Virus record (IMG/VR): IMGVR_UViG_3300025294_000254
Location: 1 to 50,088 of that record
Reading direction: 5' to 3' (one strand)
Length of the DNA stretch: 50,088 nt
Source: a virus
Shown here: positions 1 to 50,088 of the stretch, one piece after another
Layout: every line of letters starts with the position of its first letter
Numbering within the stretch: position 1 is the stretch's first letter
The notes under the pieces: generated by a model
Seen by the model: only the letters and a program-made list of their open reading frames with translations
The model's database searches: none
What the model was told of the DNA's origin: nothing
Made by a program: the position numbers and the translations under genes

Positions 1-276
1 TCAGGTTTGCCGTTTCTCGAAGGCCGCGGATCTCACCGCAATCTGCAGCACGCCCAAGAGGCTGAGCTCCAAAGCCGAGCAAATTTCCTCGATGTCATTG
101 GCCGTGAAGGCAGCTTCATCGCGCATCCGCTTCGACAAGTAGCTCCGGGACATTCCAGTCATCCTGGCGAGCTGCACCGCACTGATGCCTTTGCGCCCTA
201 GGGCAGCGCGGAACTCCGCCGAAACGGCGCGCGCGAACGGGCCGGCTTCCGGCTGTTTACCTGAGGGCATGGACAT
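1..276 (-). CDS. XRE-family HTH transcriptional regulator (candidate lysogeny repressor)
   Basis: 91 aa. A single helix-turn-helix fills residues ~22-65 (VQLARMTGMSRSYLSKRM, then NDIEEICSAL), the Cro/CI-type XRE pattern, with no extra C-terminal oligomerisation or protease domain. An AAGGA lies about 10 nt upstream of the ATG at 274-276; a second ATG six bases inside is also possible. It is transcribed leftward away from palindromic operators at 322-358 and 421-432, so it probably binds them and represses itself or the divergent promoter. Its size fits a small immunity repressor or Cro-like protein. Seen: HTH and operators. Inferred: role as lysogeny repressor. Confidence 0.85.
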   Translation of the reverse strand: MSMPSGKQPEAGPFARAVSAEFRAALGRKGISAVQLARMTGMSRSYLSKRMRDEAAFTANDIEEICSALELSLLGVLQIAVRSAAFEKRQT

Positions 277-321
277 GATCGTAGACCGTCCTTGAGGCAG
301 AAAAACCCGGTGACGCGCAGT

Positions 322-358
322 CTACCCCATATAGGTCTATCTACTCCATATGGGGTAG
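322..358. promoter_or_regulatory. Inverted-repeat operator pair
   Basis: An 11-base arm (ctaccccatat, 322-332) is repeated exactly as its reverse complement at 348-358, with 15 bases between. Each arm carries a CCATAT core, so the stretch can be read as two adjacent operator sites related to the palindrome at 421-432. It sits just upstream of the leftward XRE gene that ends at base 276, where a repressor would block a promoter. Confidence 0.75.
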
Positions 359-420
359 GTGTCTATGTTTTGCGCTACGCGCGTGCGCGATACCTCCAAG
401 GTGTCGATTTAATCAAGCTG

Positions 421-432
421 CCTCATATGAGG
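421..432. promoter_or_regulatory. Perfect 12-bp palindromic operator
   Basis: cctcatatgagg is a perfect palindrome followed by T, giving a site that resembles the CCCCATATAGG and CTCCATATGGGG sites about 70-100 bp to the left. The shared centre is CATAT flanked by C-rich and G-rich halves. Three related sites between two possible divergent units are typical of a phage immunity operator region. Confidence 0.7.
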
Positions 433-487
433 TAAATTTGCCTGCAAGATCCGAGTATTACAGGCCCAAAAAAACGGCACTCGACCG

Positions 488-703
488 TTGTCCGTGGATG
501 CCGCTAAGGTTCTTCTATTAGTACACGTGTTCGAACAAATATGGGGTGTAGCAGTGGGAACAGACGTCGTCACGTCGCTCGGATCTTTCGCGATCCGGAC
601 GGTCCGGGAGCTTGGGGATACAGCTGCCGCAGCCGGCGTCTTGCCATCAATGCTTATCGAGCAACGCGAGCTTCAGCTCGTTCCATCAGCTCCCGAGGAC
701 TGA
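488..703 (+). CDS. Doubtful small rightward ORF
   Basis: 71 aa from a TTG (a GTG at 494 is another possible start), with no convincing ribosome site. It reads hydrophobic/neutral (AAKVLLLVHVFEQIWGVAVG) with no family I recognise. It lies to the right of the operator cluster, where a divergent early gene could be, but its last 50 bases overlap the convergent XRE gene at 654-896. It may be a chance open frame in an otherwise regulatory stretch. Confidence 0.25.
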   Translation: MSVDAAKVLLLVHVFEQIWGVAVGTDVVTSLGSFAIRTVRELGDTAAAAGVLPSMLIEQRELQLVPSAPED

Positions 704-896
704 GGTCCAACGCTTCCGCGAACCTGAAGAAGGTTGGCATCGGGATGCTGCGCTTACCTGTCATGTAGTGACTCATGGTGACACGATTGATGCCCACCTT
801 GTCGGCCAGGTCCTTCTGGTCCATGCCGCGCTCAACGAGCTCAACTTTGACCTGGGTTACCAGCGCTGCTTCCAGTCGCTCACCATACGTTGCCAT
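654..896 (-). CDS. XRE-family HTH regulator
   Basis: 80 aa, almost entirely one helix-turn-helix: QKDLADKVGINRVTMSHYMTGKRSIPMPTFFRFAEAL is a textbook XRE fold (residues ~28-65). ATG at 894-896. A perfect 10-bp inverted repeat (917-942) begins 21 bases upstream of the start and is a likely autoregulatory operator. It diverges from the XRE/Cro-like gene at 1046, so these two form a second genetic switch beside the one at 1-432. Confidence 0.9.
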   Translation of the reverse strand: MATYGERLEAALVTQVKVELVERGMDQKDLADKVGINRVTMSHYMTGKRSIPMPTFFRFAEALDLSPRELMERAEARVAR

Positions 897-916
897 GCGG
901 TCAATATTAATCTCAT

Positions 917-942
917 GCCGAACGGTCCTGCAACCGTTCGGC
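917..942. promoter_or_regulatory. Perfect 10-bp inverted repeat operator
   Basis: gccgaacggt (917-926) and accgttcggc (933-942) are exact reverse complements with a 6-base spacer. The location just upstream of the leftward XRE gene, and the lack of a T-run, favour an operator over a terminator. Confidence 0.7.
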
Positions 943-1010
943 TAATCGCGTATGCCGTTTGGACTATTACGCGTTGACTTGACCGGCTCTCGCGACACGC
1001 TTGACTGAGT

Positions 1011-1039
1011 TTGCAATTAGTCATTTGACTATCTATGTT
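1011..1039 (+). promoter_or_regulatory. Putative promoter for a leaderless early transcript
   Basis: TTGCAA (1011-1016), 17 bases, TATGTT (1034-1039) resembles a sigma-70-type promoter. The expected start of transcription falls at or next to the ATG at 1046, and no ribosome site precedes that ATG, so the first message may be leaderless, a common arrangement in actinobacteria. The spacer contains the palindrome at 1018-1031, so binding there would block RNA polymerase. Inferred from spacing only. Confidence 0.45.
1018..1031. promoter_or_regulatory. Palindromic operator TAGTCA-tt-TGACTA
   Basis: Two perfect 6-base arms flank a TT centre. Further TTGACT half-sites occur at 974-979 and 1001-1006. 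The site lies inside the putative promoter spacer upstream of 1046 and is a candidate binding site for one of the XRE proteins next to it. Confidence 0.6.
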
Positions 1040-1045
1040 TGTCCC

Positions 1046-1300
1046 ATGACTAAGCCGCATTGCAGCGAACCGGCCTCTGCGGACGCCGAAATCGCATCGC
1101 GAATCACCAACGCCCTCGTCGTCAAGAACATCAACGTGCGGACGCTCTCTGACGAAACGGGCATCAGCTACCCAACCCTCCGCCGCAGCCTCAAAGGCGG
1201 CCGCAGCCTCACCTTCAGCGAATTCGGCCGCATTGCCGAAAGCATCGGGGTCCACCCCTCTGCGCTTCTTCCGGAAGCCCTCGCACGGGACGTCGCGTGA
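1046..1300 (+). CDS. XRE/Cro-like HTH regulator, first gene of the rightward operon
   Basis: 84 aa from ATG 1046; an upstream GTG/TTG start would put coding sequence across the operator, so I reject it. Residues ~20-65 (NALVVKNINVRTLSDETGISYPTLRRSLKGG, then FSEFGRIAESIG) form a XRE-type helix-turn-helix. It ends GTGA-coupled to the next gene at 1297. By position it is the Cro-like or early activator partner of the divergent regulator at 654-896. The polarity of the switch cannot be told from sequence. Confidence 0.8.
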   Translation: MTKPHCSEPASADAEIASRITNALVVKNINVRTLSDETGISYPTLRRSLKGGRSLTFSEFGRIAESIGVHPSALLPEALARDVA

Positions 1301-1521
1301 CCACAGCAACCTTCCGCACACCAGAAGAAGTCGCCCCAGAGCTGGGGATGACCAAGACTGAACTCCGGCGGTACTGCCGCCAATCGGGGCACTGCACCCG
1401 ACTCAGCAAAAACCGGATCATGCTCCACCAGGACGACATCGAAAAGATCGTCGCGTGGGTCCGCGAACAGAACACTGTCGCAACCGCGCAAGAAACCGAA
1501 GAGATCGACCCCTTCGCCTAA
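1297..1521 (+). CDS. Small HTH DNA-binding protein (excisionase/AlpA-like)
   Basis: 74 aa from a GTG overlapping the upstream stop (GTGA). EEVAPELGMTKTELRRYCRQSG followed by a small beta wing (RLSKNRIMLHQDDIEKIVAWV) matches the winged-helix fold of excisionase/MerR-like small proteins. Position right after a Cro-like gene suits an Xis or second early regulator. No integrase is in the window, so the excisionase role is inference. An acidic tail (ETEEIDPFA) follows the fold. Confidence 0.65.
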   Translation: MTTATFRTPEEVAPELGMTKTELRRYCRQSGHCTRLSKNRIMLHQDDIEKIVAWVREQNTVATAQETEEIDPFA

Positions 1522-1624
1522 CCGGCCCGCCGGATCCCGGCGCCCTCGCCCGCTTCAGGGCAACCTCTCCCTCTTTTCTTGACCTCACCCTTGGGTTCGT
1601 CCCTCGGAGAAAGGGCTATTTGTC

Positions 1625-1894
1625 ATGCCCGAAAACACTTTGGCCGGCTGGGAAGCCAAGATCCGCGACTATGCGGAAGCGAACAAGCTGGCGTTGCCGC
1701 GGACGGATATTCGACGGGCGGCCAAGACGATCAACCGCAGGTTTGAGCAGTTCCACGCCGCGATGCTCACGGAGAACGAGCTCATCGGATACGTCCTGCA
1801 GCATTCGGACCCGACGGGCGAGACGGCCGCACGGAACGTCGACCGCGAGCGCAACCAGGCGGCGGCCGCCCGGCGTCTCTCCGCAGCGGCGTGA
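1625..1894 (+). CDS. Hypothetical phage protein, helical
   Basis: 89 aa with a GAGAAAGGG ribosome site 9 bases before ATG 1625. Predicted mostly alpha-helical and charged (WEAKIRDYAEANKLALPRTDIRRAAKTINRRFEQFH) with an alanine/arginine-rich end. I recognise no family. It stands alone between the switch genes and the antirepressor, with ~100 bases without a gene on each side. Confidence 0.65.
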   Translation: MPENTLAGWEAKIRDYAEANKLALPRTDIRRAAKTINRRFEQFHAAMLTENELIGYVLQHSDPTGETAARNVDRERNQAAAARRLSAAA

Positions 1895-2009
1895 GCAGGC
1901 AGGCCGTTGCTGGCCCCCTCCAGTGCAGCCAGAACGTGGCACCACCAAAAAGCAAGGCGGCCACCATGCAGGGTGACCGCCTCCTGAATTCCCTCGAAAG
2001 GAAAGAACC

Positions 2010-2804
2010 ATGACCGAGATTACCACCGCTATCGGCTCGCCGTTCGACGCGATCCGGCAAGTCCGCGCAGACGGGTCAGAATACTGGTCCGCACGGGACC
2101 TCATGCCCCTACTCGGCTACCCTCGCTGGCAGGACTTCACCCCGGCTCTCAGTCGGGCGATCGTGGCCGCCGATGCCCAAGGCCTCGACCGTCACGACCT
2201 TTTCAGGGGCAACCCTGAAAAGTCCGGCGGCCGCCCGCGGGAAGACTTCCACATGGTTCGTTTCGCCTGCTACCTGGTCGCGATGAACGGCGATCCGCGC
2301 AAGCCGGAGGTCGCCGCGGCACAGGCCTACTTCGCAATCCAGACTCGCGTAGCCGAGACCGCGCCGGTGCTCACGGGCCCGGAACTCTTGGCCCGGGCGT
2401 TGGTGGAGGCAAATGAGGTCATCGCGGCGGCCGACGCGAGGGTCCTCGAGTTGACCCCGAAGGCGGAAGCATTCGATGCCTTCCTCTCTACCGCCGGCGA
2501 CTACTCGCTGAACGAGGCCGCGAAGGTACTGGCGCGCGACGGTGAGATCAGCATCGGCGAGCACCGGCTGCGAGACAAGCTGCAGGCGTGGCGGTGGCTG
2601 TACCGCAGCGCCACGGGTAAGCCCCGGGCGATGCAAACGCAGGTCGACTGCGGCCGCCTGGTTGAGAAAGCACAGTGGCACTACCACCCGTCCACCGGCG
2701 AGAAGGTGCTTGACGCCCCGCAGGTGCGCATCACGGCGAAGGGCTTGGAAGCCATCCGCCGGCGGATCCTAAACGAGGCGTCCGGCTTGGCGGTGACGGC
2801 GTGA
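2010..2804 (+). CDS. Phage antirepressor (DinD-like N-terminus, KilAC C-terminus)
   Basis: 264 aa behind GAAAGGAAAG. Residues ~10-115 match the DinD/BRO-type antirepressor module (EYWSARDLMPLLGYPRWQDF, later REDFHMVRFACYLVAMNGD). Residues ~150-255 match the KilAC/ANT DNA-binding domain (DYSLNEAAKVLARDG, IGEHRLRDKLQAWRWLYR, VRITAKGLEAIRRR). This two-domain layout is the usual one for antirepressors of temperate phages, which bind or titrate the repressor. It overlaps the next gene by GTGA. Confidence 0.9.
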   Translation: MTEITTAIGSPFDAIRQVRADGSEYWSARDLMPLLGYPRWQDFTPALSRAIVAADAQGLDRHDLFRGNPEKSGGRPREDFHMVRFACYLVAMNGDPRKPEVAAAQAYFAIQTRVAETAPVLTGPELLARALVEANEVIAAADARVLELTPKAEAFDAFLSTAGDYSLNEAAKVLARDGEISIGEHRLRDKLQAWRWLYRSATGKPRAMQTQVDCGRLVEKAQWHYHPSTGEKVLDAPQVRITAKGLEAIRRRILNEASGLAVTA

Positions 2805-3091
2805 GGCACAACTGGGCAGGCATGACTTGCCGGGGCGGCTGCGAACGGACCTTGGTGACCTCCCGCGCCACCCCGAGAGAGGGGCAGGCGCGCCACGGCA
2901 GTAACGGCAGGTGCGTCGCCTGCCGTTCCGCTTACCGGAGGGAAAACGGCTTGGACCGCCACCGGCCGGCGCCCGGCGTGAAGCGCATTAGCCCGGCCCG
3001 ATTGCAGTACTTACAGGACATTCGCGCAGGAATCGAGGCTGATCGTCGACGCCGCGGCATCCCGGCTGAGGGATTGAGGTGGACGGCATGA
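2801..3091 (+). CDS. Small Cys/Arg-rich hypothetical protein
   Basis: 96 aa from GTG 2801 (GTGA overlap). N-terminal CRGGCERTLVTS...CVACRSAYRR gives a CxxxC...CxxC arrangement that could bind one zinc ion; the rest is basic and helical (LQYLQDIRAGIEADRRRRG). It resembles the small zinc-finger proteins common in actinophage early operons. Function unknown. Confidence 0.7.
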   Translation: MRHNWAGMTCRGGCERTLVTSRATPREGQARHGSNGRCVACRSAYRRENGLDRHRPAPGVKRISPARLQYLQDIRAGIEADRRRRGIPAEGLRWTA

Positions 3092-3291
3092 GCGGGCACA
3101 CGAAGCCCCGCGCACGCTTGCGTGATCAGCGGTTGCGACGGAAGCCCCGCGTGGTGAAGTGCTTTTCCACGTGGTGGGTTGATCGGCTCGGCGCGAACGG
3201 CAACGCGGAGTCGTACCCGTTCGACACGCACCCCGAGGCAATCGCGAAGGCCCATGAACTGGCCACCGCGGCGACACGGGTGAAGGCATGA
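3088..3291 (+). CDS. Small basic hypothetical protein
   Basis: 67 aa from ATG 3088, chosen because it forms an ATGA overlap with the upstream stop; a GTG at 3079 is possible. Basic N-terminus (GHTKPRARLRDQRLRRKPR) then a compact core with FSTWWVDRLGANGNAESYPF and a helical end. The core looks like a small beta-hairpin-helix fold that may bind nucleic acid. No family recognised. Confidence 0.65.
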   Translation: MSGHTKPRARLRDQRLRRKPRVVKCFSTWWVDRLGANGNAESYPFDTHPEAIAKAHELATAATRVKA

Positions 3292-3416
3292 GCGCCGCGC
3301 AGCTCGCGCTGCGGGCAGCTGTCCGGTTCCTGTTCCTAAGCGTGTGCATTGCTGGCGCCTTCGTGCTCATGCACCTGCTCGCGGTCCTCCCGGCGGCATT
3401 GGTGCTCGGGCTGTGA
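3288..3416 (+). CDS. 42-aa single-span membrane protein
   Basis: ATG 3288 overlaps the previous stop (ATGA) and the frame runs to TGA 3414-3416. After a short amphipathic start (SAAQLALRAAVR), residues ~13-41 are an unbroken hydrophobic stretch (FLFLSVCIAGAFVLMHLLAV, then LPAALVLG). Tight coupling on both sides makes it likely real despite its length. Small early membrane proteins in phages often act in superinfection exclusion or host membrane changes, but nothing here shows that. Confidence 0.6.
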   Translation: MSAAQLALRAAVRFLFLSVCIAGAFVLMHLLAVLPAALVLGL

Positions 3417-3541
3417 TCCGCGGCCACGATCGCCAGCTGCTTAGGGGCGCGGCTGACGAGGAGCCCGATTACGACGCCCTGGACGAATACGAAGACACGC
3501 GGGCCGCCGACGACGGCGACGCCGCAAGGAAAGGCGAATGA
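3413..3541 (+). CDS. 42-aa acidic small protein
   Basis: GTG 3413 overlaps the preceding stop (GTGA). After a short basic start (IRGHDRQLLRG) the protein is very acidic (DEEPDYDALDEYEDTRAADDGD) and ends near AAGGAAAGG, which serves as ribosome site for the gene at 3545. Short acidic proteins can act as DNA mimics against host nucleases or regulators; that is only a possibility. No family recognised. Confidence 0.55.
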   Translation: MIRGHDRQLLRGAADEEPDYDALDEYEDTRAADDGDAARKGE

Positions 3542-3544
3542 ACG

Positions 3545-3670
3545 ATGAGCACACTCACAGCACCCCGGGCCCGGACCGAGCGCTGGACGCTGGGCAAGCG
3601 GATCCGCGACCTCATGGCATGGCCCAAGATCGGACGCCGGCACCGCCTCGCGGATTGGTACGGCCGATGA
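3545..3670 (+). CDS. 41-aa basic small protein
   Basis: ATG 3545 to TGA 3668-3670, coupled to the next gene by ATGA. Strongly basic and aromatic (RARTERWTLGKRIRDLMAWP, then KIGRRHRLADWYGR), like a small nucleic-acid-binding or membrane-surface peptide. A longer open frame in the neighbouring phase starts at 3538, but its first 43 residues read as low-complexity Pro/His/Arg noise. This frame has natural composition and better ribosome-site spacing, so I call it instead. Confidence 0.6.
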   Translation: MSTLTAPRARTERWTLGKRIRDLMAWPKIGRRHRLADWYGR

Positions 3671-4074
3671 CCACGGGCCTCGCGCTCGAGACTCTTGGAC
3701 CTCGGCTTGCCGCGAAGATGCGTGTTCTCGGCCAAACCAACCCGGGGCTGTACACCGAAATCACCGGGCTCCAGTCGGCGGGCGGGAGGAAGCCAATGCA
3801 GTGCAAGGACATCGAGGATGGTCCGCTGCTCGCGTTCATCGCGGGCATCGAAGCCGAGAAAGGATCCTGGGTCCTGATCTGGGACTTCGACGGCACACCG
3901 TACGGGGAACTTCCCTACAACCTGCTGCGCGCCAAAATGGCCAAACTCATCAAGCGTTGCCTGATCACCGGCTGCACCTGCGGCTGCCGGGGCGACTTCC
4001 AAATCACAAAGAAGGGCCGCGCCTACCTCTGGAAGGATGCGGCGGATAACCGAATTGGGGAACCCTGTGGATAG
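3667..4074 (+). CDS. Hypothetical early protein with a Cys cluster
   Basis: 135 aa from ATG 3667 (ATGA overlap). The core (DGPLLAFIAGIEAEKGSWVL, then IWDFDGTPYGELPYNLLRAK) looks like a mixed alpha/beta or winged-helix fold; LITGCTCGCRGDFQITKKGRAYL gives CxCxC next to a beta-hairpin that would fit a winged-helix 'wing'. The end reads like a dissimilatory transcription-factor type HTH but no family is certain. It overlaps the next gene by a few bases. Confidence 0.7.
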   Translation: MTTGLALETLGPRLAAKMRVLGQTNPGLYTEITGLQSAGGRKPMQCKDIEDGPLLAFIAGIEAEKGSWVLIWDFDGTPYGELPYNLLRAKMAKLIKRCLITGCTCGCRGDFQITKKGRAYLWKDAADNRIGEPCG

Positions 4075-4369
4075 CAAGAACGAACGGCTGGAAGCCGCCG
4101 CCAAGGCTCTTTGCGGTTCTCGAGACGGCTGCGAGGAGTGCACGGTGCTCACAGAGCACGTGCTCGCCGCCGCGGACGCTTCCGACGGCGAGCGCGGCAT
4201 CACGCGGGTGGATCTCGATACGCTCACGCGAGCCATGTACGACGTCGACGAGCTGACTTTCTACGGCGATCCCGACCCGGTCCCGTGGGAAAAGCTTGGC
4301 CCAGCGTGGCGCGCCCTCGCCAAGGACAAGGCCCGCTCGGTCGTGGCCAAGATACGGGGTGACGGATGA
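4067..4369 (+). CDS. Hypothetical early protein
   Basis: 100 aa from GTG 4067, chosen for GGGGAA six bases upstream; an ATG at 4037 would overlap the previous gene by 38 bases. LEAAAKALCGSRDGCEECTV has three cysteines, then an acidic helical half ending WEKLGPAWRALAKDKARSVVAKI. Related arrangements occur in many actinophage early operons, without a known function. Confidence 0.65.
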   Translation: MDSKNERLEAAAKALCGSRDGCEECTVLTEHVLAAADASDGERGITRVDLDTLTRAMYDVDELTFYGDPDPVPWEKLGPAWRALAKDKARSVVAKIRGDG

Positions 4370-4821
4370 GCGGTGCACAAGCAGGCGTGCTCGTCCACTA
4401 CCGAAATCCAGCGACCGGGTTTCGCCAATGCCAATTCACGGCCGCGGACGGAACCATAACGACTTGGGCTAAAGCGCGCGGTGAGGATTGGAAACGTTTG
4501 CCTGCTTGGCTCGCCCCGGTACCGCCGCTGCATGATGCCATCAAGTACACGCCGCGACCACTCGGCCCTGTCTGGCATTCCTGCGATGACGCAGCCCGCC
4601 CAGACCATAGAAAGGAATTAAGCGTGAGCGGAGCACTACGCAAGTTGGCTGCTGAAATGCGGATCGACCAAGGCGAGAAGGCGAAGATCCTGGCAGATCT
4701 GACTCGCGCCTACGCCGAGCAGGCGCGTCTTGCGGCCCAAAACGTGGCGCTGTGCTTGGAGCTTGTCCGCTCCAAACAGGAAATCATCGAGCTTCTCGGG
4801 AAGCTTGAGGGCAAGCCATGA
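4366..4821 (+). CDS. Hypothetical protein with coiled-coil C-terminus; possible internal start
   Basis: 151 aa, ATGA-coupled at 4366. The first ~85 residues form a compact Trp-rich domain (TTWAKARGEDWKRLPAWLAP). After it comes an in-frame AGAAAGGAATTAAGC-GTG (start at 4624) which is a good independent ribosome site, so a short product of ~65 aa may also be made. The C-terminal part is helical and coiled-coil-like (DLTRAYAEQARLAAQNVALC). Function unknown. Confidence 0.65.
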   Translation: MSGAQAGVLVHYRNPATGFRQCQFTAADGTITTWAKARGEDWKRLPAWLAPVPPLHDAIKYTPRPLGPVWHSCDDAARPDHRKELSVSGALRKLAAEMRIDQGEKAKILADLTRAYAEQARLAAQNVALCLELVRSKQEIIELLGKLEGKP

Positions 4822-4973
4822 GCGCACCAAATGGCATGGACCACGACCAAGCCCGAGAGAACTGGTCCCGCGGGAACAACAAGCAACCTGGCTGCAACTG
4901 CCCCCCATGGCGATACAGCCCAGTCCACCCCAGACCCACCAACCCAGAATGCAAAATCCACGGCCCCAGATAG
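4818..4973 (+). CDS. 51-aa small protein whose stop codon lies in a terminator loop
   Basis: ATG 4818 overlaps the upstream stop (ATGA). Composition is unusual: Asn/Pro-rich with GCNCPPWRYS and NPECKIHGPR, giving three Cys and two to three His that could hold a metal. The last codons (GGC CCC AGA TAG) form the left arm and loop of the terminator hairpin at 4962-4983, so the ribosome reaches the stop while covering the hairpin. The gene at 9701 ends the same way. Confidence 0.6.
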   Translation: MSAPNGMDHDQARENWSRGNNKQPGCNCPPWRYSPVHPRPTNPECKIHGPR

Positions 4974-4983
4974 GGGCCTTTTT
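4962..4983 (+). terminator. Intrinsic terminator
   Basis: ggcccc / ggggcc six-base stem with a five-base loop followed by TTTTT and CATGCCC. The stop codon TAG of the upstream small gene is at the loop edge. It lies inside the early operon between this gene and the RecE-like exonuclease and may be partly read through. Confidence 0.75.
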
Positions 4984-5004
4984 CATGCCCAGAAAGAAGA
5001 GCAC

Positions 5005-5802
5005 ATGCCATACTCCCCCGGCGTTTACGCCGACATCAGAAACGCTGACTACCACGCGGATCCGGCGCTTGGTTCGACGTCGCTCAAGACGCTCGCAACC
5101 CGCACCCCGGCGCATTGGCTTCACGAGCGGGACAATCCCGTGCACAAGGACGCATATGACCTCGGGACGGTCGCGCACTCCCTCATCTTGGAGGGCGACG
5201 ACTTCGGTGTTGAGGTAATCGACGTCGAGGACAAACGCGGCCACAAATGGAGTGTTCCCGCCGAAGAGGCGCGGGCGGCCGGGAAGATCCCGCTCAAGAC
5301 GTCCGAGTGGGACATGGTCCGCACCATGCGGGACAGCGTCATGGCCCACCCAGACGCCGCCCTGGCCTTCACCGGCCACAAGGCCGAGCACTCCGTTTTC
5401 TGGGAAGAGGACGGGCTGGCACTGAAATGCCGGCCGGATGCCTGGCACGCCGACCTGCTGGTGGATCTCAAGACCGATGTCAGCGCGGACCCGCGGGACT
5501 TCCGCAAGAAGGCGTTTGACATCGGCTATCACCAGTCCGCGGCTCACTACACCGACGGCGTGCTCGCGGCGACGGGCTACGAACTGCCGTTCATCTTCGT
5601 GGTGATCGAGAAAGCACCGCCATACCTCGTGTCCGTGATTGAGCTCGACACATCGTTCGTGGAGCTCGGCCGCGCCGCAAACGCCCGCGCCAAGGACATC
5701 TACCGCCGCTGCGCCGCCTCCAACGAATGGCCCGGATACCCCGAAATTGAACCACTCACCGCCCCTCGATGGGCCGAATACAAGGAGACCCTGAATGTCT
5801 GA
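5005..5802 (+). CDS. RecE/exonuclease VIII-like PD-(D/E)XK nuclease (DUF3799 type)
   Basis: 265 aa from ATG 5005 behind AAAGAAGAG; an open frame extends upstream to 4831 but crosses the terminator. ADPALGSTSLKTL...RTPAHW, then DLGTVAHSLILE, LKCRPDAW (~140), VDLKTD (~153-158) and YHQSAAHYTDG (~176) match the RecE-type core, with D/D-K and downstream Q/Y residues for the PD-(D/E)XK active site. It resects dsDNA ends 5'-3' to leave 3' tails, and pairs with the RecT-like gene directly downstream. Confidence 0.9.
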   Translation: MPYSPGVYADIRNADYHADPALGSTSLKTLATRTPAHWLHERDNPVHKDAYDLGTVAHSLILEGDDFGVEVIDVEDKRGHKWSVPAEEARAAGKIPLKTSEWDMVRTMRDSVMAHPDAALAFTGHKAEHSVFWEEDGLALKCRPDAWHADLLVDLKTDVSADPRDFRKKAFDIGYHQSAAHYTDGVLAATGYELPFIFVVIEKAPPYLVSVIELDTSFVELGRAANARAKDIYRRCAASNEWPGYPEIEPLTAPRWAEYKETLNV

Positions 5803-6637
5803 ACTCGCCATCCCCACCCAGCAGGGCGGCCTGGAACTCGCAATGCTCGCCCCGTCAGTTGACCTCGCGGCATGGGTTGCCGACTTGGACGCTGCGCACA
5901 AGATCGGGACCGCGCTGTGCGGCACTGAGTTCGCTCCGGCAGCGTTCCGGGGGAAGCCGGACGCAGCCGCCGCGGCAATCCTCACGGGCAAGTCGCTCGG
6001 CTTGGACCCGATGAACGCCCTGTCGAACATCTTCGTCGTGCAGGGCCGCCCCGCCCTGTACGCCCGCACCATGGCGGCCCTCGTGATGCAGGCCGGCCAC
6101 CATTTGCGCCGCGCTGCGGCCACCGACGAATCGGTGACCGTGCAGGCTCGCCGCAGGGGCGATGCGGAGTGGCAGGACTTCACGTGGGACATTGGCCGCG
6201 CTACGAAGGCCGGTTACACGGGGAATAAGAAGTACCTGACGGACCCGCAGGCCATGCTGACTGCGAAGGCGTTCGCCGAGGCGTGCCGCACGATCGCGCC
6301 CGACGTTCTCACCGGTATCGCCGCGGTGTCCGCGGAGGAAGTCGAACTCGAAGACCTCGGCGAGAAGCCCAGCGCGCCGGCGCCGGAACCCAAGCGCCGG
6401 ACGGCATCAGCACGACTCCGCAAGCAGGCTGAACCGGCACCCGAGCCCGAGCCGCTCCCGGAAGGGACCGACATCAACACCATCGAGAACAGCGGAACGC
6501 TCGACGGGCCGAGCTGGTATGACCTGGCCGACGCGGCCGGCGGCGATGAAGCGTCACTCCGGGCTCTCTACGACGATGCCCAGTCCAAGGGTGCCGACGC
6601 CGAGACCCTTGAGTACATCAAGTCGAAGGCGGCCTAG
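5795..6637 (+). CDS. RecT-like single-strand annealing protein
   Basis: 280 aa; start overlaps the exonuclease end by 8 bases. Residues ~20-190 carry the RecT-type features ([60 protein letters not shown]). The tail from ~190 is proline/glutamate-rich and then a short helical piece. It would anneal 3' tails made by the RecE-like nuclease. The pair, with the SSB next door, makes a Red-type recombination module. Confidence 0.9.
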
Positions 6638-7185
6638 TGGCGGGCGAAACGATCATCACCATCGTCGGCAACCTGACGGCGGATCCGGAACCGCGGTTCA
6701 CGCCGTCGGGCGACGCCGTCGCGAACTTCACCGTCGCAGTGACGCCACGAAGGTTCGACCGGCAGGCCAACGAGTGGCGCGACGGCGAGACGAAGTTCTG
6801 GCGCTGCGCGGCATGGAATCAGGGCAAGCTCACGCTGGCCGAGAACGTCGCCAACACGCTGCGGAAAGGCGCGAGCGTGATCGTCCAAGGCGAGCTCGAA
6901 ACTCGGTCCTACGAGACCAAGGAAGGCGAGAATCGTACTGCCGCTCAGTTGCGCGTCATCGCGATCGGCAAGAACCTCGTCTTCCACGCCCAGCCGAAGG
7001 GCGCCGAGTCGCAGTCCTATGACAACGGCGGCCAAGCCTCGGGCAACTGGGGAAACACCGGCGGCCAAGCACAGGCGTCCGGCTGGGGCAATCAGCCCAC
7101 GGGCGGCAACGCCTCCGGCTGGGGCGGCCAGAACCAAAACCAAAACGGCTGGGGCCACGGCCCCGGCAACGAACCACCATTCTAA
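6637..7185 (+). CDS. ssb: Single-stranded DNA-binding protein
   Basis: 182 aa, GTG start overlapping the RecT stop region by one base. An OB fold spans ~1-112 ([40 protein letters not shown]). A Gly/Gln/Asn/Trp-rich linker ([13 protein letters not shown]) leads to the C-terminal GNEPPF, an acidic-aromatic tip like that by which SSB recruits partners. It protects ssDNA in replication and recombination; clustered with recE/recT here. Confidence 0.97.
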
Positions 7186-7193
7186 GGAGAACC

Positions 7194-7607
7194 ATGAAAG
7201 ACGCTCTGAAAGTCATCGCGGCGGTACTCGCCGCCATCATCGTCATCGCCTTGATCGGCTGGGGATCCTGGGCGATCAGCGTCGCCCTATCCGGCCCGAA
7301 GGGCCAAGGCGACGCGATCAAGCAGAAGAACTCAGCGGAGAACTGGACCGCGAAACAGGCCGAATTCGAGCGCCTCTACGAGGGCATCCAGACGCAGGAC
7401 AAGCGCGTGGCCGTCGCCAAGGAAGCCCTCACCCTTGACCCGAAGGACAAGACCAGCCAGCAAACCTTGCAAGGCGTGACGAGCGCCTGCCTGGGCCTCG
7501 TCGGAGAGTACAACGCACTCTCCAATGAGTTCCTCGCCGCGGACTTCAAGGACGCCCGGCTGCCGTACAAGATCGACACCACCGACCCCGCATTCGACTG
7601 CAAGTAA
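7194..7607 (+). CDS. Membrane-anchored hypothetical protein
   Basis: 137 aa, RBS AAGGAG. A single N-terminal membrane span (residues ~6-32, VIAAVLAAIIVIALIGWGSW) then an extracytoplasmic, helical lysine/glutamate domain (NWTAKQAEFERLYEGIQTQD). Two cysteines (SACLGLV and the final DCK) could form a disulfide outside the cell. It pairs with the lipoprotein at 7617, so the two may act together at the envelope during infection or lysogeny. Confidence 0.75.
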   Translation: MKDALKVIAAVLAAIIVIALIGWGSWAISVALSGPKGQGDAIKQKNSAENWTAKQAEFERLYEGIQTQDKRVAVAKEALTLDPKDKTSQQTLQGVTSACLGLVGEYNALSNEFLAADFKDARLPYKIDTTDPAFDCK

Positions 7608-7616
7608 GGAACCACC

Positions 7617-8087
7617 ATGAAGAACAAGATCATTGCCGCCGCACTCGTCGGACTCCTTGGCCTCGGCGCCCTGACCGCCTGCACCAACTCCCCGACCTCA
7701 GGTGAGCAGCGCAAGGAAGCTCAGAAGTCCTCCCAGTCCTCCGGAGAGTCCCTGGAGATCAAGAACCTCAAGAAGAAAAAGCAGCGCGAGGAAAACCCGT
7801 CCATTCTCCGCTACGTCTACCTCATGAACTATGGGCAGATCGTCGGCTATTACGTGGCCAAGGGCAAGATCAGCTCGAGCGGCTCCCAGATCGGTCCCGA
7901 ATCCGAACTGGTCTACCAGTGGAGCGAAGGCTTCGTCATGGACTCCGCCAAGGATGACGGCAGCTACGGCGACGGCGATCCGGGGATCTTCTTCTACACT
8001 GCCGACGACGTCATGGTGGAAACCAGCCTCGACTACGTCGTTTCGGATCAGCCCCTCGCGATCGACGTTCCCCGCCTGCTCAAGTAA
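7617..8087 (+). CDS. Secreted lipoprotein
   Basis: 156 aa, RBS AAGGA. A lipoprotein signal peptide with lipobox LTAC (Cys22), then a charged Ser/Lys/Glu linker and a ~100-aa domain starting RYVYLMNYGQIVGYYVAKGK that looks beta-rich. Several early phage lipoproteins block infection by other phages or alter the cell surface, so superinfection exclusion is a reasonable guess for this unit and its membrane neighbour. Ends just before the terminator at 8101. Confidence 0.8.
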   Translation: MKNKIIAAALVGLLGLGALTACTNSPTSGEQRKEAQKSSQSSGESLEIKNLKKKKQREENPSILRYVYLMNYGQIVGYYVAKGKISSSGSQIGPESELVYQWSEGFVMDSAKDDGSYGDGDPGIFFYTADDVMVETSLDYVVSDQPLAIDVPRLLK

Positions 8088-8100
8088 CAGCCCCACCCCG

Positions 8101-8124
8101 AAGCCGCCAGCGAGCGGCTTTTTT
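8101..8124 (+). terminator. Intrinsic terminator
   Basis: aagccgc / gcggctt stem (7 bp) with loop cagcga and a run of six T, followed by CATGCCC as at 4984 and 24459. It closes the envelope-protein pair. Confidence 0.8.
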
Positions 8125-8203
8125 CATGCCCCGCGGCGCCCGGCCACTCCCACAAGCCGGGCGCCGCTGCTTCACCCCTACCCCGCCGCAGAAAGGGCAA
8201 TCC

Positions 8204-8827
8204 ATGGGATACGACATGAGCATCAAGGGCGAACTGCCCGAACCCGACGCCGAAGGCTTGGCCACCCTCAAGGAAGCCAGCGATAGCGCCGCCGCCGAAG
8301 CCACTCGAGTTCGAACGGAACTCATCAGAAAGGGCGTAACAGGCTTCATGAAGGTGCCCGAATACGAGGCCGCCGAAGCCGCCTACGAAGCTGCCTTCAA
8401 CGCCTGGCGCGCGGTCAAGAGCCCGGACTATTTCCGCCTGAACAACAACGGCATGTTCAGGTACCTCGACGCAATGCTCAACCTGGGCATGGCTCACGAG
8501 TCCCGTTCGCCGGTAACCGGTGACGACTGGGGGACCCTGCCGGACTATGACGACGGCGTGTCGGCCTACTACGAAGCCTTGGACAAGCTCACAGGCCAGC
8601 ACCCCGGCGACAACCCCACAATTCCGACCTTCAAGTTCGGCAGCAACGACGGCTGGTGGGTAACCCCGGACGAATGCCATGCCGCCGTCGCCCGGTGGGA
8701 CGAGATCAACATCGCCGACGTCAACCTCGCCGAGGAAACCGCGTCGATCATCGCCACCGACTACTGGGGCAAATGGATCGACTATCTGCGCCTCGCCGCC
8801 GAACACGACGGCTTCCGCGTCCACTAA
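8204..8827 (+). CDS. Hypothetical early protein
   Basis: 207 aa from ATG 8204 behind GAAAGGG; the frame is open further upstream to 8126 but that part is out of place. Begins MGYDMSIKGELPEPD and is rich in aromatic/acidic residues (NNNGMFRYLDAMLNLGMA, FKFGSNDGWWVTPDECHAA). This resembles a widespread phage/plasmid protein type in actinobacteria of unknown function. Soluble, mixed alpha/beta. Confidence 0.8.
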   Translation: MGYDMSIKGELPEPDAEGLATLKEASDSAAAEATRVRTELIRKGVTGFMKVPEYEAAEAAYEAAFNAWRAVKSPDYFRLNNNGMFRYLDAMLNLGMAHESRSPVTGDDWGTLPDYDDGVSAYYEALDKLTGQHPGDNPTIPTFKFGSNDGWWVTPDECHAAVARWDEINIADVNLAEETASIIATDYWGKWIDYLRLAAEHDGFRVH

Positions 8828-8898
8828 CCACTTCCCTTGCTGGCCGGGCGGAGACCTCCCACATCGCCCGGCCAGCCAATCCTCCGAAAGGATCCTCT

Positions 8899-9192
8899 TT
8901 GCCTAACCACGCCAACGAAATCCAGACCCGTGACGGCGTCGCCGTCGTCCTCTACGGCAAGAAGCCCTGCGTGCAATGCGACGCGACGGAACGGAAGTTC
9001 CGGAAGCACAACGTCCACTTCACCAAGGTCGACGTCACCGAGGACCCGACGGCCCTGGAGTTCATCAAGAAGCTCGGCCACCAGCAAGCCCCCGTGGTCT
9101 ACGTGTCCGCCATCGACGGCGACGTTCACTGGTCCGGCTACGACGTCGACCAGATCGCGCTCCACATCACGGAAAGGCCCGATGCGGCATGA
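8899..9192 (+). CDS. nrdH: NrdH-like glutaredoxin/thioredoxin-fold protein
   Basis: 97 aa from TTG 8899 behind GAAAGGA. Residues ~14-28 hold VVLYGKKPCVQCDATERKF: a thioredoxin-fold redox motif CVQC typical of NrdH, followed by VHFTKVDVTEDPTALEFIKK and the cis-proline APVVYV. NrdH normally feeds electrons to class Ib ribonucleotide reductase, so here it may raise dNTP supply via the host enzyme; no nrdE/F in the window. ATGA-coupled to the next gene. Confidence 0.88.
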   Translation: MPNHANEIQTRDGVAVVLYGKKPCVQCDATERKFRKHNVHFTKVDVTEDPTALEFIKKLGHQQAPVVYVSAIDGDVHWSGYDVDQIALHITERPDAA

Positions 9193-9704
9193 GCACGACC
9201 ATTTACCTTGACGTCGACGGCGTGCTCAATGCCATCACTTCCCGGCCGCCGTCGGAGAAACTCACCGGCTGGACACAGTGGGACGCCCGGCGCGTCAACA
9301 GCTGGCCCATCATGTTCTCGACCGAACTGATCGCCGCACTCAATGAACTCGCGGCGCGCCCGGACGTGAGCTTCAAATGGCTTACGACCTGGCAGGCTGC
9401 CGCGGCAACCCAACTCTCCCCCGCGCTCGAGCTTGAGGGGCAGGAATGGGAAGCTCTCGAGGGAGATCTCCACCGATGGGGCGGCCGAGACTGGTGGAAG
9501 CTGCGGGCCATCCGCGACGACGCCACACCCAAAGAGGGCGAGCGATTCGTGTGGATCGACGACGACATTTCCGGCGAGCGCCCCGCGATCGAATGGGCAC
9601 AGAGCCGCCCCGACGTGCTTGCCATCAGCCCCAGCCAAGCGCTCGGGCTTACCCGGGACGATCTGGACAGCCTCACAGCATTCATTGACCAGGCGGCCGG
9701 GTGA
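9189..9704 (+). CDS. HAD-superfamily-like protein
   Basis: 171 aa from ATG 9189 (ATGA). IYLDVDGVLNAI at the N-terminus is HAD motif I (nucleophile D8, second Asp D10). KWLTTWQ supplies motif II (Thr), and RFVWIDDDISGE near residue 120 supplies motif IV acids. These features suggest a phosphatase or nucleotidase. Next to NrdH, a role in nucleotide metabolism is plausible. Larger upstream ORF frames overlapping this gene are not real starts. Confidence 0.85.
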   Translation: MSTTIYLDVDGVLNAITSRPPSEKLTGWTQWDARRVNSWPIMFSTELIAALNELAARPDVSFKWLTTWQAAAATQLSPALELEGQEWEALEGDLHRWGGRDWWKLRAIRDDATPKEGERFVWIDDDISGERPAIEWAQSRPDVLAISPSQALGLTRDDLDSLTAFIDQAAG

Positions 9705-9910
9705 GTGTCCACGACGATCCTTGCTGCTTCGTATGCAAGGGCGTCCACGGGATCTGCCTGACCCGCGGCGCCTGCGAGCACCACGTGGCCGCCCGCCGCC
9801 GGCAGGACGCCGACGACCGGGCCCGGCGCCTCTACCGAGACCCAACCGGTGATGCCGCCGTCGCGCGCGCAATGCGCGCCACCAAACCATCCACAAAGGC
9901 CCCTCGATAG
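9701..9910 (+). CDS. 69-aa Cys/His-rich small protein with stop in terminator loop
   Basis: GTG 9701 overlaps the HAD stop. N-terminal CCFVCKGVHGICLTRGACEH has four or more Cys plus His, likely one zinc site, followed by a basic helical half. The gene at 23536 has the same pattern (SCCWTPHGVCARRGACQCH), so they are paralogues. The last codons CCT CGA TAG form the loop of the terminator at 9898-9920. Confidence 0.65.
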   Translation: MSVHDDPCCFVCKGVHGICLTRGACEHHVAARRRQDADDRARRLYRDPTGDAAVARAMRATKPSTKAPR

Positions 9911-9920
9911 GGGCCTTTTT
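9898..9920 (+). terminator. Intrinsic terminator
   Basis: ggcccc / ggggcc stem with a 6-base loop tcgata, then TTTTT. The loop contains the stop codon TAG of the small gene at 9701, as in the terminator at 4962. Confidence 0.75.
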
Positions 9921-9938
9921 CGTACCCAAAGGAGAGCA

Positions 9939-12464
9939 ATGAGTGACTACCTCGACTTCCTCAGGGCCAAAGCTGACTTCGAGAAGACCTACGAGCAGCC
10001 GGTTCCAGCGACGGCCGTTAATCCCATCCTGAAGGACCACCAGGCGGCGATCGTACGCTGGGCGGTCGAGGGCGGCCGGCGCGCGATCTTCGCCGCGTTC
10101 GGGCTGGGCAAGTCCATGATGCAGCTGGAAACCTTGCGGCTCACCACCGCGCACGCCGGCGGCGCGTCCCTGATTGTCGCGCCGCTCGGCGTCCGCGGCG
10201 AGTTCATCCACGACGGCCGGAAGCTCGGCATCGACGTGAAGTTCATCCGCAGCGTCAAGGACATGGCTTTCCACGGCGGCGGCCAGTACGTCACCAACTA
10301 CGAGTCCGTCCGGGACGGGAAGTTGGACGTCGACGTCTTCACGGCGGTGTCGCTGGATGAGGCCGGGATCCTGCGCAGCTTCGGGTCCAAGACCTACCAG
10401 ACGTTCCTGCAGCTGTTCCACAAGGTGCCGTACCGGTTTGTGGCCACCGCGACACCGTCCCCGAACCGGTACAAGGAACTCATCCACTACGCCGGGTTCC
10501 TAGGCGTCATGGACACCGGCCAGGCCCTCACCCGGTTCTTCCAGCGGGACTCCACGAAGGCGAACAACCTGACCCTGTACCCGCACAAGCGGGACGAGTT
10601 CTTCATGTGGCTGAACTCGTGGTCGATCTTCCTTCAGAAGCCATCCGACCTCGGCTTCTCCGATGAAGGCTACGACCTGCCGCCGCTGGCCGTGGAATGG
10701 CACTCGGTTCCCGTGGACCACTCCACCGCCGAAGTCGACCGGGACGGGCAAGCGCGCCTGTTCCGCGGCGGCGTGAAGGACCTCAAGTCCGCTGCCCGGG
10801 AGAAACGCGACAGCCTCGCCGCCCGCATCGAAAAGGTCATGAACCTCGTCCGGGAGCACAGGGAAGCGGACGGCTCACAGCTGATCCTCTGGTGCGACCT
10901 GAACGACGAACAAACCGCGCTCGAGCGGGCGCTGGCCGCCGAGGGCGTCACCTACAGCTCCGTTCACGCGTCCCTCGACCCCGACGAAGCAGAGGACCGC
11001 ATCGACGCCTGGCGCGACCGGGAAACGTGGGCGCTCATAGGCAAGCCGGTGCAGCTGGGCCAGGGCCTGAACTTCCAGCAGGCCTACACCGCGATCTTCG
11101 TCGGCGTGACCTTCAAGTTCAACGACACCTTCCAAGCGTGGCACCGGATCCAACGGTTCGGGCAAACCCACCCGTGCACGATCCACATGGTGCACGCCGA
11201 CTCGGAAACCGAAGTCGTCCAAGCCTTCAAGGACAAATGGGCGCTGCACAAGGAGCTTGCGAACACGATGACCGAAATCATCAAGAAGTACGGCCTGTCC
11301 CGGAACTCCATCACCGACGCCCTCACCCGGTCCCTTGGCGTGGACCGGGTCGAAGCGTCCGGCGAGGGCTGGACCCTGGCGAACAACGACTGCGTGGACG
11401 AAACCACCCACCACATGGCCGAAAACAGCGTGGACCTGATCGTGACCAGCATCCCGTTCGCGAACCACTACGAGTACACGCCCAGCTACAACGACTTCGG
11501 GCACACCGACGACAACGCCCACTTCTGGGCGCAGATGGACTACCTCACCCCGCAGCTGCACCGGATCCTGAAACCCGGCCGCGTGTACGCCTGCCATGTG
11601 AAGGACCGCATCAACTTCGGCAACGTCACCGGCGCCGGCATCCCCACCGTCTCACCGTTCCACGCCGAAGCGCTCTTCCACGGCCTCAAGCACGGCTTCG
11701 ACTACATCGGCATGATCACCGTGATCACCGACGTCGTCCGGGAGAACAACCAGACCTACCGGCTCGGGTACACGGAAATGCGCAAGGACGGCACCAAGAT
11801 GGGCGCCGGGTCCCCCGAGTACATCCTCCTGTTCCACAAGCCGCAGACGGACCGGTCCAAGGGGTACGCCGACGAGCGAGTGACGAAGGAAGCCAAGGAC
11901 TACTCCCTGGCGCGGTGGCAGGTAGATGCTCACGCTTTCTGGCGATCGTCCGGGGAACGGCACCTGGCCCCGGACGAGCTCGCCGCGCTGCCGGCGGATC
12001 AGATGTCGCGGCTCTTCACCGAGCAGACGCTCCGAGAGGTCTACGACTACGAATCCCATGTGAAGGTCGGCGAGCAGCTGCAGGGCCGCGGCTCCCTGCC
12101 AGCCACGTTCATGTCCCTCGCTCCCGGGTCCTGGCACCCGGAAGTGTGGCACGACGTGAACCGGATGCTCACCCTGAACGGCGAGCAGAAGCGCCGCAAC
12201 GTCCAAATGCATGTGTGCCCGCTCCAGTTCGACATCGTCGATCGGCTCATCAGCCGGTACAGCAACCATGGGGACCTTGTGTTCGACCCGTTCGGCGGGC
12301 TTGGCACGGTTCCCCTGCGAGCGCTGAAGCTTGGCCGCCAAGGCCGGGCAAGCGAGCTGAACCCGGATTACTTCCTGGACTCCGTGAAGTACCTCGAAGC
12401 GGAAGAACGGGACCGGGCCATGCCGACGCTGTTCGACCTCGAAGGGCTCGCCCAGGCGTCATGA
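9939..12464 (+). CDS. Helicase-DNA methyltransferase fusion
   Basis: 841 aa, RBS GGAGAGC. N-terminal half: SF2-type helicase with Walker A FGLGKS (~54-59), DEAG (~140), TATPSPN (~170), QLGQGLNF (~370) and QRFGQT (~405), the last like SF2 motif VI. C-terminal half: beta-class amino-methyltransferase with catalytic TSIPF (~503-507, a variant of S/DPPY) before the SAM motif FDPFGGLGT (~782), the permuted order of beta-class N6/N4 enzymes. Similar fusions occur in many phages; the helicase may move on DNA to guide methylation. No nuclease domain seen, so it is a modifier rather than a restriction enzyme. Probably protects phage DNA. Confidence 0.9.
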   Translation: MSDYLDFLRAKADFEKTYEQPVPATAVNPILKDHQAAIVRWAVEGGRRAIFAAFGLGKSMMQLETLRLTTAHAGGASLIVAPLGVRGEFIHDGRKLGIDVKFIRSVKDMAFHGGGQYVTNYESVRDGKLDVDVFTAVSLDEAGILRSFGSKTYQTFLQLFHKVPYRFVATATPSPNRYKELIHYAGFLGVMDTGQALTRFFQRDSTKANNLTLYPHKRDEFFMWLNSWSIFLQKPSDLGFSDEGYDLPPLAVEWHSVPVDHSTAEVDRDGQARLFRGGVKDLKSAAREKRDSLAARIEKVMNLVREHREADGSQLILWCDLNDEQTALERALAAEGVTYSSVHASLDPDEAEDRIDAWRDRETWALIGKPVQLGQGLNFQQAYTAIFVGVTFKFNDTFQAWHRIQRFGQTHPCTIHMVHADSETEVVQAFKDKWALHKELANTMTEIIKKYGLSRNSITDALTRSLGVDRVEASGEGWTLANNDCVDETTHHMAENSVDLIVTSIPFANHYEYTPSYNDFGHTDDNAHFWAQMDYLTPQLHRILKPGRVYACHVKDRINFGNVTGAGIPTVSPFHAEALFHGLKHGFDYIGMITVITDVVRENNQTYRLGYTEMRKDGTKMGAGSPEYILLFHKPQTDRSKGYADERVTKEAKDYSLARWQVDAHAFWRSSGERHLAPDELAALPADQMSRLFTEQTLREVYDYESHVKVGEQLQGRGSLPATFMSLAPGSWHPEVWHDVNRMLTLNGEQKRRNVQMHVCPLQFDIVDRLISRYSNHGDLVFDPFGGLGTVPLRALKLGRQGRASELNPDYFLDSVKYLEAEERDRAMPTLFDLEGLAQAS

Positions 12465-12772
12465 CCGGCGGCTACGAGTACGGCGCCTCGCCGGCGGCGG
12501 CACTGAGGCGCGAGGAAGCCAAGCTAGCGGCTCTCGCTGCCGCTGACGCCGCGGCGGAACGGTCTGCTCAGCTCGAAGCCGCCGTTGCCCCGCTTCCCAA
12601 GCACCAGCCGCGGCCGCTGACCCTTCAGGCGGCGGCCCGCATCGACCTGTCGAGCCTTCCGGAACCGACCTGGGGCGGCGCCCTCGGGCTCAAGCTCGCC
12701 GCCGCAGAGATCTCCGACTGGGGCCACCGAAACCCAAACCATCCTCTATTGAAAGAGAGCACAGACTCATGA
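12461..12772 (+). CDS. Hypothetical Ala-rich protein
   Basis: 103 aa, ATGA-coupled to the methyltransferase. Helical Ala/Glu-rich front (LRREEAKLAALAAADAAAER) and a Pro/Leu-rich back with DLSSLPEPTWGGALGLKLAA. No recognisable family. Coupled to the sliding clamp gene by overlap at 12769, so it may be a replication accessory, but only the context suggests that. Confidence 0.65.
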   Translation: MTGGYEYGASPAAALRREEAKLAALAAADAAAERSAQLEAAVAPLPKHQPRPLTLQAAARIDLSSLPEPTWGGALGLKLAAAEISDWGHRNPNHPLLKESTDS

Positions 12773-13848
12773 AGTTCGCCATCCAAGCCAACGCCCTCGC
12801 CGACGCGGCCGGCTTCGCCCTGAAAGCAGTCAACCCGCGCCCGGCCAACCCGGTCCTGTCCGGGATCTTCATCGAAGCTGTTCCCGGTGCGCTGCGCATC
12901 AGCGGCTTCGACTACGAAAAGTCCTCACGTACGCAGGTCGCGGCCGAGGTCGAAGCTAACGGCCACGCACTACTTTCTGGCAAGATCTTCACCCAAATCA
13001 TCCAGAAGCTCGGCAGGAAGGTCGTCACAGTCTCGGTGGACGGCGCGGTCGCCACCATCTCCGCAGGATCCGCGGTCTTCCGGATTGGCACCATGCCCGC
13101 GCAAGATTTCCCGGCCATGCCCGGCCTGCCCGAACCGGCCGGAACGGTGGACGGCAACGTTCTGGCCGCAGCCGTCGCGCAGGTCATCGGCGCAGCGGCC
13201 ACAGACGAAAGCCTCCCAGTCCTGACCGGAGTGAAGATCGTCAGCGACGGAGCCAACCTCGTCCTGCTGACTACTGACCGCTACCGGCTGGCCGAGGTCA
13301 ACGTTCCTTGGCAGCCTGCCGGGCCGCCCATCGAGGTCCTGGTTCGGGGGAAGTGGCTCAACGACGCCGTGAAGGACCTCGCCGGCGAAACCCAGGTCCT
13401 CACCGCCGACTCCATTTTCGGGCTCCGCTCCGGGAACCGGGCAACCACGGCCGTGACCATGGACCAGGACTTCCCGAAGATCCGCTCGCTGTTCCCGGAA
13501 TCCACTGACACGGACGTCACCGTCGATCGGGCCGAGCTCGCCGAGGTTATCTCTCGGGTGAGCCTCGTCGCGGAGAAGACCACGCCGGTGAGGTTCAGGG
13601 CGTCCGGCTCCCAGCTCACGATCGACGCCGGAACGGGCGAGGGCGCCACCGGAGAGGAGTCCATCCCGTGCGACCTCGATGGCACGGACGTCGTCGCCGC
13701 ATTCAACCCGGGTTACCTCGCATGGTCCCTCGCGGCAACGCCGTCCGAGCAGGTCACCTTCGGCTTCCAGGCGAACCGCGGCAAGCCCGCTTTGGTGACC
13801 GGGCACGATGGCCTTTCTCACTTGCTCATGCCGGTGAGGCTCCCGTGA
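12769..13848 (+). CDS. dnaN: DNA polymerase III beta clamp (sliding clamp)
   Basis: 359 aa, matching the length of bacterial clamps (about 360-390). MKFAIQANALADAAGFALKA starts domain 1; VLSGIFIE, LLTTDRYRLAEVNVPW (the classic TDxxRL segment) and the C-terminal LLMPVRLP are signature beta-clamp strands. It keeps a polymerase on DNA. The window has no phage polymerase, so it would work with the host's or one outside the window. Phage-encoded clamps of this kind may also hijack host replication or repair factors. Confidence 0.93.
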   Translation: MKFAIQANALADAAGFALKAVNPRPANPVLSGIFIEAVPGALRISGFDYEKSSRTQVAAEVEANGHALLSGKIFTQIIQKLGRKVVTVSVDGAVATISAGSAVFRIGTMPAQDFPAMPGLPEPAGTVDGNVLAAAVAQVIGAAATDESLPVLTGVKIVSDGANLVLLTTDRYRLAEVNVPWQPAGPPIEVLVRGKWLNDAVKDLAGETQVLTADSIFGLRSGNRATTAVTMDQDFPKIRSLFPESTDTDVTVDRAELAEVISRVSLVAEKTTPVRFRASGSQLTIDAGTGEGATGEESIPCDLDGTDVVAAFNPGYLAWSLAATPSEQVTFGFQANRGKPALVTGHDGLSHLLMPVRLP

Positions 13849-14138
13849 GCGCCGCGACCAAAAACGCGAGCGCCACTGCCAAGAGGAAGCGGCGCAAACC
13901 GGTCTTCCACAGCCTCACAGTTGACGTCGATATCGACGAATCGGTCCTCGAAGACAACGGCTACCACCACGAGGACGATTGCCCAGGCGGTCCCGAGCCG
14001 GACGAACCCGAATTCACCCACAACGACAGGGCCGCACTTCAGGACTGGCACGACCGAGCCCATGGGCTGAGCCTGTGGGCCATGTGCCAGGAGGAGCCCT
14101 GCAAGCTGCTCAGCGACGACTTCAGGGGCACCCCATGA
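13845..14138 (+). CDS. Hypothetical protein
   Basis: 97 aa, GTGA-coupled to the clamp. Basic N-terminus (ATAKRKRRKPVFHS), acidic middle (VDVDIDESVLEDNGYHHEDD) with two His, then LQDWHDRAHGLSLWAMCQEE. Not recognised. Part of the tightly coupled clamp-methyltransferase sub-operon. Confidence 0.65.
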   Translation: MSAATKNASATAKRKRRKPVFHSLTVDVDIDESVLEDNGYHHEDDCPGGPEPDEPEFTHNDRAALQDWHDRAHGLSLWAMCQEEPCKLLSDDFRGTP

Positions 14139-14551
14139 GCGACGAACCAATGCTGCCGGGCGAATGGCCGGAGCCGGTCCTGACGTGTGACCTGATCATT
14201 GCGCGCGAACTCACTGACGCCCTCAGCCAATTCGAGTTCTGGGCCCATGCCATGGACGAGAGCCGGAAGTTCGAGGTTGGAGACAAGTCCGCGCCAGCCA
14301 TGGCCGCCAAGTACAAGTCCCTCATGCATTTGCAGTCGTACATTGCGGCGGCGGCGATCGCCGATCTGCTCCGGACCATCCAGGGCATGGCACCCGGGCT
14401 GGCCGACGAGATCGCACGCCAATTCATGTGGACGCACGAGTCGGGCGAATCCGGCGAACTGCTCTGGGAATGGGCCGTCGAGCGCGGCCTCGATCCCGAA
14501 GAAATCATCGAAGACGTCAAGCACAAGCTGGCGCAGGAAGAGACCTCATGA
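14135..14551 (+). CDS. Hypothetical helical protein
   Basis: 138 aa, ATGA-coupled on both sides. Mostly alpha-helical: LIIARELTDALSQFEFWAHA, KYKSLMHLQSYIAAAAIADL and a Trp/Glu-rich C-terminal helix (SGELLWEWAVERGLDPEEI). No family I can name. Directly precedes the C5 methyltransferase. Confidence 0.65.
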   Translation: MSDEPMLPGEWPEPVLTCDLIIARELTDALSQFEFWAHAMDESRKFEVGDKSAPAMAAKYKSLMHLQSYIAAAAIADLLRTIQGMAPGLADEIARQFMWTHESGESGELLWEWAVERGLDPEEIIEDVKHKLAQEETS

Positions 14552-16092
14552 GTGAGTTGAGTCTTACCGACATGTTTTGCGGCGCTGGTGGATCTTCCAC
14601 CGGCGCCGTTTCCGTTCCGGGCATCAAGGTCCGCACCGCGATGAACCACTGGGCGCGAGCGATCGAAACGCACAACCGGAACCACCCGAACACTGCGCAC
14701 GTCCAGGCGGACATCTCCCAAACGGACCCGCGCTACGTGGCGAAGAGCGACATCCTGTGGGCGTCACCCGAATGCACGAACCACAGCGTCGCGAAGGGCC
14801 GGAAGCGGGTCACGAACCAGCCGGACCTCTTCGGAGATCACATCGCCGACGAGGCCGCCGACAGGTCCCGGGCGACCATGTGGGATGTGCCCCGGTTCGC
14901 CGAGTACCACGATTACCGGCTCATCATCACGGAGAACGTCGTGGACGCCGCGAAGTGGGTCATGTTCGACGTCTGGCTGGCCGCGATGCACGCGCTCGGC
15001 TACCAGCACCACATCGTCTACCTGAACAGCATGCATGCCCAACTCGGCGGGCTGCCGGCGCCACAGTCTCGGGACCGTATGTACGTGTTCTTCTGGAAGA
15101 AGGGCAACAAGGCCCCGAACTTCGATCGCCTCCGCCCGCAGGCGTACTGCCCCGGCTGCGACGAGGTCGTGACCGCGATCCAGGCCTTCAAGAAGCCGGA
15201 CCAGCGTTGGGGCCGCTACCGGGCGCAGTACGTCTACCGCTGCCCGAAGGTGTCCTGCCGCAACCAGATCATCGAACCTGCGTGGCTGCCGGCTGCCGCC
15301 GCGATCGACTGGACCATCGAGGGCCAGCGCATCGGCGACCGGGAGAAGCCTCTCGCTGAGAAGACCATGGCCCGGATCCGTGCCGGGCTCGAAAAGTACG
15401 GGCGCGGGCCCCTGCACCTCGAGGCTGCCGGGAACACCTACGACTCGGCCAGTTCCGGCCGCGGCGGCGAGTACTTTCGGATCTGGCCGACAGAGGAAGC
15501 GCTCCGGACCCTGCACGGCTCGCCCTCGAAAGGCTTGGTGATCGACGCCGTCCACGGCGCCCCGATCATCACGGACACGGACGAGCCGCTGCGCACCCAG
15601 ACGACGGCCTACACGCGCGGCCTTTTGATCCCGGTCGAAGGCAGGCTCGGAAAGGATGCGGCCGGCGTCATGGACCCGTTGCGGACCCAGACCACCCGGA
15701 ACGAAACGGCGCTGCTCATGCCCTACTACGGTTCTTCGAAGCCGATGGGCGTGGACAAGCCTATCGGGACGCTCACAACGGTCGACCGGTACGCGATGAT
15801 CACCATGCGCGGGCAGAACGCCCCGAAGGGTGTCGAAGATCCGCTCGACACCTTCGCGGCCAACGGGAACCACCACGCCCTCATGGGAGTCACCCCGCCC
15901 GCCGTCGAGGACTGCACCTTCCGGATGCTGGAACCGCACGAGATCACCGCGGGCATGGCATTCCCCAAGGACTACGTCATGACAGGCAACAAGCGCGAGC
16001 AGGTCAAGCAGGCCGGAAACGCTGTCACCCCGCCGGCTGCCCGCGACCTAGTCACAATCGGCGCCGAATCCCTCGGCGTCATGGCCGCCTGA
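14548..16092 (+). CDS. C5-cytosine DNA methyltransferase (Dcm-like)
   Basis: 514 aa from ATG 14548 (ATGA). SAM motif I DMFCGAGGSS (~9-17); catalytic motif ASPECTNHS (~72-80, Cys76), where the usual P-C is P-E-C, a variant common in phage enzymes; motif VI ITENV (~127-131); motif VIII QSRDRMYVF (~173); motif X KREQVKQAGNAVTPP near the C-terminus. A zinc-like insert CPGCDEV...CPKVSC (~200-230) sits before the target-recognition region. It methylates cytosine C5 in its site. It probably shields phage DNA from host restriction; no paired nuclease seen. Confidence 0.92.
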   Translation: MSELSLTDMFCGAGGSSTGAVSVPGIKVRTAMNHWARAIETHNRNHPNTAHVQADISQTDPRYVAKSDILWASPECTNHSVAKGRKRVTNQPDLFGDHIADEAADRSRATMWDVPRFAEYHDYRLIITENVVDAAKWVMFDVWLAAMHALGYQHHIVYLNSMHAQLGGLPAPQSRDRMYVFFWKKGNKAPNFDRLRPQAYCPGCDEVVTAIQAFKKPDQRWGRYRAQYVYRCPKVSCRNQIIEPAWLPAAAAIDWTIEGQRIGDREKPLAEKTMARIRAGLEKYGRGPLHLEAAGNTYDSASSGRGGEYFRIWPTEEALRTLHGSPSKGLVIDAVHGAPIITDTDEPLRTQTTAYTRGLLIPVEGRLGKDAAGVMDPLRTQTTRNETALLMPYYGSSKPMGVDKPIGTLTTVDRYAMITMRGQNAPKGVEDPLDTFAANGNHHALMGVTPPAVEDCTFRMLEPHEITAGMAFPKDYVMTGNKREQVKQAGNAVTPPAARDLVTIGAESLGVMAA

Positions 16093-16101
16093 CTAAATTC
16101 C

Positions 16102-16133
16102 GCTGGCGCCGGGACTTAATTCCCGGCGCCAGC
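16102..16133. terminator. Perfect 13-bp hairpin after the C5 methyltransferase
   Basis: gctggcgccggga and its exact reverse complement flank the 6-base loop cttaat, 10 bases after the methyltransferase stop. There is no U-run, so it may be a Rho-dependent/structural end or mRNA-stabilising hairpin. Confidence 0.5.
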
Positions 16134-16199
16134 AAAACCCGAGTCCCCCTGTAAACACGCGGCCGCACGGCTGCTTCACGCAAATGTTGAGGAAGAACC

Positions 16200-16466
16200 A
16201 TGAAAATCCCAGCCAAATGTAAAGAACTCGTGAACACGCTCACCGACGGCGGATGGAACTTCGTGCTCAACCACGGCAAGGACACCGGCGACAGCCCGTT
16301 CATCACCGTTGAAGCGCGGCGCGGCAGCGATGCCCTGTACATCGTCTGGCACACCCGAGAGACCGGCACCTACCGGCTGTTCAGCTGCCTGCTCAACAGG
16401 CACGACGTCACCCTCACCAAGGCAATGGAGGCCTCCCAATGCAGGTCCGTTCTCGGCACACCTTAG
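16200..16466 (+). CDS. Hypothetical small protein
   Basis: 88 aa, RBS GAGGAAG before ATG 16200. Compact alpha/beta look: CKELVNTLTDGGWNFVLNHG, VEARRGSDALYIVWHTRETG, and a helical end. Resembles small DUF-type proteins of actinophages. Its stop overlaps the stop of the convergent cargo gene (16463) by four bases. Confidence 0.7.
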   Translation: MKIPAKCKELVNTLTDGGWNFVLNHGKDTGDSPFITVEARRGSDALYIVWHTRETGTYRLFSCLLNRHDVTLTKAMEASQCRSVLGTP

Positions 16467-17269
16467 GGCTTTAGGTCAGCTAACAACTGGGACACTTTCT
16501 CTCGGAATGCCGCGGAACGCGCTGAAATTTCCACTCTCGAATCCTGCATAATTTGAAGGATCTCAGAGCGCTCGTCTTCGCTCATGATGTGCCAGAGGGA
16601 CGCCGTTGCGGATACTTCGGCCGATGCTTTGTTGAGCCTGTCCCTAGCTGCCTTCGGTTCGTCAATCGCAGGCCTCCCAGCCTGATCCCAAAGGTGCTCC
16701 ATGTGGGCATCCTTCTGCAACCCCCAAAGAAAGTGCGGCCATGCTCGCAGTTCTTCATTGAGCTGGACTGAGTCCGAATCCAAGCACCACCGAATTACCG
16801 CCGATTGCAGGGCGACGAAAGCGTCCTCGAACACTTCGCCTTCTTCAACCTTTATTCTTCCAAGCTCAACTGCCGCGATGATGTCGGATACCGCTGCGTA
16901 GACGCGCACCTTGGCGGCTTCCTGCCTCTGTTCCTCCAATTGCAGGGTTAGGCCCCGACGCTGCTCATCTAGCTGGCGCTCCAAGGCGGACCGTTGCTCC
17001 CTGAGCGCTTTTGTCTGATCTATCTGCTGGCGGGCGAGCGCGAAGTTGGCTTGCTTGGTCGACTCGGCCATCTGTCGGTTCTGCAGGTTCGTTTGATGCT
17101 GGTTTGTGAGCCAAACCACCAAGAGCGCCACGCCGGCGGACAGAATGCCCGCGAGAAGGGCCCCGAAGATGCCCGCTGCGGCGCCGACAAACGCGCCGAT
17201 ACCACCGCTCCAAAGGTCAAGCCACGTGCCACAAGTCACGCCAAGAAAGTCCCCGCACTTCACATCCAC
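16463..17269 (-). CDS. Membrane-anchored coiled-coil protein on the opposite strand (moron)
   Basis: 268 aa, leftward within a rightward operon. An N-terminal hydrophobic segment (residues ~20-58, AFVGAAAGIFGALLAGILSA and GVALLVVWL) would form one or two spans. Residues ~60-120 are a charged coiled coil (QNRQMAESTKQANFALARQQ, LREQRSALERQLDEQRRGLT). The C-terminal half is a helical cytoplasmic domain ending in a basic helix. A sampled line in the gene has 31 of 60 G/C against 41 of 60 in the methyltransferase, so it looks recently acquired. A defence, exclusion or lysogenic-conversion role is possible; no family recognised. Confidence 0.85.
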   Translation of the reverse strand: MDVKCGDFLGVTCGTWLDLWSGGIGAFVGAAAGIFGALLAGILSAGVALLVVWLTNQHQTNLQNRQMAESTKQANFALARQQIDQTKALREQRSALERQLDEQRRGLTLQLEEQRQEAAKVRVYAAVSDIIAAVELGRIKVEEGEVFEDAFVALQSAVIRWCLDSDSVQLNEELRAWPHFLWGLQKDAHMEHLWDQAGRPAIDEPKAARDRLNKASAEVSATASLWHIMSEDERSEILQIMQDSRVEISARSAAFREKVSQLLADLKP

Positions 17270-17301
17270 CCCCGGATTTTATCCTCCTGAAAGGAATACC
17301 C

Positions 17302-17586
17302 ATGCCCCGAGAACCCGAAGGTGCCGTCGCCGTCTTGCACGGCAGTGCGAACAATTCCCTGACCTGGATGTGGTTGAACGGGAACCGGAAGGACGTCGTC
17401 GCGAAGGTGGACGCCGGCGGCTTCTTCTTCCGCGACCCCGACGTCCCGGGCGCCGCGGAGATCTCGGCCGCCCTTCCCCGGCTTTGGACGTACCAGCGCG
17501 CCGGTGTCGACCTCTCCGGCCACGCTACCCACCGGCTCGTGCCGCCCCGCATGGAGAACATCGAGCCGCTCCCCCAAACGGACTAA
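17302..17586 (+). CDS. Hypothetical protein
   Basis: 94 aa, RBS GAAAGGA. Beta-rich, compact: SANNSLTWMWLNGNRKDVVA, KVDAGGFFFRDPDVPG, then a short tail with conserved-looking Pro/Trp. Function unknown. Rightward genes resume here after the cargo gene. Confidence 0.6.
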   Translation: MPREPEGAVAVLHGSANNSLTWMWLNGNRKDVVAKVDAGGFFFRDPDVPGAAEISAALPRLWTYQRAGVDLSGHATHRLVPPRMENIEPLPQTD

Positions 17587-17600
17587 GGAGGTCCCAAGAA

Positions 17601-17954
17601 ATGGAGATCCTGCCACCGTATGACGGCTCAATGCCGATCGACGAGTGGAAAACGAGGCGCGCCCTCGAAATTAAGACCATGAAGGCGAACCAGTCCCCGC
17701 GGCTGAAGGCCCAGGACGCGGCCGGAAACAAGCTCTACAAGGTCAATGTCGGGGGAAACATCGTGCGCACCAAGCCGTTGTCCAAGGCGACGAAGCGGCG
17801 GGTGATTGAGCGGGACAAGGCATGCGTCCAGTGCGGTGCCGGCGCTCCATTTGAAGTTGACCACATCACGCGGTACGTGGACGGCGGAACGAACAATTCG
17901 GACAACCTCCAGACACTCTGCGTTCCCTGCCACAAGAGCAAGGGCGGTAGGTGA
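17601..17954 (+). CDS. HNH endonuclease
   Basis: 117 aa from ATG 17601 with an excellent AAGGAGGT ribosome site; an open frame runs in from 17106 but crosses the cargo gene's promoter region. CVQCGAG...FEVDHITRYVDGGTNNSDNL then LCVPCHKSK is a complete HNH motif with zinc Cys pairs (~72-117). The N-terminal part is a basic lead. Cuts DNA; in this early position a homing or recombination-type nuclease. GTGA-coupled to the replication initiator. Confidence 0.88.
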   Translation: MEILPPYDGSMPIDEWKTRRALEIKTMKANQSPRLKAQDAAGNKLYKVNVGGNIVRTKPLSKATKRRVIERDKACVQCGAGAPFEVDHITRYVDGGTNNSDNLQTLCVPCHKSKGGR

Positions 17955-18295
17955 TGGCCTGGTTCAACGCCGACGACAAGATGCACGGGCATCCGAAGGT
18001 CCGGCGCGCTGGCCTTGAAGCGATCGGGCTATGGCTCGTCTGCGGGACGTACTGCACGGACTTCCTCACCGACGGCCTGGTCCCGGCTTGGTACATCCAG
18101 TCTTGGCCGAAGGGTCCGAAGCTCGCGAACCACCTTGTGAAGTGCGGCTTTTGGGAGCCCGCGTCTGACGGCGACTTCCAGTTCCTCTCTTGGTCCGAGT
18201 ATCAGCGGACGAAGAAGAAGGTGCTGGAAGACCGGGAACAGAACAGGCAGCGCATCGCGGATTGGCGTGCCGCAAAGAAGGTCGAGAAAAAGTAA
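17951..18295 (+). CDS. Replication initiator, N-terminal part (winged helix)
   Basis: 114 aa from GTG 17951 (or ATG 17954). WFNADDKMHGHPKVRRAGLE, then GLWLVCGTYCTDFLTDGLVP...WPKGPKLANHLVKCGFW and SWSEYQRTKKK match the winged-helix N-terminus of phage replisome-organiser proteins, which bind origin iterons. It stops at TAA 18293-18295 inside a AAAAAG run. The sequence continues in the +1 frame (18267-18920) as the rest of such a protein. So this looks like a frameshifted gene, by a sequencing/assembly indel, a real mutation or programmed shifting. Confidence 0.8.
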   Translation: MMAWFNADDKMHGHPKVRRAGLEAIGLWLVCGTYCTDFLTDGLVPAWYIQSWPKGPKLANHLVKCGFWEPASDGDFQFLSWSEYQRTKKKVLEDREQNRQRIADWRAAKKVEKK

Positions 18296-18920
18296 CGGCA
18301 CTTGTAACGCTGTTACACATCCCGTACGTAACGCACCCTGTAACGCTGCACGAATTTCGTCCAATACCAAGACCAATACCAATCACTTAATACTCACCTT
18401 CCAGCGTGGTCGTCTTTCAAGATCTTTGGCTGAGAAAAGCGGCGATCGTCGCTTAGGTGATGGGGCCGGCCGGGACGGCCGCCGCCGAAAGGATCAATCC
18501 GATTTGAGCTTCAAACTCACCGCCCAGGAAGGGCAGCGCCTGACCTCGTGCATGCTCGCGATGAGGCCGGACTGGACCAAGAACCAGCCCGGCCGTTTGC
18601 TTGCCGAGGTCAACGAGAACTCCGGGTTCCCGGGCCGCGACTTCGAGCACGCGCTCCGGGCCCTCGCCCACTACGCGACCACCCGGGGCCCGGACGGCGC
18701 ACACAAATACCGGACTCCGGACATCTACCCGCGCGAAGGCCAGCATTGGACCGTGACCGCCCCGACAGACTGGGCGCCACCGCGCCCGCCGGAGTGCCCG
18801 GATCACATCGGCAAGGACGCCCACAACTGCGCCAGTTGCTGGGCCGACGTCAAGGCCGGCATCCGCCCCCGGGACCTCATCGGCCAACACCACGAACCAG
18901 AAAGCGAGCAAGAGCAATGA
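18267..18920 (+). CDS. Replication initiator, C-terminal part in the +1 frame
   Basis: The open frame starts near GTG 18267 and lies across the origin repeats. Its first ~45 residues are low-complexity Asn/Thr/Arg (SSNTKTNTNH), the usual hinge of these proteins. From about residue 70, FKLTAQEGQRLTSCMLAMRP, DFEHALRALAHYATT and PDIYPREGQHW form a helical C-terminal domain thought to recruit helicase. It would join the N-terminal part if one A were removed from the AAAAAG run near 18287-18292. No good ribosome site of its own is seen. ATGA-coupled downstream. Confidence 0.7.
   Translation: MPQRRSRKSNGTCNAVTHPVRNAPCNAARISSNTKTNTNHLILTFQRGRLSRSLAEKSGDRRLGDGAGRDGRRRKDQSDLSFKLTAQEGQRLTSCMLAMRPDWTKNQPGRLLAEVNENSGFPGRDFEHALRALAHYATTRGPDGAHKYRTPDIYPREGQHWTVTAPTDWAPPRPPECPDHIGKDAHNCASCWADVKAGIRPRDLIGQHHEPESEQEQ
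18292..18400. other. Putative replication origin: 12-bp iterons plus AT-rich stretch
   Basis: GTAACG recurs at 18292, 18304, 18328 and 18340, so four of five successive 12-base units from 18292 to 18351 begin with it. The middle unit (18316-18327) has diverged. GTAAC-GCT-GTTAC (18304-18316) is palindromic. ccaatacca then repeats at 18361 and 18373, again 12 bases apart, in a more A/T-rich stretch to ~18400. Iterons inside the initiator gene followed by an AT-rich unwinding zone is the lambda-O type layout. Confidence 0.75.
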
Positions 18921-19573
18921 CAACACCCACGCCCTACGAGCGATTCCTAAGCGACACCGCGGACCACGAGATGAGCATCCTGCTCGACCAAGGCACCTAC
19001 CGGCACCTGCGCTTCCAAGAGCCAGGAACGAGCATGTACTGGTTCGACGTCATCACATGGCCCGGCAACCTGACCATCCGCGGCGACATGGGAACGTACA
19101 CGTTCTGCAGGCTCGCGGACATGTTCGAGTTCTTCGGTGGCCGGGCGCCCGGCTACGCCAACAAGGGCTACTGGGCCGAAAAGCTCGTGGCAGTGGACAA
19201 GCAGAGCCCCGCCAAGGAATTCGACGAGGACCTTTTCAAGCAGCGAGTCCTCGAAGACTTCTGGGAACAGCGCGAGAACTTCGACACCGGAGAGGCGCGG
19301 GAGATCTGGGCCGCCATCCGCGACCAGCTGTTCGACGACTGGGCGGATCGGCATGACGCCGGCGCCTGTCACACCCTGCTTCGCGGCTTCATCAGCCCAG
19401 TCAGCGGCTTCGACTACTCGGACACTTGGGAGTGGGGCGGATTCGATGACTACGGCTTCCACTTCGTGTGGTGCCTCCACGCAATCACCCACGCGATACG
19501 CGAATACCGAAAAGCGAAAGCCGAAGCCGCTCCCAACTGGGCGGCTTCGCTCGTTGAAGGGGCCAAGTCATGA
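18917..19573 (+). CDS. Hypothetical early protein
   Basis: 218 aa from ATG 18917 (ATGA). Aromatic and acidic, e.g. ILLDQGTYRHLRFQEPGTSM, MYWFDVITWPGNLTIRGDMG, WEWGGFDDYGFHFVWCLH. Looks like a soluble alpha/beta phage protein seen often near replication genes of actinophages. Function unknown. Confidence 0.75.
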   Translation: MTTPTPYERFLSDTADHEMSILLDQGTYRHLRFQEPGTSMYWFDVITWPGNLTIRGDMGTYTFCRLADMFEFFGGRAPGYANKGYWAEKLVAVDKQSPAKEFDEDLFKQRVLEDFWEQRENFDTGEAREIWAAIRDQLFDDWADRHDAGACHTLLRGFISPVSGFDYSDTWEWGGFDDYGFHFVWCLHAITHAIREYRKAKAEAAPNWAASLVEGAKS

Positions 19574-20511
19574 CAGAAACCGTCCACACCGCCCGCACCA
19601 TGACGGAGCTACTCCGTCAGCATTACAACCCTGACGGCCGGGCCATGGCTCACCTCTTCATGCCCGAGATTGGCGCACCCGGCGGCCGGCGCCGGGCGGA
19701 CCTGCTTGTCGCGCCGATCTCCATCGCTGGCGCAAAAGCGAATACGCTGATCGGCCACGAAATCAAGGTCACCCGATCGGACGTCATGGCGGAGCTCGCC
19801 GACCCCACCAAGGCTGACCCTTGGCTGAGGTTCTGCACCCGCTGGTACCTCGTCGTCGCCGATCCCGCGCTCATCGAAGGGCTCACGATCCCGGACCTCT
19901 GGGGCGTCATGGCCCCGCCGTCCGGGCGCCGCACACGTTCGATGAACATCCTCCGGGAAGCGCCGAAGCTCACCCCAGACGGCGATATGTCCCCAGCGGT
20001 GTCCCGGCTGGCGGCCTATATGGTCAACCGACTCGAAAACGTCGTCAAGGCCGCTGAATGGGAACGTGACTCCTACAAGGACCGGGCCGAACGCGCCGAG
20101 CAGCGCGAGCAGGAGGCCAGGCTACAAAGCGGCGGCGGGTGGTCCTCGCCGCACACCAAGCGGGTCAACGCGATCGTGAACATGGTCGACCGTGGCGCAA
20201 CCAATTACCGTTCGGGCTTCCCATACTTGAGCAGCAGTGACCTGACCGACCAAGACATTGCCGACGGCATCCTCGACCTAGCCCGCAGCCGGTCTCTTGC
20301 CGATGATGTGCGCCGGAACATCGACCGGACAATCAACGACGTCACACTGGCCCTCGATCCTTTCCGGCACACGCTCAAGCAACTCGAAACACTCAAGGCG
20401 GCCGCGAAGGACATGGACCAACGGGCCCTCAACAAACAGTCGGCACCCGCCGAAACCAACATCGAAGCCGTCCCAACCGGGGCGGCTTCAGTCATTCAAG
20501 GAGAGAAATGA
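19570..20511 (+). CDS. MmcB-like PD-(D/E)XK family protein
   Basis: 313 aa, ATGA-coupled. Residues ~40-110, RRADLLVAPISIAG, LIGHEIKVTRSDVMAEL, WYLVVADPALIE, show the D...E-x-K nuclease-fold core (D, then HEIK) of MmcB-type DNA-repair proteins. Then a coiled-coil (YKDRAERAEQREQEARLQSG) and a helical C-terminus. It may act in phage DNA repair or processing. Active-site assignment is from sequence pattern only. Confidence 0.75.
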   Translation: MTETVHTARTMTELLRQHYNPDGRAMAHLFMPEIGAPGGRRRADLLVAPISIAGAKANTLIGHEIKVTRSDVMAELADPTKADPWLRFCTRWYLVVADPALIEGLTIPDLWGVMAPPSGRRTRSMNILREAPKLTPDGDMSPAVSRLAAYMVNRLENVVKAAEWERDSYKDRAERAEQREQEARLQSGGGWSSPHTKRVNAIVNMVDRGATNYRSGFPYLSSSDLTDQDIADGILDLARSRSLADDVRRNIDRTINDVTLALDPFRHTLKQLETLKAAAKDMDQRALNKQSAPAETNIEAVPTGAASVIQGEK

Positions 20512-20687
20512 ACATCACTTCCACGGCCAGCATGCGATTCCAAGGCCAACTGAAAGCGGGAGACCTCGCCGACTTCGCCGCCGCCGTCCCCAAGGACGCC
20601 TCCATATCGCTGACCGAAACCCGGGGCGACCAACGAGACCCCGGATATTTCACCCTCACCGCCTCATGGAACGGAGCGACCCGATGA
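20508..20687 (+). CDS. 59-aa small protein
   Basis: ATG 20508 and stop at 20685-20687, with ATGA overlaps on both sides. Compact and beta-rich: ASMRFQGQLKAGDLADFAAA, DASISLTETRGDQRDPGYFT. The tight coupling on both sides supports it as a real gene in this operon. Function unknown. Confidence 0.65.
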   Translation: MNITSTASMRFQGQLKAGDLADFAAAVPKDASISLTETRGDQRDPGYFTLTASWNGATR

Positions 20688-21091
20688 AATTCAAGATCGG
20701 CGACCACGTCCGCGTCACAGATCTCCGTGACGGGCTCTGCGATCGGGTTGGGGTCGTTTCCGGCTTCCACCCCGGGCAGCACCACACCGTCGAAGTCTCC
20801 GGGCTTCATCGCGACATGCGCTTCCTGTTCAGCCAGGATCAGCTAACCCTCGCCGATGCCCAACCCCACGCTGCCGTCGGCGACGCGGTGAACCACCCCG
20901 CCCACTACGGCGGCCAGGAAGACACCTACGAAGCCATCAAAGTCATCGAAGCGTGGGGGCTCGGCTTCCACCTCGGGAACACCATCAAGTACATCGCCCG
21001 CGCCGGCAAAAAGGGCAACATGCTCGAAGACCTCAGGAAGGCCCGCTGGTACTTGGACCGCTTCATCGCATGGTTGGAGGCAAAGAAGTGA
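20684..21091 (+). CDS. DUF3310-type protein with extra N-terminal domain
   Basis: 135 aa from ATG 20684. The C-terminal half, NHPAHYGGQEDTYEAIKVIE, GNTIKYIARAGKKGNMLEDL and KARWYLDRFIAWLE, is DUF3310, common in phages. The N-terminal ~60 residues are a small KOW/SH3-like barrel (KIGDHVRVTDLRDGLCDRVG). The exact activity of DUF3310 is not established; some are labelled nucleotide kinase-like. Confidence 0.85.
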   Translation: MKFKIGDHVRVTDLRDGLCDRVGVVSGFHPGQHHTVEVSGLHRDMRFLFSQDQLTLADAQPHAAVGDAVNHPAHYGGQEDTYEAIKVIEAWGLGFHLGNTIKYIARAGKKGNMLEDLRKARWYLDRFIAWLEAKK

Positions 21092-21405
21092 AGGCAACGC
21101 GAGTCCAGCAGCTAGGCAAGTCCAACTGGATCTTCAAATGCTTCGCCTGCGGCCTGCATCAGTCCGGACACATGAACCAGTTCCGCGCCATCGAAGCCGA
21201 GGCGAAACACAGCGGCACATCGGCCCATGTGTTCAACGTGGTCCGCTACGGCTTCCAGATCGTGGTGGATGCGTACTTCGACCTGTCGAATGCCATCATC
21301 CGCACCTCGGATGCCGTCAAGAGCGCCTACGCGCTGATGACGCCGGCGAACGTCCCGCACGACCCCGCGCTACGCCGCGACCGTCGAAAGTGGGGCGGCC
21401 GATGA
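21088..21405 (+). CDS. Hypothetical protein with a zinc-type CxxC
   Basis: 105 aa from GTG 21088. IFKCFACGLHQSGHMNQFRA gives CxxC plus two His, the look of a small zinc finger. The rest is helical (VVDAYFDLSNAIIRTSDAVK). Tightly coupled to the genes on both sides. Not recognised. Confidence 0.65.
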   Translation: MKATRVQQLGKSNWIFKCFACGLHQSGHMNQFRAIEAEAKHSGTSAHVFNVVRYGFQIVVDAYFDLSNAIIRTSDAVKSAYALMTPANVPHDPALRRDRRKWGGR

Positions 21406-21779
21406 TCCGCAAAGAGCGCAAGGCGCGCTGGGTCTACGCCTGCAGGCGCTGCAACATCGAACGGACCTCCGTGGACTATTTCGGCGCGATCGAGCACCAG
21501 CAGCGCCACGAACGATCCCTGCAACACGTCAGCAAGGCCGTCGAAACCGGGCTGAACGCCTTCGTCCGCGGTTTGGACCCGATCGTCCGCGCATGGGTTG
21601 AGGCCTACGACAGCATGGGGACCTTCGCCGACGTCCTCGCCCGCTCCGTTCTCGGGGCTCCGCCGCCGGCGCCAAGGCCGCCCCAAGCCCCCGGAAAGAT
21701 CCGCGGCGCTCGGCTGGGCCACGTGATCTTCGACGAAGCCCAGAGATTCAACCACCACCGCGGAAGGACCCGCCGATGA
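21402..21779 (+). CDS. Hypothetical protein with N-terminal zinc finger
   Basis: 125 aa, ATGA-coupled. VYACRRCNIERTSVDYFGAI EHQQRH carries CxxC and HxxxxH, a classical zinc finger shape. A helical middle (VSKAVETGLNAFVRGLDPIV) and a Pro/Arg-rich end follow. Resembles the zinc-finger proteins that crowd this operon, so DNA/RNA binding is a guess. Confidence 0.65.
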   Translation: MIRKERKARWVYACRRCNIERTSVDYFGAIEHQQRHERSLQHVSKAVETGLNAFVRGLDPIVRAWVEAYDSMGTFADVLARSVLGAPPPAPRPPQAPGKIRGARLGHVIFDEAQRFNHHRGRTRR

Positions 21780-22183
21780 GCGCGTGCTCCATTGCCGAAT
21801 GCGCCAGCCGATCTCATGCCCGGGGCTATTGCACGAAGCACTACCGGCGCTTCATGACCACCGGCGACCCGCTCAAGGTCATAGTCCCCCACGGGCGCGG
21901 ACGCACAAGGTTGATCGAACCGACCTACGGAGCCGTCCACAAGCGCCTCGAACGCGAACGAGGCCGGGCAAGCGAGCATCTTTGCGCGGCATGCGGCAAC
22001 CGTGCGCAGGAGTGGTCCTACGACGGGGGCGACCCCAATGAGCTCACCGAGGTCCTTGAGAAGCGGCCCATCAAGTACACGACCGACCTCGAGAGGTACT
22101 CGCCAAGATGCCGCAAGTGCCACCGTCACCTCGACGAATCGCTCTGCCGGAACCGCAACGAGAAAGGGCAATGGGCCTCATGA
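21776..22183 (+). CDS. HNH-like zinc protein
   Basis: 135 aa, ATGA-coupled. N-terminal zinc ribbon (CSIAECASRSHARGYCTKHY), then CAACGNRAQEWSYDG...CRKCHRHLD, two CxxC pairs around a treble-clef-type segment like HNH nucleases of actinophages. The catalytic His is not clearly in the usual place, so nuclease activity is less certain than fold. Ends coupled to the RusA-like gene. Confidence 0.75.
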   Translation: MSACSIAECASRSHARGYCTKHYRRFMTTGDPLKVIVPHGRGRTRLIEPTYGAVHKRLERERGRASEHLCAACGNRAQEWSYDGGDPNELTEVLEKRPIKYTTDLERYSPRCRKCHRHLDESLCRNRNEKGQWAS

Positions 22184-22548
22184 CCAAACGCATCCTGATT
22201 TTCACTGTCCAGGCGCCGGCCGCGTTCATCAACTCGAACGAGCGCCTCCACCACATGGCGAAGGCGAAACTCACCAAAGCATGGAGGTCCGCCGTCGAAG
22301 CCGAGACCCGGCGCATCATGAACGGACCCCTCCGCACACCCGTCCGGATCCTCGCGAAGATCCACAAGACCGGGAACCGGCGCTGGGATCCAAACAACCT
22401 CGCCCCGACCACGAAAGCCTGCGTGGACGGCATGGTGGACGCCGGCCTCATCCCCGACGACTCATGGCGCGAAGTCGAAGGGCCCGACCACCGCCGCGGC
22501 TCGGCTATGCCCGATGCCATCACCTTCACCATCGAGGAACTCACGTGA
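22180..22548 (+). CDS. RusA-like Holliday junction resolvase
   Basis: 122 aa from ATG 22180, chosen for spacing from AGAAAGGG at 22161. RRWDPNNLAPTTKACVDGMV followed by DAGLIPDDSW is the RusA signature, with Asp residues (of WDPNN, VDG, DD) for metal binding and a Lys in between. It would resolve recombination branches. Fits with recE/recT/ssb as a recombination set in this operon. Confidence 0.9.
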   Translation: MTKRILIFTVQAPAAFINSNERLHHMAKAKLTKAWRSAVEAETRRIMNGPLRTPVRILAKIHKTGNRRWDPNNLAPTTKACVDGMVDAGLIPDDSWREVEGPDHRRGSAMPDAITFTIEELT

Positions 22549-23132
22549 GCGCCATCGAAGATCACCTCGCGCCAATCCGGGCTCGGGCGGATGCCGCTGC
22601 GGAAGGCCCGTGGGAGGTGGCCGACGATCCACTGTCCGAGGGCGATTGGATGGTTCGGCAGGTGAACGTACCGCCCGACTGCCCGGATGATGTAGCGGCC
22701 GTGATCGGCCACGAGTCAACCGCCGAGTTCATCGCCGAGGCCCGCACCGACATTCCCCGCCTACTTGCCGCCGTCGACGCGGCGCTGACCCTGGCCAAGG
22801 CCTACATCGACCACTCCGACCGACCCCAGATCGGGCACGACATCCGCGCTGCCGTCGAAGCAGGAATGGAAGGACAAGACATGACCTGGCTACCGGAGAC
22901 CGACATGACCGGGCTCCACAAGATCCGCCAGGAGTTCGCCCGGGCCCGGCAAGCCCACGAACAAGCACCTTCCCCGGAAACGGCCGCAGCGTTCGAGGAA
23001 GCCACCGCCCGGCGCGCCCGGGCCATCCGAACCGTCCACCGCGAAGACGGCGCCTCAGTCGCGCACCTGTCCGGCATGTTCCGCTGCTCCAAAACCACCA
23101 TCCGCGCCGCACTCGAAGGAGACCAAGAATGA
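22545..23132 (+). CDS. Ead/Ea22-like domain fused to an HTH domain
   Basis: 195 aa from GTG 22545 (GTGA). The N-terminal ~95 residues, with STAEFIAEARTDIPRLLAAV, match the Ead/Ea22 family. The C-terminal ~75 residues have a helical part and a clear helix-turn-helix (DGASVAHLSGMFRCSKTTIR). A good internal start (GGAAGGACAAGAC-ATG at 22881) could yield the HTH part alone. It may be a fusion or two products from one frame. Confidence 0.75.
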   Translation: MSAIEDHLAPIRARADAAAEGPWEVADDPLSEGDWMVRQVNVPPDCPDDVAAVIGHESTAEFIAEARTDIPRLLAAVDAALTLAKAYIDHSDRPQIGHDIRAAVEAGMEGQDMTWLPETDMTGLHKIRQEFARARQAHEQAPSPETAAAFEEATARRARAIRTVHREDGASVAHLSGMFRCSKTTIRAALEGDQE

Positions 23133-23539
23133 CCGAACCGCACCTCTGGGAGCCCGAGCACGACTTCTACGGACCCGAACGCTCTTGGTGGGGCAGCGGG
23201 ACCGACCAAGCGCCCTACATCAACCGGTTCGACTCTTGGGAGGAATTCAGCGACGGAGGCTCGATGTCCGACGCGGCGATGGGTTTGAACTTCCTCTACC
23301 GCTGGGACTGGCACGCCTGGCACCTCGAATACCCCGAGGACTACGCCGACGGCGAGGAAGCCTTCGAGCTTGAACTGTTCTGGCTCATGCCCCGAAAAGG
23401 CATCATGGCCCGATCCGTCATCAAGGTCACCGCCGCCGACGAGGAAGCCGTCCGCGCATGGCTGCAAAAGCACGCCGACTACATGCGCGACCTCTGGGCG
23501 CCCCTCAGCCTGGCGCCGGCACAGAAGGATGCTTCATGA
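23129..23539 (+). CDS. Hypothetical aromatic-rich protein
   Basis: 136 aa, ATGA-coupled. Acidic and aromatic (EPEHDFYGPERSWWGSGTDQ, LYRWDWHAWHLEYPEDYADG). Resembles an actinophage early protein of unknown role. It looks soluble, with a helical C-terminus containing VIKVTAADEEAVRAWLQKHA. Confidence 0.7.
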   Translation: MTEPHLWEPEHDFYGPERSWWGSGTDQAPYINRFDSWEEFSDGGSMSDAAMGLNFLYRWDWHAWHLEYPEDYADGEEAFELELFWLMPRKGIMARSVIKVTAADEEAVRAWLQKHADYMRDLWAPLSLAPAQKDAS

Positions 23540-23730
23540 GCGCCGCGGTCGCCTGCAAGCGGTCCTGCTGCTGGACCCCGCACGGCGTATGCGCCCGTCG
23601 CGGCGCCTGCCAATGCCATATTGCCCCCGACCCGGAACGAGAGGCCCGTGCCGCAGCGATCCGCGCCGAAGCCCTCGTCCAGGCGCGCACCATCACCGAC
23701 GAACACAACCCGGACGGAGGCAACCTTTGA
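23536..23730 (+). CDS. Small Cys-rich protein, paralogue of the gene at 9701
   Basis: 64 aa from ATG 23536 (ATGA). CKRSCCWTPHGVCARRGACQ followed by CH repeats the C-rich/His pattern of the gene at 9701 (CCFVCKGVHGICLTRGACEH). Likely a one-zinc fold. The C-terminal half is a basic helix (EREARAAAIRAEALVQ). Function unknown. Confidence 0.65.
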   Translation: MSAAVACKRSCCWTPHGVCARRGACQCHIAPDPEREARAAAIRAEALVQARTITDEHNPDGGNL

Positions 23731-24338
23731 CCCACGAGTGCACCACCGAGGACTGCCAGCACCAAACCCACGAATACCTCTGCGGCCAGTGCGTCAGCGA
23801 CCTGCAGCAGTGGCTCGACAAGATCCCGCACCTGCTGCCCGAGCTCGGCGTCACCATCGCCAAACTCGACCAGGTCCGACCCGCCGGCGGCGGATGGAAC
23901 AACGGCGGCCCGCCCGGATCCTCGGCGCCCATCAACCTCGACGCTCTCCAGCTGCAGGAGAACCTCCGATCCGTCAGCCTCCGCGCCAAGGACTACTCCA
24001 ACGATCCACGCGGCGCCGGCATCGCCTGGCTCATCCAACAATGGGTCACCAAGGCTGAGCACCTCATCAGCGGCCCCGAGGAACCGCCCGTGAACCATGC
24101 CGAGAACCGCGAGCGCATCAAGGGCATCGCCCCGCCCATGCCCACCCGCAAACTCGTGCCATGGCTCCGGGAGAACGCCCGCATCGTCGTCACGAGCATG
24201 GACATCCGGAACTGGGTCCGGCGAGGGAAGTTCAAAGCGGCCGAAGAAGGCAAGACGCCGACCTACCATCCGCACGAAGTACTGGACGCTTGGTACGAAA
24301 CACGCCGCGAAGAAAGCGCGAGCAACGGACGTCATTGA
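23727..24338 (+). CDS. Actinophage zinc-ribbon plus HTH protein
   Basis: 203 aa from TTG 23727 behind CGGAGG. HECTTEDCQHQTHEYLCGQC at the front is a zinc-ribbon type (CxxxxC...CxxC). A helical middle (DLQQWLDKIPHLLPELGVTI, LRAKDYSNDPRG) is followed by a C-terminal MerR-like HTH (MDIRNWVRRGKFKAAEEGKT...YHPHEVLDAW). Closely matches a family at the end of early operons in actinophages, probable late-gene regulator by position only. Confidence 0.8.
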   Translation: MTHECTTEDCQHQTHEYLCGQCVSDLQQWLDKIPHLLPELGVTIAKLDQVRPAGGGWNNGGPPGSSAPINLDALQLQENLRSVSLRAKDYSNDPRGAGIAWLIQQWVTKAEHLISGPEEPPVNHAENRERIKGIAPPMPTRKLVPWLRENARIVVTSMDIRNWVRRGKFKAAEEGKTPTYHPHEVLDAWYETRREESASNGRH

Positions 24339-24424
24339 GAATCACTGACAATCGACGGGAATTGTTGGCAACTGCTGGGGCAATCCCGTAAAGTGTGTCA
24401 AAGCGGCGTATTCGTCGTACCTGC

Positions 24425-24458
24425 AAAGCGTTCAACCCGATGTGTTGGGCGCTTTTTT
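24425..24458 (+). terminator. Intrinsic terminator 1 closing the early operon
   Basis: aaagcg (24425-24430) pairs with cgcttt (24450-24455), with partial extra pairing of tcaac with gttgg inside, then a T-run ending in TTCATGCCC. It follows the early operon at ~90 bases. Confidence 0.6.
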
Positions 24459-24467
24459 CATGCCCAA

Positions 24468-24503
24468 AGCGCCTGCCGTACCCCCATATCGGCAGGCGCT
24501 TTT
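24468..24503 (+). terminator. Intrinsic terminator 2 (tandem)
   Basis: agcgcctgccg and its exact reverse complement (11 bp) with loop tacccccatat, then TTTT. Together with the previous hairpin it forms a tandem terminator at the boundary between the early operon and the tRNA/late region. Confidence 0.75.
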
Positions 24504-24553
24504 GCATTCCAAAAACAAAGCTCCCGCGATGCGTCAACATCCGGGAGCATGAC

Positions 24554-24572
24554 CGAATCTCTGGAGGATTCG
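24554..24572 (+). promoter_or_regulatory. Hairpin with the ribosome site in its loop
   Basis: cgaatc and gattcg form a 6-bp stem around tctggag, whose GGAG is the ribosome site for the HNH gene at 24575. A second 7-bp stem (gctcccg 24520-24526 with cgggagc 24542-24548) is just upstream. Such folding could tune translation of the nuclease. Confidence 0.45.
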
Positions 24573-24574
24573 AT

Positions 24575-25048
24575 ATGAACCATGCTAGCGCAGCCATTCA
24601 AAGACTCATGGCCAAGGTCGACAAGACCGCAGATTGCTGGAACTGGACAGGCTTCAAGCACCCCATCGGCTACGGCGTGACCTCGCTCGAAGGGGAGCAG
24701 ATGCAAGCCCACCGAGCGGCCTACCTGCTGCTTGTCGGACCCATCCCTTCGCGGATGGAGCTCGATCACACCTGCCACAACCGCGCCTGCGTGAACCCTG
24801 ACCACCTGCGAGCAACCACTCACAAACAGAACTGCGAGAACCGCAAGGGCGCCCAGCGGAACAACAGCACAGGCGTCCGAGGCGTGACCCGGATCGGCAA
24901 CCGCTGGATGGCATACGCCAACCACGACAAGCGCCGCTACTCAGGTGGGCGATACGACACCAAGGAAGAAGCCGCAGCCGCAGCAGTAGAGCTTCGAAAC
25001 CAGCTCTTCACCCACAACGACGCCGACAGGCTCGCAACGACCGGATAG
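24575..25048 (+). CDS. HNH homing-type endonuclease with AP2-like end
   Basis: 157 aa. ADCWNWTG...YGVTSLEGEQMQAHRAAYLL, MELDHTCHNRACVNPDHLR is an HNH nuclease with His/Asn catalytic region. The C-terminal STGVRGVTRIGNRWMAYANH, RRYSGGRYDTKEEAAAAAV is an AP2/integrase-type DNA-binding part common in homing nucleases. It stands between operons, with hairpins both sides, as expected for a self-inserted element. Confidence 0.9.
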   Translation: MNHASAAIQRLMAKVDKTADCWNWTGFKHPIGYGVTSLEGEQMQAHRAAYLLLVGPIPSRMELDHTCHNRACVNPDHLRATTHKQNCENRKGAQRNNSTGVRGVTRIGNRWMAYANHDKRRYSGGRYDTKEEAAAAAVELRNQLFTHNDADRLATTG

Positions 25049-25149
25049 CAACCTCAGGAGGTCACTATCTCCCGCGCAGGGTCAAGCGCACCGCCGCATG
25101 TCGAGAGACGCCGGCACCCACCAACACCACAATCACCATCAGGAGAACC

Positions 25150-25536
25150 ATGGCAATCACAGTTCAGCACGGCAAAGAGGACGCCACTATCCACACCCAA
25201 GCCACCAAGTGGCACGTCGACGATAACGAGCGACTCCACATCATTGGGGCCAGCGGAAACATCGCTTCCTACAACCGCGGATACTGGGCCAACGTCGTCC
25301 AGGACGGACGCGCGGCAGGCAAGATAACGGCCGTAGCTACCCTTCAAAGCAAGAGCGGCAGCCATGACGGCCAGACCCCACTTCAGTTCGGCGCCGACTA
25401 CTCCGATGAGCGGAACAAGGAATGGGCGAAGTACACGCCCAGCTTTGCCGTTCAGATGACTGCTCTGGACTCCGTCGCGGAGCAATTCGAACAGGGCGCC
25501 CGCTACCTGGTCACCTTCGAACCCGCCGAAAAGTAG
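25150..25536 (+). CDS. Hypothetical phage protein
   Basis: 128 aa, RBS AGGAGAA. Beta-rich: ITVQHGKEDATIHTQATKWH, NIASYNRGYWANVVQDGRAA, VQMTALDSVAEQFEQGARYL. Common in actinophage genomes near tRNA genes or the left arm start. Function unknown. Confidence 0.75.
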   Translation: MAITVQHGKEDATIHTQATKWHVDDNERLHIIGASGNIASYNRGYWANVVQDGRAAGKITAVATLQSKSGSHDGQTPLQFGADYSDERNKEWAKYTPSFAVQMTALDSVAEQFEQGARYLVTFEPAEK

Positions 25537-25593
25537 CCCAACAGCTCATAACTGAAAAGCGTCCCAAGGCGAACATGAGCGCCAAGGGAGCAC

Positions 25594-25666
25594 GCGTCTT
25601 TAGTGTCAGAGGCAAGCACAACAGGCCCCCATCCTGCAGGCGCCGGTTCGAATCCGGCAAGACGCT
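25594..25666 (+). tRNA. tRNA-Gly(CCC)-like gene
   Basis: Complete cloverleaf: acceptor gcgtctt (25594-25600) pairs with aagacgc (25659-25665); D-stem gtgt/gcac; T-arm gccgg-ttcgaat-ccggc (25642-25658); discriminator T at 25666, as in bacterial tRNA-Gly. Anticodon stem acagg/cctgc has an A-C mismatch at its outer pair. Loop cccccat gives anticodon CCC, but base 33 is C, not the near-universal T. CCA is not encoded. Likely tRNA-Gly(CCC), possibly degenerate. Confidence 0.7.
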
Positions 25667-25792
25667 CGCGGCCCTAAGCACCGGCCAATAACTGCCAGTC
25701 ACAGCCCCTAACACACTCGCTGTGGCGCCGGGATGGGGTTCAGCCGGCCGAACAAACTGGACCAACCACTTCCCCGCCCCTGACCAACAAAC

Positions 25793-25942
25793 ATGCGCGA
25801 GCAGGGCGAGCGGGGACCACACTTCGGCGCGGTGGTCAAAGTCACGCCCGCCTCACGAGCGGAAGCGAACCAAGGTAGAGCCGGGATGTTGCTCTTCCAT
25901 CCTGCCAAGGACCTACCTGCCACCGCGCCGAAAACAATCTAG
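25793..25942 (+). CDS. Possible 49-aa small protein
   Basis: ATG 25793 to TAG 25940-25942, whose stop overlaps the ribosome site of the next gene. REQGERGPHFGAVVKVTPAS, RAEANQGRAGMLLFHPAKDL read like a real protein, but no clear ribosome site precedes it. Uncertain. Confidence 0.4.
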   Translation: MREQGERGPHFGAVVKVTPASRAEANQGRAGMLLFHPAKDLPATAPKTI

Positions 25943-25951
25943 GAGGGCTGC

Positions 25952-26116
25952 ATGCGCCTGTACCGAGCCCTATGCGCATGGCTCGAAGCATCAGCCGAAG
26001 TGCTCCGCGAGCAACCTGAATTCGGCCCCGAAGGGGCAGGAGAAGCCCGCGTCGAGTACGCGCACGACTACACGTCACCACCCGAGCTGCACATAGGCTT
26101 CCATCCCAACGAGTAG
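25952..26116 (+). CDS. Small hypothetical protein
   Basis: 54 aa from ATG 25952 with strong AGGAGGG. RLYRALCAWLEASAEVLREQ, EARVEYAHDYTSPPELHIGF: helical then acidic. The long ORF in another frame over this region is a shadow. Function unknown. Confidence 0.6.
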   Translation: MRLYRALCAWLEASAEVLREQPEFGPEGAGEARVEYAHDYTSPPELHIGFHPNE

Positions 26117-26125
26117 GAGTCAGCT

Positions 26126-26308
26126 ATGGCCGAAGCACTCAGCAACCTCTGCCGTTGCGGTAAGCCACTCATCTCCAACGCGAAGGGCGCGCACTTCTGC
26201 GAGCACTGCGACCGAGTCTGCGAGAAAGGCAGGATCGGAGGCTGCGTTGACTGCAAGCTGTTCGACAAAGCCACCACCGCACACGCGGTGAAGACTGCTC
26301 CCAACTGA
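26126..26308 (+). CDS. Small zinc-ribbon protein
   Basis: 60 aa, RBS GTAGGAG. CRCGKPLISNAKGAHFCEHC, CEKGRIGGCVDCKLF: two CxC/CxxC pairs plus further cysteines, a small zinc ribbon. Its stop overlaps the ATG of the next gene (26308). Function unknown. Confidence 0.7.
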   Translation: MAEALSNLCRCGKPLISNAKGAHFCEHCDRVCEKGRIGGCVDCKLFDKATTAHAVKTAPN

Positions 26309-26634
26309 TGCCACGGGCCAAACGCATCTGCTCCACACCAGGCTGCCCCCTCCCATCCGACGGCGGACCCTGCACCACACACCGACGTGAAGCAGACCGA
26401 GCACGCGGCAGCCGAACAGCTCGAGGCTACGGCCCCGACCACCAAGCACTCCGCAAACAATGGGCACCCAAAGTCGCCGCCGGCAACATACGCTGTGCCA
26501 AATGCGGCGAGTCCATCAAAGCAGGCCAGCCATGGCACCTCGGGCACAACGACAACCGAACCCGCTGGACAGGCCCCGAACACCCGTTCTGCAACCTCAG
26601 CGACGCCGGCAAACGCTCCCACCCGAAGCTCTAG
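26308..26634 (+). CDS. HNH endonuclease next to the terminase
   Basis: 108 aa. CSTPGCPLPSDGGPCTTHRR, CAKCGESIKAGQPWHLGHND, PFCNLSDAGKRSHPKL: CxxC plus H-N-H residues. This placement and size is the usual HNH gene beside terminase in many Siphoviridae-type phages, where it cooperates with the terminase in packaging. Confidence 0.9.
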   Translation: MPRAKRICSTPGCPLPSDGGPCTTHRREADRARGSRTARGYGPDHQALRKQWAPKVAAGNIRCAKCGESIKAGQPWHLGHNDNRTRWTGPEHPFCNLSDAGKRSHPKL

Positions 26635-26747
26635 GAGGGGTGGGGGGAGGCCCCAAAAGGGCCAAAACGCAACACCGCCGGTGAGGTCTCTCGATGGCGC
26701 GGAGGGTTCAAAACTTTTCAAAAAACGGAGTCTCTAGAGGGGGCGGC

Positions 26748-27296
26748 ATGGCATCCGGTGGGTCCCGGGCCCATTCTGGGCCGCATGCGGATTTGTCTTC
26801 GGCCCGGTCCGAGGCCCGCGGCCTGCGCTACGAGGCGCTGCCGGCGCAGGGCTATGACGGAGACATCCCGGAGTTCCCGCTTCCTCGTCTGGAAGTGACG
26901 TCGACCTACTTCGATGAAGGTCAGAAGCTCACTGAGACGGACGAGGGCGCGAGCGCCGAGCGGTTCTCTCGTGAGAACGAGCTCTGGTGCTGGGCTTGGC
27001 GCACTCCACAGGCCGCTGCCTGGGCGCTGGAGCCGTGGCGTTGGCAGTCCGTCGCTGACTGGGTCCGCATGAAGGCCCATTGCGAGACGGTGGGCGCTTC
27101 GGCCGCGGACCGCACCGGCTTGCTGAGGCTGCAAGAGCAGATCGGTTTGACGCCGTCGGGTTTGAAGCTCAACGGCTGGGCGATTGCCCGTGATGAGGTC
27201 GCGCCGCGGCGTGCCGTGAAGGAGTCCGAGTCCACTTCGTCTTCGACTGGCAAGCGTGTGCGCCGGTTGAGGGCGGTGAAGGATGGCAGCGGATGA
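26748..27296 (+). CDS. Terminase small subunit
   Basis: 182 aa from ATG 26748, after GAGGGGG; an upstream ATG at 26694 is possible. ELWCWAWRTPQAAAWALEPW, VADWVRMKAHCETVGASAAD, LRLQEQIGLTPSGLKLNGWA match actinophage small terminases, which recognise the packaging site and guide the large subunit. It overlaps the start of the large subunit by 14 bases. Confidence 0.85.
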   Translation: MASGGSRAHSGPHADLSSARSEARGLRYEALPAQGYDGDIPEFPLPRLEVTSTYFDEGQKLTETDEGASAERFSRENELWCWAWRTPQAAAWALEPWRWQSVADWVRMKAHCETVGASAADRTGLLRLQEQIGLTPSGLKLNGWAIARDEVAPRRAVKESESTSSSTGKRVRRLRAVKDGSG

Positions 27297-28365
27297 TGGT
27301 CTGGGCGTCGTTGACTTCCCTACGCTCGGCGATCTTCTAGACGCCTGGTACGAGCAGCACTGCACGATCCCGAATGCGCTTGGTGTCCGCATCCCGTTCC
27401 GCCAGTCAGACTGGCAGTTCTGGTGCACAGCGAACCATTACAGGGTCCGCGAGACCACGAAATGGAACCCTGATCACCCGCCACTGGCTCAAGCTTTCGT
27501 CTACCGCCGTTCCTTGGTGGTGGCGCCGCAGAAGACGGGCAAGGGCCCTTGGACGGCGGCCATCACCGCGGGCGAAGCCGTCGGTCCCTCAATGTTTTGC
27601 GGCTGGGCGAAAGCCGGCGATGCCTACAAATGCGAGGACAACGGCTGCTCGTGCGGCTGGGAGTTCGAATACGAGCCCGGCGAACCGATGGGCCGTCGCC
27701 GGCCCGGTCCGCTGATCCAGCTGCTGGCCTCTTCGGAGGAACAGGCCGGAAACGTGTACGGCCCGTTGTCCACGATCGTAATGGACGGCCCACTCACTGA
27801 GCTCATGGCAATCCGTGAGGGCTTCATTCGGGTGCTAGACGGCGACGGCGGCCCAAAGTCGAACCGTATTGACGTCGTGTCGTCGTCGGCAAAATCGCGA
27901 CTCGGACAGCCCATTACTTTCGCTATTCAGGACGAAGTTGGCCTGTACACGAAGGAAAACAAGCTGATCGAGGTCGCCACCACGCAGCGTCGTGGCCTGG
28001 CGGGCATGAACGGCCGGTCCGTCGCGACCACGAACGCTTGGGACCCGGCCGAAAATTCGTACGCCCAGCAGTCGTATGAGTCTCAGGCAAAGGACATCTT
28101 CAAGTTCTTCCGGCAGCCGCCGGCTGAGTGGTCCTACAAAAGCAAGCGCGACCGTCGGAAGATCCACGCCTACGTGTACTCAGGCTCTCCATGGGTGGAC
28201 CTGGACAACATCGAGGCTGAGGCTGCCGAGCTTATGGCCACGGATCCTGCCCAGGCGGAACGGTTCTTCGGGAACCGTCTCGTGTCCGGCGCTGGCACAT
28301 GGTTGCGTGACGGCTTGTGGGAGGCTGCATATGCCGGAGCGTCTTTGGCTGCCGAATCCGCCTGA
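27283..28365 (+). CDS. Terminase large subunit, ATPase part
   Basis: 360 aa from ATG 27283. Walker A APQKTGKG (~81-88) and Walker B ITFAIQDEV (~211-219) show the packaging ATPase. RRGLAGMNGRSVATTNAWDP gives the coupling motif. It ends at TGA 28363-28365 just where the nuclease domain should follow. The nuclease lies in the +1 frame from about 28331, so the usual single ~500-aa protein is split in two. Confidence 0.9.
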   Translation: MAADDGLGVVDFPTLGDLLDAWYEQHCTIPNALGVRIPFRQSDWQFWCTANHYRVRETTKWNPDHPPLAQAFVYRRSLVVAPQKTGKGPWTAAITAGEAVGPSMFCGWAKAGDAYKCEDNGCSCGWEFEYEPGEPMGRRRPGPLIQLLASSEEQAGNVYGPLSTIVMDGPLTELMAIREGFIRVLDGDGGPKSNRIDVVSSSAKSRLGQPITFAIQDEVGLYTKENKLIEVATTQRRGLAGMNGRSVATTNAWDPAENSYAQQSYESQAKDIFKFFRQPPAEWSYKSKRDRRKIHAYVYSGSPWVDLDNIEAEAAELMATDPAQAERFFGNRLVSGAGTWLRDGLWEAAYAGASLAAESA

Positions 28366-28942
28366 TGGGACAGCGATCTGTCTTGGCTTCGACGGTTCGG
28401 AGAACAACGACTGGACTGCGATTCAGGCTGAGACGTTTGACGGGTTCTCATTCACTCCGCGGTACGGCCCGGATAGTGAACCTACGATCTGGAACCCTGC
28501 CAAGTGGAATGGCCAGATTCCCCGCGGCGAGGTGCACGCGGCCGTGGATGAGCTATTCACGCGGTACCGGGTGGAGCGCATGTATTGCGACCCGCAGGAC
28601 TGGTACACGGAGATCGGCGAATGGGCCCTGGCGCACGGTTCGGAGCATGTCTTCGAGTGGCCCACGAACCAGGTTTCGCGCATGTTCGCCGAGATCAAAC
28701 GGTTCGAGATTGACCTCGCGAATCAGAGGATCCGCCACGACGGCTGCCCGATCGCGGAGACGCACATGCGGAACGCGCGGAAGGCCTCCAAACCGGGCCA
28801 GAAATACGTGCTGATCAAGCCCGCTGACCACCAAAAGATTGATGCCACGATGGGCCGGATTCTGGCTCACACGGCTGCCAGTGATGCTCGAGAGGGCGGC
28901 TGGGACCCCACGCCGCGACGCCGGAGGGTCATCGTTTCCTAA
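28331..28942 (+). CDS. Terminase large subunit, nuclease part
   Basis: 203 aa from ATG 28331, with GGGAGG six to eleven bases upstream (28318-28323). ICLGFDGSENNDWTAIQAET (~16-35, Asp21) starts an RNase H-like nuclease domain, with MYCDPQDW (~78-85) and IAETHMRNARKA near the end. It would cut concatemeric DNA. It overlaps the ATPase part by 35 bases, so it may be translated on its own or joined by +1 shifting at GCC TGA. Confidence 0.8.
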   Translation: MPERLWLPNPPDGTAICLGFDGSENNDWTAIQAETFDGFSFTPRYGPDSEPTIWNPAKWNGQIPRGEVHAAVDELFTRYRVERMYCDPQDWYTEIGEWALAHGSEHVFEWPTNQVSRMFAEIKRFEIDLANQRIRHDGCPIAETHMRNARKASKPGQKYVLIKPADHQKIDATMGRILAHTAASDAREGGWDPTPRRRRVIVS

Positions 28943-28957
28943 CCGATGGAGGGCCGA

Positions 28958-30307
28958 ATGGCTGCTGTTTCTGATGCCCTTGTTCGGCTGGATAAGAAGC
29001 TGGCGGCAGAGATCCCCGATCTGGACCGCATGGACCGGTATTTCGAGGGTGAGCAGCCACTGAAGTACATGGCGAAGGCCATGGAGGACGAGGTCGGCGA
29101 CCGTGTTCACCAGCTGATCATCAATATCCTGCGTTACGGCGCCGAAGCTTACGAGAATCGCCTCGACATTGAAGGATTTCGTTACCGAGGTGAGTCCTCG
29201 AGCGACGAAGAGCTCTGGCGGATGTGGCAGGTAAACGGCCTTGACGAACAGTCCCAGCAGGGCCACCTTGATTCGATCGCGCTGAAGCGAACCTACGTCA
29301 TCGTTGGTTCGGGCGATGAGGACGATTCCGATCCCCTGGTGACGGTGGAGAGCCCGTTTCAGGTATTCGCCGAACGTGATCCTCGGACCCGGAAGGTGTC
29401 CTCCGCTATCAAGCGGTGGGCGGAGGGTGAGGGCCGGGACCAGGTCCAGCGCGCCACTCTTTATCTTCCGGACTCGACAGAGTCCTTCGCGCATTTCCGG
29501 GGCGAGTGGTGGTCTACAGGGCCGGCCGATGAGCATGAGCTCGGCAGGGTGCCTGTTGTCCCGCTGGTGAACAACCCCAGGATCCTCCGCCCGGATGGAC
29601 GCTCAGAGTTCATCGATGTCATCGGTATCGCTGACGCGTTGAACAAGATGGCCACGGACATGATGATCAGCGGCGAATACCATGCGATGCCGCGCCGGTG
29701 GGCGACGGCACTCTCTGCTGACGACTTCGTGGACACGGACGGCAACCCGATCGGGGTCTGGTCCCGTGACGCCGGCCGACTCTGGGCCACAGAATCCGAG
29801 AAGACGAAGTTCGGCCAGTTCACTGAGACGGACCTTGCTGTCTTCCACAATTCGATGAAGCTGCTGATCCAGATCGGTTCCCAACTGCTGGCGCTGCCCC
29901 CGCATTACACGAGCTTTGTCGGCGAGAACCCGACGTCCGCTGATGCGATTCGTTCTTCGGAAACACAGCTGGTGAAGCGGGTAGAGCGGAAGCAGACATA
30001 CCTGAGCGGTGCGTGGGAGGACGTTCAGCGTCTCGTGCTGAGGATCAAGTCGGGCAAGTGGGATCCGCAGGCGCTCTCCCTGGAGACTGTTTGGCGGGAT
30101 CCTTCGACGCCCACGATCGCGCAGAAGGCTGACGCGGTCACGAAGCTGGCATCCACACCAGCAGATCGCCCGATTCTTCCCGTGGAGCAGGCTCGTATCG
30201 ATCTGGGATACACCCAGACGCAGCGCGACAACATGCTCGAAATGGATAAGCGCGCGAAGTCCAACCCTGACATCGAGAACCTGGCAAGGGCAGTGAACGG
30301 GGGCTGA
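28958..30307 (+). CDS. Portal protein (SPP1 gp6-like)
   Basis: 449 aa from ATG 28958 with GGAGGG upstream; an alternative ATG at 28946. MDRYFEGEQPLKYMAKAMED, NRLDIEGFRYRGE, IGIADALNKMATDMMISGEY, PTSADAIRSSETQLVKRVER: the portal of siphophages with SPP1-like fold. It forms the ring for DNA entry. Follows terminase and precedes the MuF-like gene, the usual order. Confidence 0.92.
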   Translation: MAAVSDALVRLDKKLAAEIPDLDRMDRYFEGEQPLKYMAKAMEDEVGDRVHQLIINILRYGAEAYENRLDIEGFRYRGESSSDEELWRMWQVNGLDEQSQQGHLDSIALKRTYVIVGSGDEDDSDPLVTVESPFQVFAERDPRTRKVSSAIKRWAEGEGRDQVQRATLYLPDSTESFAHFRGEWWSTGPADEHELGRVPVVPLVNNPRILRPDGRSEFIDVIGIADALNKMATDMMISGEYHAMPRRWATALSADDFVDTDGNPIGVWSRDAGRLWATESEKTKFGQFTETDLAVFHNSMKLLIQIGSQLLALPPHYTSFVGENPTSADAIRSSETQLVKRVERKQTYLSGAWEDVQRLVLRIKSGKWDPQALSLETVWRDPSTPTIAQKADAVTKLASTPADRPILPVEQARIDLGYTQTQRDNMLEMDKRAKSNPDIENLARAVNGG

Positions 30308-30309
30308 CA

Positions 30310-31560
30310 ATGATCCCCAACGCCGCCGCGAAGCACTACCGGGCTGTTCAGCGTCTGCAGGCGCTGGCGGTGCTGTCTGCCGCGGAGCTGTGGGCTGAGG
30401 TATCGCTAACGGACCTCACCGGATCGTGGGTAGAGCAACTACCCCTGCTGACTCCGATCATGGCAGGCGTGCAGGTCAAGGCCGCCGCGGCTGGAGCCTC
30501 ATATAGTGCTGGCGCGCTCGCCGAGCAGGGCCTGTACGAAGCTCCGGAGCATTTCGTAGACCCGGCGTCGTTCGGCGCTACGGCGTCTGACGGGCGTTCC
30601 CTCGCCGGGTTGCTCTACTCCCCTGTCCCGCACGTGAAAACCCTCATCACAGGCGGACTCAAGCCGTCCGAGGCTTTGGGACAGGGCGGCAAGCTCCTAA
30701 CGACGATCACGCGCACTCAGGTCGCAGACGCGAGCCGGGTGTCCGCCGGGGTGGACATCGCAGCCAGGCGGAACACCGGCTACGTCCGGATGCTGAATCC
30801 TCCATCCTGTTCGCGATGCTCAGTGCTGGCAGGCCGGTTTTACCGGTGGAACGCCGGGTTTCGGCGCCACCCTCGCTGCGACTGCGTTCATGTTGCGTCA
30901 ACAGCGAAGCATGCGGCGGAATCCGAAGGTCTGATCCATGACCCGTACGCGTACTTCCGCAGCCTATCCGCCGCCGAGCAGGACAAGGCGTACACGAAGG
31001 CCGGGGCGCAGGCGATCCGTGATGGCGCTGACCTCTTCCAAGTGGTGAACGCGCGCCGCGGCATCTCGTATGCGGGCGAATCGAAGGATGGCACGCACCG
31101 CGGGCAGCCCTTGGCCAAGTTGACCACGTCTGAAGGGACTTCGCGGCGCGGGAACTTCGGCCGCGGCCGGCGCCTGACGCCGGAGGGCATCTACGCGCAG
31201 GACCTGAGCCGCGAGAAAACACTCTCGGAGCTCGAACGGTACGGATACATCCTGCCGGGCGGCCAGAACCCCACAGGGGCTCTCCGGGGCCAGGTCGAGG
31301 GCTTCGGGGCGCTGGGTCGCGGAGGCACCCGTGTTGGCGCCCGCGAAGCCGTCGAGCGGGCGCGTGCGACCGGCGTCCGTGACCCGAATGTGCGGGCCAC
31401 GATGACGGCGGCCGAACGTCGCGTGTTCGACGCCCAGGCGAACTGGGATGCCGTCCGCGCGGGCCTCAACCCCTTCACGAACGCGAAGAACGCCAAGGTC
31501 ACACCAGAAGTCGCTGCCCGCGTCGAGCGCGACTACCGCAAACACATCCTCGGCTACTAG
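30310..31560 (+). CDS. MuF-like minor capsid protein
   Basis: 416 aa. VDIAARRNTGYVRMLNPPSC, SRCSVLAGRFYRWNAGFRRH, PRCDCVHVA has the SPP1 gp7/MuF-type head-morphogenesis motif with the Cys pairs. It sits between portal and scaffold, as expected. No toxin domain is visible at the C-terminus. Some MuF proteins end in toxins; this tail is Arg/Gly-rich. Confidence 0.88.
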   Translation: MIPNAAAKHYRAVQRLQALAVLSAAELWAEVSLTDLTGSWVEQLPLLTPIMAGVQVKAAAAGASYSAGALAEQGLYEAPEHFVDPASFGATASDGRSLAGLLYSPVPHVKTLITGGLKPSEALGQGGKLLTTITRTQVADASRVSAGVDIAARRNTGYVRMLNPPSCSRCSVLAGRFYRWNAGFRRHPRCDCVHVASTAKHAAESEGLIHDPYAYFRSLSAAEQDKAYTKAGAQAIRDGADLFQVVNARRGISYAGESKDGTHRGQPLAKLTTSEGTSRRGNFGRGRRLTPEGIYAQDLSREKTLSELERYGYILPGGQNPTGALRGQVEGFGALGRGGTRVGAREAVERARATGVRDPNVRATMTAAERRVFDAQANWDAVRAGLNPFTNAKNAKVTPEVAARVERDYRKHILGY

Positions 31561-31642
31561 CCGTCCCTGATTTCCCGCTCAGTGCGACGCTGCGCGGTCG
31601 TTTCGTCGCGCGATGCGACATCACTAAATGGAGGAACATCAC

Positions 31643-32275
31643 ATGGAAAAGTGCTTCCCGCACGGCATCGACATCACCGCCCCGGGCGGCATCGACCAGC
31701 TGATGGACTTCCATCGCCTGACTTTCGGCAACGCCCAGATGAACGCGAACACCGGCGCCCCGGCCGGTGGCGAAGGCGACGAAGGTGGCCAAGGCCCGGC
31801 CCCTGCCAGCGAACCGCAGACACCTGCATCTGTTGAACCCGACGAATCCAAGCTCGGCGACGCCGGCAAGGCAGCCCTGAAAGTCGAGCGCGATGCTCGG
31901 TCAGCGGCAGAGAAGCGCGCCGCCGAAGCCGAGGCGAAGCTGCAGAAGATCGAGGACGACAAGCTCTCCGACATTGACAAGGCGAAGAAGGAAGCCGCGG
32001 ACAGGGAAACCGAAAACGCGGAGCTGCGAACGGCCAACGCTCGCCTGACCGCGCTAGCCGCTCATCCGGTGCCCGCGGAATACCAGGACCTCGTCACGGG
32101 TACCGACGAGGCCAGCTTCCTCGCATCGGCCAAGAAGATATCCGAGCTCTATGCCAAGGCCGAAGGCAAGCCGTTCAAACCCGCACCTGACCCTTCCCAG
32201 GGGCCGCGGCAGACCGCGAAGGTCAGCGGCTGGGATTCGGGCAAAGCCGAAGCGCAGAAGCGGTTCGGCAAGTAG
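31643..32275 (+). CDS. Capsid scaffolding protein
   Basis: 210 aa from ATG 31643 behind GGAGGAAC. A disordered Gly/Pro/Glu front, then a long coiled coil (KVERDARSAAEKRAAEAEAK, KAKKEAADRETENAELRTAN), and a basic end (SGKAEAQKRFGK) that should contact the capsid protein. Typical scaffold composition and position before the decoration and capsid genes. Confidence 0.9.
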   Translation: MEKCFPHGIDITAPGGIDQLMDFHRLTFGNAQMNANTGAPAGGEGDEGGQGPAPASEPQTPASVEPDESKLGDAGKAALKVERDARSAAEKRAAEAEAKLQKIEDDKLSDIDKAKKEAADRETENAELRTANARLTALAAHPVPAEYQDLVTGTDEASFLASAKKISELYAKAEGKPFKPAPDPSQGPRQTAKVSGWDSGKAEAQKRFGK

Positions 32276-32303
32276 GAATCAACCCCTGTAAAGGAGAACC
32301 GAC

Positions 32304-32699
32304 ATGACCGACATTTCGGTTAGCAAGACCAACTACCAGACGGAGAAGCTCTCTTGGCTTCTGGACCGCGGCGGCTGGGAGCAGGAGAGCATCACGCTCG
32401 ACATCTCCGCCTTCACCGCCGGCACCCACTACCCGAACGGCTTTATCCCGTCCGGGACGAACCTCGGCAAGATCACCGCGAGCGGGCTCTACGGCCCGTA
32501 CGACAACGCGGCGAGCGACGGCCGTGAAGTGTTCCGCGGCCACCTGGGCACCTCCACGAAGGTCCCCAACCCTGCCGACACGACCAAGGACGCAGGGGCG
32601 CCGCTCCTGTTCGCCGGCGTCGTGAAGGAATCGAAGCTGCCCGCCACCGTTGACTCCGCCGGTAAGGCCGACGTCGCCGGCTGGATCCGCTACCTCTAA
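32304..32699 (+). CDS. Capsid decoration protein
   Basis: 131 aa, RBS AAGGAGA. Lambda gpD-like (HDPD): GTHYPNGFIPSGTNLGKITA, ASDGREVFRGHLGTSTK, PLLFAGVVKESKLP. It stabilises the capsid after expansion. Directly before the major capsid gene. Confidence 0.88.
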   Translation: MTDISVSKTNYQTEKLSWLLDRGGWEQESITLDISAFTAGTHYPNGFIPSGTNLGKITASGLYGPYDNAASDGREVFRGHLGTSTKVPNPADTTKDAGAPLLFAGVVKESKLPATVDSAGKADVAGWIRYL

Positions 32700-32714
32700 G
32701 GGGAAACAGAAACC

Positions 32715-33752
32715 ATGATCGTATTTGATGGCCCGGTAACCCCGGACACCCTGACCGCGTTCGTCCGCGAGGTCCCGACCCCGGCGAACTACATCCTGAA
32801 CCAGCTTCTGCCGGATCGGCTGTTCGACAAGAACCAGATCGACGTCTCGGAGCTGACCAAGACGAACCGTGCGGCGAAGTTCCGCGCGTTCGACGGCCGG
32901 ATTCACCGCACCGAGCGGGACAGCCTCGAGGTTCGCTCCGTGAAGCTGCCGCCCGTCTCCACGATGAACGGCATTGGCGAACTGGAGCGCCTGAACCTCG
33001 AAGCTGCCCGTCAGAACGGCGGCTCCAACGCTGCCCTGGTCAACCAGATCTACGACGACGCGACGAACCTGACGGGTGAGGTTCTCACTCGCATGGAGCT
33101 CGCCCGCGGCGACGTGCTCACCGACGGCAAGTTCACCCTTTCCGGTGAGAACGGCCTGTATCTCGAAGCCGACTTCGGAGTGCCGGGCAACCACATCGTG
33201 TCTGCGGGCACGGTTTGGTCCACCACGGCTTCGGCTACGGTCATCGCGGACCTCACTGCCTGGGTTGACGTCTACGTTGCCACCAACGGCTTCCGCCCCG
33301 GCGGCCTGGTGATCAGCAACAAGACCCTCGGTTACATGCTGCGCAACGCCGAGGTTCGCACCCTCGCCGGTTCGCTCGCGGGCACTCCGGGCATTGTCTC
33401 CCGCCAGGCGCTGGACACGGTTTTGGACACCTTCGGCCTGCCCCCGATCCTGTTTGTCTACGACACTCAGGTCGACGTCGACGGTTCCTCGACTCGGGTC
33501 CTGCCCGAGGACAAGGTGCTGTTCGTTCCGCCGAACCCGTCCGACCTTGGCTACACCGCGTGGGGCGTCTCCGCGACTGCGCTGGAGCTCGTGAACTCCG
33601 CGAAGGTGGATTTCTCCTTCGAGCAGGCCCCCGGCATCGTCGGCGTGATCGTCAAGGATGGTCCTCCGTTCCGCGAAGAGACTTTCGTGGACGCCGTCGG
33701 CATGCCGGTCCTCGCCAACCCGAAGCGGCTCCTGGTCGCTGACGTCTTCTAG
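32715..33752 (+). CDS. Major capsid protein (lambda gpE family)
   Basis: 345 aa. TPANYILNQLLPDRLFDKNQ, NGLYLEADFGVPGNHIVSAG, GFRPGGLVISNKTLGYMLRN, LPPILFVYDTQVDVDGSS, EDKVLFVPPNPSDLGYTAWG show the lambda E-like HK97 fold family. Builds the icosahedral shell. Confidence 0.93.
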   Translation: MIVFDGPVTPDTLTAFVREVPTPANYILNQLLPDRLFDKNQIDVSELTKTNRAAKFRAFDGRIHRTERDSLEVRSVKLPPVSTMNGIGELERLNLEAARQNGGSNAALVNQIYDDATNLTGEVLTRMELARGDVLTDGKFTLSGENGLYLEADFGVPGNHIVSAGTVWSTTASATVIADLTAWVDVYVATNGFRPGGLVISNKTLGYMLRNAEVRTLAGSLAGTPGIVSRQALDTVLDTFGLPPILFVYDTQVDVDGSSTRVLPEDKVLFVPPNPSDLGYTAWGVSATALELVNSAKVDFSFEQAPGIVGVIVKDGPPFREETFVDAVGMPVLANPKRLLVADVF

Positions 33753-33763
33753 GGAGGCTGACC

Positions 33764-34144
33764 ATGTCGAAGCTGAACACCTACGTTCACGTCCATGACG
33801 AGGACGGCGTGTCGCACGCCTTCGGCCCGGACGACACCGTCCCGGCATGGGCGGCGGCGCGCATCACGAACCCGGGCGTGTGGGCCGTGGCGCCTACGGA
33901 GGAAGATCAGGCCGCTCCGAGCGGGGCGCCGGAAGGCTCTGCGCCCGAAGGCAGTGCCGCTGAGGTCAAGGCTTCGGAGAATGGCGAGCCGGAGGGCGGC
34001 GAACCGGAGACGGTTGAACTGCCCGAGGGTGACATCACCGATGAGTGGACCGTCAAGCAGCTGAAGGCCTACGCGAAGTCCGAAAGCATCGACCTTGGCG
34101 ACGCCAAGAGCAAGGCCGAAATTCTGGCCAAGCTGGCCGAATAG
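33764..34144 (+). CDS. Head protein with HeH/SAP-like end
   Basis: 126 aa. TYVHVHDEDGVSHAFGPDDT...VPAWAAARITNPGVW is a small beta domain. A low-complexity acidic linker follows, then WTVKQLKAYAKSESIDLGDA, KSKAEILAKL, a HeH/SAP-like helix-extended-helix of ~35 residues that might bind DNA or protein. Common behind capsid genes; exact role unknown. Confidence 0.8.
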   Translation: MSKLNTYVHVHDEDGVSHAFGPDDTVPAWAAARITNPGVWAVAPTEEDQAAPSGAPEGSAPEGSAAEVKASENGEPEGGEPETVELPEGDITDEWTVKQLKAYAKSESIDLGDAKSKAEILAKLAE

Positions 34145-34159
34145 TTAGGAGGGGGCGTC

Positions 34160-34522
34160 ATGACCGTGGAAGTGACACCAGACAATGTTGCCGCCGGCTG
34201 GCGCCCTCTCGCTGACGCTGAGATTGCGGCCGCCACAGAGCTGATCGAGGAAGCCCTCGTCATTCTCACGGCCGAAGTCTCCGGGCTTGACTCGAAACCT
34301 GATGAATTGGTCCGTCTTGTCGTCGTCAAGATGGTTCGCCGCGTGCTGAAGAATCCGGACGGATTTCGAGTAAAGAACGAGTCGATCGACGACTATTCCG
34401 AGGGCGGCACCATCGACTCTGCGCTTTCCAGCGGCGAACTCTACGTCTCGGATCGTGAGCTCAAGTGGCTTGGGGTCCGTTCGGGAGCGCGGGCGTTCGA
34501 GGTAAGGCTTGGCGGGTCGTGA
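34160..34522 (+). CDS. Head-to-tail adaptor
   Basis: 120 aa, RBS AGGAGGG. ADAEIAAATELIEEALVILT, DELVRLVVVKMVRRVLKNPD, GELYVSDRELKWLG fits the HK97 gp6/Gp19/15/42-type adaptor, which sits under the portal. GTGA overlap with the next gene. Confidence 0.85.
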   Translation: MTVEVTPDNVAAGWRPLADAEIAAATELIEEALVILTAEVSGLDSKPDELVRLVVVKMVRRVLKNPDGFRVKNESIDDYSEGGTIDSALSSGELYVSDRELKWLGVRSGARAFEVRLGGS

Positions 34523-34932
34523 GCGCGATATCAGCTCTGCTGCGCGGCCGGATGGCTGCAGAGTCCTTGATGGTCGATGCTTGCACCGTACACAGGCCGG
34601 GGGAACCTGAGACTGACCCGACAACGGGCAAGGTCACGGTCTCCAAGACCTTGATCTACGGCCCGGACTCCACGGGCGGCGGCAAGTGCAAGATCCAACA
34701 GACGATCGCCCAGGCGTCCGGGAAGGATTCGGCGGAGCACCGCTTCACTGTGCAGGAAGCTCGCTGGGACACACCCGTTGGATCGGGCCCGTTCATGGTG
34801 AACGACATCGTCACCATGACAAGCTCTGGCCTCGACCCTCACATGCCCGGCCGCGTGTACCGCGTGACCGAGCTGTTCCACAAGACGTTCGCCACCGCGC
34901 AGCGGTGCCGGCTGGAGGAAGTGACGGCGTGA
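34519..34932 (+). CDS. Head-to-tail stopper (DUF6093-like)
   Basis: 137 aa from GTG 34519 (GTGA). MSAISALLRGRMAAESLMVD then CTVHRPGEPETDPTTGKVTV, GPFMVNDIVTMTSSGLDPHM PGRVYRV is the usual stopper of actinophages. It seals the head exit. ORF starts further upstream are in the wrong phase for coupling. Confidence 0.85.
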   Translation: MSAISALLRGRMAAESLMVDACTVHRPGEPETDPTTGKVTVSKTLIYGPDSTGGGKCKIQQTIAQASGKDSAEHRFTVQEARWDTPVGSGPFMVNDIVTMTSSGLDPHMPGRVYRVTELFHKTFATAQRCRLEEVTA

Positions 34933-35333
34933 GCGTTGATTTTTCCGGCATGGAGAAGTTGAGACAGGACCTCCATCGGGCACAACGGTCGATGCTGCCG
35001 GCCGTCTCCAAGGTTGTGTCCAAGGGTGCGTTGAACGTGAAGGGGCAGATCCTGAAGGACTTCCTCTCGTCGAAGCACTTCAAGGGCGGCAAGTCGGTCA
35101 ATTGGGCTTCGGTCATCAAGTACGACCTGGAGGGCACCGAGAGCGGGGCGAAGGCAGAGATCGGCCCGTATCTCGACCAGGACGGCTTCGGGACGCTGGT
35201 TGGCATCGCCATCCATGGCGGGTCCCGCGGAGGCGGTGGGACGGTCGCTGATCCGTTGATCGCCCTGCAGGCGGAGGAACCACGGTTCGTATCCGCAATG
35301 GAGGCTCTGGGCGGGAAGATTCTCAATGAGTAG
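34929..35333 (+). CDS. HK97 gp10-like tail component
   Basis: 134 aa from GTG 34929 (GTGA). DFSGMEKLRQDLHRAQRSML, ALNVKGQILKDFLSSKHFKG, GPYLDQDGFGTLVGIAIHGG fits the gp10-like (HK97/lambda Z) connector family. Ends overlapped with the next ATG. Confidence 0.85.
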   Translation: MSVDFSGMEKLRQDLHRAQRSMLPAVSKVVSKGALNVKGQILKDFLSSKHFKGGKSVNWASVIKYDLEGTESGAKAEIGPYLDQDGFGTLVGIAIHGGSRGGGGTVADPLIALQAEEPRFVSAMEALGGKILNE

Positions 35334-35733
35334 CCCGCACTACGACGCCTTCCAAGCCATGTTCCCGGAAGGCCTGACCGTGTTCCGCGGTTCGGCCCCG
35401 ATCAACCCGGCCTCGTCCGATTACCCGTATGTCGTGATCGGCGGCAACCTCGGCGACGAAGACACCGAAACGCCGTCCGGCGAAGTCGACAGGCTGGACC
35501 TCCTTCTCAAGCTGACATACGCCGGCCTGAGCTTTGATGCCGTGCTTGTGATCGTGAAAGCAGTTCGCGCAGCGATCAGCGGCAAGAGGCTGATTGTCCC
35601 GGGGTGGTCCTCGAACATCATGAGGCCGAAGGCGCGTGTTCCCATCACCGCGGATCGCGACGTGACAATCCCGGACTTGGCGTTGAACCCGTTCTTTGCC
35701 GTGGACGAGGTCCCCATCTCCTCCTACCGCTGA
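35326..35733 (+). CDS. Tail terminator
   Basis: 135 aa from ATG 35326. SDYPYVVIGGNLGDEDTETP, VDRLDLLLKLTYAGLSFDAV, ADRDVTIPDLALNPFFAVDE, typical small alpha/beta tail terminator (lambda gpU-like) of actinophages. It caps the tail tube. Confidence 0.8.
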   Translation: MSSPHYDAFQAMFPEGLTVFRGSAPINPASSDYPYVVIGGNLGDEDTETPSGEVDRLDLLLKLTYAGLSFDAVLVIVKAVRAAISGKRLIVPGWSSNIMRPKARVPITADRDVTIPDLALNPFFAVDEVPISSYR

Positions 35734-35758
35734 CCGAAACCAGCACCCCTGCAGTCAA

Positions 35759-35776
35759 GGCCTCCTCCGGGAGGCC
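35759..35776. terminator. Hairpin after the tail terminator gene
   Basis: ggcctcc-tccg-ggaggcc: a 7-bp stem with a stable UUCG-like tetraloop (tccg here), no U-run. Located between the terminator gene and the small gene at 35799. Confidence 0.4.
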
Positions 35777-35798
35777 TCCGGCATTTAAGGAGGCCCTA

Positions 35799-35984
35799 GT
35801 GGCCGATGACGGATTCGTCATAGCAGTGGACCCCGCAGGCAACAAGCGCCGGGTCCCGAAGCACTACCTGGACAACCCAGCGTTCGGGTACAAACTCCCG
35901 CCCTCGGCTCGAGCGCAGGAGCAGGCCGATGAGGCCGCCACACCAACCAAGGAACCGGCCAAGCCGGGCAAAACCAAGGAGTAG
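35799..35984 (+). CDS. Small hypothetical protein
   Basis: 61 aa from GTG 35799 behind AAGGAGG. GFVIAVDPAGNKRRVPKHYL, DNPAFGYKLPPSARAQE then a Lys/Glu/Pro tail. This kind of small protein is common just before major tail genes in actinophages. Role unknown, possibly structural. Confidence 0.7.
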   Translation: MADDGFVIAVDPAGNKRRVPKHYLDNPAFGYKLPPSARAQEQADEAATPTKEPAKPGKTKE

Positions 35985-35987
35985 CCC

Positions 35988-36494
35988 ATGAAAATGGCAT
36001 CTGATGGCAAGTGGAAGGCAAGCCTGCTGACCTCGAAGCCTGCAAACGAAGCGGCTCCCACACTGGCGGAGCTGCAAGCCGGTATCGAGATTTCGTGCAA
36101 CGTGCTGGATTCGGACAAGTCGTGGACGAACACCGCGTCCGCGACGAGTGATGAGAAGCCTGCCTGCGTCAAGGGGCAGGTCCAGAGCCTCGGCGCATCG
36201 AATTATGATCTGGCTCTGACGTTCCTGCGCGAGTACCTGCAGTCCGGCGGCGCCGACGTCGCAGGTGAGGACGCCGGTTACCAGGCGGTCAAGACCAAGG
36301 GGTCCGAGGTGTGGATTTACGCCCGGGAAACCGATCAGGATTCCGTTGACCCGTGGGTTGCTGGCGATGAGATCTACCTCGGCGGCCGCGTCCATTCCGA
36401 TGCTCCGGCCCGTGTTGACCAGGTCGGCAATATCAAGCGCCGCATTACCTTCCTGCCGCAGAGCATGCACGAGAACATCGCGGTGGCCGCGTAA
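35988..36494 (+). CDS. Major tail protein
   Basis: 168 aa from ATG 35988. ASDGKWKASLLTSKPANEAA, EISCNVLDSDKSWTNTASA, YDLALTFLREYLQSGGAD, VWIYARETDQDSVDPWVAGD, and KRRITFLPQS fits actinophage major tail proteins. It polymerises into the tail tube. Overlaps the next ATG. Confidence 0.88.
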   Translation: MKMASDGKWKASLLTSKPANEAAPTLAELQAGIEISCNVLDSDKSWTNTASATSDEKPACVKGQVQSLGASNYDLALTFLREYLQSGGADVAGEDAGYQAVKTKGSEVWIYARETDQDSVDPWVAGDEIYLGGRVHSDAPARVDQVGNIKRRITFLPQSMHENIAVAA

Positions 36495-36805
36495 TGCAGA
36501 CACAGACTGTTCCCGTGCTGGCCGGCACCGCGCCGGTGTTCGCTGCGCCGTCCGCTTCCGATACCGCGGCCATTGGATCGGTCCTGATCGTGAAGAACGG
36601 ATCGGGCGCCTCCATCAACGTCACCCTCGAAACTCCGCAGTCACTGCCAACCGGCGACGTGTACCCCGACAAGGTGTATGCCGTCCCGGCGGCCGGTGAG
36701 CGGTGGATTCCTGTGCTGGCTGAATACCGGCAGTCGACTGGTTTCGCGAACGTTCAGTTCTCTGCGACTGCTTCGGTGACCGCCGCTGTGATCAACCACA
36801 GGTGA
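36494..36805 (+). CDS. Structural protein after the major tail gene
   Basis: 103 aa from ATG 36494. Beta-rich with TVPVLAGTAPVFAAPSASDT, GASINVTLETPQSLPTGDVY, FSATASVTAAVINHR. Resembles a tail-tube or decoration protein by composition. Exact role unknown. Confidence 0.65.
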   Translation: MQTQTVPVLAGTAPVFAAPSASDTAAIGSVLIVKNGSGASINVTLETPQSLPTGDVYPDKVYAVPAAGERWIPVLAEYRQSTGFANVQFSATASVTAAVINHR

Positions 36806-36811
36806 TTGACC

Positions 36812-36890
36812 CGGCGCGGGTGCGTGTTTCAGGCTCCGCACCCGCGCCGTTCCACCCCTGAGCCTGCCCCCTTTTCTTGGAGCCTGAAAC
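36812..36890 (+). promoter_or_regulatory. Two mutually exclusive hairpins before a tail gene
   Basis: Hairpin A: cggcgcgggtgcg (36812-36824) with its exact reverse complement at 36837-36849. Hairpin B: gtttcaggctcc (36826-36837) with ggagcctgaaac (36879-36890), also perfect. The 5' arm of B is the loop of A, and the 3' arm of B contains the GGAG just before ATG 36894. They can form a pseudoknot, or switch, limiting expression of the next gene. It could also mark the boundary with highly expressed tail genes. Confidence 0.6.
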
Positions 36891-36893
36891 CCC

Positions 36894-37151
36894 ATGAAGC
36901 GAATCAACCTTGACACGCCGATCGTCCCGGACGCGCAGCGGATCCGCTGGCTGAACGCCAACAGCATCGATGCCTCCACCGTCCCGGCCGCGCAGGAGGT
37001 CGCGGTCGACGCCGAGGCCCGCACGATCACCTTCGTGCGGTTCGTCCTGGATGAGCGCGGCCACAAACTCCCGCCCGTCGACGGCCACGGCTACCCCAAG
37101 GAGCTGGTGACCGTGCCGTTGATCGCCGACCCCGAACGCTACGGACTGTAG
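36894..37151 (+). CDS. Hypothetical tail-region protein
   Basis: 85 aa. INLDTPIVPDAQRIRWLNAN, VAVDAEARTITFVRFVLDER, HKLPPVDGHGYPKELVTVPL. Small beta-rich protein between major tail and chaperone genes. Unknown function. Its translation may be controlled by the hairpins upstream. Confidence 0.75.
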   Translation: MKRINLDTPIVPDAQRIRWLNANSIDASTVPAAQEVAVDAEARTITFVRFVLDERGHKLPPVDGHGYPKELVTVPLIADPERYGL

Positions 37152-37160
37152 GAGCCTGAC

Positions 37161-37745
37161 ATGACTGAACTGAACCCCCAGACTTTCGACATCGACGACT
37201 GGCTGGAAGACGCCAACCTCCCCGAGGAATCGGCCGACATCTACAAGCGCCCGGACGTCATCGGTAAGCTGACCCGCCTGAAAACCCGCATCGAAGAAGA
37301 GCGCCACGCGGCCCGGCTCAATCCCGAGCGGACAGCGGCCGACAAGGCGCAGGCAAAGGCATTGGAAGGCCAGTACGAGGCCCTGTTGCGGACGTTCTCC
37401 GAGTCCCGGATGACGGTCTACGTCCGTGCCCTCACCCCGGACGAGATGGCCGCCCTGCGTAACTCGCACGAGAAGCGCACCGAGGGCTGGGACCCCACCA
37501 AGGCGAACCGGGCGTTCGGGTACGACATCCTGGCCGCGGCCATCACCGCAGTGCAGCCCGAAGGGCAGGAGCGGCAGAACGTGACCCTGACCGTGGCGAA
37601 GGTCAAGCAGCTTGAGAACAAGATCGGCACCGCCCAGTTGTCCGAGATCCTCGCTGCCCGGCAGACCGCGCAGAACGCCGTTCCCGCCGTGGACGCCGAT
37701 TTTTTGCTCAGGCCCTCTGGCACCAGCGAAGGTTCGCCGGAGTAG
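37161..37745 (+). CDS. Tail assembly chaperone, short product
   Basis: 194 aa, RBS AGGAGC. DIDDWLEDANLPEESADIYK, KLTRLKTRIEEERHAARLNP, EALLRTFSESRMTVYVRALT, AITAVQPEGQERQNVTLTVA: helical gpG-like chaperone. Stops at 37743-37745 unless ribosomes slip at 37700-37706 to make the long product. Confidence 0.9.
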   Translation: MTELNPQTFDIDDWLEDANLPEESADIYKRPDVIGKLTRLKTRIEEERHAARLNPERTAADKAQAKALEGQYEALLRTFSESRMTVYVRALTPDEMAALRNSHEKRTEGWDPTKANRAFGYDILAAAITAVQPEGQERQNVTLTVAKVKQLENKIGTAQLSEILAARQTAQNAVPAVDADFLLRPSGTSEGSPE

Positions 37746-38077
37746 TCCAGGTCCTCAAAACCGCCCGGGACACAGGCAAGCCGCCCTCGCACTGGTTCAG
37801 CAGGAACCGGGGTGAGTGGACGGAGAAGGACTACGTCCTGTCCCTTGCCCTGACCGTGTACGAGGACGGCTTGTGCTCCTGCGGGCAGCCGGCCGTCCTC
37901 GCGCATCACCCGGACAACGACGGCTGGTACGAGGCCGAGAAGGTCCAGTGTAATTCCTGCGCGGCCCGGGAACGGGCGACCTCCGCGGGCGCCGGGCAGC
38001 AGTACCAGCCGGACCCGGGCGAGAAGGTTTACACGAAGTACACCCGGCCGGGGAGCAAGCCGCTACCTCTGGGCTGA
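37161..38077 (+). CDS. Tail assembly chaperone, frameshifted long product (gpGT type)
   Basis: A -1 slip at TTTTTTG (37700-37706) would continue into the frame ending at 38077. The added part reads FAQALWHQRRFAGVVQVLKT, KPPSHWFSRNRGEWTEKDYV, LSLALTVYEDGLCSCGQPAV with CxC and a later CxxC, matching the known gpT region. The two products help assemble the tail around the tape measure. The frame is open through the shift site. Confidence 0.88.
37700..37706 (+). promoter_or_regulatory. -1 programmed frameshift slippery heptamer
   Basis: Codons GAT TTT TTG place T-TTT-TTG in the X-XXY-YYZ register. Slipping gives TTT TTT then GCT CAG. It sits 40 bases before the 0-frame stop, as in most dsDNA phages. 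Confidence 0.9.
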
Positions 38078-38254
38078 TCGCCGCTGAAGGTAGCCGATCA
38101 CGACCAGCACGAGGCCGATGAGAACGCCGAGGATCGGCGGGGTTGTCCCTTTGGCAGCGACAACGACGGAAGCAACGACGGCCATTACGGCGATCACAGA
38201 TCCGATCCCTATTAGTGCATCGCCCGGTTGTCGCTTTCTTGCCCCATTCGTCAT
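38063..38254 (-). CDS. Small two-span membrane protein on the opposite strand (moron)
   Basis: 63 aa from ATG 38252-38254 (minus). ALIGIGSVIAVMAVVASVVV and PPILGVLIGLVLVVIGYL give two membrane spans with a short basic end. It lies leftward between the tail chaperone and tape-measure genes and overlaps the end of the chaperone by 15 bases. A moron-type gene, maybe expressed in lysogens; function unknown. Confidence 0.6.
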   Translation of the reverse strand: MTNGARKRQPGDALIGIGSVIAVMAVVASVVVAAKGTTPPILGVLIGLVLVVIGYLQRRSAQR

Positions 38255-38296
38255 GGGCCCGATTCTGCCACACCCAATCTCGTAGAGGAGGCATCT

Positions 38297-41200
38297 GTGT
38301 CCGAGCGCGCGGTCCTTGTTCGTATGGAGGCTGAGGTCTCCAAGTTCGTGCAGGGGATGGCTAAGGCCGAGAAGGCTACGCAACTAGCGAAGAAAGCCCA
38401 GCAGGACCTTGGAAAGGCTGCTGATGAGGTCGCGCAGAAGCAGGAGAAATCCTCTGACAAGGCGGCCCGGGAACTCGCGGACCTCGCGAAGCAACACCAA
38501 GCGGCGGCCAAGGCCGCCGGACTTCAATATGACGCTCAAGGCCGCCTTGTTGACGGCAACAGCCGGGTCCTGAGCAGCGCGCAGGCCACCGCGCACGGGC
38601 TGGACACCTTCAGCGAAGCTGTCTACAAGTCTGGATTCAAAGCTGAGCAGGCCGCGGAGGCCCAGCGACGGGCATCGGAGGAAGCCGAAGCCGCCGCGAA
38701 GAAAGCCGCAGCCGAAGCCGAAAAAACGGCCAACAGGCGCGCGGACGCCGCCAGGGAATCCGGCCAGAGCTTTCTCACATTCGGCGCAGCCTCCGTGGCC
38801 GCGCTCGGCGCCAGCACCAAAGCAGCCATGGACTGGGAATCCGCATGGGCCGGTGTCACCAAGACCGTCGACGGCACCCCGGAGCAGATGGCCGACCTTG
38901 AGTCGGAACTACGCGGCCTGGCGAAGACCTTGCCGCTGTCCCACACGGAGATCGCGGCCGTGGCCGAGGCCGCAGGCCAGCTCGGCGTGAAGCGCAAGGA
39001 CGTCGCATCCTTCACCAAGACTATGATCGACCTCGGCGAGACAACGAACCTCACCGCAGACGAAGCGGCGACAAACATCGCCCAGATCGCCAACGTCATG
39101 GGCACCGCCGGCAGCGACGTCGATAACTTCGGCGCTACCCTGGTGGCCCTCGGCAACGACGGTGCTTCCACGGAGAAGGAAATCCTGGACATGGCCCAGC
39201 GCATCGCTGGTGCCGGGAAGCTCGTCGGCGCGTCCGAATCTGACGTCCTCGCCCTGTCCAACACTCTCGCTTCCGTGGGCATCGAGGCGCAGCTGGGTGG
39301 CGGCGTCGTGTCCCGGGTGCTGCAGCGCATGTACGCGGACGTGAAGACCGGCGGCAAGGGTTTGCAGGAGCTGGCCAAGGTCTCCGGCGTGTCCTCCAAG
39401 GAATTCGCCGCGGCTTTCGAGTCTGACCCGGTTCGGGCCATGGACATGATGGTCAAGGGCCTCTCCCGGGTGAAGGACTCCGGCGGGAACGTCGTGCAGA
39501 CCATGGAGGACCTCGGCATCAAGGGTACTGAGGAAACCTCGGTGATCCTGCGTATGGCTGGCGCCGGGGACCTGCTCTCGAAATCGCTCGAACTCGGGTC
39601 GAAGTCGTGGAAGGAAAACACGGCACTCGCCGCCGAGGCGGAGAAGCGCTACGCAACAACCGAATCAAAGATCAAGGTCGCCTGGAACAACATCAAGGAC
39701 GCGGCCATTGACGCCGGCGCCGAGCTGCTGCCGGTAATCCAGACCCTCGCCGAGGGCGCGGCTGGCCTCGCTCAGGGCTTCGGCTCACTCCCCCAGCCAG
39801 TCCAGTCTCTGCTCACCGTTGCAGCTGCGGGAGCTGGCGCAGTGGCACTGGCGGCCGGCGGCTTCCTGACTCTCCTACCGAAGATCCGGGACGCGAAGGA
39901 CGCCTACGCGGCGCTGGCCCCGGCCGGATCGCGGGCCAACACGGTTTTGTCCCGGACGGGCAGGATCGCTGCCGGCGCCGCAACAGGTCTCGCGGCAATT
40001 GGTGCAGTCTCGGCCGTGGTTGCCCCGGCTCTGGACGAGATCCTGAAGCCGACCGGTGAGACCGGTGATGCGTTGCAGAAGTTCGGCGGGCAAGCCGCGC
40101 AGGGCGCCTTCGGGGCGGACACCTTGAACAAGTCCTTCCAGGACCTAGTCCAGCATCAGGAAGGCGTCTCAGACTTCCAGCAGGCCATCAACGGCATCGC
40201 CGATCCCGGGATCTGGGGAAACATCGACAACGTCCTTGTCGGTGGCATCAGGATCCTGAGCTTCGGCCTTGCCGACGTGAGCTCTACCTCGGAAGAAGCC
40301 CGCGATCGTTTCAAGGCCATGGGTCAGCAGCTTGCCACCTTGGACCCCGCCTCCGCGAACAAGGCGTTCCGGTCGATGGCGGAAAACACGGACGGCTCCC
40401 AGCAGTCCTTGGAGCGGCTGCTGGAGTTCATGCCGGAGTACCGCCGCTCCCTCGAGGAGCAGGCGAAAGCTACCCACAAGGGGACGGATAACCAGTCCCT
40501 GCTGAAGATCGCGATGGACGAAGGCGGGTCATCTGCGGAGGAGGCCGCCGGCAAGCAGGCCCTGCTGGACAAGGCCATCGAGGACACCGGCGTGTCTGTT
40601 GAGGGCTTGGTCGAGGACATGGACAAGTTCCTCGAGCAGCTGTTCCAGGCGGGCGTGCTGACGATGTCCTCCCGGGATGCGGCGGCGGCCTATCAGGATC
40701 GGCTCGATTCGGTTGCTGATGCCAAGAAGCAAATCATCGATGCGGCCGGAAAGATGGGCGCTACCCTGCTGGCCAACAAGTCCGATTTCGACCTCACCAC
40801 CGAAGCCGGCCGTCTCGCGAATGAGACTTTCCAAGGTCTCGCCCGGGACGGCATGGCCGAGGTGGAAGCGAAGGCGGCTGAGGGCGCAGGGCAGGACGTG
40901 CTGCAAGAGAAGCTCAACCACACGTACGACGACCTGATCAACGTGGCTGGGCAGTTCGGTATCACCGGAGACGCTGCGGTCAATCTGGCCAGGGAGGTTC
41001 TTGGCGTCCCGGACGGTGTGGACATCAAGACGTGGATGGATAACGCAGCCCGGGTCGAAGCGGAGAAGACGAAGGCTGCGGTCGAGGGCATCCCGTCGCA
41101 GAAGTCGGTTGATGTGTTCTTCAACAAGCATCACACCGAATTCTTTGAGGATCCGCAGGGTGCGCGCCTCGGTAATGGGCAGCAGTTCGCTGGTTTCGCC

Positions 41201-41569
41201 GGCGGCGGCGACTTGGACTCCGCACCGGGCCCGGCAGGTGTCGATTCGAAGCTGTTCTGGGGCGCCAAGGGTGAGCACGTGCTCACCGCTTCCGAGGTGG
41301 ATCTCATGGGCGGCCAGCAGGCCGTGTACAAGTTCCGCTCAGACCTGCGGTCTGGCCGGGTCACGTCCCACGCGGCCGGCGGCGAGGTCGGCGTCCGATA
41401 CCAGATGCCGGCGGCGGCTCTCGCACGGTACGCCCCGGCGCCGGCAGCGGCGCCGTCGCGGTCCTTCACCCAAGAGGTCACGTTCCACGGTGCCCCGGCG
41501 TACACGCGGGAGCAGTTCGAAGCGTTCGCTGACCAGCGACTCAACCAAGAGAACAGGAGGTTCGAGTGA
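38297..41569 (+). CDS. Tape measure protein
   Basis: 1090 aa from GTG 38297 behind GAGGAGG. A coiled-coil front (MAKAEKATQLAKKAQQDLGK, DKAARELADLAKQHQAAAKA), then a TP901-type domain (GVTKTVDGTPEQMADLESEL, GETTNLTADEAATNIAQIAN), hydrophobic helices (LTVAAAGAGAVALAAGGFLT) and a helical end. Sets tail length; about 1.1 k residues at ~0.15 nm each would predict a tail near 160 nm. Confidence 0.95.
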   Translation: MSERAVLVRMEAEVSKFVQGMAKAEKATQLAKKAQQDLGKAADEVAQKQEKSSDKAARELADLAKQHQAAAKAAGLQYDAQGRLVDGNSRVLSSAQATAHGLDTFSEAVYKSGFKAEQAAEAQRRASEEAEAAAKKAAAEAEKTANRRADAARESGQSFLTFGAASVAALGASTKAAMDWESAWAGVTKTVDGTPEQMADLESELRGLAKTLPLSHTEIAAVAEAAGQLGVKRKDVASFTKTMIDLGETTNLTADEAATNIAQIANVMGTAGSDVDNFGATLVALGNDGASTEKEILDMAQRIAGAGKLVGASESDVLALSNTLASVGIEAQLGGGVVSRVLQRMYADVKTGGKGLQELAKVSGVSSKEFAAAFESDPVRAMDMMVKGLSRVKDSGGNVVQTMEDLGIKGTEETSVILRMAGAGDLLSKSLELGSKSWKENTALAAEAEKRYATTESKIKVAWNNIKDAAIDAGAELLPVIQTLAEGAAGLAQGFGSLPQPVQSLLTVAAAGAGAVALAAGGFLTLLPKIRDAKDAYAALAPAGSRANTVLSRTGRIAAGAATGLAAIGAVSAVVAPALDEILKPTGETGDALQKFGGQAAQGAFGADTLNKSFQDLVQHQEGVSDFQQAINGIADPGIWGNIDNVLVGGIRILSFGLADVSSTSEEARDRFKAMGQQLATLDPASANKAFRSMAENTDGSQQSLERLLEFMPEYRRSLEEQAKATHKGTDNQSLLKIAMDEGGSSAEEAAGKQALLDKAIEDTGVSVEGLVEDMDKFLEQLFQAGVLTMSSRDAAAAYQDRLDSVADAKKQIIDAAGKMGATLLANKSDFDLTTEAGRLANETFQGLARDGMAEVEAKAAEGAGQDVLQEKLNHTYDDLINVAGQFGITGDAAVNLAREVLGVPDGVDIKTWMDNAARVEAEKTKAAVEGIPSQKSVDVFFNKHHTEFFEDPQGARLGNGQQFAGFAGGGDLDSAPGPAGVDSKLFWGAKGEHVLTASEVDLMGGQQAVYKFRSDLRSGRVTSHAAGGEVGVRYQMPAAALARYAPAPAAAPSRSFTQEVTFHGAPAYTREQFEAFADQRLNQENRRFE

Positions 41570-42384
41570 CTGCTGAAGGACACCTAACGGTCACGCTCAA
41601 CGGCCGCCCGTTCTATGGCTGTTTCGGCTGCGCTCCTGAATCCAACCCCCAGGGCGTCGCGATCATCCGTCGCGGCGGCCTGGACGGTTGGGACGGCACA
41701 CCGCCGGTGCGCGTACAGGCGGACGACATCCCCAACGGGCACGGGGCGTTCGACGTCCCGGCCTACTTCCAAGGCCGGGTGATGACCCTTGCGGGCTGGA
41801 TCGAGGCGCCGAACGCCCGCCAGTTCGAGCAGGCCAAATCGTGGGTGCGGTCGGCGGTTCGCCCGGACCAGAAAGCGCCCATGATCGTGGACTCATCCGG
41901 GCTGGTCCTGAGCGCGACGGTGAAGCTCGGCGGCGACGTCGTGATCCGCGACAAGGAATCCCTGCGCGAGGACCAGTGGAAGGCGGACTACGAGATCCCG
42001 CTGTTCGCCCCGGACCCACTCAAGTACGGCCAGCGCAACCAGTTCAGCATGGCCTCGGATGGGGCTTACCTGGACATCTTCCACCGTGGCGACTTCACCG
42101 CCTATCCAACGGTCGTTATCAGCGGATCCGCGGCGAACGGCTACGAGCTCCGGCACCCCGACGGCGCCGTCTACCAAGTCGACAAGCCCCTCGTAACGGG
42201 AATCTCGCACGAGGTGGACATGCGCACCGGCCTGCTGCGGGTCGGCGGCGTCGTGGACATGGTCGGCGTGACCGGCGCGTCGCTCTGGCACGTCCCGCCG
42301 GGCACTTACCACCAGATGAAGGTCCGGCCTCTCAGCGGCGGCACCGCAACCGCTGTCTGCTACGTCACTGACACCTACGCTTAG
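41566..42384 (+). CDS. Distal tail (Dit-like) protein
   Basis: 272 aa from GTG 41566. IRRGGLDGWDGTPPVRVQAD, GRVMTLAGWIEAPNARQFEQ, DSSGLVLSATVKLGGDVVIR and KADYEIPLFAPDPLKYG are typical of the phage tail Dit family in actinophages. It forms the hub between tube and tip. Confidence 0.9.
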   Translation: MTAEGHLTVTLNGRPFYGCFGCAPESNPQGVAIIRRGGLDGWDGTPPVRVQADDIPNGHGAFDVPAYFQGRVMTLAGWIEAPNARQFEQAKSWVRSAVRPDQKAPMIVDSSGLVLSATVKLGGDVVIRDKESLREDQWKADYEIPLFAPDPLKYGQRNQFSMASDGAYLDIFHRGDFTAYPTVVISGSAANGYELRHPDGAVYQVDKPLVTGISHEVDMRTGLLRVGGVVDMVGVTGASLWHVPPGTYHQMKVRPLSGGTATAVCYVTDTYA

Positions 42385-42392
42385 GAGGCCTC

Positions 42393-43514
42393 GTGCTTGA
42401 ACGCGTGTGGGCCGTTGACACCATCACCGGTGATCGACTCGGAACCCTGCCAGTTAAGGGGTTCCCCTGGGACCGGAAGCTGAACGACACGGGATCTGCA
42501 ACATGCACCCTGAACTCTGAGGCGGCAGATCGGCTGGGTGTCAATCTTCGGTCTTTGATCGGTATCCACAGGACCACCCTCGTCTACGAGGTCGAGGGAT
42601 TCGTCGTGGCGGCCGGGGTCGTGACGGACGACGATTACGACTGGGGCACCAAGGAACTCACAGTGACCATGGGCGACCTCTGGGACATCTTCGAGAAGCG
42701 CCTCGTGCTGAACCGGCCGGACACCTCCACAATGGAAATCCCGTACAGCAAACTCGACGCCACGGTCCTATCCCTGCAGGGACTGGCAAGGTGGTACATC
42801 GATGTATCAACGAACCTGCCCCCGGGCTGGGACGAATACAAGCTCCCGGTCTCGCTCCCGACCACGGTGACCGGCCCCGCCGTCGCCCGGACCATTTACG
42901 GGTACGAGCTCCGCACCCTGGCTGATGCATTGCAGGATCTGATGAACATGGCCGGCGGGCCGGACATCGTCATGATCCCCCGGTGGGCCGGTGGCGGCGG
43001 GACGGCCGGGCCCCTCGTCTGGGACATCCGCATGGCCGATACGTGGACCTACCCGCAAACGGTCGCTTTCCACCTCGGCGCCGATAAGGCAGGCGTGAGG
43101 GGCGTCCGGTACCGGCGCAGCGGCGCTCGGGTCGCTACCCGCGCTCTGGCAATGGGCGAAGGGTCCGAGCGGCGGCTGCGGCTCGGCAACGCCTTCACTA
43201 CAGACAAGACCTACCCGGCTCTTGAAGTAGTCGAGGCGAGCAAGAACGAGAAGCTTGTCGGCCGTCTCAACGCCACTGCAACAGAAACGGTTCGCGTCCG
43301 GAGCGCACCAACGCGGCAGTTCGATGTAACGACGTCGAAGAACGATACAGAAGTTGGCGGCATCCCCGCCTGGCAGATCCAGCTGGGAGCCGCGGTCAAG
43401 GTGTACAACCTCGATGATCCGTGGCTGCCGCCCGGGTGGACCAACCACCGCGTGGTGCAAATCGGCGGGGACCTCGATTCGGACGACATCAAGCTGACTT
43501 TCCAGGAGGTATGA
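42393..43514 (+). CDS. Minor tail protein (Tal-like, hub)
   Basis: 373 aa from GTG 42393, RBS AGGAGG. PVKGFPWDRKLNDTGSATCT, GIHRTTLVYEVEGFVVAAGV, LTVTMGDLWDIFEKRLVLNR is the 'siphovirus tail/ReqiPepy6-like' protein family found after Dit. It forms part of the tail tip. Confidence 0.85.
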   Translation: MLERVWAVDTITGDRLGTLPVKGFPWDRKLNDTGSATCTLNSEAADRLGVNLRSLIGIHRTTLVYEVEGFVVAAGVVTDDDYDWGTKELTVTMGDLWDIFEKRLVLNRPDTSTMEIPYSKLDATVLSLQGLARWYIDVSTNLPPGWDEYKLPVSLPTTVTGPAVARTIYGYELRTLADALQDLMNMAGGPDIVMIPRWAGGGGTAGPLVWDIRMADTWTYPQTVAFHLGADKAGVRGVRYRRSGARVATRALAMGEGSERRLRLGNAFTTDKTYPALEVVEASKNEKLVGRLNATATETVRVRSAPTRQFDVTTSKNDTEVGGIPAWQIQLGAAVKVYNLDDPWLPPGWTNHRVVQIGGDLDSDDIKLTFQEV

Positions 43515-44179
43515 CCGGCGTGGGTGCCATAGACAACCTGAACAGTGCCTCCACCCGGAGGCAGTATGCCCGTTTCCGGGCCTTGGAGACCGCCCCGGCA
43601 GCGACGAACACCGCTATCGGCCGGGACGGAATGGAAGTCTACGACGGCGGCGTAATCACCGTCATCAACGGCGGACTCGACGTCACCGGAACCGCGACAA
43701 TCAGTGGGGTCCTGAACGCTTCCGGAACCATCAACATGACCGGTGACTTCACCGCCACCGGCTCCGTGAACCTCAACGGGCCGACAGACATCGCCGGGGA
43801 CCTCGACGTAACCGGGCCCACCACCATCACCGGCACCCTCTCGGTCGAGGGCGTGACCACCCTCAAGAATGACCTGAACGTGACCACGGGAGGGAAGATC
43901 AAAGTCGGCTCTTCGATGACGCTTGACCCTAGCGTGTCATCGGGCGCAATGGTCTTCTCGAACGGCTCGCAGGTGTTCACTGATTCCGCAAGCATCCAGG
44001 TCTTCAAGGGAAGCTCGGTGTGCCAGATCGAGGACGGCGAGGCTCGGCTGCAGGCGAGCGGTGGCTACGTCAGTATTAGGAGCTCCGGAGTGTTCATCAA
44101 CGGACTAACTGCCGCTCCGGGAGGTTCGACCCCGAATGTCTACATTGACGGAATGGGCCAGCTGTACCGGATCATTTGA
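43511..44179 (+). CDS. Minor tail protein with beta-repeat region
   Basis: 222 aa from ATG 43511. Residues ~45-125 repeat G-x-x-x-V/I-x-G units (GGLDVTGTATISGVLNASGT, GDLDVTGPTTITGTLSVEG), consistent with a triple beta-helix fibre. It ends in GSTPNVYIDGMGQLYRII. Probably a fibre/tip attachment protein. The stop overlaps the convergent lipoprotein gene by 8 bases. Confidence 0.85.
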   Translation: MTGVGAIDNLNSASTRRQYARFRALETAPAATNTAIGRDGMEVYDGGVITVINGGLDVTGTATISGVLNASGTINMTGDFTATGSVNLNGPTDIAGDLDVTGPTTITGTLSVEGVTTLKNDLNVTTGGKIKVGSSMTLDPSVSSGAMVFSNGSQVFTDSASIQVFKGSSVCQIEDGEARLQASGGYVSIRSSGVFINGLTAAPGGSTPNVYIDGMGQLYRII

Positions 44180-44651
44180 CGAGGCTGGTGCTGTAGCCCG
44201 GGCAGAAGACGCGGGCGGAGTAGACGGCGATGGCCATCCCGTTGTTCACCTGAATGTCGCTACTGCCGGCGAGCTTGCCTATCTCGTCGTAACTCTTCCC
44301 TTGGGCGAACAGGCCGCAGGAGATCTCGGCGCCCTTCAATAGGTCCTCGTCGGAAGGGATTACGCCATCGCGCCACGCGTTGTTGGCCTTCTTGACACTG
44401 GCGAGGTACCTCGCCCGGGCGCTGCCGTCTTGGAAGTCAGCTGCAAGCGACGGAGATGCGGTCGGCGTCGCGGAAGGTGCAGCGAACAGCGGAGCGACCC
44501 GAGTTGCCGAGCCCGCTGACTCGCTTGCCTGTGCGCTTGCCGAGTCGGTCGGCGTCCCTGCCGGCGACGACGCGGGATCGGCCGCAGGTGCTGAGCACGC
44601 GGTGAGACCAACCGCAGCAGCGAAAAGAATTGTTCCCCAGTATTTCCCCAT
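44172..44651 (-). CDS. DUF732-like lipoprotein on the opposite strand (moron)
   Basis: 159 aa. A lipoprotein signal (LFAAAVGLTAC, Cys19), Ser/Ala/Pro-rich linker to ~65, then ARYLASVKKANNAWRDGVIP, EDLLKGAEISCGLFAQGKSY, which matches DUF732 in actinobacterial secreted proteins, with two Cys. Leftward inside the tail-gene run. Likely lysogenic conversion: expressed from the prophage and placed on the cell surface. Confidence 0.85.
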   Translation of the reverse strand: MGKYWGTILFAAAVGLTACSAPAADPASSPAGTPTDSASAQASESAGSATRVAPLFAAPSATPTASPSLAADFQDGSARARYLASVKKANNAWRDGVIPSDEDLLKGAEISCGLFAQGKSYDEIGKLAGSSDIQVNNGMAIAVYSARVFCPGYSTSLVK

Positions 44652-44703
44652 GCCCTGAATTCTAGCGGTGGCAAGCGGAGATTAATACACCTTGGAGGCC
44701 GCC

Positions 44704-44874
44704 TTGAGCGACGACGTCGAACTCAGTCATCAGTCCATCCACGCCGAGTACCGGCAAGCGCTCATGGAAGCACAGTGGGCCTTGGCGAAGGCGAACGCCC
44801 GCATCAAAGTCCTGGAACGCCAGATCTCCGAGAACACGCAGTGCGAATTCGCCGAAGCACCGTCCGAAACCTAA
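44704..44874 (+). CDS. Small coiled-coil protein
   Basis: 56 aa from TTG 44704 behind GGAGG (44694-44698); a TTG at 44692 would put the ribosome site in the gene. SHQSIHAEYRQALMEAQWAL, AKANARIKVLERQISEN: one coiled-coil helix, then TQCEFAEAPSET. Possibly a fibre-assembly helper; unknown. Confidence 0.6.
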   Translation: MSDDVELSHQSIHAEYRQALMEAQWALAKANARIKVLERQISENTQCEFAEAPSET

Positions 44875-44894
44875 CCAACTTCTCACTCTTCCCA

Positions 44895-44917
44895 AGCCCC
44901 TCCATAGGGGCTTTTTT
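44895..44917 (+). terminator. Intrinsic terminator
   Basis: agcccc-tccata-ggggct with TTTTTT and CATGCCC. Same layout as at 4962, 8101, 9898 and 24425. Here the small gene upstream ends at 44874, so the stop is not in the loop. Confidence 0.8.
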
Positions 44918-44937
44918 CATGCCCTCAGGAGGACTCT

Positions 44938-45408
44938 TTGCCTACCGTTACCGGCACGCTGACCGACATCAACATGGGTCACCTCGTGGGAAAGTCACCC
45001 CAGCTGGTGTTCACCCTGAACGCTCCGAACAGCGGTGGCTCGGCGCTGTACCCGACCGAGCCCGTCAGGGTGACGCCGGCGTCCGATGGCACGTTCAGCG
45101 TGACCCTGGCCGCGACCACCGAGATGAACGACGACGGCGCCTACTACACGCTTTCGGCCCGCTGGCTCAATTCGGTCGGCGAAACCCCGAACCGTGCTGA
45201 CTGGGACGGCTGGGAATTGCAGGTCCCCTCGAGCGGCGGGTCCGTGTCCGGGCTGTGGGGCCGCCCGCCAACCAACCCCCGCATGGTCTACGTCTCCCTG
45301 ACCGAGCCGGTGAACCCTAGGCCGTTCCTGCTCTGGCTGAAAAACAACCCGAACGACGACAACGACCCCGCCAACACGTGGGACCTGTCTGAATGGAGCA
45401 ACGTCTAA
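44938..45408 (+). CDS. Tail protein preceding the large fibre
   Basis: 156 aa from TTG 44938, RBS AGGAGG. TVTGTLTDINMGHLVGKSPQ, LVFTLNAPNSGGSALYPTEP, YYTLSARWLNSVGETPNRAD: a beta-sandwich-like minor tail protein. The stop (TAATG) overlaps the start of the next gene. Confidence 0.8.
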   Translation: MPTVTGTLTDINMGHLVGKSPQLVFTLNAPNSGGSALYPTEPVRVTPASDGTFSVTLAATTEMNDDGAYYTLSARWLNSVGETPNRADWDGWELQVPSSGGSVSGLWGRPPTNPRMVYVSLTEPVNPRPFLLWLKNNPNDDNDPANTWDLSEWSNV

Positions 45409-47531
45409 TGGCATTCGCATGGGTTCACCTGGCCAACCTCCGCGGCGGCACGGGCCCGGCCGGCCCTCCCGGCGACGGCGGGTACAAGGGGACGCTGTCC
45501 ACCGGAGCTGACCTGAACAGCTTCTACGGGCTCAGCTTCGATGGCTACTACGCGGTCACCACCGACACCATCGCAGCATCCCTGCTGAACGCCCCGCCGA
45601 ACGCGAAGGCCGGCACGTTCCACGTCTTCAAAGTCGGCTCCACCGCCTCGAACCAGCTGTACATCGAGTACGGCGCCACGGGCCGCATGTTCGTCTCGGC
45701 GGCGACGTCGACGGGCCGGTCCCGGCCGTGGGTGGACGTGGCCGCGAACATGGACAACGGGATCTTCCCGGCCACCACGTACGCAACCTTCGATGACGTC
45801 AACGTGTCCTGCCGTCACTCGGTGTGGTCGGGGTCAGCGGCGACGACGTACGGAGCCCCGACCGCGAACACCGGCACCATCACCACGGTGATCTTTGGCA
45901 CGGCGGCGTGGCAGGAGTGGCGGACGACGTCGGCGAGCGCCCCGGGCCCGCAGACGTGGGTGCGCGGCAAGGGCACCACCGGGTGGGGCGCTTGGTACTC
46001 CACCTCGATCCCCCTGGACCCTGCCCTGTCGCCTACTCCGGCCGGTAACCGCATGGCGCCGATCTCGGTTACCCGAGGCTGGGGCGGCGGCACGACCACC
46101 GGTTCCGGGTTCGCGAAGGGCCTTGTGACGCTGCCGCCGAAGGCGCGGCGTGCCCGCATCGTGGTCCGGAACATCAACCCGCGCTTCACGGTGGCGGACT
46201 CCCCCGCCGCGACCCTGTCCACGGTTTCGATCGGTCTCTCCTCCGGGGTGCTGAACAGCTCCCAGTCCGGGGTGGTCACGGTCGACACCGGGGCCAGCAC
46301 CGGCACCAGCGGTTACTTCTCGCCGTGGTTCGACGCCGCGACCTTCGCAGGCAAGGACGTCATTGTCGGCCTTGACTGGTCCTCGGCCGGCACCGTGCAG
46401 ACGAACATCGGGGCGGGGTGGACGGGCTCCGGCACCGGCGCTACCTCGACCGGGGCGACCGGCACCGCGACCGGTTACCTGCCCTTCCACATCTACGTGG
46501 AGGTGGAGATCCCGGCCAGCGTGCCGGTGATCGCGGCGTGGGGCGACTCGATCAGTTCCGGCGTCGCCGCGACCCGGCCCGTGTACGATTCCTGGCTCAG
46601 CCAGCTCTGCCGCGGCCTCGGCGCCGCGGCCGTTCACTTCACCCACTCGGGCGACACCATGAACGGCTGGGACTCGGTCAACGCACGCTGGAAGGAGTAC
46701 GGCCCCCGGTATCAGGCTGCCGACGTCGTGATCTGCGCGATGGGTTCCAACGATGTCTTCGGCGGGGCGACCCTGTCCGACATGCAATCCCGGCTCGGGA
46801 TCGCCCTGCCGTCCCTGCGGCGCTTCGTGTCGCCGAACGTCGTGGCCGCGACGATCCTGCCCCGCGACAGCGTGACCGGGGCGATGGAGGATGTCCGCCG
46901 CGCCTATAACCTGTGGCTTCCGTTCGCGGACGTGCGGCAGGTGCTGCCGTTCTCGGCGACGGCGTCAGCTGATGACGAGACGATCATCTCCGGCTACAAC
47001 TCGGACGGCATACACCTGAACACCTCCGGGTATCTGGCCCTCGCCGGGGCGGTCCCGCACAGCCTGGTCACGTTCCCGGTCACGGTGGACAACAGCATCG
47101 GCCGGCGGGCGTTCGTCTGGGACGAGGCCAACAACCGGCTTCAGATGGTCTACGGCGACACCGGCGCCCGGGACATCACCGGGGACTTCGACCCTTCCGG
47201 CTCAGGCGGGCTGTGCGTGCTTTCCCGCAGCGGGAACACGGTCAGCCTGACCCTGTCCGGGCGCACGCTCAATGCGGCTTCCGGCAACTACACCGTTCCT
47301 GCCGGGTTCCGGCCGGACACGACCCGCACGATTGCCGGGATCTTCTACCCGTCCGTCACGAATAACCGGATGGTCGTGTCGGCCTCGACGGCGGCGACGC
47401 CCGGGCAGGTTCTGCTGTTCGGGGTTACCGCCGGAACGGCCTACTCGTTCAGTGTGTCCTGGCGGACGGCCGACGCGTGGCCGAGCGCGCTGCCGGGCGC
47501 TCCTCTGGGCACGACAGGCATCTCAGCCTAG
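45408..47531 (+). CDS. Tail fibre/spike with SGNH/GDSL esterase domain
   Basis: 707 aa from ATG 45408. A short collagen-like GTGPAGPPGDGG lead (~15-26) is followed by a beta-rich stalk. From ~370, IAAWGDSISSGVAATR (Ser in GDS at ~381), VVICAMGSNDVFGG (block III GxND at ~445), SDGIHLNTSGYLALAG (Asp/His at ~533/536) form an SGNH hydrolase. The C-terminal ~150 residues look like a beta-sandwich (head binding or receptor binding). It probably deacetylates or cleaves surface glycan ester groups during adsorption. Confidence 0.9.
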   Translation: MAFAWVHLANLRGGTGPAGPPGDGGYKGTLSTGADLNSFYGLSFDGYYAVTTDTIAASLLNAPPNAKAGTFHVFKVGSTASNQLYIEYGATGRMFVSAATSTGRSRPWVDVAANMDNGIFPATTYATFDDVNVSCRHSVWSGSAATTYGAPTANTGTITTVIFGTAAWQEWRTTSASAPGPQTWVRGKGTTGWGAWYSTSIPLDPALSPTPAGNRMAPISVTRGWGGGTTTGSGFAKGLVTLPPKARRARIVVRNINPRFTVADSPAATLSTVSIGLSSGVLNSSQSGVVTVDTGASTGTSGYFSPWFDAATFAGKDVIVGLDWSSAGTVQTNIGAGWTGSGTGATSTGATGTATGYLPFHIYVEVEIPASVPVIAAWGDSISSGVAATRPVYDSWLSQLCRGLGAAAVHFTHSGDTMNGWDSVNARWKEYGPRYQAADVVICAMGSNDVFGGATLSDMQSRLGIALPSLRRFVSPNVVAATILPRDSVTGAMEDVRRAYNLWLPFADVRQVLPFSATASADDETIISGYNSDGIHLNTSGYLALAGAVPHSLVTFPVTVDNSIGRRAFVWDEANNRLQMVYGDTGARDITGDFDPSGSGGLCVLSRSGNTVSLTLSGRTLNAASGNYTVPAGFRPDTTRTIAGIFYPSVTNNRMVVSASTAATPGQVLLFGVTAGTAYSFSVSWRTADAWPSALPGAPLGTTGISA

Positions 47532-47555
47532 CAACGCATGAGCGGGCGGCCCGTT

Positions 47556-47575
47556 CCTCCGTGTGGGGACGGAGG
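47556..47575. terminator. Hairpin between tail and lysis genes
   Basis: cctccgt-gtgggg-acggagg (7 bp stem) about 25 bases after the fibre stop; no U-run follows. A second small stem ccccgacgctgggg is further right, then ATTTT at 47632. Possible weak termination between late structural and lysis genes. Confidence 0.4.
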
Positions 47576-47659
47576 CCCCTCCGGCTGGCACCGACCAACC
47601 AAACTACTTTCACGCCCCGACGCTGGGGCTACATTTTCGCGCCCGGAAGGGGATAGCCG

Positions 47660-48100
47660 ATGCCTGATTACATGTCCAGCATCACACTCGGCGGGATCTG
47701 CTTGTTCCTCGGAGGTATATCAGCGGTCCTGCTCGCCACGAAACCGCTTCGAAGCCTCACCAGGACGCTGCACCAGATCGCTGATGACTGGATCGGGGTC
47801 CCGGAACGCCGCGATGCGTCCGGGGCCCTGATCGCGCCCGGCCGGCCAAGCATCCCGGCCCAGATTGAAACTCTGCGGTCTCAGGTCCAAAACAGCCACT
47901 CAACGAACCTGCGTGACGACGTCGACAAAGTCGGCTCCGCGGTCAAGGAAGTTTCGGCGAAGCTCGACGAACACATCGAGATCGCCAAGCAATCGGACTC
48001 CGCCCAGGAGCGATTCGTCGGCCAGCTGGAGCGCTTCACGCCGATGCTCGAGGACCTCCACGCACGGTACGCAGGAAACAACCAGAGAGGCGACGCCTGA
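47660..48100 (+). CDS. Membrane protein in the lysis cassette (DUF2746-like)
   Basis: 146 aa, RBS GAAGGGG. One N-terminal span (~8-28, ITLGGICLFLGGISAVLLAT), then a helical cytoplasmic part (LRSQVQNSHSTNLRDDVDKV, KEVSAKLDEHIEIAKQ). This is the common DUF2746-type protein of actinophages next to lysin and holin. May assist lysis timing. Overlaps the lysin ATG by one base. Confidence 0.8.
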   Translation: MPDYMSSITLGGICLFLGGISAVLLATKPLRSLTRTLHQIADDWIGVPERRDASGALIAPGRPSIPAQIETLRSQVQNSHSTNLRDDVDKVGSAVKEVSAKLDEHIEIAKQSDSAQERFVGQLERFTPMLEDLHARYAGNNQRGDA

Positions 48101-48969
48101 TGCCACACAACCCAACAGCGATGCGGGCAGCCGCCGCGTTCGCCGTCGCCAACTGCAAAGGACGCTTCAAGGACCTGCAGGGCCGCGACATCAACACCGA
48201 CCAACGGTTCGGCTACCAGTGCATGGACCTCTGGAACTGGTTCCGCACCTACGTCCTCGGCTTCGCCGACGTCCTCCCGACCCCGGACGCCGCGAGCGTG
48301 TGGGAGCTGAACAACCAGCCGAAGCTCAGGCTGTGGCAGTTCTTCGATGGCGTCACCCCTGACCGCCCGGCCATGGCCGGTGACGTCGGGATCATGAACC
48401 GGGCCTTCTTCGGCAACGGCGTCGGCCACATCTTCATAGTTTTGCGGGACCTCGGCCAGCAGCTCGAAGTGCTGGAGCTCAACGGGCTCGGCGACGGATT
48501 CGAGGACGACGCCGGCGGCCAGCACGGCAGCCCGGCCCGCGTCCACACATGGCCCAAGACGAACCTCTACGGGTATCTCCGTTGGATCGGGCCGACCCCA
48601 GACACCGGAACCATCGCCCCCGCGGGCGACACCCAAAAGGAGATTTTCACCATGAGCCAGTTCGAAGAAGTCCAGAAGCAGCAGGGCCTGACTCACAAGA
48701 AGCTGAACAACATCACTGCAGGTCTGCGCGGCTTCGCGGCCGCTGTGAAAGGCTATGCGGTCCAGAACCAGAAGTGGCACGGCCAGACTCACGCGAAGGT
48801 GAACGCCATCCGCGAGGTGATGGACCAGTTCGCCGCCGGACAGGGCACCCAGATCGACTGGGACAAGGTCGAAGCCGCGGCCAAGAGCGGCGCCTCTGAA
48901 GCTTTCGCGGAGGCCATCGGCGGCCTCGACCCTGCAGCGCTCGAAGCACTCGAAGGGACGGACGCCTGA
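48100..48969 (+). CDS. Endolysin with N-terminal CHAP domain
   Basis: 289 aa. The CHAP core uses Cys41 (GYQCMDLWNWF) and His110 (GNGVGHIFIVL), with downstream Asn/Glu (LELNGLGD). It cuts peptidoglycan stem/crossbridge amide bonds. A PT-rich linker at ~165-175 leads to a helical, coiled-coil C-terminus (QGLTHKKLNNITAGLRGFAA) that may bind the cell wall or oligomerise. An internal ATG at 48651 in front of this C-terminal part (TTTTCACC-ATG behind AAGGAG) suggests a separately translated binding subunit. Confidence 0.88.
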   Translation: MPHNPTAMRAAAAFAVANCKGRFKDLQGRDINTDQRFGYQCMDLWNWFRTYVLGFADVLPTPDAASVWELNNQPKLRLWQFFDGVTPDRPAMAGDVGIMNRAFFGNGVGHIFIVLRDLGQQLEVLELNGLGDGFEDDAGGQHGSPARVHTWPKTNLYGYLRWIGPTPDTGTIAPAGDTQKEIFTMSQFEEVQKQQGLTHKKLNNITAGLRGFAAAVKGYAVQNQKWHGQTHAKVNAIREVMDQFAAGQGTQIDWDKVEAAAKSGASEAFAEAIGGLDPAALEALEGTDA

Positions 48970-48971
48970 CC

Positions 48972-49283
48972 ATGGACATCTTCGCAACTCTCATCACTGC
49001 GGCCCTGACGGTCATTTCGCCGTTGGCGATCGCCTACGCTAAGCAGGAGCACTGGACCAAGCTCGTCAAGATCGCGGTGCCGATCGCTGTGTCGGTCGCC
49101 ATCGCGGTCGCCTACCTCTGGGCGACCGGGAAGCTCGCCAGCCCCGGCGACTGGGCGCAATCCACACTGACCGTCTACGGTGCCCAGCAGCTCGCTTACA
49201 CGACCATCCTGCGCTGGTGGGCCACCATCCTCGAAAAGGCCGGCCAGCGGCCGCCCAAGCCCGACGGCCGCCACGAAGCCTGA
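48972..49283 (+). CDS. Holin
   Basis: 103 aa from ATG 48972. Two predicted spans: ~6-24 (TLITAALTVISPLAIAYA) and ~33-52 (IAVPIAVSVAIAVAYLWATG), then a charged tail (ILEKAGQRPPKPDGRHEA). Size, spans and position after the lysin match a class II-like holin that times lysis. Confidence 0.85.
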   Translation: MDIFATLITAALTVISPLAIAYAKQEHWTKLVKIAVPIAVSVAIAVAYLWATGKLASPGDWAQSTLTVYGAQQLAYTTILRWWATILEKAGQRPPKPDGRHEA

Positions 49284-49289
49284 CAAACG

Positions 49290-49329
49290 AACAGCCCCCG
49301 CCATCTGCATGATGGTGGGGGCTGTTTTG
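49290..49329. terminator. Strong, probably bidirectional terminator
   Basis: aacagcccccgccatc pairs with gatggtgggggctgtt across a 5-base loop (tgcat), with TTTT on the right side. It ends the late operon; read from the right it also ends the minus-strand gene at 49347. Its right arm is part of the inverted repeat 49308-49338. Confidence 0.9.
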
Positions 49330-49724
49330 TATGCAGGCGCCCGGAATCAGACTGTCAGGTTCTCAAAGAATGCCTGGGCTTCGTCCCACGGCGCGAGCAT
49401 GCCGATATCGAAGAACTGGCAGTTGATGAACTCGCAGTTCACCAAAGAGATTGCACCGGCCACAGAGGGCCTTGAGTCATCGATGCCAATAATGACAGCT
49501 TCGGGACCATCAGGATGATTCCACCCGCAGTTCTCGATTTTCAGGGCGCCCCGCCTGAGTACGACCGCGGGGCCCAGAAGGGTCACGCCCTCGGCTCGCA
49601 AGTCCCTGATTAAGTTGCCCTCCGGCGGGAGCGCCAGGCCGCCAATCTTGTACACGCCGCCCTTGATGTCCATGGCGCAAACGGTACGCCGAAGCCTGCA
49701 TACAAAACAGCCCCCACCATCATG
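49308..49724. repeat. Perfect 31-bp inverted repeat bounding a small gene
   Basis: Bases 49308-49338 and 49694-49724 are exact reverse complements. Each includes one arm of a terminator hairpin and gcctgcatacaaaacag. They enclose 355 bases holding one minus-strand gene. Could be an insulated cassette or an invertible segment. Confidence 0.85.
49347..49673 (-). CDS. Unknown 108-aa protein in a terminator-bounded cassette
   Basis: ATG at 49671-49673 (minus). No family recognised. Repeating hydrophobic-polar strands (GVTLLGPAVVLRRGALKIEN, GAISLVNCEFINCQFFDIGM) suggest a short beta-helix or beta-solenoid, with Cys-Asn pairs as in NxxF/NCxF turns. GC is lower than neighbours (34 of 60 in one sampled line). 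Only ~34 bases separate its start from the right-hand terminator, so its promoter must lie inside the inverted repeat, and the transcript would be near leaderless. Confidence 0.75.
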   Translation of the reverse strand: MDIKGGVYKIGGLALPPEGNLIRDLRAEGVTLLGPAVVLRRGALKIENCGWNHPDGPEAVIIGIDDSRPSVAGAISLVNCEFINCQFFDIGMLAPWDEAQAFFENLTV

Positions 49725-49745
49725 ATGATGGTGGGGGCTGCTTTT
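49708..49745. terminator. Second strong terminator, near copy of the first
   Basis: cagcccccaccatc and gatggtgggggctg form a 14-bp stem with a 5-base loop (atgat), then TTTT at 49742-49745. AAAA on the left gives a U-run for leftward transcripts, so it also ends the HTH/membrane pair to its right. Confidence 0.85.
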
Positions 49746-49750
49746 GTGTT

Positions 49751-49945
49751 TCAGCGGCGGCCGTCGCGGATCTGGTAGACCCTGCCGATGGTCAGGCCCG
49801 TTGCCTCGGCGATTTGCTTCGGCGTCGCGCTGCCCTCGGTCAGGGTTGCCTGGACGGCTGCCTTGAACTGGGCCTGCGCGGCGTCCAGCGCCTCCTGCGC
49901 CGCTCTCTGTGCCTCGTGGGCATCTGTCACCTGTTCGAGGCTCAC
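49751..49945 (-). CDS. Small HTH protein
   Basis: 64 aa from GTG 49943-49945 (minus), overlapping the stop of the gene to its right. A helical start (EAQRAAQEALDAAQAQFKAA) then TPKQIAEATGLTIGRVYQIR, a short helix-turn-helix. The longer frame up to 50023 is a shadow of the membrane gene. Possibly a small regulator beside the lysis end; role unknown. Confidence 0.75.
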   Translation of the reverse strand: MSLEQVTDAHEAQRAAQEALDAAQAQFKAAVQATLTEGSATPKQIAEATGLTIGRVYQIRDGRR

Positions 49946-50088
49946 GGCTCGCTCCTGCTGGCGTTCCAGACCGTCAGCGCGGTCACGACAACCCACGCAG
50001 CGCCGAGGCCCGCGAACGCCCACGGATAGGCCGGCCCGCCGACCGTGGCGCAGAGTGCGATGATCAGGCCGACCACGGCGGCTGTCCG
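49942..50088 (-). CDS. Membrane protein, truncated by the window end
   Basis: 48 residues visible, the start is beyond base 50088. AAVVGLIIALCATVGG, then YPWAFAGLGAAWVVVTALTV: two membrane spans and a basic end (NASRSEP). Coupled GTGA to the HTH gene (stop at 49942-49944). Likely a small phage membrane protein; function unknown. Confidence 0.75.
   Translation of the reverse strand, partial: RTAAVVGLIIALCATVGGPAYPWAFAGLGAAWVVVTALTVWNASRSEP

Follow-up and report, generated by a model that had tools for sequence, protein, structure and literature searches.

A short segment near the right end of an Arthrobacter-type temperate phage contig, enclosed by two terminators, carries a gene whose product we assign to the Knotted Solenoid (KS) family. 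We read this segment as an insulated moron that encodes the KS protein and has a duplicated terminator, a promoter of its own and probable expression in the lysogen, and we put the probability of this reading at about 0.8. On the evidence of sequence comparison, the phage-borne location of the gene is new, as against the published range of the family, which is bacterial only. Few knotted folds are known, the knotted solenoid among them. Its appearance as temperate-phage cargo, across Actinomycetota and fused to TIR domains or membrane segments, would turn a structural curiosity into a testable candidate in the conflict between phages and bacteria.

The sequence analyzed here (the window) is an entire virus record of 50,088 bases, which represents an incomplete contig. 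Its head genes are about 82% identical to those of 25 Arthrobacter globiformis phages. The KS gene occupies an accessory locus between the rightward late operon and a leftward HTH/integrase operon (Table 1). The same interval holds varying genes in the five close relatives EvePickles, Isolde, Seahorse, Tiff81 and Anekin, and the KS gene is absent from all five. The HTH gene to the right of the segment, beyond which the contig ends, is the positional counterpart of the integrase-adjacent HTH gene of the relatives (in EvePickles, gp36 beside the tyrosine recombinase gp38). The incomplete contig itself contains no Phage_integrase or Resolvase domain, the signatures of tyrosine and serine recombinases; the missing integrase domain is probably explained by the contig being cut at this point. 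As a separate observation, Isolde, Seahorse, Tiff81 and Anekin (L100, L101, L102 and L103) each have two annotated tyrosine integrases, one per strand, flanking the accessory locus.

Table 1. Features at and around the KS segment (window coordinates)
Feature	Position	Strand	Evidence and remarks
Endolysin	48100..48969	+	PHROG endolysin families, best E 1.2e-9
Holin-like membrane protein	48972..49283	+	Closes the rightward late operon; 37% identity, E 4.6e-16 to L051:10280-10555 (genome G088)
Left terminator	49283..49338		Terminates the rightward late operon; its right half (49308-49338) forms the left repeat arm, facing the KS gene
KS family gene, 108 aa	49347..49673	-	KS profiles match; GPA 34-36 and FxxC 82-85 conserved
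Candidate -10 box TACCGT (TANNNT)	49681..49686	-	Read by eye; precedes the ATG by 7 nt and lies outside the repeat
Right terminator	49694..49749		Terminates the leftward HTH operon; its left half (49694-49724) forms the right repeat arm, facing the KS gene
HTH protein	49751..50023	-	Last gene of the leftward operon; phrog_686, E 7e-10

Assignment of the enclosed protein

The KS fold was described in April 2026 as confined to bacteria, and there to a specific group, with an unknown function (PMC13123833). The family is defined by a right-handed 3_1 knot, formed by a skip-and-backtrack order of the coils, and by a phenylalanine followed three residues on by a cysteine at the opening of coils 2, 3 and 4. 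In the published architecture, coils of three strands are followed by a C-terminal capping helix, and a long linker precedes the last coil; the crystallized proteins form homodimers whose hydrophobic interface is conserved (PMC13123833).

A profile built exclusively from Caulobacteraceae KS proteins was searched against 2,275 ORFs from the window and the five relative phages, and the ORF between the repeats was the sole match (E 7.5e-10). With a profile of nine actinobacterial KS proteins, the E value of this ORF was 6.3e-18. None of 500 shuffled versions gave a significant match. Single-protein scans of viral and genome collections returned no homologue of the window protein. A homologue of 31% identity was found in a prophage of an isolate genome, among records brought in by the capsid gene; an identical protein is encoded by Arthrobacter sp. 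cf158. A profile made from the window protein and this homologue retrieves the crystallized KS proteins PDB 9qix, 9soj and 9rds (E 3.6e-6 to 8.1e-6), and the window protein alone retrieves 9soj (E 0.0026).

The GPA at residues 34-36 of the window protein, whose Gly-Pro opens the knot core, is shared without exception by the 14 to 19 family members that were aligned. The FxxC signature is kept in coil 4 (F82, C85), reduced to its cysteine in coil 3 (C49) and lost from coil 2, where the window protein reads AEGV; the cf158 homologue keeps it in coils 2 and 4. Judged by this homology, the leftward gene that the first-pass annotation had placed between the repeats is a real coding gene, and its product can be assigned to the KS family. 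The same annotation had given the gene no known family, which is correct for Pfam, PHROGs and NCBIfam (PADLOC also gave no match) and incorrect with respect to solved structures. At the level of the protein, its proposal of an undescribed system is refuted by the membership in the KS family.

An AlphaFold2 model of the window protein (pLDDT 73, pTM 0.67, moderate confidence) contains three-strand coils, a linker at about residues 53-73 and a capping helix at residues 96-107. An earlier prediction with two sequences had reached a pLDDT of 39. The predicted architecture, in which a long linker precedes the last of four three-strand coils and a helix caps the C-terminus, fits the published KS description with moderate confidence, and a dimeric knotted fold may be inferred for the phage protein. 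Foldseek returned no match in the PDB (to 2026-04-08) or BFVD, which apparently says nothing either way, as no KS entry came up. The KS profiles also weakly matched HalA of the Hailong defence system (PDB 9nyi, residues 71-157; E 0.006 with profile A3 and 0.00085 with A4). These matches were set aside as evidence because they possibly reflect just a shared Phe/Cys coil pattern.

Range, fusions and possible role of KS proteins

Profile searches detected KS genes in 39 of 149 Caulobacteraceae genomes, where they often stand in tandem pairs; the numbers for Micrococcaceae and Actinomycetota are 3 of 398 and 12 of 397 genomes. This range goes beyond the "specific group of bacteria" named in the published description. 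The tandem pairs of Caulobacteraceae (L024, L025, L026, L027, L028, L029, L031 and L032) are diverged paralogues, which could form heterodimers. Searches by tblastn found no relative in 50,697 phage records (queries: the KS proteins of the window, cf158, G022 and L089) or in 72,556 plasmids (queries: those of the window, cf158 and G022).

All three stand-alone KS genes of Micrococcaceae are located in phage settings. The cf158 gene is part of a prophage, where it stands beside a tmRNA gene and just past the integrase; the one in genome G022 adjoins an integrase remnant together with excisionase-like and virion genes; and the one in G088 comes directly after genes for an amidase endolysin and for a homologue of the window holin. 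The cf158 prophage starts beside the tmRNA gene (L023:3982-4348), probably its integration site. In a further viral contig, L107 (IMGVR_UViG_3300006881_000276), the KS gene at 257-538 lies just upstream of genes that we read from their sequences as coding for the large subunit and, putatively, the small subunit of a terminase. A tree of KS proteins requires two or more changes of the phage label and places the window protein on a long branch. A single origin of the phage genes is not supported by this tree, and in the absence of one phage clade it is likely that KS genes were acquired by phages more than once.

A clue to function comes from fusions. One Arthrobacter genome (G558) encodes a TIR domain followed by a C-terminal KS domain (L056:2150-3064), the one TIR-KS fusion found in all. 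Its TIR part matches Pfam TIR_2 (E 8.8e-21), and the closest PADLOC models are PDC-S66 (E 3.9e-55) and ThsB (E 7.6e-36). Four other proteins carry N-terminal hydrophobic segments followed by KS (L058:2960-3622, L059:2942-3586, L060:2604-3236 and L095:6889-7635). These membrane-KS proteins come from two phyla, as they occur in Caulobacteraceae and Actinomycetota, are encoded by single genes among unrelated genes and match no PADLOC model; the gene in L095 adjoins a tyrosine integrase gene and a DUF3800 gene. The layout of both kinds of fusion resembles that of effector-plus-sensor proteins of bacterial immunity. The fusions are a new functional clue and suggest a role in conflict. Some genes of other actinobacteriophages that lie centrally, beside the repressor or integrase, and are expressed in the lysogen confer defence (PMC6426596, PMC6426606).

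Because of these fusions and of the defence genes in other actinobacteriophages, we consider a role in phage-host or phage-phage conflict the most likely function of the window protein, either as a component of defence or exclusion or as a decoy against KS-containing host effectors. Taken jointly, these options fall somewhat short of an even chance. A household role is also possible, since KS is a common stand-alone chromosomal gene in Caulobacteraceae. A broader proposal, which we offer tentatively and regard as doubtful, is that KS may be an exchangeable sensor or dimerization module of a class of anti-phage immune proteins (TIR-KS and membrane-KS), and that temperate phages would carry the free module, insulated, to wire into or jam immunity. 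If true, this would be the first function for the knotted solenoid fold.

The decoy option can be stated more precisely: a free phage KS protein would pair with the KS domains of host TIR-KS or membrane-KS effectors, or take their ligand, and so block them. The homodimers of the crystallized KS proteins, with their conserved hydrophobic interface, make such pairing conceivable (PMC13123833), and stand-alone phage KS and effector-fused host KS proteins are found within the same genus. However, no KS protein has a known ligand or partner, and TIR-KS was seen in just one Arthrobacter genome and is distant in sequence from the window protein. We regard this specific mechanism as unlikely. Improbable in our view is a toxin-antitoxin-like module in which KS is the first gene of an operon and the window holds a solo remnant or regulator. 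This idea is prompted by the cf158 prophage (L021:1551-2592) and G022 (L050:9539-10526), where KS, a small ORF (X) and a PIN-domain ORF form an adjacent and co-directional block. However, the KS genes in the window, G088 and L107 have no PIN gene beside them, and the small X ORFs match no family.

The segment and its terminators

The arms of the exact 31-nt inverted repeat around the KS gene are separated by 355 nt, and the repeat lengthens to 56 nt at 88% identity. All mismatches of the longer repeat fall in the outer halves, which agree at about 18 of 25 positions; there is no mismatch in the inner 31 nt. Each 31-nt arm makes up one half of a long terminator hairpin that is followed by a T-rich tract. 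Folds of 76 nt at the two terminator sites, on both strands, have energies from -43.6 to -48.7 kcal/mol and z scores from -6.0 to -8.5, and no shuffled sequence was as stable as either site. The two identical halves both point inward and both end in TTTTGTAT. The outward-facing tracts are unlike each other, with TTCGTTTGTC on the left and CTTTTGTGTTT on the right. The first-pass annotation had described both the exact repeat with its terminator arms and the identical sequence facing inward on the left, and we find both as described. The pair can also be read as a 55-nt direct repeat of 80% identity, with CGAAGCCTG at the left of both copies. Since bidirectional terminators are nearly palindromic, duplication of a terminator is enough to explain the repeat geometry without recombination.

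The window contains no other exact inverted repeat of at least 24 nt within 5 kb, and none was found in the five relative phages (250 kb), the cf158 prophage or two prophage regions. A search for a known RNA element gave a sub-threshold match to a miRNA family, which is caused by the hairpin. Elsewhere in the window, four terminator-like hairpins (4958-4990, 8099-8131, 9895-9927 and 44892-44924) have a common tail close to TTTTTTCATGCCC. In the hairpin at 8099-8131 the ATG of the following ORF lies inside the tail, at 8126. These four hairpins are possibly a repeated terminator/start element.

We propose the following reading. The KS gene would have been inserted at the accessory locus between the rightward structural and lysis operon and the leftward HTH/integrase operon. 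Duplication of the bidirectional terminator, with its identical halves facing inward, would stop read-through from both neighboring operons, as polymerase entering the segment from either side would meet a half-terminator. The gene would then depend on its own short promoter, which is probably active in the lysogen. Several observations agree with the moron reading: an extra gene stands between conserved operons, it has no counterpart in the relatives, and it has terminators of its own in the two flanking hairpins. The view of the segment as compact, transferable cargo, insulated from both operons, had been raised by the first-pass annotation and is borne out by the inward-facing half-terminators, by homologues in other phages and prophages in either orientation and by the absence of the gene from the five relatives.

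That annotation had also concluded that the promoter must lie inside the right repeat. This position is no more than plausible: about 20 nt separate the repeat from the KS start codon, and the candidate -10 box lies outside the repeat. A sigma-70 consensus scan found no leftward promoter. By inference from its sequence and position, the TACCGT box would suit a leaderless transcript of the actinobacterial kind.

Inverted repeats at both ends of a gene also call to mind a transposable cassette, whose terminal inverted repeats would happen to be terminators. The gene is scattered among unrelated phages, and several homologues lie near recombinases. However, no target-site duplication was found at the repeat ends, no second copy of the repeat is present in IMG/VR, and the homologues lack the repeats, so that we consider this origin very unlikely.

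We give hardly any credence to the invertible switch proposed in the first-pass annotation, in which recombination between the 31-nt inverted repeats would flip the gene. The proposal drew on the perfect repeat around a single gene, and two comparisons could be taken to favor it. KS runs with the lysis genes in G088 and against them in the window, and is thus in opposite orientations relative to the homologous holin gene; the KS-X-PIN block lies one way round with respect to the integrase in cf158 and the other way round in G022. However, the window and prophage KS proteins are merely about 25-32% identical and belong to different phages. The opposite orientations must therefore be ancient or independent, and they indicate modular cargo, not a switch. 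A flip would put the second identical element in the same place and leave the promoter supply unchanged. No recombinase of the two main families is present on the incomplete contig, and the cf158 homologue has no flanking repeats. The 31-mer, which might have been expected to flank other genes in related phages, is absent from the relatives and from all other IMG/VR contigs. Finally, one might suppose that the ORF is spurious and the two terminators around it unrelated. The strong hairpins alone and the lack of a match in three protein family libraries might speak for this, but it is refuted by a highly significant KS homology that covers most of the ORF.

Comparison with known systems

The insulated KS gene can be compared with known systems at the level of the protein and of the locus. 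The window protein is homologous over the core to the Brevundimonas KS proteins (PDB 9RDS, 9QIX and 9SOJ; PMC13123833) and shares with them a GPA that opens the knot core, the FxxC in coil 4, a long linker separating coils 3 and 4, and a helix at the C-terminus. In contrast to these proteins, it is phage-borne and actinobacterial, its N-terminus is shorter (GPA at residue 34 instead of about 59-63) and it has lost the FxxC of coil 2. Its identity to other members of the family is 17-32%. Pentapeptide repeat proteins are the nearest unknotted solenoids (PMC13123833) and have a Phe/Cys/Gly coil pattern in common with KS; the window protein matches no pentapeptide model of Pfam. The TIR-KS and membrane-KS proteins have the KS domain in common with the window protein, C-terminal in the fusions. 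They add an N-terminal, effector-like part, whereas the phage protein consists of the KS domain alone.

At the level of the locus, the closest parallels are phage morons, among them the lysogenically expressed defence genes Sbash gp30/31 and CarolAnn gp43/44 of actinobacteriophages (PMC6426596, PMC6426606). Like the KS gene, these are accessory genes located between the late operon and the repressor/integrase region, vary among relatives and form their own transcription unit, which for the KS gene is a prediction. Unlike these morons, the KS gene is flanked by a pair of identical, inward-facing half-terminators.
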